A model generated the notes under the pieces. That model saw only the letters and a program-made list of their open reading frames with translations. It did not search any database and had not been told where the DNA came from. Position numbers and translations under genes: made by a program. Of a DNA stretch of 64,000 nucleotides, positions 1 to 64,000 are shown piece by piece. Location: positions 1,798,001-1,862,000 of the forward strand of contig NZ_MKEQ01000001.1 of NCBI RefSeq assembly GCF_001875655.1. The letters run 5' to 3'. Origin of the DNA: Enterobacter hormaechei ATCC 49162. Its GTDB lineage: Bacteria; Pseudomonadota; Gammaproteobacteria; Enterobacterales; Enterobacteriaceae. The stretch's first letter is position 1, and every line of letters starts with the position of its first letter.

Positions 1-796
1 AAATCTCCCAGGTTCCCGACGAGAGAACCGGCTCATTAACCCCCGCACCGGCACCAAAAAGGGCGAACTGCGTGTCGTGCCCGGCGGAGATCACCGGCAC
101 GCCGCAGGGCAATCCGAGCCTGGATGCCGCGTCGGGCTGCAATTCACCCATCATTTCGCCGGGGGAAACCAGCGGCGGGAAAAGGAAATGAGGGACGCCT
201 GTCTTGCTTAAGATCGTTTCGCTGAAGCGCCGCTGATGGAGATCGAACATCTGGCTGGTACCGGCCATCGTGAGATCGGTCGTCATCTTTCCGGTCAGGC
301 GATGGTTGATAAGCGAGGAGATAAAAAGCCAGGCGTGAGCACGCTGTAACAGTTCGGGATGGTTGTCCTGAAGCCAACGTAACTTATACAACGTGTTAAA
401 ACTAAACTGGCCAACGCCGGTGATCTGCTGTAGCTCAGCCGGAGAGCACGAACGGGCAACCGCCTCCATCACCGGCACGGTGCGGGGGCATTTCCAGCTA
501 ATGATCGGGTAAAGCAGCGCTCCACGCTCATCCACCAGCGCGCCATCCACGCCAAAGGTCGTCACACTCATTCCGCACAGGTCATGCTCGCTCAGCACTG
601 CGCTGATTTTCTGACAACAGACGGCAAAACGTTGCATGATGGCGTCGAGCGACCACTGGTGCCAGGCCGGATTTTCAGCGGCGCTCTCGCTTTCATTTGC
701 CACCGCGGCGCGCGCCACAATATTCCCTTCGGGATCCAGCGCAATGGCGCGCACATTAGTCGCGCCACAATCGAGAACCAGAAAACATTTTTTCAT
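1..796 (-). CDS. fucK: L-fuculokinase, C-terminal part cut by window edge
   Basis: FGGY-family sugar kinase that phosphorylates L-fuculose to L-fuculose 1-phosphate (also D-ribulose to its 1-phosphate) in the cytoplasm. About 265 N-terminal residues are visible. The start [20 protein letters not shown] carries the phosphate-binding DCGATN loop, followed by the [19 protein letters not shown] and [15 protein letters not shown] segments typical of FucK; the reading frame runs off the left edge without a stop. The ATG at 796 has a GGGGA ribosome site just upstream. It lies 49 bases after fucI on the same strand and is presumably co-transcribed with it. Identity rests on recalled close similarity to E. 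coli FucK. Confidence 0.93.
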
Positions 797-811
797 CGCG
801 GTCCCCACAGG

Positions 812-839
812 CTGCCAGCCCGCCAGAGCAGGCTGGCAG
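812..839 (-). promoter_or_regulatory. Intercistronic hairpin between fucI and fucK
   Basis: CTGCCAGCC at 812-820 pairs perfectly with GGCTGGCAG at 831-839 around a 10-base loop, giving a 9-bp GC-rich stem in the 49 bases between fucI and fucK. No T-tract follows on the minus strand, so it is not a clear terminator; an mRNA-stability or partial-attenuation role for the fucI 3' end is inference. Confidence 0.5.
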
Positions 840-845
840 GCCGGC

Positions 846-2624
846 TTAATGTTTGTATAACGGTCCGTAATTTTCACAGGCGCGGTAATCCTGCCCTTCT
901 GGATCCATACCGTGAGCGCCCCAGGCCGTCGGCCGATAAATCAGCGCCTCCGGCACGTTATGCATGCACACAGGGATGCGCAGCATGGACGCCAGGGTGA
1001 TGAAATCAGCCCCGACGTGCCCGACGGTTAATACCCCGTGGTTAGCGCCCCAGTTCGCCATCACTGAATAGACGTCGCTGAACGGGCCTTTCCCGGTCAG
1101 GCGTGGGGCAAACCAGGTGGTCGGCCAGGTTGAATCGGTGCGCTGATTCAGAATGTCATGCACCTGTTCCGGCAACTCAACGCTCCAGCCTTCCGCTATC
1201 TGTAATACCGGCCCCACACCCTTGATGAGGTTTACGCGGGTCATGGTAAATGGCACGCCACCCCGGGTGAGGAAGTTTGATGAGAAACCGCCCCCGCGGA
1301 AGTATTCATGCACCGCCGGACACCAGTGGGTTGCGGCCAGGCACGCGCTGGCTTCCTGCTCAGTAATGTCCCAGTGCGGTTTCAGGGTCGGTTTTCCCTC
1401 TGCGTCTTTCTGCTCCGCGGTACCGTCCAGCGCCGCAGAGCCGGAGTTGATCAGATGAATAATGCCGTGTTCAGCCCGTCCAGTGAGCTTCTGGCCGGTC
1501 ACACGCTCCACCGACTCCGGCGACCAGTAGGTGCGTACATCAGCAAATATCTGCGCGGTACCGGTCATCAGGTGCCCAAACAGCATCGCTACCCCGTTCA
1601 GGCTGTCATTTTCCGTCGCCACCACGAACGGCTGGCGAATTCCGTTCCAGTCGAAGGAGCTGTTCAGCAGCGCTTCTGCGGTATCGCCATTCGGATAGTG
1701 ATCCGTCCAGTGGCGCTGCCCCTGGAAGCCGGACGCAATGGCGTTATAGCCCAGCGATTCCTCCACGCGGCCCATCGCAGCAAGTTTGGGGTTGCCCTGC
1801 ATCATGTCGCGAATGCACATCGCCATCAGCAGGCTTTCCCGCAAAATCGCGGCATTTTCCTGTTCATTGCGGCGATACTGCGCCGCGTTTTTATCCTCGC
1901 CGAAACGGAAATGTGCTTGCGCCCAGTCCAGGGCCAGCTCAAGTTCTTGTTCGTCGTAAATCTTATGATCGATGCGGCGGCGCAGTTCGGTCATATCCAC
2001 CGCCTGCACCTTCATCCCCAGCCAGGATTCAAAGAAGTTGTGATCGACAATCGAGCCAGCGATCCCCATCGAGACGCCGCCCACCGACAGATAACTTTTC
2101 CCCTTCATGCTGGCGACCGCCAGGCCCGCCCGGGCAAAGCGCAACAGTTTTTCCTCAACGTCTGCCGGGATGGCCTCATCGCCCGCATCCTGTACATCGT
2201 GGCCGTAAATGGAAAACGCCGGGATCCCTTTCTGATTATGCGCCGCCAGCGCCGCCGCAAGGTATACCGCCCCCGGACGCTCGGTGCCGTTAAAGCCCCA
2301 GATCGCTTTCGGGCGCAGCGGATCCATATCTATGGTTTCACTCCCGTAACACCAGCAGGGGGTGACGGTGATCGTCAGACCCACGTGGCACGTGCTGAAC
2401 TTCTCTTCACACGCGGCAGACTCCGCCATTCCGGCAATACAGCTATCAGCAATCACGCACTCGACGGGCGTACCGCAGGGGTGGCGTAATTTTTCACTGA
2501 GTAGCGCCGCCGTGGCTTTCGCCATGTTCATGGTCTGCTCTTCCAGAGACTCGCGTACCCCCATTCGGCGGCCATCAATAACAGGTCGAATGCCAATCCG
2601 GGGTAACGCTTTTATCGTTTTCAT
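846..2624 (-). CDS. fucI: L-fucose isomerase
   Basis: Cytoplasmic Mn-dependent ketol isomerase converting L-fucose to L-fuculose; the family also converts D-arabinose to D-ribulose. The protein is 592 residues against 591 in E. coli. The metal-ligand glutamate and aspartate (E337/D361 in E. coli) fall at E338 in ATENDSLNG and D362 in [11 protein letters not shown]. The start [20 protein letters not shown] is the family N-terminus. It is first in a minus-strand fucI-fucK operon, transcribed away from the ABC importer genes, and its promoter region carries a CRP site and a palindromic operator. No truncation or frameshift is seen. Confidence 0.96.
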
Positions 2625-2718
2625 AGCCCTTCCTCACGTTGGTTAACCTATCCGTCTCAGGGGGCATCGCCGTGAAAAAGCGCCCGGGCAGCACCGTGAA
2701 CGGAAAGCGGTGAAATTT

Positions 2719-2734
2719 GCTAACTCGAATTAGC
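2719..2734. promoter_or_regulatory. Candidate LacI-type operator, fucI side
   Basis: GCTAACTCGAATTAGC is an almost perfect palindrome centred on CG, the usual symmetry of LacI-family operators. A second copy with the same arms lies at 2958-2973. This copy overlaps the inferred -10 and start site of the fucI promoter, where a bound repressor would block transcription. The likely binder is the LacI-type protein encoded at 8178-9173; that pairing is inference from proximity and site symmetry. Confidence 0.7.
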
Positions 2735-2761
2735 TTAGGGTTCACTCTAAAAATGAGACAA
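2732..2761 (-). promoter_or_regulatory. Candidate fucI-fucK promoter
   Basis: On the minus strand a -35 TTGTCT (2756-2761) and a weak -10 TAAGCT (2732-2737) are separated by 18 bases. The expected start near 2725 places the CRP site centre about 61 bases upstream, the class I position, and puts the operator over the -10 and start. The -10 is poor, as expected for an activator-dependent promoter. Assigned by inspection only. Confidence 0.4.
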
Positions 2762-2778
2762 GGTAAATGTGCAGGATC

Positions 2779-2794
2779 TGTGAGCAAATTCACG
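2779..2794. promoter_or_regulatory. Candidate CRP-cAMP site
   Basis: TGTGAGCAAATTCACG matches the CRP core TGTGA-N6-TCACA at 9 of 10 positions. It lies between the two divergent sugar operons and nearer to fucI, at about -61 from its inferred start. A weaker half-matching site (TTTGC-ACGACG-TCACA) is at 2884-2899, on the side of the ABC operon. Catabolite control of a sugar locus is expected; no binding was tested. Confidence 0.65.
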
Positions 2795-2957
2795 ATGAGA
2801 GGTCAAAATTCGATCAGCGTCAGGTATTACGATTCAGCAAAATTAAAATATATTTTTTAAATTCAATCAAATAACAAAATACCTTTGCACGACGTCACAA
2901 TTTGAATACAAATGATTTGGCTAAATTATGACCCTAAAATAGCTTTTAAGGACGAAA

Positions 2958-2973
2958 GCTAAGTCGAGTTAGC
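2958..2973. promoter_or_regulatory. Candidate LacI-type operator, ABC-operon side
   Basis: GCTAAGTCGAGTTAGC repeats the arms GCTAA/TTAGC and TCGA core of the site at 2719-2734; TTA follows the right arm in both copies. The centres are 239 bases apart. It lies 60 bases before the ATPase start and just downstream of a -10-like TAAAAT at 2935-2940, so a bound repressor would block the plus-strand operon. Two matching sites in one divergent region make chance unlikely. Confidence 0.7.
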
Positions 2974-3032
2974 TTATTAACCACATCACTGTGCCTTGTG
3001 ATTCATTGCCTTTCCAACACAGGAATTTTGCA

Positions 3033-4532
3033 ATGTCAGAGACTCTTATTCAGATGACGCGCATCACCAAACGCTTTCCCGGCGTGCTGGCGCTGAATCA
3101 GGTTGATTTCGATTTACGCCGCGGCGAAGTTCATGCCCTGTTAGGTGAAAATGGTGCCGGAAAATCGACGCTAATGAAAATATTGTCCGGTGTTTACCAG
3201 CCCGATGCCGGTGAAATTCGCTTTGAAGGGCAATCCATATCATTCAGCGATCCGCTAAGTGCTCAGCACGCAGGTATTACGATTATCCATCAGGAATTTA
3301 ATCTCTTTCCCGATTTAACCGTGGAAGAAAATATCTTTATTGGCCGTGAGTTCTGCAAAAATAGTCGCTGGCAGTTAGATAAACGCGCCCAGCGACAGGC
3401 AGTTGAGAAAATACTGCACACGCTGAATTTAAAAATCGCCCCTGACACCCGCGTCAGTGAATTAACCGTAGCCCAGCAGCAGATGGTGGAAATTGCCAAA
3501 GCGATTTCGGTTAATGCCAAAGTGCTGATCATGGATGAACCCACAGCCGCCCTGACTGAAAGTGAAATTGAGAGTCTGTTTGACGTCACGCGGATGCTCA
3601 AGGCTCAGGGCACGGGGATTGTCTATATTTCGCACCGTCTGGAAGAGCTGGCGCTGATCGCCGATCGCGCCACCGTCATGCGCGACGGACAATACATCGC
3701 CACCGTGGATTACGAAACGGTCCAGATTGGCGAGCTTATCGCCATGATGGTTGGCCGCAATCTCGATAACATCTACCCAAAACGCCCGCCGCCTCAGCGT
3801 AGAGAAAAAGTGCTGGAGGTGAACGGCCTGTCGCGTAACGGCGTACTGCATGACATCACCTTCACCCTCTGGCGCGGTGAGATCCTCGGCCTCGCTGGCT
3901 TAATGGGCTCAGGCCGAACGGAACTGGGCCGTGCCCTGTTCGGTGCCGATGCGATCGACGGCGGTACCCTGACGCTGAACGGTATCCCCACCCGAATTAA
4001 AGACGTGGCTGACGCCATTGAAAAAGGCATCAGCTATTTAACAGAAGACCGCAAAAAAGAGGGACTCGCCCTCGGCCTTTCCGTTGAGATGAACATTATG
4101 CTCGGCAATTATCCGGACTACGCCGGTGCCGCGGGTCATGTCAACGAAAAACGCTGCCGGGAGGCCAGCCAGAAACTGGTGGATGCACTGCGAATAAAAA
4201 CGCCGCATCTGGAACAGGCGGCACTGAATTTAAGCGGCGGTAATCAACAGAAGATCATTATTGCCCGCTGGGTCTGTAAAGACACCGATATTTTAATTTT
4301 TGATGAGCCAACCCGGGGAATTGATGTCGGCGCCAGGCGGGAAATTTATGAATTAATGAACCGCCTTGTCGCGAAAGGTAAATCGATCATCATGATTTCA
4401 TCCGAACTGCCGGAAGTATTAGGAATGTGCGACCGCATACTCGTGATGCGCAGCGGCCGCATAGCCGGTGAAATAGAGGCTGAGCACGCCACCCAGGAAA
4501 AAATCATGCAATACGCCACGCTGGAGGATTAA
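3033..4532 (+). CDS. Sugar ABC importer, ATP-binding protein (RbsA/XylG type)
   Basis: A 499-residue cytoplasmic ATPase with two fused nucleotide-binding domains, the architecture of ribose/xylose-type carbohydrate importers. Domain 1 has Walker A GENGAGKST (38-46), Q-loop HQEFNLFP, a degenerate signature LTVAQQQ and Walker B VLIMDEPTAAL. Domain 2 has an altered Walker A (GLMGSGRTE), a canonical LSGGNQQK signature and ILIFDEPTRGID, as usual in this subfamily. I start at 3033 (MSETLIQ) because AGGAA precedes it; the frame also allows 2991, which would add 14 unlikely residues. The permease follows two bases after its stop. The substrate cannot be read from the ATPase; context suggests L-fucose, D-arabinose or a related sugar. 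Confidence 0.9.
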   Translation: MSETLIQMTRITKRFPGVLALNQVDFDLRRGEVHALLGENGAGKSTLMKILSGVYQPDAGEIRFEGQSISFSDPLSAQHAGITIIHQEFNLFPDLTVEENIFIGREFCKNSRWQLDKRAQRQAVEKILHTLNLKIAPDTRVSELTVAQQQMVEIAKAISVNAKVLIMDEPTAALTESEIESLFDVTRMLKAQGTGIVYISHRLEELALIADRATVMRDGQYIATVDYETVQIGELIAMMVGRNLDNIYPKRPPPQRREKVLEVNGLSRNGVLHDITFTLWRGEILGLAGLMGSGRTELGRALFGADAIDGGTLTLNGIPTRIKDVADAIEKGISYLTEDRKKEGLALGLSVEMNIMLGNYPDYAGAAGHVNEKRCREASQKLVDALRIKTPHLEQAALNLSGGNQQKIIIARWVCKDTDILIFDEPTRGIDVGARREIYELMNRLVAKGKSIIMISSELPEVLGMCDRILVMRSGRIAGEIEAEHATQEKIMQYATLED

Positions 4533-4534
4533 TC

Positions 4535-5518
4535 ATGCCCGTTACCGTTCCATCGCCGCAAAGCGGAAACCCTACGATGAAAATAAATAAAGCGCTCCTG
4601 ATGCGTCTGGCGCCCCTTTTAAGTCTGGTGCTGCTGGTTCTGTTTTTCAGCTTCAGCTCACCGTTCTTCTTTAATACTGAAAATATCATGACTATCGCCC
4701 TGCAAACGGCGGTGATTGGCATCATGGCCATTGGCGTGACCTTTGTGATTATTACCGCCGGGATCGACCTGTCACTCGGATCGGTGGTGGCGTTCTCCGG
4801 TGTTGCCGTTGGCATAACCGCCGGGTTTGGTATGCCGCTGCCGGTCTGTATTCTGGCGGGCGTGCTGGCCGGTGGCGTATGCGGGTATGTGAACGCCTTT
4901 CTGGTCACCAAAATGACCATTCCACCGTTTATTGCCACCCTCGGCCTGATGATGTCGGTACGCGGCATCAATATGGTGATGACCGATGGCCGCGCGATCT
5001 ATTTTTCTGACTACCCACAGTTCAAGCTGCTGGCGCAGGGTCGCCTGTTCGACATTCTGCCTTATCCGGTGTTCTACCTGGTCATCGTGGCGCTGATCGC
5101 CATGTGGATCCTGAAGAAAACGGTGATGGGCCGCTATATCTACGCAGTCGGCAGCAATGAAACGGCGGCACATCTTTCCGGGATCAACGTCCAGCGCGTG
5201 AAAATTTTCGTTTACGCCTTCTGCGGTCTGTTAACCGGCGTGGCCGGGGTGATCCTCGCCTCTCGTCTCAACTCCGGCCAGCCAACCGTAGGCGTGGGTT
5301 ATGAGCTGGAAGCTATTGCGGCGGTCGTGATCGGCGGGACCAGTCTGATGGGCGGCGTGGGCACCATTGGCGGCACCATCATAGGCGCGTTCATTATGAG
5401 CGTGCTGAAGAACGGCCTCAATCTCATGGGCGTGTCCCAGTTCTGGCAGATGGTGGCAATGGGCGTGGTCGTCGTTGCCGCCGTCTACCTGGACACGTTA
5501 CGTAAAAGAATGCGTTAG
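4535..5518 (+). CDS. Sugar ABC importer, permease (RbsC type)
   Basis: Inner-membrane subunit of the importer, 327 residues, with many hydrophobic helices from residue ~18 onward and the family motif VVIGGTSLMGGVGTIGGT near residues 267-284. It pairs with the ATPase ending two bases upstream and the binding protein 46 bases downstream. The start at 4535 is supported by GGAGG about seven bases before it; an internal ATG at 4577 would remove a short polar N-terminus and has a weaker ribosome site. The composition matches neighbouring genes. Confidence 0.9.
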   Translation: MPVTVPSPQSGNPTMKINKALLMRLAPLLSLVLLVLFFSFSSPFFFNTENIMTIALQTAVIGIMAIGVTFVIITAGIDLSLGSVVAFSGVAVGITAGFGMPLPVCILAGVLAGGVCGYVNAFLVTKMTIPPFIATLGLMMSVRGINMVMTDGRAIYFSDYPQFKLLAQGRLFDILPYPVFYLVIVALIAMWILKKTVMGRYIYAVGSNETAAHLSGINVQRVKIFVYAFCGLLTGVAGVILASRLNSGQPTVGVGYELEAIAAVVIGGTSLMGGVGTIGGTIIGAFIMSVLKNGLNLMGVSQFWQMVAMGVVVVAAVYLDTLRKRMR

Positions 5519-5564
5519 GTTCTCGATACAACAAGCCCTGCCAACCCTACAACGGAGCAAAATA

Positions 5565-6515
5565 ATGAAAACCAGCCATATCCTGAGCGCCCTGTCGCTC
5601 GTTGCCATCCTGTCCAGCAGCGCGCTGGCCAAAGATTTAAACCTGCCGGTGGTCAGTAAAGGTTACCAGCACGAATTCTGGCAGACGGTCAAAATGGGGA
5701 CGGAAGCTGCCGCAAAAGAGTTAGGTGATAAAACCAGCTACGTTGGCCCTGCCGATGAAACGCAAATCGCCGAGCAGATCCAGCTAGTCGAAAACACCAT
5801 GGCACAAAAGCCAAACGGCCTGTTGCTGGCTGCCCTTGATGCAAACGCCCTTGCCCCGCTGGTGGAAACCGCCAACAGCCGGGGGATCAAAGTGGTGACC
5901 TTCGACTCAGGCGTGAACTCCGATATCCCGGCCAGCTTTGTCGCCACCAATAACCGTAAGGCGGGCGCACAGGCGGCGGATGCGCTGGCGGAGCAGGTTG
6001 GCCAGAAGGGGAAAGTGGGTATTATCGCCCACGTAGCGGGGACGACGTCAGCCATTGAGCGCTCCGAAGGGTTCAGCGAGCGGATGAAAGAGAAGTACCC
6101 GAATATTCAGGTTCTGCCAGTGCAATACAGCGATGGCGACCCGCAAAAAGCGATGGATAAAACCATTGATATGGTTCAGGCCAACCCGGATATCGCCGGT
6201 ATTTATGCCACCAATGAAGGCTCAACCCTGGGCGTTGCGAACGCTATCGACAGCCAGAATCTGAAGGGCAAAGTGAAAGTCATCGGTTTTGACAGCACTG
6301 AAGCCATCATTAACTTCCTCAAAAACGGCGTGATTCAGGGCTTCGTGGTGCAGGATGCGTACCAGATTGGTTATCAGGGCATAAAAGCGCTGAACGCGGT
6401 AATTTCCGGACAAACGGTAGCGAAAGAAATTGATATTCCAGTGAAATATGTCAATGCGCAGAATATCAACACCCCTGAAATTGATAAACTGTTACATCCA
6501 TTTGGTAAAAAATAA
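5565..6515 (+). CDS. Sugar ABC importer, periplasmic binding protein (RbsB type)
   Basis: Exported sugar-binding protein of 316 residues. Residues 1-22 form a signal peptide (MKTSHILSALSLVAILSSSA, cleavage after SALA before KDLNLPVV). The mature part has the type I periplasmic fold signatures: KGYQHEFWQTVKMGTE, a VTFDSGV strand, VATNNRKAGAQAA and GIYATNEGSTLGVANA. The start at 5565 has GGAG upstream; an extended frame from 5475 overlaps the permease and would bury the signal peptide. Third gene of the import operon. Ligand unknown, inferred to be L-fucose or a similar deoxy- or pentose sugar from the neighbouring catabolic genes. Confidence 0.9.
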   Translation: MKTSHILSALSLVAILSSSALAKDLNLPVVSKGYQHEFWQTVKMGTEAAAKELGDKTSYVGPADETQIAEQIQLVENTMAQKPNGLLLAALDANALAPLVETANSRGIKVVTFDSGVNSDIPASFVATNNRKAGAQAADALAEQVGQKGKVGIIAHVAGTTSAIERSEGFSERMKEKYPNIQVLPVQYSDGDPQKAMDKTIDMVQANPDIAGIYATNEGSTLGVANAIDSQNLKGKVKVIGFDSTEAIINFLKNGVIQGFVVQDAYQIGYQGIKALNAVISGQTVAKEIDIPVKYVNAQNINTPEIDKLLHPFGKK

Positions 6516-6526
6516 GGATGTTCATG

Positions 6527-8116
6527 ATGCGTGACGGCTATTTTCTCGGGGTCGATGTGGGTTCAGCCAGCGTGCGTGCAGGGCTTTACTCTGCGCAAGG
6601 CGCGCGGTTGAGCTTCGCGACTCGTCCGATTTCGCAGTTTCACGCCAGCAACGCGCGGGTGGAACAATCCTCTGCGGAGATCTGGCAGCAGGTTTGCGCG
6701 GTGGTGCGGGAAGCCGTCGCCTCCTCTGGGATCTCACCCGACGCCATTCGTTCGATTGGCTTCGACGCTACGTGCTCACTGGTCGCGCTGGATGCGGACG
6801 GTAACGGCCTGAGTGTCTCCCCGGACAGCCCGGCCTCGCAGGACATCATTATGTGGATGGATCATCGTGCTCGCGAAGAGACCGTTCGCATCAATGCCAC
6901 ACGCGACCCGGCCCTGTGCTACGTGGGCGGCGAGGTGAGTATTGAGATGGAACTGCCCAAACTGCTGTGGTTGCAGCGGCACCATCCTGACACCTGGGAT
7001 CGGGCCTGGCGTTTTTTCGACCTGGCCGATTTTCTGGTCTGGAAAGCGACGGGCCAGGACGCCGCCAGCCTGTGCACCCTCACCTGTAAATGGAACTACC
7101 TTGCGCATGAGGCGCGGTTCAGCGAGTCGCTGCTCAGGGATGTGGGGCTGGAAACCTTACTGACAAAAATTCCCGATACTATTCTGGACGTTGCTGAATG
7201 CGTCGGGAAACTCAGCCCGCAGGCAGCGCAAGCGCTGGGTTTGCACGAAGAAGTGGTGGTGGCAAGCGGCATGATCGATGCCCACGCGGGTGGCGTAGCG
7301 CTGACTGGATCCCATCCGGAAGGCACGCTGGCGCTCATCAGCGGGACCTCGAACTGCCACATGCTCGCAAGTCAGACGGAGATCCACACGCCCGGCGTCT
7401 GGGGGCCTTACTGGAGCGCCATGCTGCCGGGCTACTGGCTGACGGAGGGCGGGCAAAGTGCCGCCGGGGCGCTGGTGGACTGGACGTTGCGCGAGCACGG
7501 CGCCAGTGCAGACCTGTTTGCCAAAGCAGAAGCGGCACAACGTCATCCGGTGGCGCTGCTCAACGACTGGGTAGCCGCACTAGAGCAGGAAGAGAAGTAT
7601 CCCACCCGCAACCTGCACATTCTGGCCGATCACCACGGCAACCGTTCGCCGCGTTCGCGTCCGGATGCGCGGGGCAGCGTGGTCGGCCTGACATTAGAAA
7701 CCGGTGAACGCGCGCTGGCGAGGCTCTATCTGGCCACGCTACAGGCCATCGCCTATGGCACGCGACACATTATGGATACCCTGAAACACCACGGGCACAG
7801 CTTGTCGCGCATTGTCATTTGTGGCGGAGCCACCCATAACCGGCTCTGGCTGCGGGAGTATGCCGATGCCACGGGCTGCGATATCCATCTTTTAGCCGAA
7901 GAAGATGCCGTCACCCTCGGCGCGGCCATTTGTGGCGCTGTGGCGAGCGGTGCATGGGCAACGCTGACCGACGCTACCCGTGAAATGGTTAAAGCTGGCG
8001 ACATCATCACCCGTCGTCCGGAAACCGCAGCCTTCCACCGGCAAAAATATGAGGCGTACCTGATGCTGTGGACCCAGCAGCAGTCGCTTAATATCCTGAT
8101 GCAGCAGGAAATGTAA
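6527..8116 (+). CDS. FGGY-family pentulose-type carbohydrate kinase
   Basis: A second sugar kinase in the locus, ~529 residues, clearly different from FucK. It starts DGYFLGVDVGSASVRAGLYS (phosphate-1 loop) and has FDATCSLVALD, IMWMDHRA, GMIDAHAGGVAL, ALISGTSNCHM and the adenosine loop ICGGATHNRLWLREYADATG. These match the FGGY pentulose-kinase group that includes eukaryotic D-ribulokinases (recalled, not searched). AAGGA at 6514-6518 overlaps the first ATG at 6518, so I prefer the ATG at 6527; 6524 is also possible. It lies 11 bases after the binding protein, within the operon. A D-ribulose substrate, formed by FucI from D-arabinose, is a plausible inference. Confidence 0.85.
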   Translation: MRDGYFLGVDVGSASVRAGLYSAQGARLSFATRPISQFHASNARVEQSSAEIWQQVCAVVREAVASSGISPDAIRSIGFDATCSLVALDADGNGLSVSPDSPASQDIIMWMDHRAREETVRINATRDPALCYVGGEVSIEMELPKLLWLQRHHPDTWDRAWRFFDLADFLVWKATGQDAASLCTLTCKWNYLAHEARFSESLLRDVGLETLLTKIPDTILDVAECVGKLSPQAAQALGLHEEVVVASGMIDAHAGGVALTGSHPEGTLALISGTSNCHMLASQTEIHTPGVWGPYWSAMLPGYWLTEGGQSAAGALVDWTLREHGASADLFAKAEAAQRHPVALLNDWVAALEQEEKYPTRNLHILADHHGNRSPRSRPDARGSVVGLTLETGERALARLYLATLQAIAYGTRHIMDTLKHHGHSLSRIVICGGATHNRLWLREYADATGCDIHLLAEEDAVTLGAAICGAVASGAWATLTDATREMVKAGDIITRRPETAAFHRQKYEAYLMLWTQQQSLNILMQQEM

Positions 8117-8177
8117 TGGCAGGATGCATATGCTTTATCAGCAGTTTTTTACGTACGTTAAGGATTGAGGCGTAGCA

Positions 8178-9173
8178 ATGGCCAAAACAGTTGAACAGAT
8201 AGCGAAGGATCTGAATTTATCCGTCACCACCGTGCGGCTGGTACTGGGCGGAAAAGCCGAACAGTACCGAATCAGTGTGAAAACACAGTCCCGAATTAAT
8301 GAACACGTTGAGCGCTTCGGCTATACCCTCAACCATTCGGCACGCAGTCTTAAGCTAAACAAAACCGAGACGCTGGGGCTTATCGTGCCCAACATCTCGA
8401 ACGTGTTCTTTGCAACCCTCGCCGAGAAACTCGAACTGCGCTGCCGCCGTTCGGGCTACCAGCTGATGATCAGCTGTACTTACAACGATGTGGATTACGA
8501 AAATAAGCTGGTGAAAGCCCTGATGGCGCGCAACGTGGACGGCTTGTTTATCGTTCCCTCGACGCTGGAAAACCAGCAGCATCATTTGCGGCAGATCCAA
8601 AAACCCCTGGTGCTCCTCGACCGGGATTTTGGCTTTACTGACAACGCGCTGGTTGAGAGTCATAACGAGGCCGGGGGGGATGAACTGGCCCGGAACATGC
8701 TGGCAGAGAGTAAAACGCCGCTCTGGTTCCTGGTGGGCGATACCGCCCTGCCCAGCATTACGGACCGTCTGAACGGCTATTTGCAGGCCCTGAAAGCCGC
8801 CGGTATTCACCACCGCGAATGGGTCATCGAAGGGCCAGACAATACGCCGGAAGGGGGGTATGCCCTGATGGATTCGCTTATCGACAGCCAGGGTGTGCCG
8901 CAGGCGTTTATCGCCTCATCATTACCGGTACTGGAAGGAGCAATCGAAGCCCTGCGCACGCGTACCGGCACCGTGCCCCCACACATAAATATCGGCACCT
9001 TCGATGAGCACCCCATGCTGGGGTTCCTGCCTAACAGCGTCTGGTCCATGCAGCAGGATGAAGATACCTGGGCGGAAAAAGCGTTTGAACTGATGCAGCG
9101 AGCCATCGACGGCGAAGCGGTCAACGAGACGGCGAAAGTCGATATGAAGCTGGTCAAACGTTCCCGCCAGTAA
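8178..9173 (+). CDS. LacI-family transcriptional regulator of the sugar locus
   Basis: DNA-binding repressor-type protein of 331 residues. The N-terminal helix-turn-helix VEQIAKDLNLSVTTVRLVLGG (residues 5-25) is followed by a hinge helix with SARSLKLNKTETLGLIVPNI and a periplasmic-binding-protein-like effector domain (ISNVFFATLAEKLE, DGLFIVPS, LVLLDRDF). The start has GAGG upstream. It lies between the second kinase and fucA on the same strand, so it is probably autoregulated with the importer operon. The two CG-centred palindromes at 2719 and 2958 are the obvious candidate operators. It occupies the role that DeoR-family FucR has in E. coli. Confidence 0.9.
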   Translation: MAKTVEQIAKDLNLSVTTVRLVLGGKAEQYRISVKTQSRINEHVERFGYTLNHSARSLKLNKTETLGLIVPNISNVFFATLAEKLELRCRRSGYQLMISCTYNDVDYENKLVKALMARNVDGLFIVPSTLENQQHHLRQIQKPLVLLDRDFGFTDNALVESHNEAGGDELARNMLAESKTPLWFLVGDTALPSITDRLNGYLQALKAAGIHHREWVIEGPDNTPEGGYALMDSLIDSQGVPQAFIASSLPVLEGAIEALRTRTGTVPPHINIGTFDEHPMLGFLPNSVWSMQQDEDTWAEKAFELMQRAIDGEAVNETAKVDMKLVKRSRQ

Positions 9174-9200
9174 AAATAAAACTGTACCCGGAGAATAAAA

Positions 9201-9848
9201 ATGGAACGAGCCCGATTAGCCAGAGACATTATCGACACCTGCCTTGAGATGACCCGGATGGGGTTAAATCAGGGCACCGCAGGCAATATCAGCGTTCGCT
9301 ATCGCGACGGCATGCTGATTACGCCCACCGGTATTCCCTATGAGCATCTGACCGAAGAGAGTATCGTCTATGTCGATGCCGAGGGACGGCACGAAGAAGA
9401 TAAACTGCCGTCCAGCGAATGGCGTTTTCATCAGGTTGTGTATCAGACCCGCCCGGACGCTCACGCCGTCGTCCATAACCATGCGGTTAACTGCACCGCC
9501 GTCTCGATACTCAACCGCCCTATTCCTGCCATTCACTATATGATTGCCGCCGCCGGGGGGAACTCCATTCCCTGCGCGCCTTACGCGACCTTCGGGACAC
9601 GCGCGCTGTCAGAGCATGTCGCGGTCGCGTTACGCGATCGTAAAGCGACGCTGTTGCAGCACCACGGGCTGATTACCTGCGAAGAAAATCTCGAAAAGGC
9701 GCTATGGCTGGCGCAGGAGGTCGAGGTGCTGGCAAAACTCTACCTGGCCACGCTGGCGATTGTGGATCCCGTTCCGGTACTCAGCGATGAAGAAATTGCC
9801 ATTGTTCTTGAGAAATTCAAAAGCTACGGGTTGCGCATTGAGGCGTAA
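9201..9848 (+). CDS. fucA: L-fuculose-1-phosphate aldolase
   Basis: Zn-dependent class II aldolase cleaving L-fuculose 1-phosphate to dihydroxyacetone phosphate and L-lactaldehyde (D-ribulose 1-phosphate gives glycolaldehyde). The length of 215 residues equals E. coli FucA. The catalytic and zinc residues are in register: E73 in SSEWRFH, H92 and H94 in VHNHAVN, H155 in LLQHHGL. It closes the plus-strand operon, 27 bases after the regulator, with GGAG before the ATG. Downstream a weak GGGTG/CACCC hairpin (9861-9879) lacks a clear T-tract. Confidence 0.96.
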   Translation: MERARLARDIIDTCLEMTRMGLNQGTAGNISVRYRDGMLITPTGIPYEHLTEESIVYVDAEGRHEEDKLPSSEWRFHQVVYQTRPDAHAVVHNHAVNCTAVSILNRPIPAIHYMIAAAGGNSIPCAPYATFGTRALSEHVAVALRDRKATLLQHHGLITCEENLEKALWLAQEVEVLAKLYLATLAIVDPVPVLSDEEIAIVLEKFKSYGLRIEA

Positions 9849-9962
9849 TTTTTTTTCCGGGGGTGCTTTTATTACACCCTCGTAATATCTCTTAAACAAA
9901 CACCTATTTACCGCACTTATCACCCCGCCTAAACTATGGCCTGCTTTTTGGTAGAGGTGGTA

Positions 9963-11321
9963 ATGAACGATTATAAAATGACGCCAGGCGAGCTACGCGC
10001 GACCTGGGGTTTAGGGACTGTGTTTTCGCTACGGATGCTTGGCATGTTTATGGTCCTGCCTGTTCTGACCACGTACGGCATGGCGCTACAGGGGGCCAGC
10101 GAAGCGCTGATTGGCCTTGCGATTGGCATTTACGGTCTGGCGCAGGCCATTTTTCAGATCCCGTTTGGGCTGCTTTCCGATCGCGTTGGGCGTAAACCGC
10201 TGATTGTCGGCGGGCTGGCGGTGTTTATCATCGGTAGCGTCATTGCTGCGCTTTCAGATTCTATCTGGGGCATTATTCTTGGTCGCGCGCTTCAGGGATC
10301 AGGGGCGATTGCCGCCGCCGTGATGGCGCTCCTCTCAGATTTAACCCGCGAGCAAAATCGAACGAAAGCGATGGCCTTTATTGGCGTCAGTTTTGGCATC
10401 ACCTTCGCCATTGCCATGGTATTAGGACCGATTATTACTCATGCCCTTGGCCTCAACGCCTTGTTCTGGATGATTGCCGTTCTCGCCGCCACAGGCATTG
10501 TCATTACCCTCTGGGTGGTGCCAGACAGCAAGAATCATGTTCTGAACCGTGAGTCGGGCATGGTCAAAGGTAGCTTCAGTAAAGTACTGGCTGAGCCCAG
10601 ACTGCTGAAACTCAACGTTGGCATTATGTGTCTGCACATTTTGTTGATGTCTACCTTTGTCGCGCTGCCCGGCCAGCTTGCCGCTGCGGGCCTGTCCGCC
10701 GCCGAACACTGGAAAGTGTATCTGGTAACGATGCTGATTTCGTTTGCTTCCGTAGTGCCGTTTATTATCTATGCCGAAGTTAAGCGTCAGATGAAACGGG
10801 TATTCCTGGGCTGCGTGACCCTGATTGTGATTGCAGAAATTATTCTCTGGGGTGCGGGCTCACACTTCTGGGAATTGATTATCGGCGTTCAGCTCTTTTT
10901 TCTGGCGTTTAATCTGATGGAAGCCCTCCTCCCCTCGCTTATCAGCAAAGAGTCACCGGCAGGATATAAAGGCACGGCGATGGGCGTTTATTCCACCAGC
11001 CAGTTTCTGGGCGTCGCGATTGGCGGCTCGCTGGGTGGCTGGGTTGACGGGATGTTTGACGGCCAGACCGTGTTTCTGGTTGGCGCGCTGCTGGCAATGG
11101 TATGGCTGGCCGTGGCAAGCACGATGAAAGAGCCGCCTTATGTCAGCAGCCTGCGCGTGGAAATTCCGGAAGGCGTGGAGATAAACGCCTTGCTGCAACA
11201 GCGTCTGGAAGCAAAAGAAGGGGTTAGCGAGGTCTTTATTGTCCCTGAAGAGCGTAGCGTCTACGTCAAAATTGACAGTAAAGTGACCAATCGCTACGAA
11301 GTCGAACAAGCCCTGGTTTAA
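9963..11321 (+). CDS. yajR: MFS transporter with C-terminal YAM domain
   Basis: Inner-membrane major facilitator of ~452 residues (E. coli YajR 454), a proton-driven exporter of unknown substrate. It has twelve predicted helices, the MFS motif A FGLLSDRVGRKPLIVGG and, after the last helix, a ~65-residue cytosolic domain (LRVEIPEGVEINALLQQRLE onward) that matches the YAM domain of this family. I start at 9963 (MNDYKMTPGEL) because GAGGTGG precedes it; a frame from 9936 adds nine unsupported residues. In E. coli it borders the cyo genes; here its left neighbour is the fucose locus. Confidence 0.93.
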   Translation: MNDYKMTPGELRATWGLGTVFSLRMLGMFMVLPVLTTYGMALQGASEALIGLAIGIYGLAQAIFQIPFGLLSDRVGRKPLIVGGLAVFIIGSVIAALSDSIWGIILGRALQGSGAIAAAVMALLSDLTREQNRTKAMAFIGVSFGITFAIAMVLGPIITHALGLNALFWMIAVLAATGIVITLWVVPDSKNHVLNRESGMVKGSFSKVLAEPRLLKLNVGIMCLHILLMSTFVALPGQLAAAGLSAAEHWKVYLVTMLISFASVVPFIIYAEVKRQMKRVFLGCVTLIVIAEIILWGAGSHFWELIIGVQLFFLAFNLMEALLPSLISKESPAGYKGTAMGVYSTSQFLGVAIGGSLGGWVDGMFDGQTVFLVGALLAMVWLAVASTMKEPPYVSSLRVEIPEGVEINALLQQRLEAKEGVSEVFIVPEERSVYVKIDSKVTNRYEVEQALV

Positions 11322-11337
11322 GCGACTGTTCAATCAT

Positions 11338-11364
11338 GTCAGGCACATTTCGCATGTGCCTGAC
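11338..11364 (+). terminator. Hairpin downstream of yajR
   Basis: GTCAGGCACAT (11338-11348) pairs perfectly with ATGTGCCTGAC (11354-11364) over a TTCGC loop, 16 bases after the yajR stop. No T-run follows, so it may act as an mRNA 3' stabiliser or weak terminator rather than a strong intrinsic one. Confidence 0.5.
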
Positions 11365-11726
11365 CGCACCGAGGAATCATTCATATAATCTATATAAAAA
11401 TACGTTACCCCACACTCCAGGAAATATAATCTTCCATTTTGTTTCAGGATAACCGTAAAACGTTACCATTTTTCACTGTTTTTAGCTTAACTCCCGCGCA
11501 CAGCAGTTAAAGTAATAATAAAATTCACTCAACAATTCATTTCATAAAATGTATTCACACCACCTTAAAACAGTCGTTAAATTTCCTACATTGTATAACG
11601 TCAAATTCTAAATACACTTTTGTCTGGGCATGAAACTCAGAGGCTATGTTTATGGAAGGGACATGCTGTCAATAATATAGGTAACTGTTCTTACTTTATT
11701 TTTATTAACATGTTATGGATTAACAA
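11365..11726. other. AT-rich gene-free stretch upstream of DUF1120 gene
   Basis: About 360 bases with visibly higher A+T than the surroundings, many A/T runs and several promoter-like TATAAT-type words, but no convincing open reading frame, RNA gene or named operator. It probably contains the promoter of the gene at 11727. The composition would suit binding by a nucleoid silencer such as H-NS; that is inference. Confidence 0.5.
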
Positions 11727-12416
11727 ATGAAAAAGATTCTTCTCGCTTCAACCCTCGCGCTGTGTGTCACTTCAGCGTTTGCCGCCGATCCTTCGGCTGT
11801 ACTGAAAGTTAAAGGCACCCTTACCAACGCGGCGTGTACTCCGGAACTGAGTAACGGCGGTGTTGTTGATTATGGCATGATCCGTCTTGGCGAACTCTCT
11901 GCGACCGCGACAAACCAGCTTGGTCAGAAAAACATCGATCTGACAATTAGCTGCGCCAGCAATACAAAAGTGGGTTTTCAGGTTGATGATGACCGCAACA
12001 GTTCCGACGCGTATCTGACCGTTGAAAATGCATACTTTAATGGTTCTTCAGCATCACTTGGCTTTGATACCTATGGTGTTGGTGTGACTGACGGAGGTGT
12101 GAAAATCGGAAGCTGGGCGGTAAGCGCCAGGACCGACAGTATTCTTGCTGATGGTAAATCCGTAGACTTTATTTCAAGCCCGGACTGGAGCGATAGCGGC
12201 GCACCAAACTGGACCTCCAACGCCACAAAGGGCCAACTGTCTCCGACCCGAGCGGTCTACAGTGTAGCCGCTACAGGTACGCTGGAGCCCGTTGCATTTA
12301 AATCTGTGACTTTCCCACTTCAGGTTTCTCTGGCCATTCAGAATACCGCCACGCTTGCCATTACCGACGATACCGCAATTGACGGTCAGGCAACGATTAC
12401 GCTGAAATATCTGTAA
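11727..12416 (+). CDS. Secreted fimbrial-like DUF1120 protein
   Basis: Exported protein of 229 residues. Residues 1-20 are a signal peptide (MKKILLASTLALCVTSAFAA) followed by DPSAVLKVKGTLTNAACTPE. The Cys pair (TNAACTPEL near residue 38 and LTISCASN near residue 76), the beta-rich sequence and the C-terminal QATITLKYL fit the DUF1120 group, which resembles fimbrial subunits. No chaperone, usher or other subunit gene lies nearby, so it is an orphan. E. coli K-12 has no gene here as I recall. Function unknown; surface or periplasmic location is inferred from the signal peptide. Confidence 0.8.
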   Translation: MKKILLASTLALCVTSAFAADPSAVLKVKGTLTNAACTPELSNGGVVDYGMIRLGELSATATNQLGQKNIDLTISCASNTKVGFQVDDDRNSSDAYLTVENAYFNGSSASLGFDTYGVGVTDGGVKIGSWAVSARTDSILADGKSVDFISSPDWSDSGAPNWTSNATKGQLSPTRAVYSVAATGTLEPVAFKSVTFPLQVSLAIQNTATLAITDDTAIDGQATITLKYL

Positions 12417-12446
12417 TTCCTGTTTAGCGGGTTCCAGATTCATAAA

Positions 12447-12475
12447 AAAAGAGCCGTTCATTATGACGGCTCTTT
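12447..12475. terminator. Bidirectional terminator between DUF1120 gene and yajQ
   Basis: AAAAGAGCCGT and ACGGCTCTTTT flank a short loop, with A-run on one side and T-run on the other, so the hairpin can end transcription of both convergent genes. Confidence 0.85.
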
Positions 12476-12492
12476 TACTCTTTTCTCTGAAA

Positions 12493-12984
12493 TTAATCGC
12501 GGAAGTTTTTAAACTGGAACGGCTGACCTAAATCGCCGCCGCGTACCAGCGCCATAACGGACTGGAGATCGTCGCGAGATTTCCCGGTCACACGAATTTC
12601 TTCGCCCTGGATCTGCGCCTGGACCTTCAGCTTACTGTCTTTGATGAGCTTAACGATCTTCTTCTGCACCGCGCTCTCAATACCCTGCTTCAGCTTTGCT
12701 TCTACAAACCAGTTCTTACCGCTGTGCACAAATTCGTCTGGTACATCGAGAGACGTTCCTTCGATGCCGCGCTTTAACAGCTTGGCGCGCAGAATGTCGA
12801 GCAGCTGATTTACCTGGAAATCAGACTCGCTCAGCACCTTAATGGTCTTATTTGCGTCGTTCAGCTCAAACGACGCCTCAACGCCACGAAAATCAAAACG
12901 TGACTCAACTTCGCGGGTTGCGTTCTCAACGCCGTTGCGAACTTCCTGGATATCAACTTCGGAAACAATATCGAAAGATGGCAT
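12493..12984 (-). CDS. yajQ: YajQ family nucleotide-binding protein
   Basis: Cytoplasmic protein of 163 residues, the standard family length, with two ferredoxin-like halves. YajQ-family proteins bind nucleotides, and in Xanthomonas a member is a cyclic di-GMP receptor; the role in enterobacteria is unsettled. Visible family sequence: [55 protein letters not shown] start at 12984 (MPSF) because GGGAGAAG precedes it; a frame from 13002 adds six residues. Convergent with the DUF1120 gene and divergent from panE. Confidence 0.95.
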
Positions 12985-13105
12985 CTTTTCTTCTCCCTTC
13001 ACTTTTGTTGCGTTGCATAATACCCGCTACGAGGCATAACTCAACAGAAGCTTAGCTGTATAATTAAGCTGTAACACCTGGCGCAGTTGCAGGTGAGGAG
13101 GAACA

Positions 13106-14017
13106 ATGAAAATTACAGTGCTCGGATGCGGAGCGCTTGGCCAGCTGTGGCTGACCGCGCTGTGCAAGCACGGACATGAGGTTCAGGGCTGGCTGCGCGT
13201 GCCCCAGCCCTATTGCAGTGTCAACCTGATTGGTGAAGACGGAAGCATTTTTAATGAATCCCTCACCGCGAACGATCCGGATTTCCTCGCGCAAAGCGAC
13301 CTGCTGCTGGTGACGCTCAAAGCGTGGCAGGTTTCTGACGCGGTAAAAGCGCTGGCCGCGCAGCTCCCCCCCACTTCCCCCATTCTGCTGCTGCATAACG
13401 GCATGGGCACACTTGATGAGCTGAAAAGCGTTCCACAGCCCCTGCTGATGGCGACCACCACGCACGCTGCACGTCGCGACGGCAATATCATCGTGCATGT
13501 CGCCAGCGGCGTGACGCATATCGGTCCGGCCCGCGAGCAGGATGGCGATTACAGCTATCTGGCCGATATCCTGCAAAAGGTATTGCCGGACGTCGCCTGG
13601 CACAACAACATCCGCCCTCAGCTGTGGCGCAAGCTGGCGGTAAACTGTGTGATCAACCCGCTGACGGCACTGTGGGACTGCCCGAACGGCGAGCTAAAAA
13701 ACCATCCGCAGGAGATAGCGACGCTGTGCGAAGAAGTCGCTTCGGTGGTGGAACGCGAAGGCTTGCACACCTCCGCGGATGATTTACGCTATTATGTCGA
13801 GCAGGTGATTGATAGCACTAAAGAAAATATCTCTTCGATGCTACAGGACGTACGTGCGTTACGTCACACCGAAATCGACTATATCACCGGCTATCTGTTA
13901 AAGCGCGCCCGTGCGCACGGTATCGCGGTACCTGAAAACGCCCGCCTGTACGATCAGGTTAAACGTAAGGAGAATGAGTATGAGCGCGTCAGCACTGGTA
14001 TGCCTCGCCCCTGGTAG
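13106..14017 (+). CDS. panE: 2-dehydropantoate 2-reductase
   Basis: NADPH-dependent enzyme making D-pantoate from ketopantoate in pantothenate/CoA synthesis. The length of 303 residues equals E. coli PanE. The Rossmann motif GCGALG starts at residue 7; catalytic K176 (LWRKLAVN) and E256 (HTEIDY) and N98 (LHNGMGT) are in place. AGGAGG lies just before the ATG. The 3' end overlaps yajL by 38 bases, so the two are translated from one message. Confidence 0.96.
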
Positions 14018-14573
14018 CGAAGAGATGGAAGCTGTCACCACTATTGATTTACTGGTGCGGGGCGGTATCACGGTGACCACCGCCAGCGTTGCCAGCGACG
14101 GCAATCTTGCGGTCACCTGTTCACGCGGGGTGAAAATCCTGGCGGATGCCCCGCTTGTGCAGGTAGCGGACGGTGATTACGACATTATCGTGCTGCCCGG
14201 CGGCTTAAAAGGCGCGGAGTGTTTCCGCGACAGCCCGCTATTGGTCGAAACCGTGCGACAGTTTCATCTTTCCGGGCGTATCGTCGCCACCCTCTGCGCC
14301 GCCGCCGGAACGGTGCTGGTTCCGCACGACATATTCCCCATCGGCAATATGACCGGCTTCCCTGCGCTAAAGGAGACGATCCCGGAAGACCAGTGGGTGG
14401 ACAAACGCGTTGTCTGGGATCCGCGCGTTAACCTGCTCACCAGTCAGGGGCCAGGCACCGCGATTGATTTTGGCCTGAAGATTATCGACCTGCTGGTCGG
14501 GCGCGAGAAAGCGTACGAAGTGGCGTCATCGCTGGTGATGGCAGCGGGGATTTATAACTACTATGAAGAGTAG
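13980..14573 (+). CDS. yajL: DJ-1/PfpI family protein YajL (covalent chaperone / deglycase-like)
   Basis: Cytoplasmic DJ-1 homologue of 197 residues, implicated in protection of proteins against oxidative and carbonyl damage. The conserved E15 (GSEE) and nucleophile C106 are present. The nucleophile loop reads [11 protein letters not shown], where E. coli YajL and human DJ-1 have proline three residues after the cysteine; this Pro-to-Ala change (and Ala-to-Gly next to it) is unusual. I start at 13980 because AAGGAG (13967-13972) is seven bases upstream; the ATG at 13974 is too close. Overlaps panE. Confidence 0.93.
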
Positions 14574-14585
14574 TGCATAAAAAAA

Positions 14586-14616
14586 GCCGGGTGGCGGCTA
14601 CGCCTTACCCGGCCTA
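14586..14616. repeat. REP element
   Basis: GCCGGGTGGCGGCTACGCC followed by TTACCCGGCCTAC, an imperfect palindrome of the enterobacterial REP type, directly downstream of yajL. The same unit recurs at 20394, 25951, 40203 and 52050. Confidence 0.85.
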
Positions 14617-14634
14617 CATGTGCTCATCTTTTCT

Positions 14635-14668
14635 CCCTCTCCCTGTGGGAGAGGGCCGGGGTGAGGGC
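14635..14668. repeat. Pyrimidine/purine hairpin repeat (second family)
   Basis: CCCTCTCCC (14635-14643) pairs with GGGAGAGGG (14647-14655) and is followed by CCGGGGTGAGGGCAT. A related, larger copy lies at 49977-50068. It is distinct from the REP next to it and sits between the convergent yajL and thiI genes. Confidence 0.65.
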
Positions 14669-14694
14669 ATCAGGCCGCACTCCCCGACAATAAA

Positions 14695-16143
14695 CTACGG
14701 ACGATATACCTTCACGTTCGCGAAGCCCTGCTCACGCAGATACAGCGCCTGCAAACGGCTCATGACCCCGCGTTCGCACCACAGCAGATACGTTTTGCTC
14801 TGGTCGAGATCGCCAAACTGGGTGCTCAGCTTGTAGAACGGCAGTGATACCACCTCCACGCCTTCCACCTGCAACGGCTTGTCATCCTGCTCATCAACAG
14901 AACGGATATCCAGAATCGTATCGTTAGCACCAAAGCCGCTGACGGTTTCAACTTCTACCACTTCCTGCTCGGTCTGCTGGGCAATCTCGCGGATATCGAT
15001 GTTGGACGCTTCCGCCACCACTTTTTCCAGGATGCTGAAATCGAAGTTCTCTTCTTCCGCTTCGATCTTCGCCTTCACCGCTTTGATGGTTGGACTTTTT
15101 GAGATCACGCCGCAATATTCCGGCATGGTACGGGCAAAATCTTCAGTACCGATTTTGCGCGCCAGATCGATAATGTGCTCTTTATCGTGCGAGATCAGCG
15201 GACGCAGGATCAGCGTATCAGACACGTTGTCGATAAGACGCAGGTTGGTCAGCGTCTGGCTGGAGACCTGCCCCAGCGCTTCACCGGTGACCAGCGCCTG
15301 CACGCCGTAGCGCTCAGCCACTTTGGACGCCGCGCGCACCATCATGCGCTTCAGCACCACGCCCATCTGCCCGTCGTCCACTTTTTCGAGGATTTCACCG
15401 ACGACCGGCTCAAAGTTGATCGCCACAAAACGTACGCGGTGAGAGCTGCCGAAGCGGTTCCACAGGTAATGCGCCACCTGACGTACGCCGATTTCATGCG
15501 CCGCACCGCCCAGGTTAAAGAAGCAGTAATGCACGCGGCAGCCGCGACGCATCAGCATATAGCTGGAGACGCCGGAGTCGAACCCGCCAGAGATCAGCGA
15601 CAGCACATCTTCCTGAGTGCCGATAGGGAAACCGCCAATACCTTCGTAGCGGCCCTTTACCAGCAGCAGACGATCGTTCTCGATCTCAAGGTTAACGGTG
15701 ACGTCCGGGTTAGTCAGTCGCACGCGCGCCGTCTCGACGTGCTGGTTCAGACCGCCGCCGACGTAGCGTTCAACTTCAATAGAGCTAAACTCATGCTTAC
15801 CGCGGCGCTTCACGCGCACACAGAACGTTTTCCCTTCGATCTGGTCGCGGTACTGTACCAGCGCCTTTTCGAAGATATCGTGCATATCGGTGAAGGGAAC
15901 GTCTTCCACTTCCAGAATATGGTGAATACCCGGGATACGGGTCAGCGCGTCGCGAATATCAAGACGTTTGTTTTCGTCTTTCGCGCGGACTTCTACGTGG
16001 TCCCAGTGACGCACCACGGCGAGCGTTTCGTCGTAGTGTTTTAATACGTTACGAATGTTCCCGGTGAGAATTTTAATAAAGCGCAAACGCACGGATTGGC
16101 TTTTGATGGTGATTTCAGGGAACAATTTAATGATAAACTTCAT
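14695..16143 (-). CDS. thiI: tRNA 4-thiouridine synthase / thiazole sulfur carrier
   Basis: Cytoplasmic enzyme that inserts sulfur at U8 of tRNA and feeds sulfur to thiamine thiazole synthesis. At 482 residues it equals the E. coli protein: an N-terminal ferredoxin-like/THUMP region (~1-165), a PP-loop ATP pyrophosphatase with SGGFDS at 185-190 and C344, and a C-terminal rhodanese domain with persulfide C456 (LLWCERGV). The rhodanese extension needed for the thiamine role is intact. Divergent from the xseB-ispA-dxs operon. Confidence 0.97.
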
Positions 16144-16321
16144 GGCGGCAATGTTTCTTAGGCAAGCTTATAAAGGCTTGTAGTGGAAAATGATACAGCA
16201 GCCCACACCCGTGGCTGCATCCAGGCGCGCAAGTATACCACCATCGCGCCACTCGCGTTATTTGATAATTGCCCCGAGTCCGTTACCATGTCAGGGCGAA
16301 AAATTTAAGAGTCAATTCACT

Positions 16322-16564
16322 ATGCCGAAGAAAAACGACGCACCGGCCAGTTTCGAAACTGCGCTGAGTGAACTGGAGCAGATCGTTACCCGTCTTGAGA
16401 GCGGCGATCTCCCGCTGGAAGACGCGCTCAACGAATTTGAACGCGGCGTGCAGCTTGCGCGCCAGGGGCAGGTAAAACTCCAGCAGGCCGAGCAGCGTGT
16501 ACAGATCCTGCTTTCCGACAGCGAAGACGCTAAAACCACGCCATTCACACCGGACGCCGAGTAA
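16322..16564 (+). CDS. xseB: Exodeoxyribonuclease VII small subunit
   Basis: Small subunit (80 residues) of the single-strand-specific exonuclease VII, which works with XseA encoded elsewhere. The family core [20 protein letters not shown] and [19 protein letters not shown] is intact and forms a helical hairpin. I start at 16322 (MPKKNDAP); the longer frame from 16190 would cross the promoter region shared with thiI. Its stop abuts the ispA start, the usual xseB-ispA-dxs arrangement. Confidence 0.95.
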
Positions 16565-17464
16565 ATGGATTTTACCAACGCGCTTCAGGCGCGCGTCGTT
16601 CGCGCCAACGACGCGCTGCGCCGTTTCATTGAGCCGCAGCCTTTTCAGAACACTCCACTGGTAGAAGCCATGCACTATGGCGCACTCTTGGGGGGTAAAC
16701 GCCTGCGTCCGTTCCTGGTGTATGCCACGGGCAACATGTTCGGTATCAGCGATAACACGCTGGACGCCCCGGCAGCCGCCGTGGAGTGTATCCACGCCTA
16801 TTCGCTGATCCACGATGATTTGCCAGCCATGGACGATGACGATCTGCGTCGCGGTCAGCCAACCTGCCATATCAAATTTGGCGAAGCGAACGCGATTCTG
16901 GCGGGGGATGCGCTGCAAACCCTGGCCTTCTCGATTCTGAGCGATGCGCCGATGGTTGAGGTGAGCGATCGCGATCGTCTGGCAATGGTGTCCGAACTGG
17001 CAATGGCCAGCGGTGTGGCAGGCATGTGTGGCGGCCAGGCGCTGGATTTAGAGGCTGAAGGTCGTCAGGTGACTCTGGAACAGCTGGAGCGCATCCACCG
17101 TCACAAAACGGGTGCGCTGATTCGTGCAGCCGTTCGCCTGGGCGCGTTGAGCGCGGGTGAACGCGGGCGCAACGCCCTGCCGATTCTGGACAGATACGCA
17201 GAAAGTATCGGTCTGGCATTCCAGGTTCAGGATGACATTCTGGATGTGGTGGGCGATACTGCAACATTGGGAAAACGTCAGGGTGCGGATCAGCAGCTTG
17301 GCAAAAGTACCTACCCCGCCCTGTTGGGCCTTGAGCATGCCCAACGTAAAGCCCGGGATCTGATAGACGATGCCCGCCGGTCGCTGAATGAGCTGGCCGC
17401 GCAATCGCTGGATACCTCGGCACTGGAAGCGCTAGCGGACTACATAATCCAGCGTGATAAATAA
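16565..17464 (+). CDS. ispA: Farnesyl diphosphate synthase
   Basis: Cytoplasmic prenyltransferase condensing IPP with DMAPP and then GPP to give FPP, the precursor of ubiquinone and undecaprenyl phosphate. The 299-residue sequence has both Asp-rich motifs: DDLPAMDDDD at 84-93 and DDILD at 223-227, with LLGGKRLRP near the N-terminus. The ATG follows the xseB stop directly, implying translational coupling, and dxs starts 24 bases downstream. Confidence 0.97.
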   Translation: MDFTNALQARVVRANDALRRFIEPQPFQNTPLVEAMHYGALLGGKRLRPFLVYATGNMFGISDNTLDAPAAAVECIHAYSLIHDDLPAMDDDDLRRGQPTCHIKFGEANAILAGDALQTLAFSILSDAPMVEVSDRDRLAMVSELAMASGVAGMCGGQALDLEAEGRQVTLEQLERIHRHKTGALIRAAVRLGALSAGERGRNALPILDRYAESIGLAFQVQDDILDVVGDTATLGKRQGADQQLGKSTYPALLGLEHAQRKARDLIDDARRSLNELAAQSLDTSALEALADYIIQRDK

Positions 17465-17488
17465 ACTATAAATCTCGATGAGCCTTTG

Positions 17489-19351
17489 ATGAGTTTTGAT
17501 ATTGCCAAATACCCGACACTGGCGTTAGTTGACTCCACTCAGGAGTTACGTCTGTTGCCGAAAGAGAGTCTGCCGAAGCTGTGTGACGAGCTGCGTCGCT
17601 ACCTGCTCGACAGCGTTAGCCGCTCCAGCGGCCACTTCGCCTCCGGACTTGGCACGGTTGAGCTGACCGTGGCGTTGCATTACGTCTATAACACGCCGTT
17701 CGATCAGCTTATCTGGGATGTCGGCCACCAGGCCTATCCGCACAAAATTCTGACCGGACGTCGCGATAAAATTGGCACCATTCGCCAGAAAGGTGGCCTG
17801 CACCCGTTCCCGTGGCGCGGCGAGAGTGAATATGACGTGTTGAGCGTCGGTCACTCTTCCACCTCGATTTCAGCAGGTATCGGTATTGCCGTTGCCGCCG
17901 AAAAAGAGAACAAACAACGCCGCACCGTCTGCGTGATTGGCGACGGAGCGATCACCGCCGGGATGGCCTTTGAGGCCATGAACCACGCGGGCGATATCAA
18001 ACCGGACATGCTGGTTATCCTCAACGATAACGAGATGTCGATCTCCGAGAACGTCGGCGCGCTGAATAACCATCTGGCGCAGCTGCTGTCCGGCAAGCTT
18101 TACTCCTCACTGCGTGAAGGCGGTAAAAAAGTCTTCTCCGGCGTGCCGCCGATCAAAGAGCTGCTTAAGCGTACTGAAGAACACATTAAGGGCATGGTCG
18201 TGCCGGGTACGCTGTTCGAAGAGCTGGGCTTTAACTATATTGGCCCGGTGGACGGCCACGATGTGCTGGGTCTGGTGACGACGCTTAAAAACATGCGTGA
18301 CCTGAAAGGCCCGCAGTTCCTGCACATCATGACCAAAAAAGGGCGTGGCTACGAACCGGCGGAAAAAGATCCGATCACTTTCCACGCCGTACCGAAATTT
18401 GACCATACCAGCGGTTGTCTGCCAAAAAGCAGCGGCGGCATGCCGAGCTATTCAAAAATCTTTGGCGACTGGCTGTGCGAAACGGCGGCGAAAGACAACA
18501 TGCTGATGGCGGTGACCCCCGCCATGCGTGAAGGCTCCGGCATGGTGGAGTTTTCCAAAAAATATCCGGACCAGTATTTTGACGTCGCCATTGCCGAGCA
18601 GCACGCCGTTACCTTCGCTGCGGGACTGGCAATTGGCGGCTACAAGCCGGTGGTGGCGATCTACTCCACCTTCCTGCAACGCGCCTACGATCAGGTTATC
18701 CATGACGTTGCCATCCAGAAGCTGCCGGTGCTGTTTGCTATCGATCGTGCGGGCATCGTCGGGGCTGACGGACAGACGCACCAGGGGGCGTTTGACCTCT
18801 CATTCCTGCGCTGCATCCCGGACATGGTGATCATGACGCCAAGCGACGAAAACGAGTGTCGTCAGATGCTCTATACCGGCTATCACTATCAGGAAGGCCC
18901 CTGTGCGGTACGTTATCCACGCGGTAATGCCCTGGGCGTTGAATTGCAGCCGCTGGAAAAACTGGACATCGGTAAAGGCCTGGTGAAACGTCGCGGTGAA
19001 AAAGTGGCGATCCTGAACTTTGGTACGCTGATGCCGGAAGCGGCAAAAGTCGCTGAAAACCTCAACGCGACGCTGGTGGATATGCGCTTTGTGAAGCCGC
19101 TCGATGAATCTCTGATTCTGAGCATGGCGGAAAGCCATGACGTGCTGGTCACGCTGGAAGAGAACGCCATCATGGGTGGCGCGGGTAGCGGCGTGAACGA
19201 AGTGCTGATGGCGAACCGTAAAGCCGTTCCGGTGCTTAATCTCGGCCTCCCTGACCACTTCATCCCGCAAGGCACTCAGGACGAAGCGCGCGCCGACATT
19301 GGTCTGGATGCCGCCGGTATCGAAGCCAAAATCCGCACCTGGCTGGCCTGA
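17489..19351 (+). CDS. dxs: 1-deoxy-D-xylulose-5-phosphate synthase
   Basis: Thiamine-diphosphate enzyme making DXP from pyruvate and glyceraldehyde 3-phosphate, first step of the MEP isoprenoid route and a source of thiamine and pyridoxal precursors. The 620 residues match E. coli. Seen are catalytic H49 (SSGHFASG), the ThDP motif GDGAITAGM from 151 with [12 protein letters not shown], and the catalytic glutamate in [13 protein letters not shown] start at the ATG at 17489; an upstream TTG at 17486 is in frame but unnecessary. Last gene of xseB-ispA-dxs. Confidence 0.97.
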
Positions 19352-19366
19352 TCCCTCCCCTTTTCT

Positions 19367-19407
19367 GCTCCTGCTATGCTTAAACACAGTGTTTAAATAG
19401 CAGGAGC
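19367..19407 (+). promoter_or_regulatory. Long hairpin covering the yajO ribosome-binding site
   Basis: The arms 19367-19387 and 19389-19407 are complementary: an 11-bp outer stem ending in the SD-containing AGCAGGAGC, a two-base bulge on the left arm, then TTAAACACAGTGTTTAA as the inner palindrome. The right arm contains the AGGAG that serves yajO seven bases before its ATG. No T-tract follows. It could mask yajO translation, stabilise the dxs 3' end, or be a protein operator at DNA level. Confidence 0.65.
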
Positions 19408-19413
19408 GGAACC

Positions 19414-20388
19414 ATGCAATACACGACATTAGGAAAAACGGACCTTAAGGTGTCCCGGCTTTGCCTGGGGTGCATGACGTTTGGCGAGCCTGACCGGGGG
19501 AATCATGCCTGGACGCTGCCGGAAGAGAGCAGCCGCCCCATCATCAGGCGCGCCATTGACGGCGGCATCAACTTTTTCGATACCGCTAACAGCTACTCCG
19601 ACGGCAGCAGCGAAGAGATTGTGGGTCGCGCCCTGCGTGATTTTGCCCGTCGGGATGATATCGTGGTCGCCACCAAGGTGTACTACCCGTCAGGCGATCT
19701 GGCTGAAGGCCTTTCTCGCGCGCAAATTCTCCGTTCCATTGATGACAGCCTCAGACGCCTGAACATGGATTACGTCGACCTGCTGCAAATTCACCGCTGG
19801 GATTACAACACCCCGATTGAAGAGACGCTTGAAGCGCTAAATGACGTCGTGAAAGCCGGTAAAGCGCGCTACATCGGCGCATCGTCCATGCATGCGTCGC
19901 AGTTTGCCCAGGCGCTCGATCTCCAGGCGCAGCACGGCTGGGCGCGCTTTGTCACCATGCAGGATCACTACAACCTGATTTACCGGGAAGAAGAGCGCGA
20001 GATGCTGCCGCTCTGCTATCAGGAAGGCGTGGCGGTGATCCCCTGGAGTCCGCTGGCGCGCGGGCGATTAACCCGCCCGTGGGGGGAAACCACCGCCCGG
20101 CTGGTATCGGATGAAGTGGGTAAAAACCTGTATGACGATACAGAAGCCAGCGATGCGTTAATTGCCGAACGTCTGGCCGGGATTGCCGACGATATCGGTG
20201 CAACGCGCGCGCAGGTGGCGCTGGCGTGGCTGCTGAGCAAGCGCGGTGTCGCCGCGCCGATTGTGGGCACATCGCGGGAAGAACAGCTGGATGAGTTGTT
20301 GAGTGCGGTGGATTTATCGCTGACGCCGGAGCAGATTGCCGAGCTGGAAACGCCGTATCAGCAGCATCCCGTGGTGGGGTTTAAGTAA
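19414..20388 (+). CDS. yajO: Aldo/keto reductase YajO
   Basis: Cytoplasmic NADPH-dependent reductase of the AKR superfamily, 324 residues as in E. coli. The AKR tetrad is visible: Asp-Tyr in FFDTANSYSDG, Lys in VVATKVYYP and His in LLQIHRWDY, with the NADPH site VIPWSPLARGRLTRPWG. E. coli YajO has been linked to an alternative route to 1-deoxyxylulose 5-phosphate from ribulose 5-phosphate, which fits its place beside dxs. Translation may be limited by the hairpin over its ribosome site. Confidence 0.94.
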   Translation: MQYTTLGKTDLKVSRLCLGCMTFGEPDRGNHAWTLPEESSRPIIRRAIDGGINFFDTANSYSDGSSEEIVGRALRDFARRDDIVVATKVYYPSGDLAEGLSRAQILRSIDDSLRRLNMDYVDLLQIHRWDYNTPIEETLEALNDVVKAGKARYIGASSMHASQFAQALDLQAQHGWARFVTMQDHYNLIYREEEREMLPLCYQEGVAVIPWSPLARGRLTRPWGETTARLVSDEVGKNLYDDTEASDALIAERLAGIADDIGATRAQVALAWLLSKRGVAAPIVGTSREEQLDELLSAVDLSLTPEQIAELETPYQQHPVVGFK

Positions 20389-20393
20389 ACTCT

Positions 20394-20470
20394 TGCCGGG
20401 TGGCGCTGCGCTTACCCGGCCTACGATCGCACCCTATTTGTAGGCCGGGTAAGCGCAGCGCCACCCGGCA
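20394..20470. repeat. Paired REP (BIME) between yajO and thiL
   Basis: Two inverted REP units, GCCGGGTGGCGCTGCGC at the left and TAAGCGCAGCGCCACCCGGC at the right, separated by about 20 bases. This 99-base gap is where pgpA lies in E. coli, so the repeat marks the site of the missing gene. Confidence 0.9.
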
Positions 20471-20487
20471 ATACAGAGCGCACAAAC

Positions 20488-21459
20488 TCACGCGAAGTGA
20501 TCGTACCCTTTCCAGTCGAGCGTAACCGGGGAGCCGTCACGGACAAACAGCAGCCCTTCACTTTCCGGCATCACCTGCCCGATACAGGTAAATTTCGCCC
20601 CCAGATGCGCTAACGCCACATCCAGCGTCCCGCGATTCAGTTCGGGAACGGTAAAGCACAGCTCATAATCTTCCCCACCGGATAACGCCCAGCGCAGCGC
20701 CTGTTCAGGCCCGGCATGGCGAAGCAGCTGCTCTGACAGTGGGAACAGATCCAGATCGATCCGCGCGCCCACGCCGCTGGCTTTCAGAATATGACCAAGA
20801 TCGGAGATCAGCCCGTCAGACAGATCGATAGCCGAACTGGCCCGCTCGCGCAGCGCCTGACCGTGCAAAATACGCGGCGTGGGTCGCAGGTGGCGTTTCA
20901 CCAGGTACGCCGCATCGTCAGCATCTTCAACCGCTAAACGGTTCTGAAGGATCGCCAGCCCGGCCGCGCTGTCCCCCGGCGTACCGGTGACGTAGATCCA
21001 GTCGCCCGGTTTTGCGCCCGAGCGTTTGAGCGCGCGCCCGGCAGGCACATAGCCGTGGATCGCCAGGGTCATCGACAGCGGACCGGCAGTGGTATCGCCG
21101 CCAATCAGCTGCATATCGTAATAATTCAGCTGTTCAAACAGCGCATCGCTGAAGGCTTCAAGCCAGGCTTCATCCACCTCCGGCAGCGTCAGAGCCAGCG
21201 TCAGCCAGGCCGGGTCGGCGCCCATTGCCGCCAGATCGCTGACGTTGACCGCCAGCGCCTTATACGCCAGGTCAGCAGGATCGATATCGGGCAGGAAGTG
21301 ACGCCCACACACTAAGGTGTCGGTGCTGATTGCCAGCGTCTGTTTTTCAGGAATATTGAGAAGTGCACAGTCATCGCCAATGCCGGTTTCAACATCAAGA
21401 CGAGAGGTTCTGACACGGTCGAAATAACGGGCAATCAGGGAGAATTCGCCGCATGCCAT
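20488..21459 (-). CDS. thiL: Thiamine-monophosphate kinase
   Basis: Cytoplasmic ATP-dependent enzyme converting thiamine monophosphate to thiamine diphosphate, the active cofactor used by DXS encoded nearby. 323 residues, AIRS-type fold: N-terminal [10 protein letters not shown], Mg/ATP motifs [10 protein letters not shown] and [38 protein letters not shown] and [11 protein letters not shown]. It follows nusB by 77 bases across a terminator-like hairpin. The usual downstream partner pgpA is absent. Confidence 0.96.
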
Positions 21460-21483
21460 ACGTTATGCCTCAGCAAATAAAAG

Positions 21484-21533
21484 AAAAAACCGGAGCCGCA
21501 CTGCCGTTACGGCAATGCAGGACTCCGGTTTGC
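21484..21533 (-). terminator. Terminator-like hairpin between nusB and thiL
   Basis: Read on the minus strand, AACCGGAG and CTCCGGTT form a stem enclosing a second stem (GCCG/CGGC), followed by TTTTTTCTTTT. It begins three bases after the nusB stop and ends shortly before thiL, so thiL expression would depend on read-through or its own promoter. Confidence 0.75.
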
Positions 21534-21536
21534 GGA

Positions 21537-21956
21537 TCACTTTTTGTGGGGACGGATCGCAGGTGCGGCTTTATCCAGCACGCCGTTAACAAACTTGTGG
21601 CTGTCTTCAGCGCCGAAGGTTTTCGCCAGTTCGATCGCTTCGTTGATGGCCACTTTGTACGGCACATCATCACGTTTTGACAGCTCAAACAGCGCGATAC
21701 GCAACACTGCTTTTTCGACCTGGCCCAGCTCTTCAAGCAGACGGGACAGGTATGGCTTCATCAGACCATCGAGATACGCGCTATTAGTCGCCACTCCCGA
21801 CAGCAGTTCACGGAAGTACAGAACGTCAACGTCTTTCACGTCCTGTTCTGACAGGAACTGGTATTCAACATCAGCGATGTCGTTCTGGGACAACTGCCAG
21901 GAGTAAAGCGCCTGAACGGCACATTCACGGGCGCGGCGACGAGCAGCAGGTTTCAC
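21537..21956 (-). CDS. nusB: Transcription antitermination factor NusB
   Basis: All-helical RNA-binding protein that with NusE (S10) binds boxA RNA in rRNA leaders and supports antitermination. The length of 139 residues equals E. coli. The sequence begins [20 protein letters not shown], the Arg-rich RNA-binding helix, and has the [20 protein letters not shown] core. It is 21 bases downstream of ribE, the conserved ribE-nusB order. Confidence 0.97.
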
Positions 21957-21977
21957 GGAATTCCCCTTACAAAAAAA

Positions 21978-22448
21978 TCAGGCCTTAATGGCTTTCAATA
22001 CATTGATCATTTCAAGCGCGGTCAGTGCAGCTTCTGCACCTTTGTTACCGGCTTTGGTGCCAGCACGTTCGATGGCTTGTTCAATACTTTCGGTAGTCAG
22101 TACGCCGAACGCAACAGGAATTTCAGCATCCTGTGCAACATGCGCCAGACCATTGCTTGCACCGCCCGCAACGTATTCGAAGTGCGCAGTGCCGCCACGA
22201 ATAACAGTACCCAGCGCAATCACCGCGTCGTATTTACCGGTTTTCGCCAGCGCGCCTGCTGCCAGTGGCAGTTCGTAAGCACCTGGTACCCAAACGACGG
22301 TAATGTTGTCATCTTTAACCTGGCCGATGCGTTTCAGGGCGTCAACCGCACCTTCCAGCAGGCTATCGTTGATGAAGTTGTTGAAACGCGCGATGGTGAT
22401 GGCGACGCGAGCGTCCGGGGTAGCTACAGCAGCTTCAATAATGTTCAT
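21978..22448 (-). CDS. ribE: 6,7-dimethyl-8-ribityllumazine synthase
   Basis: Penultimate enzyme of riboflavin synthesis, joining the ribityl pyrimidine made after RibD with 3,4-dihydroxybutanone 4-phosphate; it assembles into icosahedral 60-mers in enterobacteria. 156 residues with the substrate-loop motifs [43 protein letters not shown] and catalytic His in the last of these. Also called ribH. Lies between ribD and nusB. Confidence 0.96.
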
Positions 22449-22535
22449 ACTCTTCCTTTACGGGTTCATTTGGCCCCGCAGGGGGGCGGATTTTATCATA
22501 ATACTTTGCGCACTGCTTCCCTATTTCAGGAGCAA

Positions 22536-23639
22536 TTACGCTGTCGTTAAATGGAGGCAGACATCCGGACCTACCGGACGGATCTCGCTGAATGTGAGTT
22601 GCGGCGCGTCGGCCAGTTTTTCAAGGCCGGGCAGCACAAACAGGCCGCGCGCGTCGTAACCTAATAGTTTAGGCGCAACGTAGACGAGAAGCTCATCCAC
22701 CAGCCCCGCCTGGAGCAGCGCACCGGCGAGCGTCGGACCGGCTTCGACCCAGATGCTGTTGACCTGCTGTTTGCCGAGCAACATCATCAGCACCACTAAA
22801 TCCAGATGTCCGTTATGCTCCGGCACCATAATGCTGCGTACGCCTTGCGGCCAGTCGCGGGTATCTTCTTTGGTGCGGGCAATCCAGGTTTCACCCGGCT
22901 GCTGCACGATACGGTGCTCTGGCATCACACGGTTCTGGCTATCAATAATAATGCGCAGCGGCTGACGCAGATTCTCCTGCGGATAAAGTGCCTGGGTATC
23001 GGCATTCAGCTCATCCCAGCGCACGGTCATGGCCGGATCGTCAGCCAGCACCGTTTCACTGCTGGTGAGAATAGCATGGCTTTGCGCGCGCAGACGTTGC
23101 ACATCGCGCCTTGCCTGCGGCGAGGTGATCCACTGGCTTTCGCCGTTCGCCATCGCCGTGCGGCCATCCAGTGACGCGCCAAGCTTAAGCTGGATAAACG
23201 GGAAGCCGGTGCGCATGCGCTTCAGGAAGCCTTTGTTGATGGCTTCCGCATCCTGCATCATCAGGCCGTGACTGACGTCGATCCCCTCCTGTTGCAGACG
23301 ATACAGCCCGCGGCCCGCCACCTGCGGGTTGGGATCCTGCATGGCGGCAACAACGCGCGAGACGCCCGCCGCAATCAGCGCTTCACAGCACGGCGGCGTA
23401 CGTCCGTGATGGCTGCATGGCTCCAGCGTTACGTAGGCCGTCGCGCCACGCGCTTTCTCACCCGCCATGCGCAGGGCATGCACTTCAGCATGCGGCTCGC
23501 CTGCGCGATAGTGAAAACCTTCCCCCACAATCTCGCCATCTTTAACAATGACGCACCCGACATTGGGGTTAGGGTGAGTGGTAAACCGACCGCGCTGCGC
23601 CAGCTTCATAGCTCGCGCCATGTACATCTCATCGTGCAT
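22536..23639 (-). CDS. ribD: Bifunctional riboflavin deaminase/reductase
   Basis: Performs the deamination and ribosyl reduction steps after GTP cyclohydrolase II in riboflavin synthesis. 367 residues: an N-terminal CDA-type deaminase with zinc ligands H50, C75 and C84 and catalytic E52 (HAEVHAL, PCSHHGRTPPC), then an NADPH-dependent reductase from ~150 (LKLGASLDGRTA, EAGPTLAGALL). I start at 23639 (MHDEMYMARA), four bases after the nrdR stop, matching E. coli; a longer frame from 23675 overlaps nrdR. Confidence 0.96.
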   Translation of the reverse strand: MHDEMYMARAMKLAQRGRFTTHPNPNVGCVIVKDGEIVGEGFHYRAGEPHAEVHALRMAGEKARGATAYVTLEPCSHHGRTPPCCEALIAAGVSRVVAAMQDPNPQVAGRGLYRLQQEGIDVSHGLMMQDAEAINKGFLKRMRTGFPFIQLKLGASLDGRTAMANGESQWITSPQARRDVQRLRAQSHAILTSSETVLADDPAMTVRWDELNADTQALYPQENLRQPLRIIIDSQNRVMPEHRIVQQPGETWIARTKEDTRDWPQGVRSIMVPEHNGHLDLVVLMMLLGKQQVNSIWVEAGPTLAGALLQAGLVDELLVYVAPKLLGYDARGLFVLPGLEKLADAPQLTFSEIRPVGPDVCLHLTTA

Positions 23640-23643
23640 GAGC

Positions 23644-24105
<462 letters not shown>

Positions 24106-24245
24106 TTATCTGGTTAACTGATTTCTATTTTACCCTGAACTGGCCCGACAACAAAGGAAGAGCTTTTTGAGACAAAGGATCTATGCCTGAGGGCACTATC
24201 CTGTCTACCATTGCAGCAATCTGTGATTTCAAGGAATTAAACGCA

Positions 24246-24785
24246 ATGACAAGACGTTACCTGAAAATAGTGCTGGTGGGGAGCCTGTTCACGCTCAGCG
24301 CCTGCGCACAGCAAAGTGAAGTCCGCGAGATGAAACAAAGCGTAAATACGCTGAACGTGGCGATGGACAAACTTAACAAAGAAACCGTGAAGATCACCCA
24401 ACAGAACGCGCTCAATGCGAAATCCAGCAATGGCGTTTATTTATTGCCAGGCGCAAATACGCCCGCGCGCCTGAACAGCCAGATTGGTACGTTAAAGATG
24501 TCTCTGGTGAATGTTGCAGCGAATGCTGATGGTACTCGCGCAACATTACGCATTCAGGGTGAATCCAACGATCCGCTTCCCGCGTTCAGCGGCACCGTAG
24601 AGTGGGGCCAGATTCAGGGCACCACGGAGAACTACCAGGAAGTGAACGTGAAGAATCAGCTTTTCACCGCCCCCGCCAGCACGCTGGCGCCGAGCGATGT
24701 TGATATCCCGATCCAGCTGAGCGGACTCACGCCAGAACAGTTGGGCTTTATCCGCATTCACGACATTCAAACCACCGCGCAATAA
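24246..24785 (+). CDS. yajI: Lipoprotein YajI (DUF3251)
   Basis: Predicted lipoprotein of 179 residues with a short signal peptide and lipobox LSAC (C20). After a helical linker (QQSEVREMKQSVNTLNVAMD) comes a beta-rich domain. Function unknown; E. coli YajI is a similar lipoprotein at the same locus. I start at 24246 because AAGGA precedes it and this places the signal at the N-terminus; a frame from 24183 adds 21 residues. Confidence 0.9.
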   Translation: MTRRYLKIVLVGSLFTLSACAQQSEVREMKQSVNTLNVAMDKLNKETVKITQQNALNAKSSNGVYLLPGANTPARLNSQIGTLKMSLVNVAANADGTRATLRIQGESNDPLPAFSGTVEWGQIQGTTENYQEVNVKNQLFTAPASTLAPSDVDIPIQLSGLTPEQLGFIRIHDIQTTAQ

Positions 24786-24886
24786 CCCTCCCTTTTAGCG
24801 GAGTGAAATGTCACTCCGCTAACATTTACATTTCGTATGGATTGGCAACATAAATGATTGCCGCTACAATCCCGCCCGTCTAAAGT

Positions 24887-24968
24887 ACGCAAACGTGAAC
24901 GCAATCGATTACGTGTGTGAGCGATATGTGAAACAACACATATTTTTGTGAGCAAGGATTCCTATAAT
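24887..24968 (+). promoter_or_regulatory. tsx promoter region with PurR/CytR-like and CRP-like sites
   Basis: ACGCAAACGTGAACGC (24887-24902) agrees with the PurR operator at 12 of 16 positions, and an adjacent ACGCAATCGATTACGT has similar LacI-family symmetry. Several TGTGA half-sites follow (24915-24951), one in ATGTGAAACAACACAT, then a -10 TATAAT at 24963-24968. E. coli tsx is controlled by CRP and CytR from a comparable promoter; the individual assignments here are inference. Confidence 0.5.
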
Positions 24969-25053
24969 AGGCTCCGCAGAAACACGAAATATTTAGAAAC
25001 GCAATTCGCGCATTTTTCACTCCCGGAAGGGAATTTCAATCAGTGGCATGATT

Positions 25054-25938
25054 ATGAAAAAAACATTACTCGCAGCCGGTGCAGTTCTGGCACTGTCCTC
25101 CTCTTTCACTGTTAACGCAGCGGAAAACGACAAACCGCAATACCTCTCCGACTGGTGGCACCAGAGCGTTAACGTGGTAGGCAGCTACCACACCCGTTTC
25201 GGACCACAGATCCGTAACGATACTTACCTCGAGTACGAAGCGTTCGCTAAAAAAGACTGGTTTGATTTCTACGGTTACATGGATGCACCGGTATTCTTCG
25301 GCGGTAACACCGATGCGAAAGGTATCTGGAACCACGGCTCCCCACTGTTCATGGAGATCGAACCGCGCTTCTCCATCGACAAACTGACCGGTACCAGCCT
25401 GGCGTTTGGTCCGTTCAAAGAGTGGTATTTCGCGAACAACTATATCTACGACATGGGCCGCAATAAGTCTGGTCGTCAGAGCACCTGGTATATGGGTCTG
25501 GGTACAGACATTGAGACTGGCCTGCCGATGAGCCTGTCCATGAACGTCTACGCAAAATACCAGTGGCAGAACTACGGCGCTGCGAACGAGAACGAGTGGG
25601 ACGGCTACCGTTTCAAAGTGAAATACTTCGTGCCAATCACCCAGCTGTGGGGCGGCAACCTGAGCTACATCGGCTTCACCAACTTTGACTGGGGTTCAGA
25701 CCTGGGCGATAACGACTTCCGTGACCTGAACGGTAAGAAAGCGCGCACCAATGATTCTATCGCGTCCAGCCACATCCTGGCGCTGAACTACGATCACTGG
25801 CACTACTCTGTTGTTGCGCGTTACTGGCACAACGGTGGTCAGTGGAACGACGACGCCAGCCTGAACTTCGGCAACGGCGACTTCAGCGTCCGTTCTACCG
25901 GTTGGGGTGGTTACCTGGTCGTGGGTTACAACTTCTAA
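25054..25938 (+). CDS. tsx: Nucleoside-specific outer-membrane channel Tsx
   Basis: Beta-barrel porin that passes nucleosides and deoxynucleosides across the outer membrane, also a phage T6 and colicin K receptor in E. coli. 294 residues including a 22-residue signal peptide ([18 protein letters not shown], cleaved before AENDKPQY). The C-terminal GYLVVGYNF ends in the aromatic residue typical of barrel proteins. I start at 25054; two additional upstream codons are in frame. An external loop region ([15 protein letters not shown]) differs from E. coli as I recall it. Confidence 0.96.
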
Positions 25939-25950
25939 TCCAGCGTTGAG

Positions 25951-26036
25951 TGCCGGGTGGCGGCTTCGCCTTACCCGGCCTACAAAACCCGATAACGTCG
26001 CAAATCGTAGGCCGGGTAAGCGAAGCGCCACCCGGC
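25951..26036. repeat. Paired REP (BIME) downstream of tsx
   Basis: Two inverted REP units (left GCCGGGTGGCGGCTTCGCC, right GTAAGCGAAGCGCCACCCGG) flank about 30 bases between convergent tsx and the YafY-type regulator gene. Confidence 0.9.
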
Positions 26037-26063
26037 GCATAAGCCAGCTCAGGCGCTGGCTTT

Positions 26064-26744
26064 TTACTGCTTCACCTTCCGTAAAAAATCCGCCAGCGAC
26101 CTGTCCGCGCTTTCGCTAAAGCGTCTTTCCGTCAGCGTAATATGCAAACACCGGTCGAGACGGAAACAGCGGTAGTCATCGCGCCGCTCACACCATGCCG
26201 CCAGCAGCCAGTGCTCTCCCCAGAAGAACAGCCCCAGCGGCTGAACCTCACGCCAGGTTAACTGCCCGGCTTCATCCCGGTAGTGCAGCGCCAGCACACG
26301 CAGGGCAGAAATTGCCTGGTGGATCACGTCGAAACCACTACGGGAGTGTGGCTGAAGGGCAATATCCGGCGCGTAAATCCGCGTCTGTTCAGCTTTTCGG
26401 CGGCTCTCTTCTGGCAGGATCGCCAGCACTTTCTCCTGAGCCGACTCCAGCTCGCGCGACAGCGATTCCCCGCCCCAGGTTTTGAGCAGGCGAATCGCCA
26501 CCATCAGCGCCTCGGACTCCTTGTTGGTCAGCATCAGCGGCGGTAAATCAAAACCCGACATCAGCCGATATCCGCTTCCCGCCTCGCCTTCCACCGGCAC
26601 GCCGGAAAGCGACAGGTCGCGGATATCGCGGTACACCGTGCGCTCGGACACGCCAAGCCTTTCCGCCAGATGCGCTGCCGTTGTCAGACGCCTGCCCCGC
26701 AGGATCTGCACAATCTGGAACAAACGGTCAGCGCGTCGGGTCAT
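26064..26744 (-). CDS. YafY-type HTH/WYL transcriptional regulator
   Basis: DNA-binding regulator of 226 residues. N-terminal winged HTH (MTRRADRLFQIVQILRGRR, ...RLGVSERTVYRDIRDLSLSG) with the dimer wing GEAGSGYRL, then a WYL-type ligand-sensing domain (IHQAISALRVLALHYRD, REVQPLGLFFWGEHWLLAAWCE). WYL regulators sense small or nucleic-acid ligands; the target here is unknown. It is downstream of, and only 10 bases from, a VOC-family gene, suggesting one unit. E. coli has yajD at this position instead. Confidence 0.85.
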   Translation of the reverse strand: MTRRADRLFQIVQILRGRRLTTAAHLAERLGVSERTVYRDIRDLSLSGVPVEGEAGSGYRLMSGFDLPPLMLTNKESEALMVAIRLLKTWGGESLSRELESAQEKVLAILPEESRRKAEQTRIYAPDIALQPHSRSGFDVIHQAISALRVLALHYRDEAGQLTWREVQPLGLFFWGEHWLLAAWCERRDDYRCFRLDRCLHITLTERRFSESADRSLADFLRKVKQ

Positions 26745-26754
26745 CGGTTTACTC

Positions 26755-27120
26755 TCATACCGGTTGATGGAGGCCGACGCGATTACCTTCGCTGTCGGTA
26801 AACAGGGCTATAGTGCCAATGCCTTGCGGCAGTTCCAGCGGGCCAAACACGCACTCTCCGCCCGCAGAAGCAACACGATCTAGCGTGGCCGCCAGATTGT
26901 CAGTATGCAGGTAAATAATAGCGCCCTGCAAAGACGGTGTAATGCCGTCAAATTTTGCCAGCGCCCCGCCGGTATACGGATCCTCATGCGGGAAAACGGC
27001 CAGCTCCGCACAGTCCATTTTCTCGCGACGCAGCGCGAGCTGCATCACCGGCTCATAAAATTTAATGGCGCGATCCATATCCGAGACCGGAATTTCAAAC
27101 CAGTTAATAACACTTTTCAT
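26755..27120 (-). CDS. VOC (glyoxalase/bleomycin-resistance fold) family protein
   Basis: A 121-residue single-domain VOC protein with two beta-alpha-beta modules: MKSVINWFEIPVSDMDRAIK..., then ...YLHTDNLAATLDRVASAGG and ALFTDSEGNRVGLHQPV. The terminal acidic/His positions typical of metal binding in the fold are only partly present, so the catalytic role is uncertain. Paired with the adjacent YafY-type regulator on the same strand; a small-molecule detoxification or sensing unit is a guess from the pairing. Confidence 0.85.
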   Translation of the reverse strand: MKSVINWFEIPVSDMDRAIKFYEPVMQLALRREKMDCAELAVFPHEDPYTGGALAKFDGITPSLQGAIIYLHTDNLAATLDRVASAGGECVFGPLELPQGIGTIALFTDSEGNRVGLHQPV

Positions 27121-27210
27121 ACGTCCTCCTGCCTGTTGTTAGGGTTCAGAAGGAGTCTACGACAGGGCTCCTGACAGCATACTGTCAGGAGTGTTTGTGA
27201 GATGCAGACA

Positions 27211-27241
27211 AAAAAAATCCCGACCACCTGGCCGGGATTTT
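27211..27241 (-). terminator. Intrinsic terminator after secF
   Basis: On the minus strand AATCCCGGCC and its complement GGTCGGGATT close a hairpin followed by a run of seven T, 18 bases after the secF stop. It ends the tgt-yajC-secD-secF transcript. Confidence 0.85.
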
Positions 27242-27258
27242 GATATCGCATAAGACTC

Positions 27259-28230
27259 TTACGGCAGAATAGACGGCTGATCCGCCCCTTCTTTTTCGAC
27301 CTTCTGCTGGAGCAGGTGCTCGCGCTTCATGCCCAGTTTCAGTGCCAGCGCGGACGCGACGTAGATAGACGACGCCGTACCGATGGAGACACCAATCAGC
27401 ATGGTCAGCGAGAAGCCTTCCAGCACCGGACCACCGAACAGGAACAGCATCAGGATCACCATCAGGGTGGTGCCGGAGGTGATCAACGTACGGTGCAGCG
27501 TCTGGGTCAACGACACGTTAAAGATTTCGTACGGCGTACCGCGACGGATCTTACGGAAGTTTTCACGAATACGGTCAGATACCACGATACTGTCGTTCAG
27601 TGAGTAACCGATAACGGACATCAGGGATGCCACGATGGTCAGGTCAATCTCAATGTGGAACAGAGACAGTATGCCCATGGTGATCACCACGTCGTGCGCC
27701 AGGGCGATAACCACACCGGCCGCCAGTCGCCACTCGAAGCGGAAACCGACGTACACCAGGATGGAGATCAGCGCTACCAGCAGCGCCATCGCACCGGTCT
27801 GCGCAAGGTCTGCACCGACGCTCGGGCCGACAAACTCAATACGCTTAACCGTTGCATCCTGGCTGGTCGTTTCGTTAATCACCTGAACGACCTTACTGCC
27901 CAGCTCCTGGCTGCCATTGGCATCGTGCACCGGCGGCATACGCACCATGATGTCGCGGCTGCTGCCGAAGTTCTGCAACAGCGGCTCTTCAAAGCCCGCT
28001 TTTTGCAGCGATTCACGCATCTGGTCCATATCGACCGGTTTTTCCAGGGTAATTTCGATCACCGTACCACCGGTGAAATCCAGACCCCAGTTAAAGCCTT
28101 TCACGCCCATAACGGCGATGGACAAGATCAGCAGTAACCCTGAAATGCCGAAGGCCCAGTAGTCCCAGCGCATAAAGTCCCAGACTTTACGGCCGTGGTT
28201 CAATTGTTCAACAGTATATTCCTGTGCCAC
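27259..28230 (-). CDS. secF: Protein translocase subunit SecF
   Basis: Inner-membrane RND-type subunit that with SecD and YajC uses the proton-motive force to help SecYEG complete protein export. 323 residues, six predicted helices with one large periplasmic loop after TM1 ([18 protein letters not shown]). The conserved segments [38 protein letters not shown] and [15 protein letters not shown] are present. 10 bases after secD. Confidence 0.97.
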
Positions 28231-28240
28231 AACGCACTCC

Positions 28241-30088
28241 TCAGATAGACAGCTTTTTGACGCGCTTGCCGCCGTACAGCAGGTTCACGATGGCACGGGT
28301 GCCGACAATAGCGGTAAACATCGACGTTGCGACACCGATACCGGTAGTAATCGCAAAGCCTTTGATCGCGCCAGTACCCACTGCATACAGGATAAGAACC
28401 TTAATCAGTGTTGTTACGTTCGCATCGAAGATGGAGCTGAACGCCCCTTTGTAGCCTTCTTCAATCGCCTGCTGTACAGAGCGACCGTTGCTCAGCTCTT
28501 CTTTGATACGTTCGTTTATCAGTACGTTGGCGTCGACCGCCACCGCAAGGGTTAGAACGATACCCGCGATACCTGGCATGGTTAGCGTCGCCCCCGGCAG
28601 CAGGGACATAATACCGATGATCAGCACCAGGTTGGCAATCAGCGCGGAGGTCGCAATCAGACCAAACTTCTTATAGAAGAAGATCATGAAGATGATGGAC
28701 ACCGCCAGACCGGCCAGACACGCTTCCAGACCCTGTTTGATGTTCTGCATACCCAGGGTTGGGCCGATGGTACGTTCTTCAACAATCTGAATTGGCGCAA
28801 TCAGCGCACCGGCACGCAGCAGCAGAGAGAGCTGACGCGCTTCGTTCGGGTTGCTGATACCGGTAATACGGAAGCTGTTACCCAGACGAGACTGGATGTT
28901 GGCGATGTTAATCACCTCTTCCTCTTTCACCAGTACCGCACGGCCATTGGCGTCTTTCTTACCGCTGTCTTTGTACTCCACGAACAGGGTCGCCATCGGT
29001 TTACCGATGTTGTCCTTGGTGAAGTTAGACATGATGTTGCCACCTGCGCTATCCAGCGAGATGTTAACCTGCGGCTGGTTGTACTCATCCTGGCTTGAAG
29101 TGGAGTCGGTGATATGGTCACCGGTCAGGATCACGCGTTTGTACAGCACAACCGGCTGGCCTTCGCGGGTTTGTTTCACTTCGGAATCGCCCGGCACACG
29201 GCCTGAGGCCGCAGCAGCCTGATCGACGTTGGAGTTAACCAGACGGAACTCCAGGGTCGCCGTCGCGCCCAGAATCTCTTTCGCACGGGCGGTGTCCTGG
29301 ATACCTGGCAGTTCGACCACGATACGGTCAGCACCCTGACGCTGTACCAGTGGCTCCGCCACGCCCAGCTGGTTTACACGGTTACGCAGAATGTTGATGT
29401 TCTGCTGAACGGCATATTCGCGCGCTTCACTCAGACGCGCGTCGGTCATTACCGCACGCAGCTGGTTGCTGCCCTGAGAGGTGATCACCAGATCGCGGTG
29501 ACGCTGAGACAGATAGGTCACAGCCTGATCGCGTGCCGCGCTGTCGCGGAACGTGATGCTCATGCCGTAGTTATCTTCTTTACGTACGGTGGTGTACGGA
29601 ATGCCCTTATCGCGCAGATCGCTGCGCAGGCTGTCGATATTCTGTTCCTGTAGCTTGCCGAGCGCGGTATCCATATCCACTTCCATCAGGAAATGAACGC
29701 CGCCACGCAGGTCAAGACCCAGTTTCATTGGCTCTGCATTCAGCGCAGCCAGCCAGCGTGGGGTTGCAGGAGCAAGGTTAAGCGCCACGACATATTTATC
29801 ACCCAGCACGCCCATCAGCGCTTCACGTGCGCGGAGCTGCGTGTCGGTGGTGTCGAAGCGAGCAAGAATTGCGCCCTCTTCCAGTGCCACAGACTTAGCG
29901 GTAATTTTTTCTTCTTGTAACGTTTTCTGGACCTGGATCAGCGTTTGCTCACTGGCGGCGACACCGCGCGCGCCAGTGATTTGAACGGCCGGATCCTCAC
30001 CATACAGGTTGGGAAGCGCGTACAGCAGGCCGACGATAATCACGACGACCAGCATGATGTACTTCCACAAAGGATAACGGTTTAACAC
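28241..30088 (-). CDS. secD: Protein translocase subunit SecD
   Basis: Inner-membrane partner of SecF, 615 residues as in E. coli. TM1 ([20 protein letters not shown]) precedes a large periplasmic P1 domain; the [14 protein letters not shown] motif is at ~120, and TM4-6 carry [18 protein letters not shown] with the proton-relay Asp. Gene order yajC-secD-secF is conserved and spacing is short. Confidence 0.97.
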
Positions 30089-30115
30089 GGCAGTTCCCTT
30101 TGGGAAAAGTTGGGA

Positions 30116-30448
30116 TTACAGCGCCTTCATGGTGCCTTTCGGCAGAACGGCAGCTACGAAGTCACGTTTGATAACCACTTCAGTGGTGTCGTTGAGGGCG
30201 ATAGCAATGTAGCCGTTTTCCGCTACTTTGGTTACGCGACCCACCAGGCCACCATTGGTCAGGACTTCATCGCCTTTCGCGATGGAGTTCATCAGGTTTT
30301 TGTGCTCTTTAGTACGCTTCTGCTGTGGACGCAGGATCATGAAGTAGAAGATCAGACCGAACACAACCAGCATCAGAATCAGAGACATCGGGCTGCCCTG
30401 CGCTGGTGCACCCGTTGCTGCTACCGCATCAGAAATAAAAAAGCTCAT
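30116..30448 (-). CDS. yajC: Sec translocon accessory protein YajC
   Basis: Small inner-membrane protein of 110 residues that associates with SecDF. One membrane segment (SPMSLILMLVVFGLIFYFMI, ~20-39) followed by a basic PQQKRTKEHKNLMNS region and a small soluble domain (GDEVLTNGGLVGRV). Lies between tgt and secD in the usual operon. Confidence 0.96.
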   Translation of the reverse strand: MSFFISDAVAATGAPAQGSPMSLILMLVVFGLIFYFMILRPQQKRTKEHKNLMNSIAKGDEVLTNGGLVGRVTKVAENGYIAIALNDTTEVVIKRDFVAAVLPKGTMKAL

Positions 30449-30470
30449 TCAAATTCCCTCATTATTAAAA

Positions 30471-32722
<2,252 letters not shown>

Positions 32723-32814
32723 GACGTATACTCGTGACTTAAAAACAGGCGGCATAGTCTAGTGCTCACACCCTTTTGCTGCAACAACTAGCCGCTTCTG
32801 GACAAATAAAACGC

Positions 32815-33396
32815 ATGAATTTTCTCGCTCACCTGCATCTCGCTCATCTCGCGGACAGCTCCCTTTCCGGCAATTTGCTGGCCGATTTTGTGCGCGGTAA
32901 CCCCGCGGAGGACTATTCCCAGGAGGTTGTCGACGGGATTTTTATGCACCGCCGCATCGATGTGCTGACCGATAATCTGCCGGAAGTGACGGAAGCCAAA
33001 GCCTGGTTCCGCCCCGAAACGCGACGCGTGGCGCCGATCACGCTCGACGTCATGTGGGATCACTTCCTGTCGCGCCACTGGTTACAGTTGTCGCCTGACA
33101 TGTCGCTGCCTGAGTTTGTGCGCTACGCCCACGCGCAGGTGTCGATCATTTTGCCGGACTCCCCGCCGCGCTTTGTGAATCTGAATAACTATCTGTGGTC
33201 TGAACGCTGGCTGGAGCGATACCACGAGATGGATTTCATTCAGAACGTGCTGAACGGCATGGCGAGCCGTCGCCCGCGGCTGGACGCGCTGCGCGACTCA
33301 TGGCATGACCTGGATGAACATTACGATGCGCTGGAAACCCGCTTCTGGCAGTTCTATCCGCGTATGATGGCGCAGGCAAAAAACAAAGAACTGTGA
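32815..33396 (+). CDS. acpH: Acyl carrier protein phosphodiesterase
   Basis: Hydrolase that removes the 4'-phosphopantetheine group from acyl carrier protein, countering AcpS. 193 residues as in E. coli. Begins [20 protein letters not shown] with HD-like metal residues including GNLLADF and [14 protein letters not shown] start at 32815; a frame from 32776 adds 13 residues. Divergent from queA and followed by the peroxiredoxin gene. Confidence 0.93.
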
Positions 33397-33523
33397 AGTC
33401 GGTTCGATTGATAGGTAAAAGCTGGTGGAACGATTGTTACCACCTCTTTGTCTTATTCCCGTACTGCCTCTATACTGGCCCGCGTTGCGTTCTAAATAAC
33501 CTTAGTATCTACAGGAGAATCAT

Positions 33524-34126
33524 ATGGTTCTGGTAACTCGTCCGGCTCCGGATTTTACAGCTGCCGCCGTTCTGGGCAACGGTGAAATCGTTGAAAACTT
33601 CAACTTCAAACAGCACACCAACGGTAAAGCGACCGTTCTGTTCTTCTGGCCAATGGACTTCACTTTCGTTTGCCCGTCTGAGCTGATCGCGTTCGACAAA
33701 CGTTACGAAGAATTCCAGAAGCGTGGCGTGGAAGTGGTTGGCGTCTCCTTCGACTCTGAATTTGTACACAACGCATGGCGTAACACCCCTGTCGAAAACG
33801 GCGGCATCGGTGCGGTGAAATACGCGATGGTTGCGGACATCAAACGCGAAATCCAGCAGGCTTACGGTATCGAACATCCGGACGCTGGCGTTGCACTGCG
33901 TGGCTCTTTCCTGATCGACGCAAACGGCATCGTTCGTCACCAGGTTGTGAACGATCTGCCGCTGGGTCGTAACATCGACGAAATGCTGCGCATGGTTGAC
34001 GCGCTCCAGTTCCACGAAGAGCACGGTGAAGTGTGCCCGGCTCAGTGGGAAAAAGGTAAAGAAGGTATGGCTGCTTCTCCAGACGGCGTAGCTAAATACC
34101 TGTCTGAGAACGTATCCAGCCTGTAA
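33524..34126 (+). CDS. Typical 2-Cys peroxiredoxin (AhpC/TSA family, Prx C type)
   Basis: Thiol peroxidase reducing hydrogen peroxide and organic hydroperoxides in the cytoplasm. 200 residues with peroxidatic C50 in DFTFVCPSE and resolving C171 in EVCPAQW, plus the structural GVEVVGVSFDS and R(T/N)PVENG region. AGGAGA lies before the ATG. It is not the AhpC of the ahpCF operon; Salmonella has a similar gene (tsaA) beside acpH, absent from E. coli K-12 as I recall. A strong terminator follows. Confidence 0.92.
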   Translation: MVLVTRPAPDFTAAAVLGNGEIVENFNFKQHTNGKATVLFFWPMDFTFVCPSELIAFDKRYEEFQKRGVEVVGVSFDSEFVHNAWRNTPVENGGIGAVKYAMVADIKREIQQAYGIEHPDAGVALRGSFLIDANGIVRHQVVNDLPLGRNIDEMLRMVDALQFHEEHGEVCPAQWEKGKEGMAASPDGVAKYLSENVSSL

Positions 34127-34141
34127 CCGGCACGGTTTACG

Positions 34142-34170
34142 AAAAAACCCGCGAATACGCGGGTTTTTTT
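34142..34170 (+). terminator. Intrinsic terminator after peroxiredoxin gene
   Basis: AAAAAACCCGCG, loop AATA, CGCGGGTTTTTTT: perfect stem with A-run and T-run, 15 bases after the stop. It can also serve the convergent DUF3999 gene. Confidence 0.92.
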
Positions 34171-34182
34171 ATGCCTGATGCT

Positions 34183-35562
34183 TTATGCCGCACCGTCTTT
34201 TTTTACCTCGCGCCAGATGCGCCACGCCATACCCGCAAGCACCATCACCCCTGCGATCAGTACGCCCCAGACCATCAGCGTTTTCAGCCTGCTTTCCTGC
34301 TCTGCCGCAGACATCGCGGTTAAACGCGCCTCGCCACCCAACGGGACAGGTTCCAGCGTATCGGCCACCGGCAGGGCTGCCAGATCGTAGGTTTTACGTA
34401 GCCCGGCCGGGATCAGCATATCCGTCTCCACGCTCGCCGGTTTCGCAGCCCCGTTCCCCCACGCAAGCAGGTACGGCCCCTTCCCTTGCGCATTGAACAC
34501 CAGATCATAGCGCACCCGTTGCCCGATCACGCCCGGCAGGTTCTCGGGCAGACGCGCATTGAGGGTCTTAATTTTTACCGCCTCGACCAGCCCGCCCGAG
34601 AGCGGAACAGGTTCAGACGTTTTACCGCCGAGCTGGTAGATCACCTCTTTTTTCAGCGTGTGCCACCGATCTTTGTCTGCCCCCCGCCATGCTATTTCTG
34701 CCGGGAGAACACCCTCGCCATTCAGCATGAAGCCGATCGCACTCAAAGGCTGCGGACGCGTCCAGCGCCACACGGCTTCGCTTTCGGATAACCGTTCTCC
34801 CTCTCCCGCCAGGCTAATGTGTTCCGATTCCGGCTGCGCTGGGATGTTAATCGCGTTGACGCCGGTTAACGTCAGGGCAGAACGCCCCGTGTTCAGCACT
34901 AAAAGCAGATAACGATTCGCCTCAGGGGATAACACCAGATCGGTATCGATGCGATCGAGCTTCAGGCGATCCTGTCCGCTCACCACATCCAGCAGCGGCA
35001 TCTCTTCACGCAGGGTATACCAGTTTTTCAGATCCTCGCTGTAATAGACCGAGGCCGTCCCCTGCCACGAGCCATCCGGCGTGTCCCAGTTTAACTGGAG
35101 CTGAGAGAGCGGAACCTCCGTCGCGTTTTCCGGCAGGGTCAGCAGATAGTGCTGCCCGGAAGGCGCCGCGTGCTGCCCTTCCAGCACAATTTCCACGCCG
35201 TTTCTGGCCCGTAGCATGATTTTATCGCCACTCCCCTCTTCCCCGCCCGGCGAGACGTTAAGCGCAAAGAGGCGCAGCGCCGTGGTGGTCGGTGCCGACT
35301 GTGGGCGCGTCGTAGTAATCAGGCTGAACGGTACCGGCTCGCCCGACTGATTAAACACGCGGACGTCTCGCAGATCGGGCGATGTGCTCTGCTGATAAAC
35401 CGCCAGCGGCAGCATGACCCGATACCACGGCGAAGAGGCAGAAGTATCAAGGGACAGGCCGTAGGCATAATCACGTGGGGATTCCGCTGGCGCGCCTTCG
35501 CTGAATGCCGGACCAGCCAGAGCCAGCAGCGCTGAACAACAAACCGCTTTCATCCATTTCAT
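34183..35562 (-). CDS. DUF3999 exported/membrane-anchored protein
   Basis: 459 residues. A signal peptide (MKWMKAVCCSALLALAGPAF, residues 1-21) is followed by a large beta-rich periplasmic part and a single C-terminal membrane helix (LMVWGVLIAGVMVLAGMAWR) with a short cytosolic tail. Matches the DUF3999 family by my recollection; no biochemical role is known to me. Its start overlaps the stop of the DUF2339 gene by four bases (ATGA), so both are translationally coupled and probably act together in the inner membrane. Confidence 0.8.
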   Translation of the reverse strand: MKWMKAVCCSALLALAGPAFSEGAPAESPRDYAYGLSLDTSASSPWYRVMLPLAVYQQSTSPDLRDVRVFNQSGEPVPFSLITTTRPQSAPTTTALRLFALNVSPGGEEGSGDKIMLRARNGVEIVLEGQHAAPSGQHYLLTLPENATEVPLSQLQLNWDTPDGSWQGTASVYYSEDLKNWYTLREEMPLLDVVSGQDRLKLDRIDTDLVLSPEANRYLLLVLNTGRSALTLTGVNAINIPAQPESEHISLAGEGERLSESEAVWRWTRPQPLSAIGFMLNGEGVLPAEIAWRGADKDRWHTLKKEVIYQLGGKTSEPVPLSGGLVEAVKIKTLNARLPENLPGVIGQRVRYDLVFNAQGKGPYLLAWGNGAAKPASVETDMLIPAGLRKTYDLAALPVADTLEPVPLGGEARLTAMSAAEQESRLKTLMVWGVLIAGVMVLAGMAWRIWREVKKDGAA

Positions 35563-38168
35563 TTTTCTTCTCCTGCCTTAGGCGGTAGCGGCGAGAAATA
35601 GCCCACAATCAGCACCAGGATCGCCACGCCAATAAACGCGACGGCGCGCGCCAGGCCACCACCGCCCGCACTGTCCACCAGCATCAGTTTAAGCATCACC
35701 ACGCCCAGCAGCACCGCACCGCCAAGCCACTCCTGGCGAGAGGCCCGACGGGTGGCGCGGATCATGACCACCAGCGCGCAGAACATCCAGAACAGGGCAA
35801 AGGTGGTCTGGATAAGCCGGGAATGCCACAACGACTCCATATTCCAGGCCACCTCACCGTACCACGCCAGCGCGCGAAGCAGCGCGCCGTTAAGCCACCA
35901 GAAGCCAAACGCCATCAGCACAACGGCGGGCCACGGGCGGGATTGCGCAAGCGATGCCGGGTAGTAGCGATCCACAGCCCGATAAAAGACCACCAGCCCC
36001 AGCAGCGCAAACGCCGCCCCTTCCTCAAGCGGGTTCACCAGCGGCAGCCAGGTCTGCCGGTAGACCACCCCGTCCTGGAAATTGGTCACCACCAGCAATA
36101 CCATGAGTGCCACCACCACAGGGATCATGGCAAGGCAGGCATAGAGGGCTGGCCATGCCCGGAACGGCCACACGCGTCGGCGTACTGCCGCGGAGAGCGC
36201 CATAATCACTCCGCTGCCGACAGCCATCGCAATGCCGCTTCCCCAGGCCGCCATGCCCCATGGCAGAGATCGGGCAAACCAGTAAAGCTCGGCGGCCAGG
36301 GCGAGTAAAATCATCCACACCAGCGACAGGTGCAGCCCCATTGAGGTGCGCGCCAGAAGTTTATCTTCGTCGCGCCGCAGGAGCATCAGGGCGGCAGGCA
36401 GCGCAATACCCCAGGCCAGATTTGCCCAACCGGCCGCCAGGATCTGCTGTTGCCAGACCTGATACAGCACCATCAGCAGCATCACCGGCCACAGCAGCCA
36501 TTTGCTGGCATCCAGCTCCCGCCATGCCAGACGAGCGGCAGCCTGCCGCCAGCCCCAGGCCGACGCCGCCGTCAGGGCCAGCACACCTGCCAGAACCGAT
36601 AACTCCTGCTTCACGATCAGCTGCGACGCACCCAGCAGCGCCACTAACCAGAACAGCAGCCCACCGGCCAGCAATACCCAGCTGCCCGGCAGCGCAATTT
36701 TCCGCCACAGCCAGGCCGCAGCCAGCCAGCAAAGACTAAGCACCGCGAAAATAAGCAGCAGGCTAAGCGAGGTGACGCCGTCCATCTGCGCCCATATCGC
36801 GCTGCCGAGCGCCAGCACCAGCAGCGCCGTCCCGCTATAGCTCATGCGCCGCTGCTGCTGTTGTACGCCCAGCCAGAGGATCCCCAGCCCTTCCAGCGCC
36901 CAGGCCATCGCCGTCCAGCGCGCCGAAAGCGCCAGCGGAATGGCAAGCGTGGCAAACCCGCCGCCGATCGCCAGCGCCGCCATAACCAGTGGTCGTCCGA
37001 TGGAGGGATAGCGTCGTAGCGCGAGGAACGCCAGTGAGAGATAAAACGCACCATAGCCCAGCGCGCCGATCGCCGGGCCGTACGTCCAGTGTGACGTCAT
37101 GCCGTACTGCATCCCAAACCCCACCAGCGGCGGGGCAAACAGCAGTACGCCATCAATAATCTGTTTGCCTTTTTCCTGCGCCCGCAGCGACAGCGCTACG
37201 CTAAACACGCCAAAAATAAGCGTATTGGCGATCAGGAACAGCTGACAGATAACATAGTCTTCCGGCTGGTAGTCGCTCAGCCCCCACACCCCGCCAACGC
37301 CGAATGTAAAGAGCAGCCCGAGCAGGTTTAGCTCGCGCCAGTGCTGCCAGATGCTGATAACGAGAATGCCGATGGACAGCAGAAGATAGAAGGAGAACAG
37401 CGCCACAAAGCTACCGCCCCCGGTAGAGAGGAGCAGCGGCGCAAGATACCCGCCGAGGCTCGCCAGCATGGCGAGGCTGAGCGCCTTTTGCAGCACGGCC
37501 AGTCCGACGCTCGCCGCGCAAATCACCACCAGCAGCGCAAATGCCAGCGTCATCGGCAGCATCTGCCACAGCCGGAATGCGCCAAAGACGGTCAGGTAGA
37601 GCACGCCGGTCGCCCCGCCCTGGAGGATCAGCGCGTAAATCCGCTGTCTGTGACGCAGCCGCCATCCAATGACCAGCAGCACCATGGCAAACAGCGCCGT
37701 GGCCGCCAGGCGAAGCTCAAGCGGAAACAGTGAATGCTCAACCGTATAGCGCAGCAGGAAAGAGAGGCCGAGGAAGAGCAGCACAATCCCCAGTTTTGCC
37801 AGCGGATTGCCCTGCATAAACCAGCGCGTCAGCGAGGTCAGGATGCCGCCAAAGGCGGAAGGTCGTTTTGCCGCCTGTACAGGCGCAGGTTCAGCTTCAG
37901 TGACGGGCGGTGCGGGACGCCAGGGATCGACAGGTGCGGTAACGGCCTCGGCCACCGGCGCTGGCTCCTCCAGCGGCGCGGCAGTCTGCACCCGCTCCGG
38001 CGCTTTATCAGCCACACCGCGCAGCTCAAGCGCCTCAATGCGCTGGCGAAGCCGGGCGATCTCCTGCCTCGCCGCCGTGCTTCGGTTAAACCCTATCACC
38101 GCCAGCACGGGTGCCACCACCAACGCAAACACCAGGAACAAACAGCCAAGGATGTAAAGCTCGTCCAT
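35559..38168 (-). CDS. DUF2339 polytopic membrane protein
   Basis: 869 residues, extremely hydrophobic, with roughly two dozen predicted membrane helices. The N-terminal helix (ELYILGCLFLVFALVVAPVL) is followed by a short coiled coil (RQEIARLRQRIEALELRG), a Pro/Ala/Glu-rich linker to ~105, and then continuous helices beginning GNPLAKLGIVLLFLGLSFLL, a hallmark of DUF2339. Function unknown; proposals of cell-envelope roles are not settled. Coupled to the DUF3999 gene by a four-base overlap. This pair is a lineage insertion between acpH and malZ relative to E. coli. Confidence 0.82.
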   Translation of the reverse strand: MDELYILGCLFLVFALVVAPVLAVIGFNRSTAARQEIARLRQRIEALELRGVADKAPERVQTAAPLEEPAPVAEAVTAPVDPWRPAPPVTEAEPAPVQAAKRPSAFGGILTSLTRWFMQGNPLAKLGIVLLFLGLSFLLRYTVEHSLFPLELRLAATALFAMVLLVIGWRLRHRQRIYALILQGGATGVLYLTVFGAFRLWQMLPMTLAFALLVVICAASVGLAVLQKALSLAMLASLGGYLAPLLLSTGGGSFVALFSFYLLLSIGILVISIWQHWRELNLLGLLFTFGVGGVWGLSDYQPEDYVICQLFLIANTLIFGVFSVALSLRAQEKGKQIIDGVLLFAPPLVGFGMQYGMTSHWTYGPAIGALGYGAFYLSLAFLALRRYPSIGRPLVMAALAIGGGFATLAIPLALSARWTAMAWALEGLGILWLGVQQQQRRMSYSGTALLVLALGSAIWAQMDGVTSLSLLLIFAVLSLCWLAAAWLWRKIALPGSWVLLAGGLLFWLVALLGASQLIVKQELSVLAGVLALTAASAWGWRQAAARLAWRELDASKWLLWPVMLLMVLYQVWQQQILAAGWANLAWGIALPAALMLLRRDEDKLLARTSMGLHLSLVWMILLALAAELYWFARSLPWGMAAWGSGIAMAVGSGVIMALSAAVRRRVWPFRAWPALYACLAMIPVVVALMVLLVVTNFQDGVVYRQTWLPLVNPLEEGAAFALLGLVVFYRAVDRYYPASLAQSRPWPAVVLMAFGFWWLNGALLRALAWYGEVAWNMESLWHSRLIQTTFALFWMFCALVVMIRATRRASRQEWLGGAVLLGVVMLKLMLVDSAGGGGLARAVAFIGVAILVLIVGYFSPLPPKAGEEK

Positions 38169-38259
38169 GTTTCCACCTTCACCGTAAACGATCCGTTAAG
38201 ATTGACACAACTCGTTGCATTTGCGCCATCTTAAAAGGTGAAAACCACTCTGCCTGTGC

Positions 38260-40077
38260 TTAGCTGCCGAACCAGACCGCCGCGGAGATCCCTGGAAGCG
38301 ACAGTACGCTTTCCTGGAACGTCGCTTTACCCTCTTTGCTCTTCCACGTTTTACCAGCCAGCAGCGGTGAATCTTCCAGCACCACTTCGCACGCCTCGCC
38401 CCGGTTGATCGCCACCAGCACGCGCTGCTGGTTATAGACGCGGACAAACACCACCACGTTATCGTGGGCGTACATCACCTGACAGCCCCCGTAGCGCAGG
38501 GCCTGGCTCTGCTTGCGCAGCGTCGCCATACGCTGGTACAGGCTGAACAGGTCACGATCCTGCTTTTCAGATCCCCACGGGAAGGTTTTACGGCAGAACG
38601 GATCGTTATTACCGTCCAGCCCCACTTCATCACCATAGTAGATGCAGGGTACGCCCGGCCAGGTAAAGAGCCAGGTCACCGCCAGCGGCAGACGCGCCAC
38701 ATCCTTACCCAGCAACGATTTAAATCGCGCGGTATCGTGGCTGTCGAGCTGGTTAAACATCCGCAGCTGCTGCTGATGCGACAGGCCAGCGCGATAGTTC
38801 TCCATCCACGCCATGCAGGTTTCGGCGTCAATATGCTGCGGATCGTAAGAGATATCGGTGTTAGCGAGGAACCCCCACAGCGGGAAGGTGAAGCCGCGAT
38901 AGTTCATCGCCGCGTCTTCTGCATCAGCCTGCAACCACTGGCGCGCGTCGCCAAAGTGCTCCCCGAACACGAATGCTTCCGACCGGGCCGCTTTCGCCGA
39001 TCGGGTAATGGCGGCGACATGCTGAAGGTTATTCCGCGCCCCGCCTGCTTCACCCAGCATATGCACCACATCCAGCCGCCAGCCGTCCATGTTCCACGGT
39101 GCTTTCAGCCAGTGGCGCACGATGCTGTCATCGCCGCCGTAGATCTCATTCACCAGCGATGGCGACTGGAAATCGAGCTTTGGCAGGCTCGGGTAGCCCA
39201 GCCAGTCCAGCGCGCGGCCATTCTCGTCAAAACTGTACCAGTCGCGCTGCGGCGAATCCGGGTTGTGGCATGCGCCCCCCATCGACTGATTGTGGCGGTC
39301 AAACCACGCGTGAGAATCACCGCTGTGATTGAACACGCCATCAAGTATCAGGCGCATACCCTCTTTTTGCGTGTTGTGCCGCAGCCGCAGCAGCGCCTCG
39401 TCACCGCCAAACTGCTCGTCAACGTGGCGATAATCCTGCGTATCGTATTTATGTACGCTTGGCGCTTTAAACACCGGGTTCAGGTACAGCGCCGTCACGC
39501 CGAGCTTTTTCAGGTACGGCAGCTTTTCGCTAATACCGTCGAGATCGCCGCCGTAAAACGTCGAGCCGCCAGCCTGCGCCGTCACCGGTTCATCCCATTT
39601 TTTCAGGATGATGTCGTGACCGACCGCATGATGGTAATAAACCTTGTCCTGATCGGCGGTGCGCTTTTCACTGCGCGCAAAGCGGTCCGGGAAAATCTGG
39701 TAAAAGACCTGATCGTTAACCCACTGCGGGCCGTTATCCGGGTGATCCACGGCAAACTGCTCCAGCCGGGCCGGAGGAAAACGGCTGAAGCCCTGCGGGG
39801 TAAACCACAGCTGACGGTTGTTCCACAGCAGTTTGAAGCTGTAGCGACGGCGCGGCTGTCCGCTGCACAGGTCGATATTCGCCCGCCACGCCGTGACGCC
39901 CGGCTGCGGCTGGCTGCGCACTTTATGCATTTTCAGCGACGTTTCTTCATTATCCACTTCAGCGCGCAGGGTCACACGTTCAGGCTGGTTGTCCCCTGCC
40001 AGCCAGAGCGTAATCACAAGGTTGTCTTTGTTTTGCTTAACAAATGGAGCAACCGGAAGGTGCCAGGCGTTTAACAT
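38260..40077 (-). CDS. malZ: Maltodextrin glucosidase
   Basis: GH13 enzyme of the cytoplasmic maltodextrin pathway that removes glucose from the reducing end of short maltodextrins. 605 residues. The catalytic nucleophile region GWRLDVVHM, the general-acid region [10 protein letters not shown] and the transition-state Asp/His in [11 protein letters not shown] are present, with an N-terminal beta domain. I start at the ATG at 40077, preceded by AGGGGA; a GTG at 40080 is also in frame. Two tandem MalT-box-like sequences lie upstream, consistent with control by the maltose activator. Confidence 0.95.
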
Positions 40078-40155
40078 CACGAATCCCCTTTGATGAAATT
40101 GACGTCACCTTGCCACAGGGTGATTAAAGATAGCTCATCGTGTTCGGGATTATTG

Positions 40156-40175
40156 GGGGAGGAGAACGGAGGAGG
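40156..40175. promoter_or_regulatory. Candidate tandem MalT boxes upstream of malZ
   Basis: GGGGAGGAGA (40156-40165) agrees with the MalT core GGGGA(T/G)GAGG at nine of ten positions, and the next ten bases ACGGAGGAGG (40166-40175) at eight. They lie 80-100 bases before the malZ start, in opposite orientation to the gene. Purine-rich sequence makes chance matches easier, so this is moderate evidence. Confidence 0.5.
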
Positions 40176-40202
40176 AGATTTTTTCCAGGGCAAAAGGGAG
40201 TA

Positions 40203-40231
40203 TAGGCCGGGTAAGCGCAGCGCCACCCGGC
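40203..40231. repeat. REP element between malZ and proY
   Basis: TAGGCCGGGTAAGCGCAGCG then CCACCCGGC, one REP unit of the type found downstream of several genes in this window; it lies ten bases after the proY stop. Confidence 0.85.
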
Positions 40232-40240
40232 ATTTTTACC

Positions 40241-41614
40241 TTACTGTGCTTCCGCCAGCTGACGGTCGCGGCGGCATTTAAACACCCAGCCGATCAGCAG
40301 CAGAACGATCCACGCGAAGCCCACGTAAAGGGAGATACGGGTATCCGGGTGATAACCAATCAGGCCAATGATGAAGACCAGGAAGATGAGGCCGACAATG
40401 GTCGTTGCCACCCCGCCCGGCACTTTAAACTTCAGCGCTTTGGCCTCTTCTGGCGACAGGCGGCGACGGAACGCAATCTGCGACAGCAGGATCATGATCC
40501 ACACCCACACGGTGGCGAAGGTCGCCAGCGACGCAATCACCAGGAAGACGTTCTCCGGCATGATGTAGTTCAGGTAAACCGAGAACAGCAGCGCCACGGT
40601 CATCACCACCACCGTTACCCACGGGGTGCCACGACGCGAGGTTTTGGCAAACACCTTCGGCGCACTGCCCTGCTCCGCCATGCCGTGCAGCATGCGGCCC
40701 ACGCCGAACACGTCACTGTTGATGGCCGACAGCGAGGCGGTCAGCACCACAAAGTTGAGAATGCTGGCAGCAAACGCAATGCCCATATGCTGGAAGGTCA
40801 GCACAAACGGGCTGCCGTTGGTGCCCACCTGGTTCCACGGATAGATGGACATAATCACAAACAGCGTGCCCACATAGAACACCAGGATACGCATCGGCAC
40901 CGAGTTGATGGCGCGCGGAATAGACTTCTCCGGATCTTTCGCTTCCCCGGCGGTGATGCCGATAATCTCAATACCGCCGTAGGCGAACATGACCATCTGG
41001 AGCGACATGACCATCCCGAGCCAGCCGTTGCTGAAGAAACCGCCGTTGCTCCACAGGTTATGGATGCCGGTTGGCTGACCGCCGTTGCCGATACCCCAGA
41101 TGATAATGCCGAAACCGGCGAGGATCATGATGATAATGGTCGCGACTTTAAAGAAGGAGAACCAGAACTCCAGCTCACCAAACACCTTCACGCTCATCAG
41201 GTTAACGGCGCAGATGATCAGCACCACGCTCAGCACCCAGATCCAGTGCGGCACGGCGGGGAACCAGACCCCCATATAGATGCCAAACGCCGTCACATCG
41301 GCAATGGCGACAATCAGGATTTCGAAGCAGTAGGTCCAGCCGGTGATAAACCCGGCCAGCGGGCCGAGGTTTTCCTGCGCATAGCGTGAAAACGAGCTGG
41401 CAGACGGGTTGTGAACCGACATTTCGCCGAGGGCGCGCATGATAATATAGGCCGCAGCGCCGCCGATGATGTAGGCCAGCAGAACGCTTGGACCGGCCAT
41501 TTTGATGGCATCTGCCGAGCCATAAAAAAGACCGGTGCCGATAGCCGAGCCCAGCGCCATAAAGCGGATGTGGCGGGTGCTCAATCCACGTTTAAGTTTG
41601 TTAGTGCTTTCCAT
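40241..41614 (-). CDS. proY: Amino-acid permease ProY (APC superfamily)
   Basis: Inner-membrane APC-type transporter of 457 residues, twelve predicted helices. In E. coli proY is a cryptic proline-specific permease. The substrate-binding motif region [20 protein letters not shown] in TM1 and [19 protein letters not shown] are visible. I start at 41614 ([11 protein letters not shown]); the frame extends seven residues to 41635. Follows brnQ across a strong terminator, so it needs its own promoter. Confidence 0.92.
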
Positions 41615-41639
41615 TAAAATCTTGCCATTCAACACGAAA

Positions 41640-41676
41640 AAAACAAAAAACCACGGGGCCTTAAGCCCCGTGGTTA
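41640..41676 (-). terminator. Intrinsic terminator after brnQ
   Basis: On the minus strand AACCACGGGGC pairs with GCCCCGTGGTT over a five-base loop (CTTAA region), followed by TTTTTTGTTTTTTT. Strong terminator separating brnQ from proY. Confidence 0.92.
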
Positions 41677-41695
41677 AACAATTTGTTGCCGTTGA

Positions 41696-43015
41696 TTAAT
41701 GGGCGTTGGTTGCCACCTGACGCCCGGCCGCACGGTCCCAGATAATGGCCAGAACCAGCGCTACAACGGAAGGCATCAGCCAGGCCAGGCCCTGCTCGGA
41801 CAGCGGCAGACGCTGTGTCCAGGCTGGCAGGATGTCTGCGAATGCTGATGCTTTGATCCCGTCAAGGATACCAAAAATCAGGCTGATAAACATGGCTGGC
41901 GCAATAATTCGCGTCGAGCTATGCCACCACGGACGGGTGAAGCTCAGCACTACCAGTACGATACACGGCGGGTAGATCGCCGTCAGCACCGGAATTGACA
42001 CCTGAATCAGGTGGCTCAGACCGAGGTTTGACACCGCCATGGAGAAGATGCCGAGAATAAACACCAGCGTGCGGTAAGAGAGCGGCAGATACTGGGCGAA
42101 GAACTCCGCGCAGGCGCAGGTCAGGCCCACCGCCGTCACCAGACAGGCCAGGAAAATCAGTGCCGCCAGCAGCATGCTGCCTGCACCACCAAAGGTGTGC
42201 TGCACGTAAGCATGCAGGATCGCCGCGCCGTTTGCGCTCTGATCAACCAGCGTTGCGCTATCTGAACCCAGACGGAACAGCGCCAGATACAGCAGCGTCA
42301 GGCCGACACCGGCCATCAGGCCAGCCCAGATGGTGTAGCGGGTCAGCAGTCGCGCTTCGGTCACACCGCGGGAACGCGCGGCGTTAACGATAACGATACC
42401 AAACACCATCGCACCCAGCGTATCCATCGTCAGATAGCCGTTCACGAAACCGTTTGAGAACGCGGCGTTCTGGTAGGCGTCCATCGCGGTGCTGATCGGA
42501 CCCGCAGGCCAGACGATGGCCGCAACGGCCAGCACAATCAGCGCTACAATTTTCAGCGGTGCCAGGAAGTTACCTACGGTATCCAGCAGTTTACCCGGAT
42601 AGAGAGAAACCAGAATCACGATGGCGAAGTAAATGAGGCTGTAAATAAACAGCGGCATCGCGCCGTCACCGGTCAGCGGGGCGATACCCACTTCAAAGGA
42701 GACGGTCGCCGTACGCGGGGTCGCGAACAGCGGGCCAACGGCCAGATAGCAGACGGTAGCCAGCAGCACGCCAGCCACTTTGCCAATCGGGGTGCTGAGG
42801 CTGTCCACACCGCCACCCACTTTCGCCAGCGCGATCACGGTCAGTACCGGCAGGCCCACGGCAGTAAGCAGGAAGCCAAACGCAGCTGTCCAGACGTGTT
42901 CACCCGCCTGTAAGCCAACCATTGGAGGGAAAATGATGTTGCCTGCGCCAACGAACAGCGCAAATGTCATAAAGCCCAGCGCGATAATGTCACGCGATTT
43001 CAAGTGATGGGTCAT
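41696..43015 (-). CDS. brnQ: Branched-chain amino-acid transporter BrnQ
   Basis: Inner-membrane LIV-II carrier importing leucine, isoleucine and valine with Na+ or H+. 439 residues and twelve predicted helices; begins [20 protein letters not shown] with [20 protein letters not shown] typical of the family. Upstream lies a ~400-base region with an inverted repeat. Ends before a strong terminator; order phoR-brnQ-proY-malZ as in E. coli. Confidence 0.96.
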
Positions 43016-43424
43016 AAAACCTTACTGCCTGTGGATGTGATGTTGAAAACGTTGAGATTTTCGCCATCCCTGACGGGACGATACAGCGGAAAATTTGCTC
43101 AATTTCAGCGGGATATGCTCCCGTCCTGGCGTGGCGAAGAATAGTTTTTCGATTTACCACGCAAATACAGTCGGTCTGACAGTATATGGGGGGCAATTTA
43201 AACGCTTATAACGTTTAAAGGCAAGAAGGGATCGTAAAACCAGAACAATATGCCAGCATGAAAATTCAGGCCAACATAATATGCCATGTATAAGAAAAAC
43301 TCATGGCTAATCATGCGAACAAAAAAGCACCAGCCGTATAATATTCATTCGCGTTTCGCTTGACTGCAAAGCAAACGGGCCAGCAATCGCTGGCCCGTGG
43401 AAAGGTAGCCTGACACACTCGCCG
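43016..43424. other. Gene-free stretch between brnQ and phoR
   Basis: About 400 bases without a convincing gene. Near brnQ the minus-strand leader can fold (GACGGGA with TCCCGTC around 43068-43128). At 43197-43219 TTTAAACG and CGTTTAAA form a perfect 8-bp inverted repeat over CTTATAA, a possible operator for brnQ. The rest is AT-rich with no recognised site; the phoR terminator lies at its far end. Confidence 0.55.
43375..43398 (-). terminator. Terminator after phoR
   Basis: ACGGGCCAGC and GCTGGCCCGT form a perfect 10-bp stem with a four-base loop, followed on the minus strand by TTTGCTTTG. It lies 27 bases after the phoR stop. Confidence 0.8.
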
Positions 43425-44720
43425 TCAGGCGCGCTTTTTGGCAATTAATCGTTCCGGGATAACGAAACTAAAGCGCGTGCCCTTACCCAGGGTACTTTCG
43501 ATATTGAGCCGGCTTTCGTGGTGGCTGACGGCATGCTTCACGATAGCCAGCCCCAGTCCGCTCCCCCCGGTCTGCCGCGAGCGCGCCTTATCCACCCGGT
43601 AGAACCGTTCGGTGAGACGCGGAAGGTGTTCAGGCCCAATCCCCGGCCCGTTGTCCTCGACGCTAAACTCAGCCCCCGCCAGGGTATGCTGCCAGCACAC
43701 CGTAATATGCGTCCCTTTCGGGGTATGATTCACGGCGTTATAGACCAGGTTTGAGATAGCGCTCCGCAACTCATCTTCACTGCCCAGCACTTTCAGCGTG
43801 TTATCAACGTCAAAAGCCAGCGTGTGCTGATTATGACTCAGCGTTTGGGCTTCGCGCTCCACCACCCGCAACATCATCGGCACATCAATGATGTCATTTA
43901 GCGCCAGCGACGGGGCGGCCTCAATTTTTGAAAGCGTCAGCAGTTGTTTAACCAGCCCTTCCATGCGGAACGTCTGCTCACGCATGGTATGCAGCGCTTT
44001 CTCACGCGGCGCCCCTTCAAGCGTTTGCTCCTGCATCATCTCCAGATAGCCCTGAAGCACCGTCAATGGCGTACGCAGCTCGTGGCTGACGTTAGCAAAG
44101 AAGTTGCGGCGAGCGCCCTCAAGCTGGTGCATCTGGGTAACGTCACGCGCTACCATCAGCCACTGGCGATCGCTGTAGGGCATCACGCGGATTTCCAGAT
44201 GGCGACCGTTATTGAGCTTAAGGTTGTGTGGGCGGGAAAAATCCCGCTTTTTCAGATACAGCGTGAACTCGGGATAACGCAGAAGGTTCAGGATGTTCTG
44301 GCCATTATCATCCGGCCAGCGCAGGCCCAGCAGCTGTTGCGCGAGGCCATTACACCAGAAGATCGTCCCTTCTTCTGTTGTCAGGATCACCGCATCCGGC
44401 AGCGACTCCGCACCGCTGCGAAAGCGTTTGATCAGGCTTCCCAGCTCGCGACGGCGCTTTTTATTACGCATCTGCATCTGGTGCAGGCCGTAGAGTAGCG
44501 GTTCCCAGCTTCCGCTTCCCGGCGGGGGGGTCATACTTCTGTCGACCCATAGCCACCAGGAGAGACGCAGTAAATTCCAGAAATGCCAGACGAGCAATCC
44601 CGTCACGGCCACCAGTAAAAACCACGGCAGATAGCCAAAAATAGCCCCCAGAATGAGGGCCGGAATACAGCATAAGATCAGTTCAAAGACGAGCCTTTTC
44701 CATGACAGACGTTCCAGCAC
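43425..44720 (-). CDS. phoR: Phosphate sensor histidine kinase PhoR
   Basis: Inner-membrane bifunctional kinase/phosphatase that controls PhoB according to Pst transport status. 431 residues: two N-terminal membrane helices (~10-60), a basic linker, a PAS domain (~95-195), DHp domain with H213 ([13 protein letters not shown]) and an ATPase domain ([13 protein letters not shown]-box, [23 protein letters not shown]). Forms the phoB-phoR operon, 21 bases downstream of phoB. Confidence 0.97.
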
Positions 44721-44741
44721 GCGTCACACTCCTGTCATTGT

Positions 44742-45431
44742 TCAGAAACGGGTCGAGAAACGATAACCCGTGCCGCGGACCGTCTGTACCATGCGATCGT
44801 GGCCGCTCAGTTCCAGTGCTTTACGCAGGCGGCGAATATGGACGTCAACCGTTCGGTCTTCGACATAGACGTTAGTTCCCCAGACGTTATTCAGCAACTG
44901 TTCGCGGCTGTAAACGCGCTCCGGGTGTGTCATAAAGAAGTGCAGGAGTTTAAATTCGGTTGGCCCCATATCGAGGGGGTTTTCACCGGTCATGACCCGG
45001 TGTGAGGTGGGATCCAGACTCAGACCCTGCATCTCAATCACCTCTTCCACCGCCATCGGTGAAATTCGGCGCATCACGGCTTTAATACGCGCCACCAGCT
45101 CTTTCGGGGAGAACGGTTTGGTGATGTAATCGTCCGCGCCGGTTTCCAGACCGCGCACGCGATCCTCTTCCTCGCCACGCGCCGTGAGCATCACCACCGG
45201 GATATCGCGGGTCATCGCCTCGCGTTTGATATGCTTGATAAACTGCAATCCGGAACCGCCAGGCAGCATCCAGTCCAGCAGGATCAGATCGGGCCAGGGT
45301 TCATTCAGCTGATTCACCGCGCTGTCATAATCTTCCGCTTCAACCGGCTGGAAGCCATTTTGTTCAAGCACGAAGCACACCATTTCACGGATCGGAGCTT
45401 CATCTTCTACGACCAGAATACGTCTCGCCAT
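44742..45431 (-). CDS. phoB: Phosphate response regulator PhoB
   Basis: OmpR-type activator of the Pho regulon. 229 residues: a receiver domain with acidic pair E9/D10, phosphoacceptor D53 (LLDWMLP) and conserved K105 region, then a winged-helix DNA-binding domain ([31 protein letters not shown]). A Pho box upstream (45491-45515) indicates autoregulation. Divergent from sbcD. Confidence 0.97.
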
Positions 45432-45490
45432 ACTTTGCCCTGTCTTATCGTATTTAAGTTACAAGTCTGTAATGCGGCGTCATTATGCGT

Positions 45491-45515
45491 CAGATTTATG
45501 ACAGATTTATGAAAA
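45491..45515 (-). promoter_or_regulatory. Pho box upstream of phoB
   Basis: On the minus strand CTGTCATAAATCTG follows TTTTCATAAAT, giving repeated CATAAATCTG units at 11-base period, the PhoB site pattern. It lies 60-84 bases before the phoB start and resembles the phoB Pho box of E. coli closely. Confidence 0.9.
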
Positions 45516-45618
45516 ACATTACCACTATAAATGGCAAACTGTTGTTTTATTACAGCGGTTATTTTCCGTTCCCCGAAAGTTTATAATCCTGCTTTCTTAT
45601 TATTGCCACGGATCTCTT

Positions 45619-46824
45619 ATGCGCATACTTCACACCTCAGACTGGCACCTGGGTCAAAATTTTTACAGCAAAAGCCGCGCCGCGGAACATGACGCGTTCC
45701 TGAACTGGCTGCTGGAGACGGCTCAGGCTCATGAGGTGGACGCGATTATTGTGGCGGGCGACATTTTCGATACCGGCTCGCCGCCGAGCTATGCGCGTGA
45801 GCTGTACAACCGTTTTGTGGTCAACCTCCAGCAAACCGGTTGTCACCTGGTGATTGTCGCCGGAAACCATGACTCCGTGGCGACGCTGAATGAATCCCGC
45901 GACATTCTGGCGTTCCTCAATACCACCGTGGTGGCCAGCGCCGGACATGCGCCGCAGATCCTGAAAAAGCGCGACGGCACGCCGGGCGCGGTACTGTGCC
46001 CAATCCCGTTTTTACGCCCGCGCGATATCGTGCAAAGCCAGGCCGGTCTGTCCGGCAGCGAAAAACAGCAGCATCTGTTGCAGGCCATCACCCACTATTA
46101 TCACCAGCAGCATACGCAAGCCTGTGCCCTGCGCGGCGATCAGGCCATTCCGATCATTGCGACCGGGCACCTCACCACCGTCGGAGCCAGTAAGAGTGAC
46201 GCGGTGCGCGAGATCTATATCGGTACGCTGGACGCGTTTCCGGCGCAGAACTTCCCGCCCGCCGACTACATTGCTCTCGGGCATATCCACCGGGCGCAGG
46301 TCATCGGCGGCTGCGAGCATATCCGCTACTGTGGCTCCCCTGTTTCGCTCAGTTTCGATGAAACCGGTAAGGCCAAGTCCGTGCATCTGGTGAGCTTCAC
46401 CGATGGCAAACTCAGCGCCGTCGAGACGCTGGAGGTGCCGGTCACCCAGCCGCTGGCGGTGCTGAAAGGCGATCTTGCCGCGATTACGGAACAGCTTGAG
46501 CAATGGCGCGGCGCAGAGCTTGATCCGCCAGTCTGGCTGGATATTGAAATCATCACTGATGAGTACCTGCATGATATGCAGCGAAAAATTCAGGCGCTGA
46601 CCGAAGATTTGCCGGTAGAGGTGCTGCTGGTGCGCCGCAGCCGCGAACAGCGCGAGAAAATTCTGCTGAGCGCCCAACGTGAAACGCTAAGTGAACTTCG
46701 GGCAGAAGAGGTATTCGAGCGGCGGCTGGCGCATGAAGAGATGGACGACGCCAGACGCGTCAGGCTGAACGAGCTGTTTATTCAGACGCTGCACGCCCTC
46801 AATGACGAGGAAGAAAACGCATGA
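45619..46824 (+). CDS. sbcD: SbcCD nuclease subunit D
   Basis: Mn-dependent nuclease of the SbcCD (Mre11-Rad50-like) complex that opens DNA hairpins and processes blocked ends. 401 residues with the calcineurin-type metal motifs DWHLG, GDIFDTG, GNHDS and GHIHRAQ. Its stop overlaps the sbcC start by four bases (ATGA), implying coupled synthesis. Divergent from phoB. Confidence 0.96.
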
Positions 46825-49800
46825 AAATTCTGAGCCTGCGTCTGAAAAACCTGAACTCGCTCAAAGGCGAGTGGAAAATTGATTTCACCGCGGAGCCGTT
46901 CGCCAGCAACGGGCTGTTTGCCATCACCGGCGCCACCGGCGCGGGGAAAACCACGCTGCTGGACGCCATCTGCCTGGCGCTGTACCACGAAACGCCGCGT
47001 CTGAATAAGGTCTCCCAGGCGCAAAACGACCTGATGACGCGCGATACCGCAGAGTGTCTGGCAGAGGTGGAGTTTGAGGTGAAAGGCGTCGCATATCGCG
47101 CTTTCTGGAGCCAGAACCGCGCCCGCAACCAGCCGGACGGGAACTTACAGGCACCGCGCGTAGAGCTGGCCCGCTGTGAGGATGGCAAAATCCTGGCGGA
47201 TAAGGTCACGGATAAGCTGGAACAAACCGCCGCGCTGACCGGGCTGGACTACGGTCGCTTTACCCGCTCGATGTTGCTCTCCCAGGGGCAGTTTGCCGCC
47301 TTCCTGAATGCTAAACCGGGCGATCGCGCAGAACTGCTGGAAGAACTGACCGGGACGGAAATTTACGGCCAGATTTCCGCCATGGTTTTTGAAAAACACA
47401 AAGCGGCACGCAACGCGCTGGAGAGGTGCGAAGCACAGGCCGCAGGCGTTGTGCTGCTGAGTGAGGAACAGCAGCAGCACTTGCAGCAACGTTTGCAGGC
47501 ACTTACTGACGAAGAGAAAATCCTGCTGGCACAGCAGCAGAGCCAACAGAAAGATTTTCAGTGGATTGCGCGTAACGACGAACTGATACGTGAACAGCAG
47601 CGCGCAGCCGCTTCCCAGCAGCAGGTGCAACAGGCACTGACGGACGCCGCGCCCCAACTGGCGAAGCTCCAGCTGGCACAGCCCGCCGCCCAGCTACGTC
47701 CCCTGTGGGAGCATCAGCAGGAGCAGACCACCCGCCTTGCGCAAACAACAGCGCGAATTGTTGAAGTAAATACTCGCTTACTCGACAGAGCGGCGCAGCG
47801 CTCGCGTATCCGCAACGGTGCGCTACGCAATCGTGAACAGTTGCAAACAGAGCACACGGCACTGACGCAGTGGCTCACCGAACACGATCGTTTCCGTCAG
47901 TGGGGGCAGGAAATTGCCGGCTGGCGGGCACACTTTGCGCAACTGAGTCGCGATAAAAATCAGCTTGCTGCCCAGGCAGCGCGCATGGCTGAACTTCGCC
48001 AGAAGCTGGCTGAGATGCCGGAGAGCACGCTGTCGCTGACGGCTGAGGATCTCGCGACGGCAATGGAGCAACAGGCGCAATCGCGGGCGCTCCGCCAGCG
48101 CCTGACCGCGCTTCACGCTCGCTATCAGCCGCTGCAAAAACGACTGCGACAGAATGCAGAAAGCGTGCAGAAAGCGCAGGCGGAGCAGGTTAAGCTCAAT
48201 GACACGTTGACCCTGCGGCGTCAGCAGTATAAAGAGAAAAATCAACACCTTGCCGACCTGAAAGCGCTCTGTGAGCGTGAAGCGACAATCAAAGATCTTG
48301 AGAACTATCGTGCTCAGCTGGAAGCGGGTAAGCCTTGTCCACTCTGCGGTTCACGCGAACACCCGGCGGTCGTCCAGTATCAGGCGCTTGAACTGACCGA
48401 CAATCAGCGCCGCCGCGACGCGCTGGAGAAGGAGGTTGCCGCGCTAAAAGAGGAAGGATTGCTGGTGCTCGGGCAGGTGAATGCGCTGACCCAACAGATC
48501 CAGCGCGAGACAGACGAAGCCCAGGCTCTTACTCAGGAAGAGCAAGCACTCACTCAAGAGTGGCTGGAGGTCTGCACTTCCCTGAACATAGCCCTGAATA
48601 TTCAGGATGATATCGCCCCCTGGATGCACGAACAGGAGCAGTACGAACGCCAGCTTTATCAGTTCAGCCAGCGTCTGACGCTGCAAAACCAGCTCAATGA
48701 ACAGGAAGGTCAGGCGCGCCAGTACCAGCAGCAGCTGACGGCGACGCGTCAGGCATTGGCGGCCTCGCTAGAATCACTGTCGCTTAACGTGCCCGATGAA
48801 GGCGCTGAAAGCGCCTGGCTGAGCGCGCGCGAAAGCGAATATTCCCGCTGGCAGGAAAAACAGACCCAGCACGTTACGATTCAGGAACGGATTAACGCCC
48901 TGACGCCCGTTCTGGATACGCTGCCGGTTTCCGATGACGCAGAAGCCGACGCGGTGATCCCTGAGAACTGGCGCGGGATCCACGACGAATGCGTGTCGCT
49001 GCAAAGCCAGCTCACCACCCTACAGCAGCAGGAGTCCCTTGAGCGTGAACGGCTCCAGCAATCACAGGCTCAGTTCAGCGCCGCGCTGACCGCGAGCTGC
49101 TTTGCCGATCGGGAGGCATTTCTCTCCGCCCTGCTGGATGAGGCGTCGATCCGCCAGCTTGAACAGCAAAAGCAGACGCTGGAAAACCAGCTTCAGCAGG
49201 CCACGGCGCTCTCCGTACAGGCAAGCCAGCAGCTTGAGGCGCATCAGGCACAGCGCCCGGAGGGGCTGGAAACCGACGCCGCTACCCTTCAGACCCGGTT
49301 ACATCAGCTGGCGCAACAGCTTCGGGATAACACCACGCATCAGGGGGAGATCCGCCAGCAGCTCAAACAGGATGCCGATAACCGTCTGCACCAGCAGGCA
49401 CTTATGCAGCAGATTGAGGAGGCGGCGCGTCAGGCCGACGACTGGGGCTATCTCAATGCGCTGATAGGCTCCAGCACAGGCGATAAATTCCGTAAATTCG
49501 CCCAGGGGCTGACGCTGGATAACCTGGTGTGGCTTGCCAACCAGCAGCTTAACCGTCTGCATGGTCGCTATCTGCTTCAGCGTAAAGCCAGCGACGCGCT
49601 GGAGCTGGAAGTGGTCGACACCTGGCAGGCCGATGCGGTACGCGATACCCGCACCCTTTCCGGCGGGGAGAGTTTCCTGGTCAGTCTGGCGCTGGCCTTA
49701 GCGCTTTCCGATCTGGTCAGTCACAAAACGCGCATTGACTCGCTGTTCCTCGATGAAGGGTTCGGGACGCTCGACAGCGAAACGCTGGATACCGCGCTGG

Positions 49801-49952
49801 ATGCGCTCGACGCGCTGAACGCCACCGGAAAAACCATCGGCGTGATCAGCCATGTAGAGGCAATGAAAGAGCGTATTCCGGTGCAGATCAAAGTGAAGAA
49901 GATCAACGGGCTGGGATATAGCAGGCTGGACAGGGAGTTTGCGGTACAGTAA
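46821..49952 (+). CDS. sbcC: SbcCD nuclease subunit C
   Basis: SMC/Rad50-like ATPase of 1043 residues (E. coli 1048). Walker [10 protein letters not shown] at 37-45, long Gln-rich coiled-coil arms, the zinc hook C506-P-L-C509 at mid-protein, and a C-terminal half with [21 protein letters not shown] signature and Walker [15 protein letters not shown]. The pair with sbcD is intact. In E. coli araJ follows; here an intergenic repeat and then convergent mak follow. Confidence 0.96.
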
Positions 49953-49976
49953 ATGGGGGGATGGTGCGCTCTGGTG

Positions 49977-50068
49977 CCCCTCACCCTAACCCTCTCCCCA
50001 AAGGGGCGAGGGGATGGTTCACTGCTCGCATTAATTTGTGGGGATCCCTCAGCCCACGGGGAGAGGGA
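49977..50068. repeat. Intergenic hairpin repeat, second family, tandem copy
   Basis: CCCCTCACCCTAACCCTCTC continues with CCAAAGGGGCGAGGGG; about 30 bases later CCCTCAGCCCACGGGGAGAG repeats the theme. It shares the core CCCTCACCC/CCCTCTCCC/GGGAGAGGG with the element at 14635-14668. Lies between convergent sbcC and mak. Confidence 0.6.
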
Positions 50069-50094
50069 ACAAACATCAAAAAGCCGTTTTGCGT

Positions 50095-51000
50095 TTATTC
50101 CGGCCACAGCCACGCCGCGCCGCGCACGCCGCTGGAATCGCCGTGGACGGCTTTGCGGATCGGCGTTTCGCACTCGCCGCCAAATACCCACTGTTTCACC
50201 AGCGTGGGCACCGTCGCGTACAGGCGGTCGACGTTGCTCATGCCGCCGCCCAGCACAATTACGTCGGGATCGAGAATATTGATCACATGCGCCAGTGATT
50301 TTGCCAGCCGCATTTCGTAGCGGCTGAGCGCCAGTTCAGCCACCGGATCCTGCTCCTCTACCAGACGCATAATCTCGTTACCTTTCAGCGGCTGGCCGCT
50401 CAGACGATGATAATCGGTGGCAAACCCCGTGCCGGAAATAAAGGTCTCAATACAGCCCTGCTTACCACAGTAGCACGGCACTTCGGCGCGGTATTTGAGT
50501 TCATCTTCGTCCATCCACGGTAACGGGTTGTGCCCCCACTCGCCCGCGGTGCCGTTACCGCCAATATGCGAGCGTCCGCCGAAGGCCACGCCCGCCCCGC
50601 ACCCGGTGCCGATGATTACCGCAAAAACGGTTTGCGCGCCAGCCGCTGCGCCATCGACGGCCTCAGACACCGCCAGGCAGTTAGCGTCATTTGCCAGACG
50701 CACTTCCCGGTTCAGACGTTGGCTTAGGTCTTTATCAAACGGCTGACCGTTGAGCCAGGTGGAGTTGGCGTTTTTCACCACGCCGGTATACGGCGAAATG
50801 GAGCCGGGGATCCCCATACCGACCGTCCCCGTCTCGCCCGTTGCCTGCTCTGCCATATCGACCAGGCGAGCAATCGTCTCAAGGGTCTGGTGATAATCAT
50901 CGCGCGGCGTAGGCAAGCGGTGGCGAAACAGTTGCTCCCCCTGCTCGCTCAGCGCAATGACTTCTGTTTTGGTGCCGCCCAAATCAATCCCAATACGCAC
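50095..51000 (-). CDS. mak: Fructokinase (ROK family)
   Basis: Cytoplasmic ROK-family kinase; E. coli Mak (YajF) phosphorylates fructose and mannose. 301 residues. ATP motif [12 protein letters not shown] at the N-terminus, ROK signature with zinc-binding GEWGHNPL and [12 protein letters not shown], and catalytic ANDANCLA. I use the GTG at 51000, preceded by GAGGAG and matching the family N-terminus VRIGIDLGG; the frame runs to 51087 but the additional residues look non-coding. Divergent from rdgC. Confidence 0.94.
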
Positions 51001-51123
51001 AAGACACTCCTCATTTTTTTGATTATCAACAGAGTAGAAGCCCGCTTCCCGATTAGCAATGCAAGCGATGCGACAATTCGTTATCATGCCCGCTGATTTA
51101 ACGACAAGGCCGTGGAAATTATC

Positions 51124-52038
51124 ATGCTGTGGTTCAAAAATTTGATGGTTTACCGTCTCAGCCGCGACGTTTCGCTGCGTGCAGAAGAGATGGAAAAACA
51201 GTTAGCCGCTTACTCCTTTACCCCTTGCGGTAGCCAGGATATGGCAAAAACCGGCTGGGTTCCGCCAATGGGTTCTCAAAGCGATGCGCTGACCCACGCC
51301 AGCAGCACGGGGCAAATTATCGTATGCGCCCGTAAAGAAGAGAAGATCCTGCCGACGCCCGTGGTTAAGCAGGCGCTCGAAGCGAAGATCTTCAAGCTGG
51401 AAGCTGAACAGGGCCGTAAGCTTAAAAAAACCGAAAAAGATTCGCTGAAAGATGAAGTGCTGCACTCGCTGCTGCCGCGCGCCTTTAGCCGCTTTAGCCA
51501 GACCATGATGTGGATCGACACCGTTAACGGGCTGATCATGGTGGACTGCGCCAGCGCCAAAAAAGCGGAAGACACGCTGGCGCTGCTGCGTAAGAGCCTT
51601 GGATCATTACCCGTGGTTCCGCTGGCGCTGGAAACGCCGATTGAGCTGACCCTGACCGAGTGGGTGCGCAGCGGGACTGCCGCGCAGGGCTTCCAGATCC
51701 TCGATGAAGCAGAGCTGAAAGCGCTGCTGGAAGATGGCGGCGTGATCCGCGCGAAGAAACAGGATCTGGTGAGCGACGAAATTGCCGTACACATTGAAGC
51801 GGGCAAAGTGGTGACTAAACTGGCACTCGACTGGCAGCAGCGCATTCAGTTTGTGATGTGTGATGACGGCTCCGTGAAGCGCCTTAAATTCTGCGATGAG
51901 CTGCGCGATCAGAACGAAGACATCGACCGCGAGGATTATGCTCAGCGCTTTGACGCAGACTTTATCCTGATGACCGGCGAACTGGCGGCGTTGATCCAGA
52001 ATCTGGTGGAAGGTCTCGGCGGCGAAGCGCAGCGCTGA
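51124..52038 (+). CDS. rdgC: Recombination-associated protein RdgC
   Basis: Ring-shaped dsDNA-binding protein that limits RecA activity and modulates recombination. 304 residues (E. coli 303), starting [18 protein letters not shown]; family segments [15 protein letters not shown] and [17 protein letters not shown] are present. I start at 51124; the frame allows four more residues upstream. Divergent from mak, followed by a REP. Confidence 0.96.
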
Positions 52039-52049
52039 CAGGCAAAACG

Positions 52050-52080
52050 TAGGCCGGGTAAGCGAATGCGCCACCCGGCA
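52050..52080. repeat. REP element between rdgC and ppnP
   Basis: TAGGCCGGGTAAGCGAATGC then GCCACCCGGCA, a single REP unit between convergent genes, 12 bases after the rdgC stop. Confidence 0.85.
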
Positions 52081-52085
52081 TGCTT

Positions 52086-52406
<321 letters not shown>

Positions 52407-52444
52407 CTATAGGGGCCATGCTCATGACCTGTCACGCAAAATCA

Positions 52445-53122
52445 TTACACCAGTAATTCTGACGCCAGGCGCGCCATCAGGACGTTAGAGAGCAGCACCG
52501 GAACATCCAGCGCCTTTTGCAGTAAATCACGATGCCGCTGATGGAAGCCCAGGCAGTCCAGCATCAGGACATCCGCTCCTCTGTCGATCAACTCCTGCCC
52601 GGCCGCAATCAGCTTCGCTTCGCTGTCCCAGAACGGGTTTGCCAGCGCGTACAGCGGGGTGTGCTCCAGCGCGGCCCACTTCACCGTCTGGTTATCCAGC
52701 AGTTCCTCAACGGGAACGATGACCCCAACCTGATGACCATCAACAATTGACGCCACCAGCGGCGGAATGATCCGCATCGGTTCGAGCAGAATGGCATTAC
52801 GCGCGCTGAGACCTTTAACGGGTGCCGTACTCATCAGCAGGATGACGTCATAGTCCTGATTATCAAGCACTTCTATTACGCCCTGTAGCGCGCGTTCGAT
52901 TTTCTGGCGCGACACATGCGCCAGTTTGCCGTCACTGAGTAACGTTGCCAGGGGATCTTCCCCCTCCCCGACAGCGTAGTCTTCCATGACCTCTTCCCGG
53001 CTCAGCTTCCCTAACAGACTGAAATGCGTAATCTGTTGTTCAGAGACATGCTCCGTTAAGAGCGGTAATACTTCGCTTACAGGCACCACACCAATCGTGA
53101 GGATCGCCAACGTCGCCTTCAT
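52445..53122 (-). CDS. aroM: AroM family protein
   Basis: Protein of 225 residues with unknown function, placed downstream of aroL and controlled with it in E. coli. Starts [20 protein letters not shown]; an Asp/Glu-racemase-like fold is suggested by [33 protein letters not shown] and [12 protein letters not shown], where a catalytic-type Cys follows Asp. Whether it is an enzyme is unproven. Separated from yaiA by ~235 bases. Confidence 0.92.
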
Positions 53123-53358
53123 TTTGATCGCCTTCCGTTACTACCACAACTGCCACACAGGTACAGGCTCACTACGCTGTACTGTTCATTTATTCAACAA
53201 AACAGCACCAAGCGTAGCAGGGGATCTCTACACCGTAATGTAAAGATCGACGGGCCTTTCCGAATCCACCTGTAATAACTAAATATTAACTGCTACTTAA
53301 CATCGGCGATAAGTTAAAAGTGTGATTCAGGCACGGTTGTAACGAATTCGGCTCCCTG

Positions 53359-53550
53359 TCAGGACTTTTCGGGATCCTCATAGCGCCGTTTCGCATCCAG
53401 CGCTTCCTGTTCAGTTTCATGTTCACTGATCAGCGAATCGGGTTTGGGGTGGTCGGCACGCAACTGGTACCAGGTTACGGTCTGATCGCCATTACCCTTT
53501 TCAACGGTAACGATGCGGGCTTCACGTGGATAGGGAGGTCTGGTTGGCAT
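53359..53550 (-). CDS. yaiA: Small conserved protein YaiA
   Basis: 63-residue soluble protein: [57 protein letters not shown]. It lies between aroL and aroM as in E. coli, where the three form one TyrR/TrpR-controlled transcript. Function unknown. The GGAT/AAAGGAT ribosome site before the ATG is good. Confidence 0.9.
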
Positions 53551-53594
53551 AGCTCATCCTTTTTTTATGTCTGAGCTATGAGTATAGACGGCTG

Positions 53595-54119
53595 TTAGCT
53601 GGCGCAAGCCAAACGCAGGGCGGTAATAATCTGAATCGCAACTTTCTCGGGTGACGCAGACGCATCCACAACGTGGTGCGCCGCCTCGCGGTACAGTGCA
53701 TCGCGTTCGGCGAGCACGTCGCTGACCTCTTCACTCAGCGGTTTTGCGGTCAGCGCCGGACGCTGCCCCTCTTCCGGAAACGCCTCCAGGCGCCCCACCA
53801 GCGTCGAGACCGGGGCACAGAGATAGATCACGACGCCCTTTTCACGCATAAACTGGCGGTTATACGGCGCCAGAATAATGCCGCCACCGGTCGCAATCAC
53901 GGTTGACGGTACGGTCACCGCTTCCAGCGTGGCCGTTTCGCGCGCACGGAAGCTCTCCCAGCCCTCATTCTCCACGATATCGGCAATCGTCTGACCGGCA
54001 TTTTCCTGGAGCCAGTGGTCAGTATCAACAAACTGACTCTGGCACAGACGCGCCAGCGCCAGACCAACGGTGGTTTTCCCACAGCCGCGAGGGCCAACTA
54101 AAAAGATGGGTGGGTTCAT
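53595..54119 (-). CDS. aroL: Shikimate kinase II
   Basis: Phosphorylates shikimate at the 3-OH in the aromatic amino-acid pathway. 174 residues as in E. coli. Walker [10 protein letters not shown] (residues 9-17), shikimate-binding FVDTDHWLQ and ATGGGIILA, and the lid region [13 protein letters not shown] are present. I start at 54119 (MNPPIFLVG); the frame continues upstream to 54236 through non-coding sequence. A TyrR-like half site lies in that region. Confidence 0.95.
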
Positions 54120-54156
54120 AACCAGGTGTTCCCCTTGCTGCCGGATAACTGAAGGC

Positions 54157-54174
54157 TGTAAAGAAATGATTGCA
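54157..54174. promoter_or_regulatory. Possible TyrR box upstream of aroL
   Basis: TGTAAA-GAAATG-ATTGCA: a perfect left half and a 4-of-6 right half of TGTAAA-N6-TTTACA, 38 bases before the aroL start. Expected from E. coli aroL control by TyrR, but a single site by inspection is weak. Confidence 0.35.
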
Positions 54175-54263
54175 GAAGATGTTGCGCTAACTTTACTGCA
54201 AAGCGGTACGGAATGACAAGCCTGTGGAAGCCACACTGTACCACAAAACAGCCCGGAGGAGGA

Positions 54264-54722
54264 TTACGCCGGGCGGCGCTTCACTTCCAGCAGCCATTTA
54301 TCCAGCTCGGCGGCAAACTGCTGGCGATCGCGCTGCGACAGGCTATCCGGCCCACCGGTTTGCACGCCGCTGGAACGAAGCGTATCCATAAAATCACGCA
54401 TGGTGAGCTTCTCCCGGATCGTTGCCGGCGAATAACGTTCTCCGCGCGGATTCAGCGCCGCCGCCCCTTTCGCCAGTACATCGGCAGCCAGCGGGATATC
54501 TGCGGTGATCACCAGATCCCCTGCGTCACACAGACGCACTATTTCGTTATCCGCCACGTCGAACCCGGCCGGAACGCGCAGAGAACGGATGTATCTGGAG
54601 GGCGGCACGCGGATGTTCTGGTTCGCCACCAGCGTCAGCGGCATCTGCACGCGCTCGGCAGCACGAAATAAAATCTCTTTAATCATATTCGGACACGCGT
54701 CCGCATCAACCCAAATCGCCAT
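54264..54722 (-). CDS. yaiI: UPF0178 family protein YaiI
   Basis: 152 residues, [20 protein letters not shown] at the start, a PIN-like/NYN-type core with acidic D6/D8 and [19 protein letters not shown]. Predicted nuclease fold, activity unknown. Highly conserved in proteobacteria. Divergent from proC. Confidence 0.92.
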
Positions 54723-54819
54723 AGTCTCTCCCCATTATGATTCTGGCGACTATTGTCGCCTGCATTTCGTTGTTAAGCTATCTGTGAGAGATAACAACGC
54801 ATAATAACGGAGAGACGTG

Positions 54820-55629
54820 ATGGATAAGAAAATCGGGTTTATCGGCTGCGGAAACATGGGTAAAGCTATCCTCGGCGGACTGATTGCCAGCGGGCAGGTG
54901 CTGCCGGGGCAGATTTGGGTCTATACCCCATCACCGGATAAGGTCGCGGCGCTGCGTGATGAGTATGGTGTCAACGCCGCCGAAAGCGCACAGGAAGTGG
55001 CTCAGGTAGGGGATATTGTCTTTGGCGCCGTGAAGCCGAATATCATGATTAAAGTCCTGAGCGAGATCACCTCCAGCCTGAACAAAGAGACCCTGGTGGT
55101 GTCAATTGCCGCAGGCGTCACTCTCGATCAGCTCGCCCGCGCGCTGGGCCACGACCGTAAGATTGTTCGCGCCATGCCAAACACCCCGTCGCTGGTGAAT
55201 GCCGGTATGACCTCCGTTACCCCGAACGCGCTGGTCACATCTGAAGACGTGGCGGATGTACTGAATATTTTCCGCTGCTTTGGCGAAGCCGAAGTGATTG
55301 CCGAACCGATGATCCACCCGGTTGTCGGCGTGAGCGGCTCTGCCCCGGCGTATGTCTTTATGTTTATCGAAGCCATGGCCGATGCCGCCGTGCTGGGCGG
55401 TATGCCGCGCGCGCAGGCCTACAAATTTGCGGCGCAGGCGGTGATGGGCTCGGCCAAAATGGTGCTGGAAACGGGTAAACATCCGGGCGAACTGAAAGAT
55501 ATGGTGTGCTCGCCGGGTGGCACAACCATTGAAGCCGTGCGCGTGCTGGAAGATCGCGGGTTCCGCTCCGCCGTGATCGAAGCGATGGAAAAATGCATGG
55601 AAAAATCAGAGAAGCTGAGTAAGTCCTGA
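54820..55629 (+). CDS. proC: Pyrroline-5-carboxylate reductase
   Basis: NAD(P)H-dependent last step of proline synthesis. 269 residues as in E. coli. Rossmann motif GFIGCGNMGKAI, VRAMPNTPSLVNAGMT and the signature SPGGTTIEAVRVLEDRGFR are present. I start at the ATG at 54820; a GTG at 54817 is in frame, and GGAGAG lies upstream. Divergent from yaiI, convergent with dgcC. Confidence 0.96.
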   Translation: MDKKIGFIGCGNMGKAILGGLIASGQVLPGQIWVYTPSPDKVAALRDEYGVNAAESAQEVAQVGDIVFGAVKPNIMIKVLSEITSSLNKETLVVSIAAGVTLDQLARALGHDRKIVRAMPNTPSLVNAGMTSVTPNALVTSEDVADVLNIFRCFGEAEVIAEPMIHPVVGVSGSAPAYVFMFIEAMADAAVLGGMPRAQAYKFAAQAVMGSAKMVLETGKHPGELKDMVCSPGGTTIEAVRVLEDRGFRSAVIEAMEKCMEKSEKLSKS

Positions 55630-55645
55630 TGCGTCATGCCGGGCG

Positions 55646-56749
55646 TCAGGCGGCCACTTCGGTGCGGCCCCGTCCGGCATTTTTGGCTTTATAAAGGGCC
55701 ACGTCTGCCGCCTTTAGCCATTCGCGATAGTGGGTGAACTGTGCGCCCCAGGGGGCAACCCCAACGCTGATACACAACCTCGCCATTGGCGCGCCGTGCA
55801 GCGGCATGTTGACCAGCCGTTCATGGACGCGCGACATAGCAGCAATCGCGCTGTCGGCAGGCGTGCCGGACATAATCACCGCAAACTCATCCCCTCCGAA
55901 GCGGCCAATATAATCGCCTGAGCGCAGGGTCAGCTGAAGCTGGCGCGTGATGGCGACAATCGCTTCATCTCCCACGTCATGCCCCCAGGTGTCGTTGATC
56001 GTCTTAAAGTGATCGATATCGATGAGCAGTATCGTCGCCTGTCGATGACTGCGACGGCAGGTCTCAAATTCATTACGCAAAAGCGTTTCCCAGTGACGGC
56101 GGTTGAACACGCCGGTCATTCCGTCGCGGGTACTCATCAGCTCAAGCCGACGTTTATGCTCTGCCAGCCGGATCGCCGTGCGGTGACTCAGCCAGGCAAA
56201 CAGCATGGGGTAAACCATCAGCACGGGAAGCGTCAGCCACAACGTCAGCGGTTCAGAGGTCAATACCACAGGCGTGCCCGTGAATTGCACGGTGAGCAGG
56301 GCAGACAGGGCAAGCAGTGCGACTCCTGACAGAAATAACCGGCATCCCCCCGATCCCATCATGTTCATGCCGATCATCACGATCAGCGCCGCCGCTGGCA
56401 GCGCATTGCATCCTGTCAGCCCCATCCAGACGCCAGCAACGATGGCATCGACTTTCAGATTAACGACTTCCCTGCTGTGGGGTTCAGCCGAACGAAAAGC
56501 CAGCTGCCAGGCCAGATGGGGCCAGACAAAGACCCAGCCCACCAGCAATAACCACCAGACACCGGAAAGAAACTGACTTACCAGAACGCTGGCAAGCGGA
56601 ACAAACAGCGCCGCCAGACCCACGATGCGTGCCAGTCGTATTCGCCGGGCAAATCGCAGACCGGAACGGTATGAATCATCCTGAGAAAGCTGCTGGTACC
56701 ACGCTTCCCGAATGTTCTCGTGAGTGTCATAAAACTCATCATTCATCAT
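55646..56749 (-). CDS. dgcC: Diguanylate cyclase DgcC (AdrA-like)
   Basis: Membrane enzyme making cyclic di-GMP, which activates cellulose synthase in curli/cellulose biofilms. About 367 residues: MASE2 membrane sensor (~30-185, RSGLRFARRIRLARIVGLAA, VWPHLAWQLAFR) then GGDEF domain with intact GRFGGDEFAVI and an inhibitory-site RSGD. The E. coli start (MFPK) corresponds here to ATA-TTC-CCA-AAA, so no ATG; the next in-frame ATGs are at 56749 and 56746, without a clear ribosome site, and a TTG at 56779 is also in frame. Convergent with proC. Confidence 0.93.
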   Translation of the reverse strand: MMNDEFYDTHENIREAWYQQLSQDDSYRSGLRFARRIRLARIVGLAALFVPLASVLVSQFLSGVWWLLLVGWVFVWPHLAWQLAFRSAEPHSREVVNLKVDAIVAGVWMGLTGCNALPAAALIVMIGMNMMGSGGCRLFLSGVALLALSALLTVQFTGTPVVLTSEPLTLWLTLPVLMVYPMLFAWLSHRTAIRLAEHKRRLELMSTRDGMTGVFNRRHWETLLRNEFETCRRSHRQATILLIDIDHFKTINDTWGHDVGDEAIVAITRQLQLTLRSGDYIGRFGGDEFAVIMSGTPADSAIAAMSRVHERLVNMPLHGAPMARLCISVGVAPWGAQFTHYREWLKAADVALYKAKNAGRGRTEVAA

Positions 56750-56779
56750 TTTTGGGAATATTCTGAAACATTTTCCCAA

Positions 56780-56828
56780 ATTATAGAGAGGGGGTTAGCG
56801 GGGAAAGTATGAAATTTTGGGTGAGCCA
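56780..56828 (-). promoter_or_regulatory. dgcC promoter with CsgD-type box
   Basis: TATAAT occupies 56785-56780 on the minus strand, predicting a start near 56773 and a leader of only ~25 bases. At 56818-56828 TGGGTGAGCCA matches the CsgD core CGGGKGAGNKA at 9 of 11 positions, centred about 50 bases before the start. E. coli dgcC is CsgD-activated, so the site fits; binding is not shown. Confidence 0.6.
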
Positions 56829-56851
56829 CCGCCGTGACTCACCCGTTCGCA

Positions 56852-57172
56852 CTACGCCTGTTTCTTCAGGCACGCGCTCATGAACTTGCTGCGATCGTCC
56901 CCTTTCAGCATCTGCTGTGTCGCCTGGGCGTTGCACTCGCGCATTTTTTGCTGCTGCGGGGTCAGGCTTTTTTCACCTGGTTTGGTCGCACCATTTTTAA
57001 GGCAGTCGCTCATATACGTTTTACGGGCATCCCCTTTCAGACTTTGCGATGTCGCCTGTTGGTTACAGGTTGTCATGCGTTGCTGCTGGGGCGTTAACGT
57101 TTTCTCTTCCGCGTGTGCTGAGGCGACCAGGCACAGTCCAGAGAGCAGGGTAACCAGTATTGTTGTTTTCAT
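56852..57172 (-). CDS. psiF: Phosphate-starvation-inducible protein PsiF
   Basis: Exported 106-residue protein of unknown function. Signal peptide ~1-21 (MKTTILVTLLSGLCLVASAHA), then two copies of a Cys-containing repeat starting LTPQQQ(R/K)M, each with CNxQAT and a DCL/ACL end. I start at 57172 (MKTTILV); the frame extends nine residues. In E. coli it is co-transcribed behind phoA; here phoA is reduced to a remnant, so psiF sits ~255 bases behind the old Pho box. Confidence 0.93.
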   Translation of the reverse strand: MKTTILVTLLSGLCLVASAHAEEKTLTPQQQRMTTCNQQATSQSLKGDARKTYMSDCLKNGATKPGEKSLTPQQQKMRECNAQATQQMLKGDDRSKFMSACLKKQA

Positions 57173-57264
57173 TGCACCATCCTTTATGTGAAGTTCCACG
57201 TTAAGTCTGGTTCGTTACGGAAAAAAAACCACCCTGCGCCCCTGATTTTCGCCGGGTTTCCCGA

Positions 57265-57368
57265 TTATTTCAGTCCCGTCGCGGCACAATGATCGTTAAT
57301 CGGTTTCCCCAGGGGGAGGCGATAATTAATAGCGGAAATTATGCGGTGAAAAGTGTGCTCTGCCTCAA
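57265..57368 (-). pseudogene. phoA: Remnant of phoA (alkaline phosphatase) with body deleted
   Basis: A TTG at 57368, preceded by AGGGGA, opens a frame reading M/L-R-Q-S-T-L-F-T-A then stop, like the E. coli PhoA start MKQSTIALA. About 70 bases later ...A-A-T-G-L-K-stop (TAA at 57265-57267) matches the PhoA end AALGLK. The two pieces are in different frames (104 bases in total). Upstream, the Pho box and TCGCTCTGTTTTTATTTT match the E. coli phoA leader; downstream, GGTTTTTTTT and CCAGACTTAA match the phoA-psiF junction. Recalled comparison, no alignment run. The gene cannot make alkaline phosphatase. Confidence 0.78.
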
Positions 57369-57427
57369 TTTAATTTCCCCTGAAAAAATGTGTGAAAATA
57401 AAAACAGAGCGACGCCAGGCATCCTGC

Positions 57428-57444
57428 ATGACAATTCTGTGACA
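57428..57444 (-). promoter_or_regulatory. Pho box of the former phoA-psiF promoter
   Basis: On the minus strand TGTCACAGAATTGTCAT contains two TGTCA units with exact 11-base period, the PhoB-binding pattern. It lies 60 bases upstream of the phoA remnant and should still place psiF under PhoB. Confidence 0.75.
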
Positions 57445-57465
57445 CGTCATTTCACCTCAGGCAGT

Positions 57466-57726
57466 TTAGCTGCGAGGATGCCTTAAAAGCTTCTTTACGT
57501 ATTGCTGAAGCAGCTCCGCATCTTCCGCAGGCACCTGTGAATCAGGACGCGCTTTTTCCAGCGCGCCTTCAACGTTGTCGATCAACGCCTCCTGTTCCGG
57601 CTTTGCCATCTGTCGCAGCAGCGCCGTCACAACGATTTCCAGCGCCTCAACCTGGGCTACCAGCTCTTTCGACTCTTCTTCCTTTTGGGCAAGCTTAACC
57701 AACAACTCAGCAATGAGATTTTTCAT
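57466..57726 (-). CDS. iraP: Anti-adaptor protein IraP
   Basis: 86-residue coiled-coil protein that binds the adaptor RssB and so protects sigma-S from ClpXP during phosphate starvation. [39 protein letters not shown] and YVKKLLRHP match the family. It lies directly upstream of the phoA remnant, as next to phoA in E. coli. The stop is 22 bases from the Pho box, so that box lies just inside the iraP 3' flank. Confidence 0.95.
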
Positions 57727-57874
57727 GGTGCTATTTCCTTATGTGATTTCCACTGAAATTAACACCCTCACTGAATAATGAAAAGCATGGATTAGCTTTA
57801 TCTTATGCAAAAGTGACATCGCTGCCAAAAAAGATATTTCGAAGCGAAAGCGAAACGTTTTTCTAAAACAAAGG

Positions 57875-57904
57875 CGCCGCATTTCGTTATATAAAAATGC
57901 GGCG
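57875..57904 (-). terminator. Terminator after the MdtG-like gene
   Basis: CGCCGCATTT and AAATGCGGCG form a perfect 10-bp stem, followed on the minus strand by CCTTTGTTTT, 31 bases after the MFS gene stop. Confidence 0.8.
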
Positions 57905-57934
57905 TTCATAAGAATAAATAATATATTATCGCGT

Positions 57935-59167
57935 TTACCGGGCCGACTTTGACTCAGCGATTTGCCTGCGACGGCGCAAGGCAAAGGCCAGTTGAATAAT
58001 ATTCAGAAGTACCACCACCGCCGTCGCGGCAAATACCCAGCGGAAACCCGCCATCGCCGAGACCGAGGCGCCAATAAGCGGACCCGCTACGTTGCCTAAA
58101 TACATGAACGACTGGTTGTAGCCAAAAATGCGGCCGGTGACCTGGTCACTGGAATATTTCACCAGCAGCGTCTGAACAGCGGGCAGCATGGCACCATCCG
58201 CAAAGCCAAGCAGGAAGCGCAGGATACCGAGCTGAAGGGGTGTGGTGACGAACGACATGGCGAAGAAGAGGATCACGGCAATGATGAGCGTTGCCATCAG
58301 AATACGTGCCGTACCGATCCTGTCGCCCAGTTTCCCCAGACGCGGAGCGGACATGAGCGCCGACACGCCAGGCACGGCGGCAATCATCCCGCTCAGAAAC
58401 GCAATGTTGCTGCTGTCCGGCTCCATCGACTTGATAAACAGCGCCAGAATCGGCCCCACCGAGCCGTTGCAGAGCTGGATCACCATTGTCGTCACAAAGA
58501 GGCTAATCATCAGGCCTGGATAAGGCAGCGAGGCGAAAACCGCCTTTCCGCTCAGGCGTTCGGATTTGCTGACAACCGGTCGTCCGCCCTCTTTGATCAG
58601 AAAAAGGGTAACCAGGAAGCTGATCGTCAGCAGGATGGCGGTAATGATAAAGACCGCACGTAGCCCGACATGGTCAGCCAGGAAGCCGCCGAGCAGCGGG
58701 CCGCCAATTACCCCGCTGATCTGGGCGGTGGAAAGCGTGCTCAGTGCCCAGCCGCTCCGCTCACGCGGCACCTGTGAGGCCACCAGCGCCATGGCATTGG
58801 GAATGTACCCGGAAGTCAGCCCCATTATCGCCCGCAGAATAAACAGCTGCCAGACGTTAGTCGCGAAGGCCTGGAGCAAAATGGCTATCGCCATCCCCAG
58901 CGAGGCGCGGAGCAACATCAGCTTGCGCCCCTTGCGATCCGCCAGGCTGCCCCACATCGGCGACACAATGGCGGACACCAGAAACGTCACGCTGAACGTC
59001 AGGCCGGACCACATAGAGAGCGCTTCATGGGAAGTGACCCCCAGCTGCGACACGTACAGCGGCAGGAAGGGCAATATCTGGCTGATAGCCAGTCCGGTGA
59101 AGAAGCAGCCGAACCAGACGGAAATGAGGTTAACTTTCCAGGATTCCATAACAGAAATAGTCTTCAT
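57935..59167 (-). CDS. MdtG-like MFS multidrug efflux transporter
   Basis: Inner-membrane drug:proton antiporter-type protein of 410 residues, twelve predicted helices, similar to E. coli MdtG. MFS motif [16 protein letters not shown], drug-antiporter motif [21 protein letters not shown], and [20 protein letters not shown] in the second half. I start at 59167 ([11 protein letters not shown]); ATG at 59149 is possible, and no start has a strong ribosome site. E. coli has no such gene beside iraP; the true mdtG is elsewhere there, so this may be a paralogue. Drug range unknown. Confidence 0.85.
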
Positions 59168-59318
59168 TTTTAGGCGAATTCGCCGACAGATTAGCAAGTT
59201 ACGCGCATTGACATAGCGCCAGAGATGCGGACTTGCAGACTTTGGTGTTTTATCTTCCCAGTCATCATATTTGTGAAATAAGTCACAATTTATCCAATTT
59301 TCGGCGGAAGATTATGCT

Positions 59319-60002
59319 TCATCGACATAATCCATAGCCGCGCATCCCCAGATGGAAATGGTTGGCATGGGCGGCATTATAGTCCGGCCCCAGACCGTTA
59401 CCGTAATAGCCACAGCTTGCCGAGAGCAGGGCCTGTAGCCAGGGCTGCGTCTTTTCCGCTTTCCAGCCGTTCAGGACGGTAACGCGCTGTCCATTTGCCA
59501 GCCTGAAAGCGCTGATATCGAGCGCATCGGCCGTGGCATGTTCACTGCGCCGCGCATCCGGGCGGCTGTAGATATTACGGCAGGCGAAGCTACCCAGATG
59601 TTCAATACGCGTCAGCTCGCTTCCGGTCCAGGTTTTGGTGAGCGGCCGGGCCTGCTGGCTGACAAACAACGCCGAGCTTAACGCCAGGGGGCAACTGGCC
59701 AGAAAGCTGCTGTTCAGGCTCACCGGGCCAAAATCGCGCACGCGCACCACGTTACTCAGCGGACACTCACCGGCGCTGTCAGCGACAGCCTGGGTACGGA
59801 TAAGCCGACGTTGATTCGCCTGCGCTAACAGGCTTTCGCATGCCTGCGGTGTTAAACGTCGAAGTTTAAACTGGGTTATTTTTCCGGGCGGATCGTCAAG
59901 CGTAAGCGGCACGAAAGGGTTGTAATGCGGCGGCAACCAGCGGTAGCCCACCGTGGCGATCCCGGCAATAATGATAAGAATAAGCAGACTTTTTCCTTTC
60001 AC
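59319..60002 (-). CDS. Extensin-like C-terminal (M15-type) family protein
   Basis: 227 residues with one N-terminal membrane helix ([20 protein letters not shown]) and a periplasmic domain. It has the metal motif of LAS/M15 D-alanyl peptidases, [12 protein letters not shown], and a C-terminal HANHFHLG, giving His, Asp and His ligands; four or more Cys suggest disulfides. Extensin-like bacterial proteins are poorly characterised; peptidoglycan cleavage is inferred from the motif. I use the GTG at 60002, preceded by GGGGGG. Divergent from ddlA. Confidence 0.82.
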
Positions 60003-60106
60003 GCGCCCCCCTTCAACATCCCTCAAAACATTATGGCAGAAGGCCGCGAAACCCGCCGGGCATCGTGGTATGTTATTGGCTTTTCGTCAGACTGGAAGAG
60101 AGTGAG

Positions 60107-61204
60107 ATGGCAAAGCAGCGCGTAGGTATTGTCTTTGGGGGAAAATCGGCAGAGCACGAGGTGTCATTGCAGTCGGCTAAAAATATCGTTGATGCGATTG
60201 ATAAAAGCCGTTTTGACGTGGTGCTGCTGGGCATTGATAAACAGGGCCAGTGGCATGTGAACGATGCCAGCCAGTATCTGTTACATGCTGACGATCCGGC
60301 GCACATCGCCCTTAATCCTTCTGATATCAGCGTCGCAACGGTACCGGGCGTGGCACAGGGACAGCTTATCGATGCCGGAAACGCGCAGGCGCTGGCACAG
60401 ATTGACGTGGTGTTCCCCATCGTTCACGGCACGCTGGGAGAAGACGGCTCTCTGCAAGGTATGTTGCGGATGGCGAACCTGCCGTTTGTCGGCTCCGATG
60501 TGCTGGGCTCTGCCGCCTGCATGGATAAAGACGTCACTAAACGTTTGCTGCGCGACGCCGGTCTGAATATTGCGCCGTTCGTGACGCTCACCCGCGCCAA
60601 CCGCGATAAACACAGCTTCGCGCAGATCCAGGCGCAACTCGGCCTGCCGCTGTTCGTGAAACCGGCGAATCAGGGCTCGTCCGTCGGCGTGAGCAAAGTC
60701 ACCAGCGAAGCGCAGTTTAACGATGCCGTTCGTCTGGCCTTCGAGTTTGACCATAAGGTGGTGGTTGAGCAGGGAATTAACGGCCGTGAAATTGAATGCG
60801 CCGTACTCGGCAACGATTTCCCCCAGGCAAGTACCTGCGGTGAAGTGGTGCTGAACAGTGACTTCTATTCCTACGACACCAAATATATTGACGACAAAGG
60901 TGCTCAGGTTGTGGTGCCCGCCGCGCTCGATCCTGACGTTAACGACAGGATCCGGGCGATCGCCATTGAAGCCTGGCAGGCGCTGGGATGCAGTGGGATG
61001 GCGCGCGTCGACGTGTTTCTGACGCCGGATAACGAAGTGGTGATTAACGAAATCAACACCTTGCCGGGCTTTACCAATATCAGTATGTACCCGAAACTGT
61101 GGCAGGCCAGCGGGATAAGCTATCAGGAACTGATCACCCGCCTGATTGAACTGGCGCTGGAGCGTCACGCCGCTGACAGCGCCCTGAAAAGTTCCGTTAA
61201 CTAA
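60107..61204 (+). CDS. ddlA: D-alanine--D-alanine ligase A
   Basis: Makes the D-Ala-D-Ala dipeptide for peptidoglycan. 365 residues (E. coli 364), ATP-grasp fold: [33 protein letters not shown] site [13 protein letters not shown], and EINTLPGFT. The Tyr residue that favours D-Ala over D-lactate is present in the [10 protein letters not shown] region. I start at 60107 (MAKQRVGIV), with GAGAG upstream. Chromosomal housekeeping version, not a resistance ligase. Confidence 0.95.
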
Positions 61205-61207
61205 CGG

Positions 61208-61429
61208 TTAGTCGGCTTTCTCTGCCGCCGTCGTCTCATCGGGACGACGGCGGATAATGAATCCCGCCAGCCAGAAACTGATTACCCAGGTCACCAGCCC
61301 AACCGCATAGGTTTGCCAGCCTTTCGCTTCAAATCCCAGCAGCCCGACAACACCGTTGAGAATAAAGATCAGCCCGATCGCAAAGGCGTAGTAATGCCAG
61401 TCACGGCGTAGTTTGGAAGTGAGCTTCAT
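61208..61429 (-). CDS. yaiZ: DUF2754 membrane protein YaiZ
   Basis: 73-residue inner-membrane protein with two helices (YYAFAIGLIFILNGVVGLLG and YAVGLVTWVISFWLAGFII). Strongly conserved relative to E. coli YaiZ. Function unknown. Convergent with ddlA, their stops separated by three bases. Confidence 0.9.
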   Translation of the reverse strand: MKLTSKLRRDWHYYAFAIGLIFILNGVVGLLGFEAKGWQTYAVGLVTWVISFWLAGFIIRRRPDETTAAEKAD

Positions 61430-61677
61430 GACAACTCCGGCAGAAAAAAAACTATCCTCTCACAGTTTGATGAAAGCGTCTGTGGCGGATACGTAAATTC
61501 TGAAATGCAGCGCAGTTTCACTTATGTTATCAATTTGTGACGTGATGCAGAAATCGACAATCCAGGAGGAATCCTGAGCCGAATTTCCCACGATTCTGAT
61601 ATTGACAAATGCTATGACCTGTCACACTCACCCTGTACGACGCGTATTAAAACAGAGTGTTATTTTCGGGAGGTCTT

Positions 61678-61980
61678 ATGGCAGACTTTACGTTGTCGAA
61701 ACCGATTTTTGGCGGAAAACAACCAAAAACCTCCACAGCGGGGAATATTGCCTATGCCCTGTTTGTTCTGTTTTGTTTCTGGGCAGGTACCCAACTGCTG
61801 AACATGCTGGTGCATGCCCCTGGCGTGTATGAGCATCTGATGCAGGTTCAGGATACAGGCCGCCCGCGCGTTGAAATCGGCTTAGGCGTGAGCACCGTAT
61901 TCGGACTCATTCCCTTCCTCGCGGGCAGCATGGTTTTAGGCGTGATTGCGCTCGTCCTGCGCTGGCGCAGTCGCCACTGA
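61678..61980 (+). CDS. yaiY: DUF2755 membrane protein YaiY
   Basis: 100-residue inner-membrane protein, two predicted helices ([20 protein letters not shown] and [20 protein letters not shown]). Starts [19 protein letters not shown], with GGGAGG before the ATG at 61678. Function unknown; conserved next to yaiZ and yaiW. Its stop abuts the stop of convergent yaiW. Confidence 0.9.
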
Positions 61981-63078
61981 TTACAGTCCCATACAGCGAG
62001 CCCGACGATCGTCCACGCGTTTCGCGAACCAGGCGGTCGTCAGGTTACGCGTGATCTTCGGGCTTTCAAGCTGAATGCCTGGCAGAATCGCTCTTGGTAA
62101 TGCCTTTCCACTTTTCTTCTCGGCCAGCGCAAAGACCTGCTTATACAGATCCGTTTTCTCAAACGCCAGGCTGTCGCCCTTCTCCAGCTGTCGGCGAATG
62201 TCGCTGTTGCTCATCTCCAGCGTCGTCGAAAGCTTTCGTACCGCACGTTCGGTGGTTCCGGCCTCACTGCTGCCGTAGGCAATGAGATCGCCGTCGAGGG
62301 CGAGCTTGACACCGCTGGCGCGGCTTACAGCATTCTGGAAGGCCGCATTTCGGCTGGCGTACCAGCCCGCGTTAAAGTCCGCAAAACGATACAGCGGTTT
62401 ATCGTAACTGGCCGGATAATTCAGCAAGTGATACGTCCCAAACCACAGTCCACCGCGCAGGGAGAAGACCTCCTGACGCACCGTACCGTCGATATCCCAC
62501 GGATAACCATCGGTATGTTTTTCCGCGAAGGCGATACTGACCTGCATCGGACCGCCGGTATGCACCGGATTCAGCGAGCCAAACAGCTTCTGCCCCATCG
62601 GCACCATATTGATGAAATCATCGAAAATGGCGCTGAGCTGTTTCTCGGTTTTCACCGTATCCAGCCGTTCGCTGTAGCTTTTACCGTTTGGCGAGGTGAT
62701 TTTAAGGGCGGTATGCACCAGGAAAACCGGGATATGCATCGACTCGGCCCGGCGGTCGATCTCCTTCCAGGCGATTTTGTTCAGGCCAGGCACGACAGGA
62801 TCGGACTGATACATCGATTCCTGCTGCGCCACCGCCAGCACCGAGCAGATATTCTCCTCAGTGGGCGCGATCTTCTGACTTTTGAAGGTTGTGGCCAGCG
62901 CATCAGCCCACGCACTGCGATCCTTCACGCTGGCGGGCATTTTTTGCCGCACCACGCTCGCCACATCAACGGGCTTCTCCCCTTCTTTGAGCGGGGCGGC
63001 CCCTTTTTCGGCACAGCCCGCCAGCACGAAGGCGGCAAGTAACGTCAGCGGTAATGCACGTGGTACGGCAAATGGCAT
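61981..63078 (-). CDS. yaiW: Outer-membrane lipoprotein YaiW (DUF1615)
   Basis: 365-residue lipoprotein, lipobox LAGC with C22. In E. coli YaiW is a surface-exposed outer-membrane lipoprotein that works with SbmA in uptake of proline-rich peptides. Visible family segments CSVLAVAQQESMYQSDP, NPVHTGGPMQVS and FADFNAGWYASRNAAFQ. It lies 13 bases downstream of sbmA and forms an operon with it. Confidence 0.92.
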   Translation of the reverse strand: MPFAVPRALPLTLLAAFVLAGCAEKGAAPLKEGEKPVDVASVVRQKMPASVKDRSAWADALATTFKSQKIAPTEENICSVLAVAQQESMYQSDPVVPGLNKIAWKEIDRRAESMHIPVFLVHTALKITSPNGKSYSERLDTVKTEKQLSAIFDDFINMVPMGQKLFGSLNPVHTGGPMQVSIAFAEKHTDGYPWDIDGTVRQEVFSLRGGLWFGTYHLLNYPASYDKPLYRFADFNAGWYASRNAAFQNAVSRASGVKLALDGDLIAYGSSEAGTTERAVRKLSTTLEMSNSDIRRQLEKGDSLAFEKTDLYKQVFALAEKKSGKALPRAILPGIQLESPKITRNLTTAWFAKRVDDRRARCMGL

Positions 63079-63091
63079 AGCAATTCCTTTT

Positions 63092-64000
63092 TTAACCTAA
63101 TGTATGGGTGACTTCCTGCAAGTCCTTATCGTCCAGCTCACGCTCGAAACTGCGTAAACGTTTGTAGATGGACATCAGCTCCACCAGCGTAGTCCAGGAG
63201 CTAATCAGGTACTGGAACGAACCGCGAACCTGACCAAAGACGTTGGTGATCTGGGTCATCAGACCGAGCGTAATCGTACCCGCAACGATGGACGGGAACA
63301 GCAGGAACAACCCGAAAACATTATCAACCTGAAGATAAAGAATGCGCGCAATATTGAAATACATGTAATGGAAATAGAGGCGGAAGTAGTTACGACGTAC
63401 AGCGCCAAACAGCTCGCGCACGGTAGGCGGTGACGCACGGTTGGCATCATCTTCGCCATACACCAGCTCTTTACGGTAGGCTGCTTCCACACGCTGGTTT
63501 TTAAACTCCAGCCCCGGCAGCTTGATCCCCACGACCGCCAGCAGCCCCGTCCCCATCAGTGACCAGACAATCGCGGCGATCACCAGGCCGTATGGCAGAT
63601 GGCCGACAATCGGCAGCTCCGGAACGTGCGACGAGAGCGTCACCAGCACCGGCAGGAAGGCGATTAGCGTCATGATGGCATTGATAAAGCTCACGCCCAT
63701 ATCTTCCAGCGTAGAGGCAAAACGCATGGTGTCTTCCTGCACACGCTGTGCGGCACCTTCGATATGACGCAGGTGCTGCCAGTGCGCCATATAGTGTTCA
63801 TTCATCGCGGTACGCCAGCGGAACACGTAGTGGCTGACGAAAAAGTTATTCATCACGCCGATCACCACGGCGATCAGGGCGATGCCGAGGAAGATCCCCA
63901 CCTCATGGTAGAACTGATTTATGGTCACTTTGTGCGGCGAACTCAGCGCCGTCTGGATCAGATCGTAAAACGGCGCATACCAGGCGTTAACTGCTACGCC
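63092..64000 (-). CDS. sbmA: Peptide antibiotic transporter SbmA, N-terminus cut by window edge
   Basis: Inner-membrane proton-driven importer of microcins B17/J25, bleomycin and proline-rich peptides. About 303 C-terminal residues are visible of ~406; the frame continues unbroken through 63928 (GTG) to the edge, reading ...[20 protein letters not shown]. Seen: [56 protein letters not shown]. The internal GTG at 63928 is not the start. Operon with yaiW. Confidence 0.95.

Follow-up and report, generated by a model that had tools for sequence, protein, structure and literature searches.

A fucose-type locus lying between cyoE and yajR in Enterobacter hormaechei ATCC 49162 was found to share its gene order, and an orthologue of the FGGY kinase DarK, with a variant of the L-fucose operon from Escherichia coli B, and it is best explained as that known L-fucose/D-arabinose variant, residing at an Enterobacter site and working in the manner outlined here. 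We assign this reading, taken as a whole, a probability of about 0.82; judged by its sequence, the locus represents a known system that has been relocated, and not a new one. In that scheme, the ABC importer would take up L-fucose-like sugars (including D-arabinose) in place of FucP, FucI would convert D-arabinose to D-ribulose, and the DarK-type kinase would then generate D-ribulose 5-phosphate, which feeds the pentose phosphate pathway, while L-fucose itself would be processed by FucI, FucK and FucA. New in this analysis are (i) a pair of predicted operators accompanied by a CRP-like site; (ii) a copy of the predicted operator preceding a GH172-symporter gene pair in related loci; and (iii) loci that carry the remainder of the system without its kinase.

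Gene content and insertion site

Profile searches of the window (that is, the whole stretch of 64,000 nucleotides that was analysed) established the order fucK and fucI, then divergent genes for an ABC importer, the gene for an FGGY kinase, that for a LacI-type regulator, and fucA, followed by yajR. The gene list given in the preliminary description was borne out, in that each named gene is present with an open frame and correct coordinates. The L-fuculokinase gene fucK (1..796, minus strand, start codon near 796) is cut by the start of the window, and its score of 420.7 bits against TIGR02628 reflects that partial gene only, the cut-off of 470.9 applying to the full length; the remainder is present in the genome (locus L013), and the protein is 67% identical to FucK of K-12. 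Directly beyond the start of the window, past fucK, lie fucU and cyoE. The L-fucose (D-arabinose) isomerase gene fucI (846..2624, minus strand; TIGR01089, 1177 bits, cut-off 850) encodes a protein that is 85% identical to both its K-12 and its E. coli B counterparts, and the L-fuculose-1-phosphate aldolase encoded by fucA (9201..9848, plus strand; TIGR01086, 409 bits, cut-off 400) is 84% identical to that of K-12.

Between the divergent fucI and fucA, in the position where fucP otherwise stands, is a block of ABC, kinase and LacI genes, all on the plus strand. The importer comprises an ATP-binding protein of the ribose type (3033..4532; an RbsA-type model scored best, at 585 bits, below its cut-off of 745), a permease (4535..5518) and a periplasmic sugar-binding protein of family PF13407 (5565..6515), which are 80.5%, 88% and 91% identical, respectively, to the proteins of E. 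coli B. The best solved relatives of the binding protein are 4rxt and 4wut, the first of which we take to be a D-arabinose complex, although our conclusions are independent of that identification. A search of the whole genome produced no match to FucP at E<=1e-20, and the proposal that an importer of this kind has replaced the permease accordingly held.

The locus, fucU included, is enclosed by cyoE and by yajR (9936..11321, plus strand; YajR_YAM and MFS domains), the latter forming the right flank of the insertion site, so that its placement "where E. coli has cyo" was right in detail. Among the best-scoring 30 of 59 same-genus cyoE loci examined, yajR follows cyoE in 26 (at a distance of approximately 0.8 kb in L146 and L147), the fuc locus follows instead in two, one lacks yajR over the 1.5 kb of its flank, and one lies at a contig end. 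Most non-carriers examined thus have yajR right after cyoE, which supports the suggestion of a lineage insertion.

The kinase and the imported sugar

The kinase (6518..8116, plus strand) contains FGGY_N and FGGY_C domains and scores 531 bits against TIGR01315 (cut-off 409), as expected for the FGGY D-ribulokinase family. It is 70% identical to DarK of E. coli B, the D-ribulokinase that is required there for D-arabinose metabolism and is inserted in the L-fucose locus (PMC12307932); that value is below those obtained for FucI, the ABC proteins and the LacI-type regulator against E. coli B (76-91%), with only FucK lower (67%). In a phylogenetic tree, the kinase and DarK fall within a single clade of 24 rows (SH-aLRT 100), and FucI was found in the locus for all 24 of those rows, versus none of the 43 remaining kinase rows. 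It is also the only close TIGR01315-like kinase in its genome, the next match being 30% identical. By these comparisons the protein is an orthologue of DarK, which implies that it would phosphorylate D-ribulose at C5; the earlier suggestion of a second kinase of D-ribulokinase type is thereby supported, with the product of FucI as its expected substrate. That connection is reinforced by three Chimaeribacter loci (L021, L045 and L046) in which, over the loci read, FucI, the kinase and the LacI-type regulator are present without FucK, FucA or ABC genes, a stripped set that ties the kinase to the product of FucI. The nearest solved structures, 3gg4 and 3l0q, were deposited as glycerol or xylulose kinase. 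Residue A96 of AraB (3qdk), the one L-ribulose contact that is not conserved in the D-ribulokinase RblK (PMC12307932), has no counterpart in the kinase in a phmmer alignment, a weak and alignment-dependent indication. The portion of PMC3245297 consulted places RbtK-type D-ribulokinases only in Alphaproteobacteria, a placement that the DarK-type proteins described here do not fit.

A search for the same gene order in other Enterobacteriaceae, which had been recommended at the outset, recovered it from three E. coli records (E. coli B C3029, TB06052 and the portion read of BLR(DE3)) and from loci of Citrobacter, Escherichia whittamii, Huaxiibacter and Lelliottia. In the preliminary description, E. 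coli was contrasted too narrowly: E. coli B has the same locus, which has already been linked to growth on D-arabinose (PMC12307932, PMC6150544, PMC3446290). Strain REL606 can grow on D-arabinose but fails to do so on L-fucose, and K-12 displays the reverse behavior (PMC3446290, Table 1); BL21(DE3) has been reported to grow on both sugars (PMC6150544), and a paper that describes this operon variant as one with an ABC transporter replacing fucP noted slow growth of BL21 on L-fucose (PMC10221146). Despite the reported growth of BL21(DE3) on L-fucose, both of the E. coli B-derived records that were read carry an annotation of fucA as split by IS1, so that the failure of REL606 to grow on L-fucose says little about import, and such a split gene may confound what is observed for E. 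coli B strains on this sugar. Parallel working of the two routes described at the outset, through the 1-phosphate and through the 5-phosphate, is a prediction.

These observations bear on an unlikely, though by some way the strongest, alternative, in which the importer and regulator constitute an L-fucose system first and foremost, replacing FucP, with D-arabinose as a side substrate and the kinase as an optional addition. This account overlaps our preferred one, and differs from it in the main sugar of the importer. It draws support from the ABC-based description of the variant and the slow L-fucose growth of BL21, from the nearly complementary counts of fucP and darK in E. coli (4,993 and 378 of 5,426 genomes, respectively, these being totals and not per-genome co-occurrence, with the gene order read in three records), and from three loci (L161, L189 and L190) in which the kinase is missing but the ABC genes, LacI and FucUKIA are retained, which demonstrate that importer and kinase are separable. 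The same three genomes, however, encode other kinases of the family elsewhere (43%, 43% and 60% identical), and the REL606 phenotype, subject to the fucA caveat, also argues against it. Such natural kinase-less variants could serve to separate the sugar of the importer from that of the kinase.

It is very improbable, by comparison, that the sugar imported is already D-ribulose, as it is for the Rbl system of Citrobacter rodentium. A single operon does combine ABC genes with a D-ribulokinase-family gene, as in Rbl (PMC12307932), and in an order-level relative (L191) a 48% identical kinase adjoins a 66% identical binding protein with no FucI on the short (8.5 kb) contig; but FucI, which an imported ketose would not need, is always present in the loci of the DarK clade, and the kinase of an Rbl-like locus from Enterobacter (L018, with proteins 25-42% identical to those of the window locus) falls outside that clade. 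Slightly less probable still is a kinase acting on another ketose (L-fuculose, L-xylulose or a ketohexose), given that FucK is already available for L-fuculose, that the protein is orthologous to DarK and that locus-carrying E. coli strains display the D-arabinose phenotype, even though the "pentulose kinase" subfamily TIGR01315 is a mixed one, kinases that fall outside the clade belong to other operons (DHDPS-like aldolases accompany some of them), and one such operon (L023) encodes a protein with a below-threshold, FucI-like C-terminal match.

Predicted operators and regulators

The regulator (8178..9173, plus strand) belongs to a Cra/ScrR-like branch of the LacI family (TIGR02417, 234 bits, below the cut-off of 390), is 76% identical to its E. 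coli B counterpart, and is predicted to be a local repressor. Two predicted LacI-type operators, GCTAACTCGAATTAGC (2719..2734; an exact match to GCTAANTCGANTTAGC) and GCTAAGTCGAGTTAGC (2958..2973), lie 239 bp apart, and the 4.89 Mb genome contains just two exact matches to GCTAANTCGANTTAGC. Between them, 60 bp from the start of the first operator, is a site resembling the CRP consensus (TGTGA-N6-TCACG, 2779..2794), the offset of which is constant in all 18 loci examined while its six-base spacer varies. The predicted operators are 94% identical to those of E. coli B, versus 56% for the intervening DNA, and the arrangement (a pair approximately 239 bp apart around a CRP-like site) is kept from Enterobacter to Escherichia. 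The LacI-type protein would repress both divergent transcripts from these operators, which are probably joined by a DNA loop, and CRP would act as the activator.

An exact copy of the predicted operator also precedes genes for a GH172 enzyme and a GPH symporter, which lie within the same locus in Huaxiibacter and Lelliottia and adjoin the FucI-DarK-LacI set in Chimaeribacter, so that the predicted regulon would extend to GH172 enzymes in relatives. It is possible, at somewhat short of even odds, that the regulator governs a wider module for alpha-D-arabinofuranoside salvage, of which the window locus is the free-sugar half. If so, imported D-arabinofuranosides (with fragments of mycobacterial, corynebacterial or pilin D-arabinan as possible sources) would yield D-arabinose on cleavage in the cytoplasm, to be catabolized via FucI and DarK. 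A literature search on GH172 in connection with Enterobacter led to papers whose titles concern unrelated topics. The main text of a LacI-family regulon survey (PMC4052901) makes no mention of fucose, D-arabinose or ribulose, and the idea that the survey had already named this regulator was, to that extent, not borne out.

The replacement of fucR, also proposed initially, stood in part: the gene is absent from the locus, but a FucR-family protein is encoded elsewhere (G000:C2:498194-498925; NCBI FucR model, 409 bits, cut-off 259), which rules out its loss from the genome. Of 60 same-genus genomes, 43 contain a match to this protein (E<=1e-90) and nine contain FucI; the former include all nine FucI genomes (the match being the canonical fucR in two) and 34 of the 51 without FucI, a distribution that does not support the distant protein as part of the fuc locus, although it might also act there. 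Between fucU and the flanking gene, no fucR was found in Huaxiibacter (L030), E. hormaechei (L020 and L029) or E. whittamii (L037), and we treat its presence in the locus, as in E. coli B, as a variable feature.

Significance and relation to known systems

The D-arabinose cassette of E. coli B is no oddity of B strains, in that an ABC-DarK-LacI block replaces fucP in several genera, with Citrobacter, Escherichia and Enterobacter loci at two main chromosomal sites. Its distribution is relevant to the long-standing question of the origin of darK, which was reportedly raised in a 1994 abstract by Elsinghorst and Mortlock.

Several known systems share components with this locus. The Klebsiella ribitol operon (rbtD-rbtK-rbtT) encodes a D-ribulokinase of the same subfamily (45% identical), but there a dehydrogenase makes D-ribulose from ribitol, and the stretch read contains no FucI or ABC importer genes. 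The C. rodentium Rbl system likewise combines an ABC importer with an FGGY D-ribulokinase, but imports D-ribulose (PMC12307932); the Rbl-like locus of Enterobacter, L018, has two permease-type genes and no FucI in the stretch read, whereas the locus described here has a conserved FucI-type isomerase. The K-12 fuc regulon shares fucI, fucK, fucU and fucA, but in K-12 fucI and fucA flank fucP, with none of the ABC, DarK or LacI genes at that position. Closest is the darK cluster of E. coli B ("variant 2" of the fucose operon; PMC10221146), which is flanked by rlmM and xni and includes fucR and fucO, unlike the Enterobacter locus at its cyoE-yajR site without either gene, but which has the same arrangement of fucU-fucK-fucI divergent from genes for the ABC ATPase, permease, binding protein, FGGY kinase, LacI-type regulator and fucA, together with the same paired predicted operators and CRP-like site.

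Gene content, setting and carriage of the locus

Gene assignments, which were based on NCBIfam scores relative to cut-offs, confirmed the gene content claimed in the preliminary description. The minus strand at the start of the window carries fucK (1..796, cut at base 1) and fucI (846-2624); across a divergent region of approximately 410 bases, the plus strand encodes an ABC importer ATPase (3033-4532), permease (4535-5518) and binding protein (5565-6515), an FGGY kinase (6518-8116), a LacI-family regulator (8178-9173), fucA (9201-9848) and yajR (9936-11321). To the left of the window, the genome continues with fucU and then cyoE. FucI, FucA and the kinase (TIGR01315) scored above the cut-offs, and the partial FucK scored 421 bits, below a cut-off of 471 that applies to the full-length protein. 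The importer proteins matched ribose-type models (and the binding protein both allose- and ribose-type models), and the regulator a Cra/ScrR-type model, all below cut-offs, such that these names are family names only. Between yajR and yajQ, a 229-residue open reading frame (11727-12416) appears secreted and, by eye, fimbrial-subunit-like; no counterpart is annotated in the E. hormaechei record NZ_CP056156.1, where yajQ directly follows yajR.

The suggestion of a lineage insertion beside yajR was borne out by the surrounding genus. Of 60 same-genus genomes, 59 were found to have cyoE; in the best-scoring 30 of those 59 loci it is followed by yajR (26 loci, in two of which, L146 and L147, approximately 0.8 kb separates the genes), the fuc locus (two), no yajR within a 1.5 kb flank (one) or a contig end (one). 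FucI was found in nine of the 60 genomes, seven with an ABC-type locus and two (G013 and G022) with the canonical FucP type. Six ABC-type loci with both flanks read lie between cyoE and yajR (in the window's own genome, G005, G008, G023, E. hormaechei subsp. hoffmannii DSM 14563 [G065] and Huaxiibacter chinensis [G081]), and that of Lelliottia sp. WAP21 (G067) borders yajR on the right, and on the left its contig stops at fucU. Insertion at a single site, patchily carried across the genus, is therefore well supported by these flanks and by the presence of FucI in nine of 60 genomes.

The closest kinase (97% identical) resides on NZ_CP056156.1, a record typed as a 362 kb E. hormaechei plasmid that holds cyo, the fuc locus, yajR, thiI, ispA and dxs, which are normally chromosomal; this may reflect a chromosome that was split or an issue of assembly. 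Elsewhere in the window's own genome (contig C2), a FucR-family regulator (L160:8191-8925) is flanked by genes for a chemotaxis receptor and a glutathione-dependent oxidoreductase, with no fuc genes within the 18 kb read; 43 of 60 same-genus genomes have a match to it, and FucI was not found in 34 of those 43.

The kinase and its association with FucI

A tree of 67 FGGY kinases and AraB (SH-aLRT support from a quick search, without bootstrap) was constructed after omission of 24 of 80 loci as near-duplicates or short contigs, including one (L038) with its fucI side cut off. The window kinase, the DarK protein of E. coli B, and kinases from Citrobacter, Atlantibacter, Chimaeribacter and others form one clade of 24 rows (SH-aLRT 100) that excludes RbtK and an Rbl-like kinase. 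FucI is encoded in the locus for 24 of 24 members of that clade versus none of the 43 other kinases, across flanks of up to 9 kb and with several loci shorter. DarK has been described as a D-ribulokinase that is needed for D-arabinose metabolism and is inserted in the L-fucose locus (PMC12307932). That clade and its shared FucI lend good support to the earlier prediction, made from sequence, of a second kinase of the D-ribulokinase type; its next relative in the same genome is 30% identical. The Chimaeribacter loci that were read contain FucI, the kinase and LacI, and fucK, fucA and the ABC genes were not found there. A more distant relative (L191), whose 8.5 kb contig has a 48% kinase and ABC genes but lacks FucI, is a point against the tie between kinase and FucI. 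Residue A96 of AraB, reported as the one contact that the D-ribulokinase RblK does not conserve (PMC12307932), is without a counterpart in the window kinase in a phmmer alignment to 3qdk, a weak and alignment-dependent hint. The closest solved structure (3gg4/3l0q) was deposited as a glycerol or xylulose kinase, and thus provides no direct PDB support.

Unannotated proteins of approximately 550 residues, which may be unrecognised aldose isomerases, are encoded just after some of the kinases that fall outside the DarK clade (L023:10611-12266, L024:10614-12260 and L047:10584-12284). The first matches the C-terminal domain of FucI below threshold (25.7 bits; cut-off 29.3), the second displays no match, and the third is known as an open frame only. 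An operator of the type described below directly precedes the kinase in each of these loci, as an exact copy in L023 and L024 and with one mismatch in L047.

Searches conducted without the kinase as query identified kinase-less loci that retain the ABC genes, LacI and FucUKIA: L161 in the genus (one of seven ABC-type loci) and L189 and L190 in the family (two of the four same-family genomes in which the binding protein was found at E<=1e-95, in a search of 394 order-level genomes). Since each of these genomes harbors another kinase of the family elsewhere (43%, 43% and 60% identical, respectively), such loci fit both an importer of L-fucose alone and one of wider use.

Conserved putative regulatory sites and a GH172 gene pair

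Two palindromes of the form GCTAANTCGANTTAGC (2719..2734 and 2958..2973) lie between fucI and the ABC genes, and the genome (4.89 Mb) contains no other exact match. With two mismatches allowed, two further places were found versus 13 for a reversed control pattern, so that only the exact sites carry weight. All 27 of the ABC-type rows that were scanned have the pair at a spacing of 238-240 bases (24 plus three from separate scans; L162 and L029 are one genome, and the pairs of L042, L044 and L161, counted within the 24, were read from a separate operator scan). In 25 of these rows neither site has more than one mismatch, and the remaining two (L042 and L044) combine a site with one mismatch and a site with three. 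The operators of the window share 94% identity with those of E. coli B (over 32 positions), versus 56% for the 223 bases between them, and the corresponding values against a Citrobacter locus are 94% and 61%. A CRP-like sequence (TGTGA-N6-TCACG; 2779..2794 in the window) is found 60 bases from the first operator in 18 of 18 loci examined, including two from Chimaeribacter, with its six spacer bases variable. The natural reading is that the LacI-type protein would repress the locus through looping between the predicted operators, and that CRP would activate it through the CRP-like site.

Five loci also have an exact copy of the operator approximately 0.1-0.16 kb upstream of a gene pair that encodes a GH172 (DUF2961) protein and then a GPH symporter: L030:15212-15227 (Huaxiibacter), L083:13778 (Lelliottia), and L021:14597, L045:14609 and L046:14598 (Chimaeribacter). 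In a simple shuffling control, run 50 times on another locus (L022, 19.6 kb), the mean was 0.02 sites at two or fewer mismatches. GH172 is present in two of 60 same-genus genomes, the Lelliottia (G067) and Huaxiibacter (G081) genomes that also hold L083 and L030, and was not found in the window's genome at E<=1e-60. Its closest solved relative is alphaFFase1 (7v1v, 547 bits), with an exo-alpha-D-arabinofuranosidase (8ic8) at 118 bits. AlphaFFase1 cleaves both alpha-D-fructofuranosides and alpha-D-arabinofuranosides, with fructosides favored by its authors as natural substrates (PMC8605356); other GH172 members are D-arabinofuranosidases (PMC10115798). Given the setting in a D-arabinose regulon, an arabinoside is the better guess for the substrate, though not a proven one, and the operator copies suggest salvage of D-arabinofuranosides.

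Relationship to known fucose loci

The gene-order search proposed earlier recovered the same order in E. coli B, Citrobacter, Escherichia whittamii, Huaxiibacter and Lelliottia. In E. coli B strain C3029, fucR-fucU-fucK-fucI and a divergent ATPase-permease-binding protein-FGGY kinase-LacI-fucA-fucO series lie between rlmM and xni; TB06052 shares this order, as does BLR(DE3) over the part read. Protein identities between the window and E. coli B are 85% (FucI), 80.5% (ATPase), 88% (permease), 91% (binding protein), 70% (kinase), 76% (LacI), 67% (FucK) and 81% (FucU). The claim that fucP had been replaced relative to E. coli stands against K-12, which has fucP at the position of the ABC-kinase-LacI block, but not against E. 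coli B, which has the same block; fucR is missing from the window's locus, with the FucR-family protein encoded elsewhere in the genome. TB06052 and K-12 are 99.2% identical up to 12 bases before the fucI start and 98.3% identical from 21 bases inside fucA, with 6.8 kb versus 1.9 kb between. Separate counts across 5,426 E. coli genomes placed darK in 378 and fucP in 4,993 (gene order being known from three records); a published survey reported the ABC variant in place of fucP in 50 of 1,058 (PMC10221146).

REL606 grows on D-arabinose and K-12 does not, and the reverse holds for L-fucose (PMC3446290); slow growth of BL21 on L-fucose after a long lag has also been reported (PMC10221146). The annotation of the two records read from E. 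coli B derivatives (C3029 and BLR(DE3)) has IS1 splitting fucA (L026:11770-13194 and L182:8777-10201). Such a split would explain the missing growth on L-fucose without a transport defect; it sits badly with the published growth of BL21 strains, and may confound the L-fucose phenotypes of B strains.

A one-genome-per-species scan with the window kinase returned 222 relatives. Among the best 80, the locus occupies the cyoE-yajR site in E. hormaechei and Huaxiibacter (and in Lelliottia, with its left flank cut) and the rlmM-fucO site in Citrobacter and E. whittamii, and in RIT691 yajR lies on the fucU side. The Citrobacter loci read here contain ABC genes, unlike the description in PMC10221146 of 60% of Citrobacter as having neither fucP nor a defined ABC transporter.

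Of greatest use among the new findings are the conserved putative regulatory sites, the connection to GH172 and the natural variants that lack the kinase. The locus itself is the known L-fucose/D-arabinose variant at a different site: that of E. coli B lies between rlmM and xni and includes fucR and fucO, whereas that of the window lies between cyoE and yajR and includes neither.
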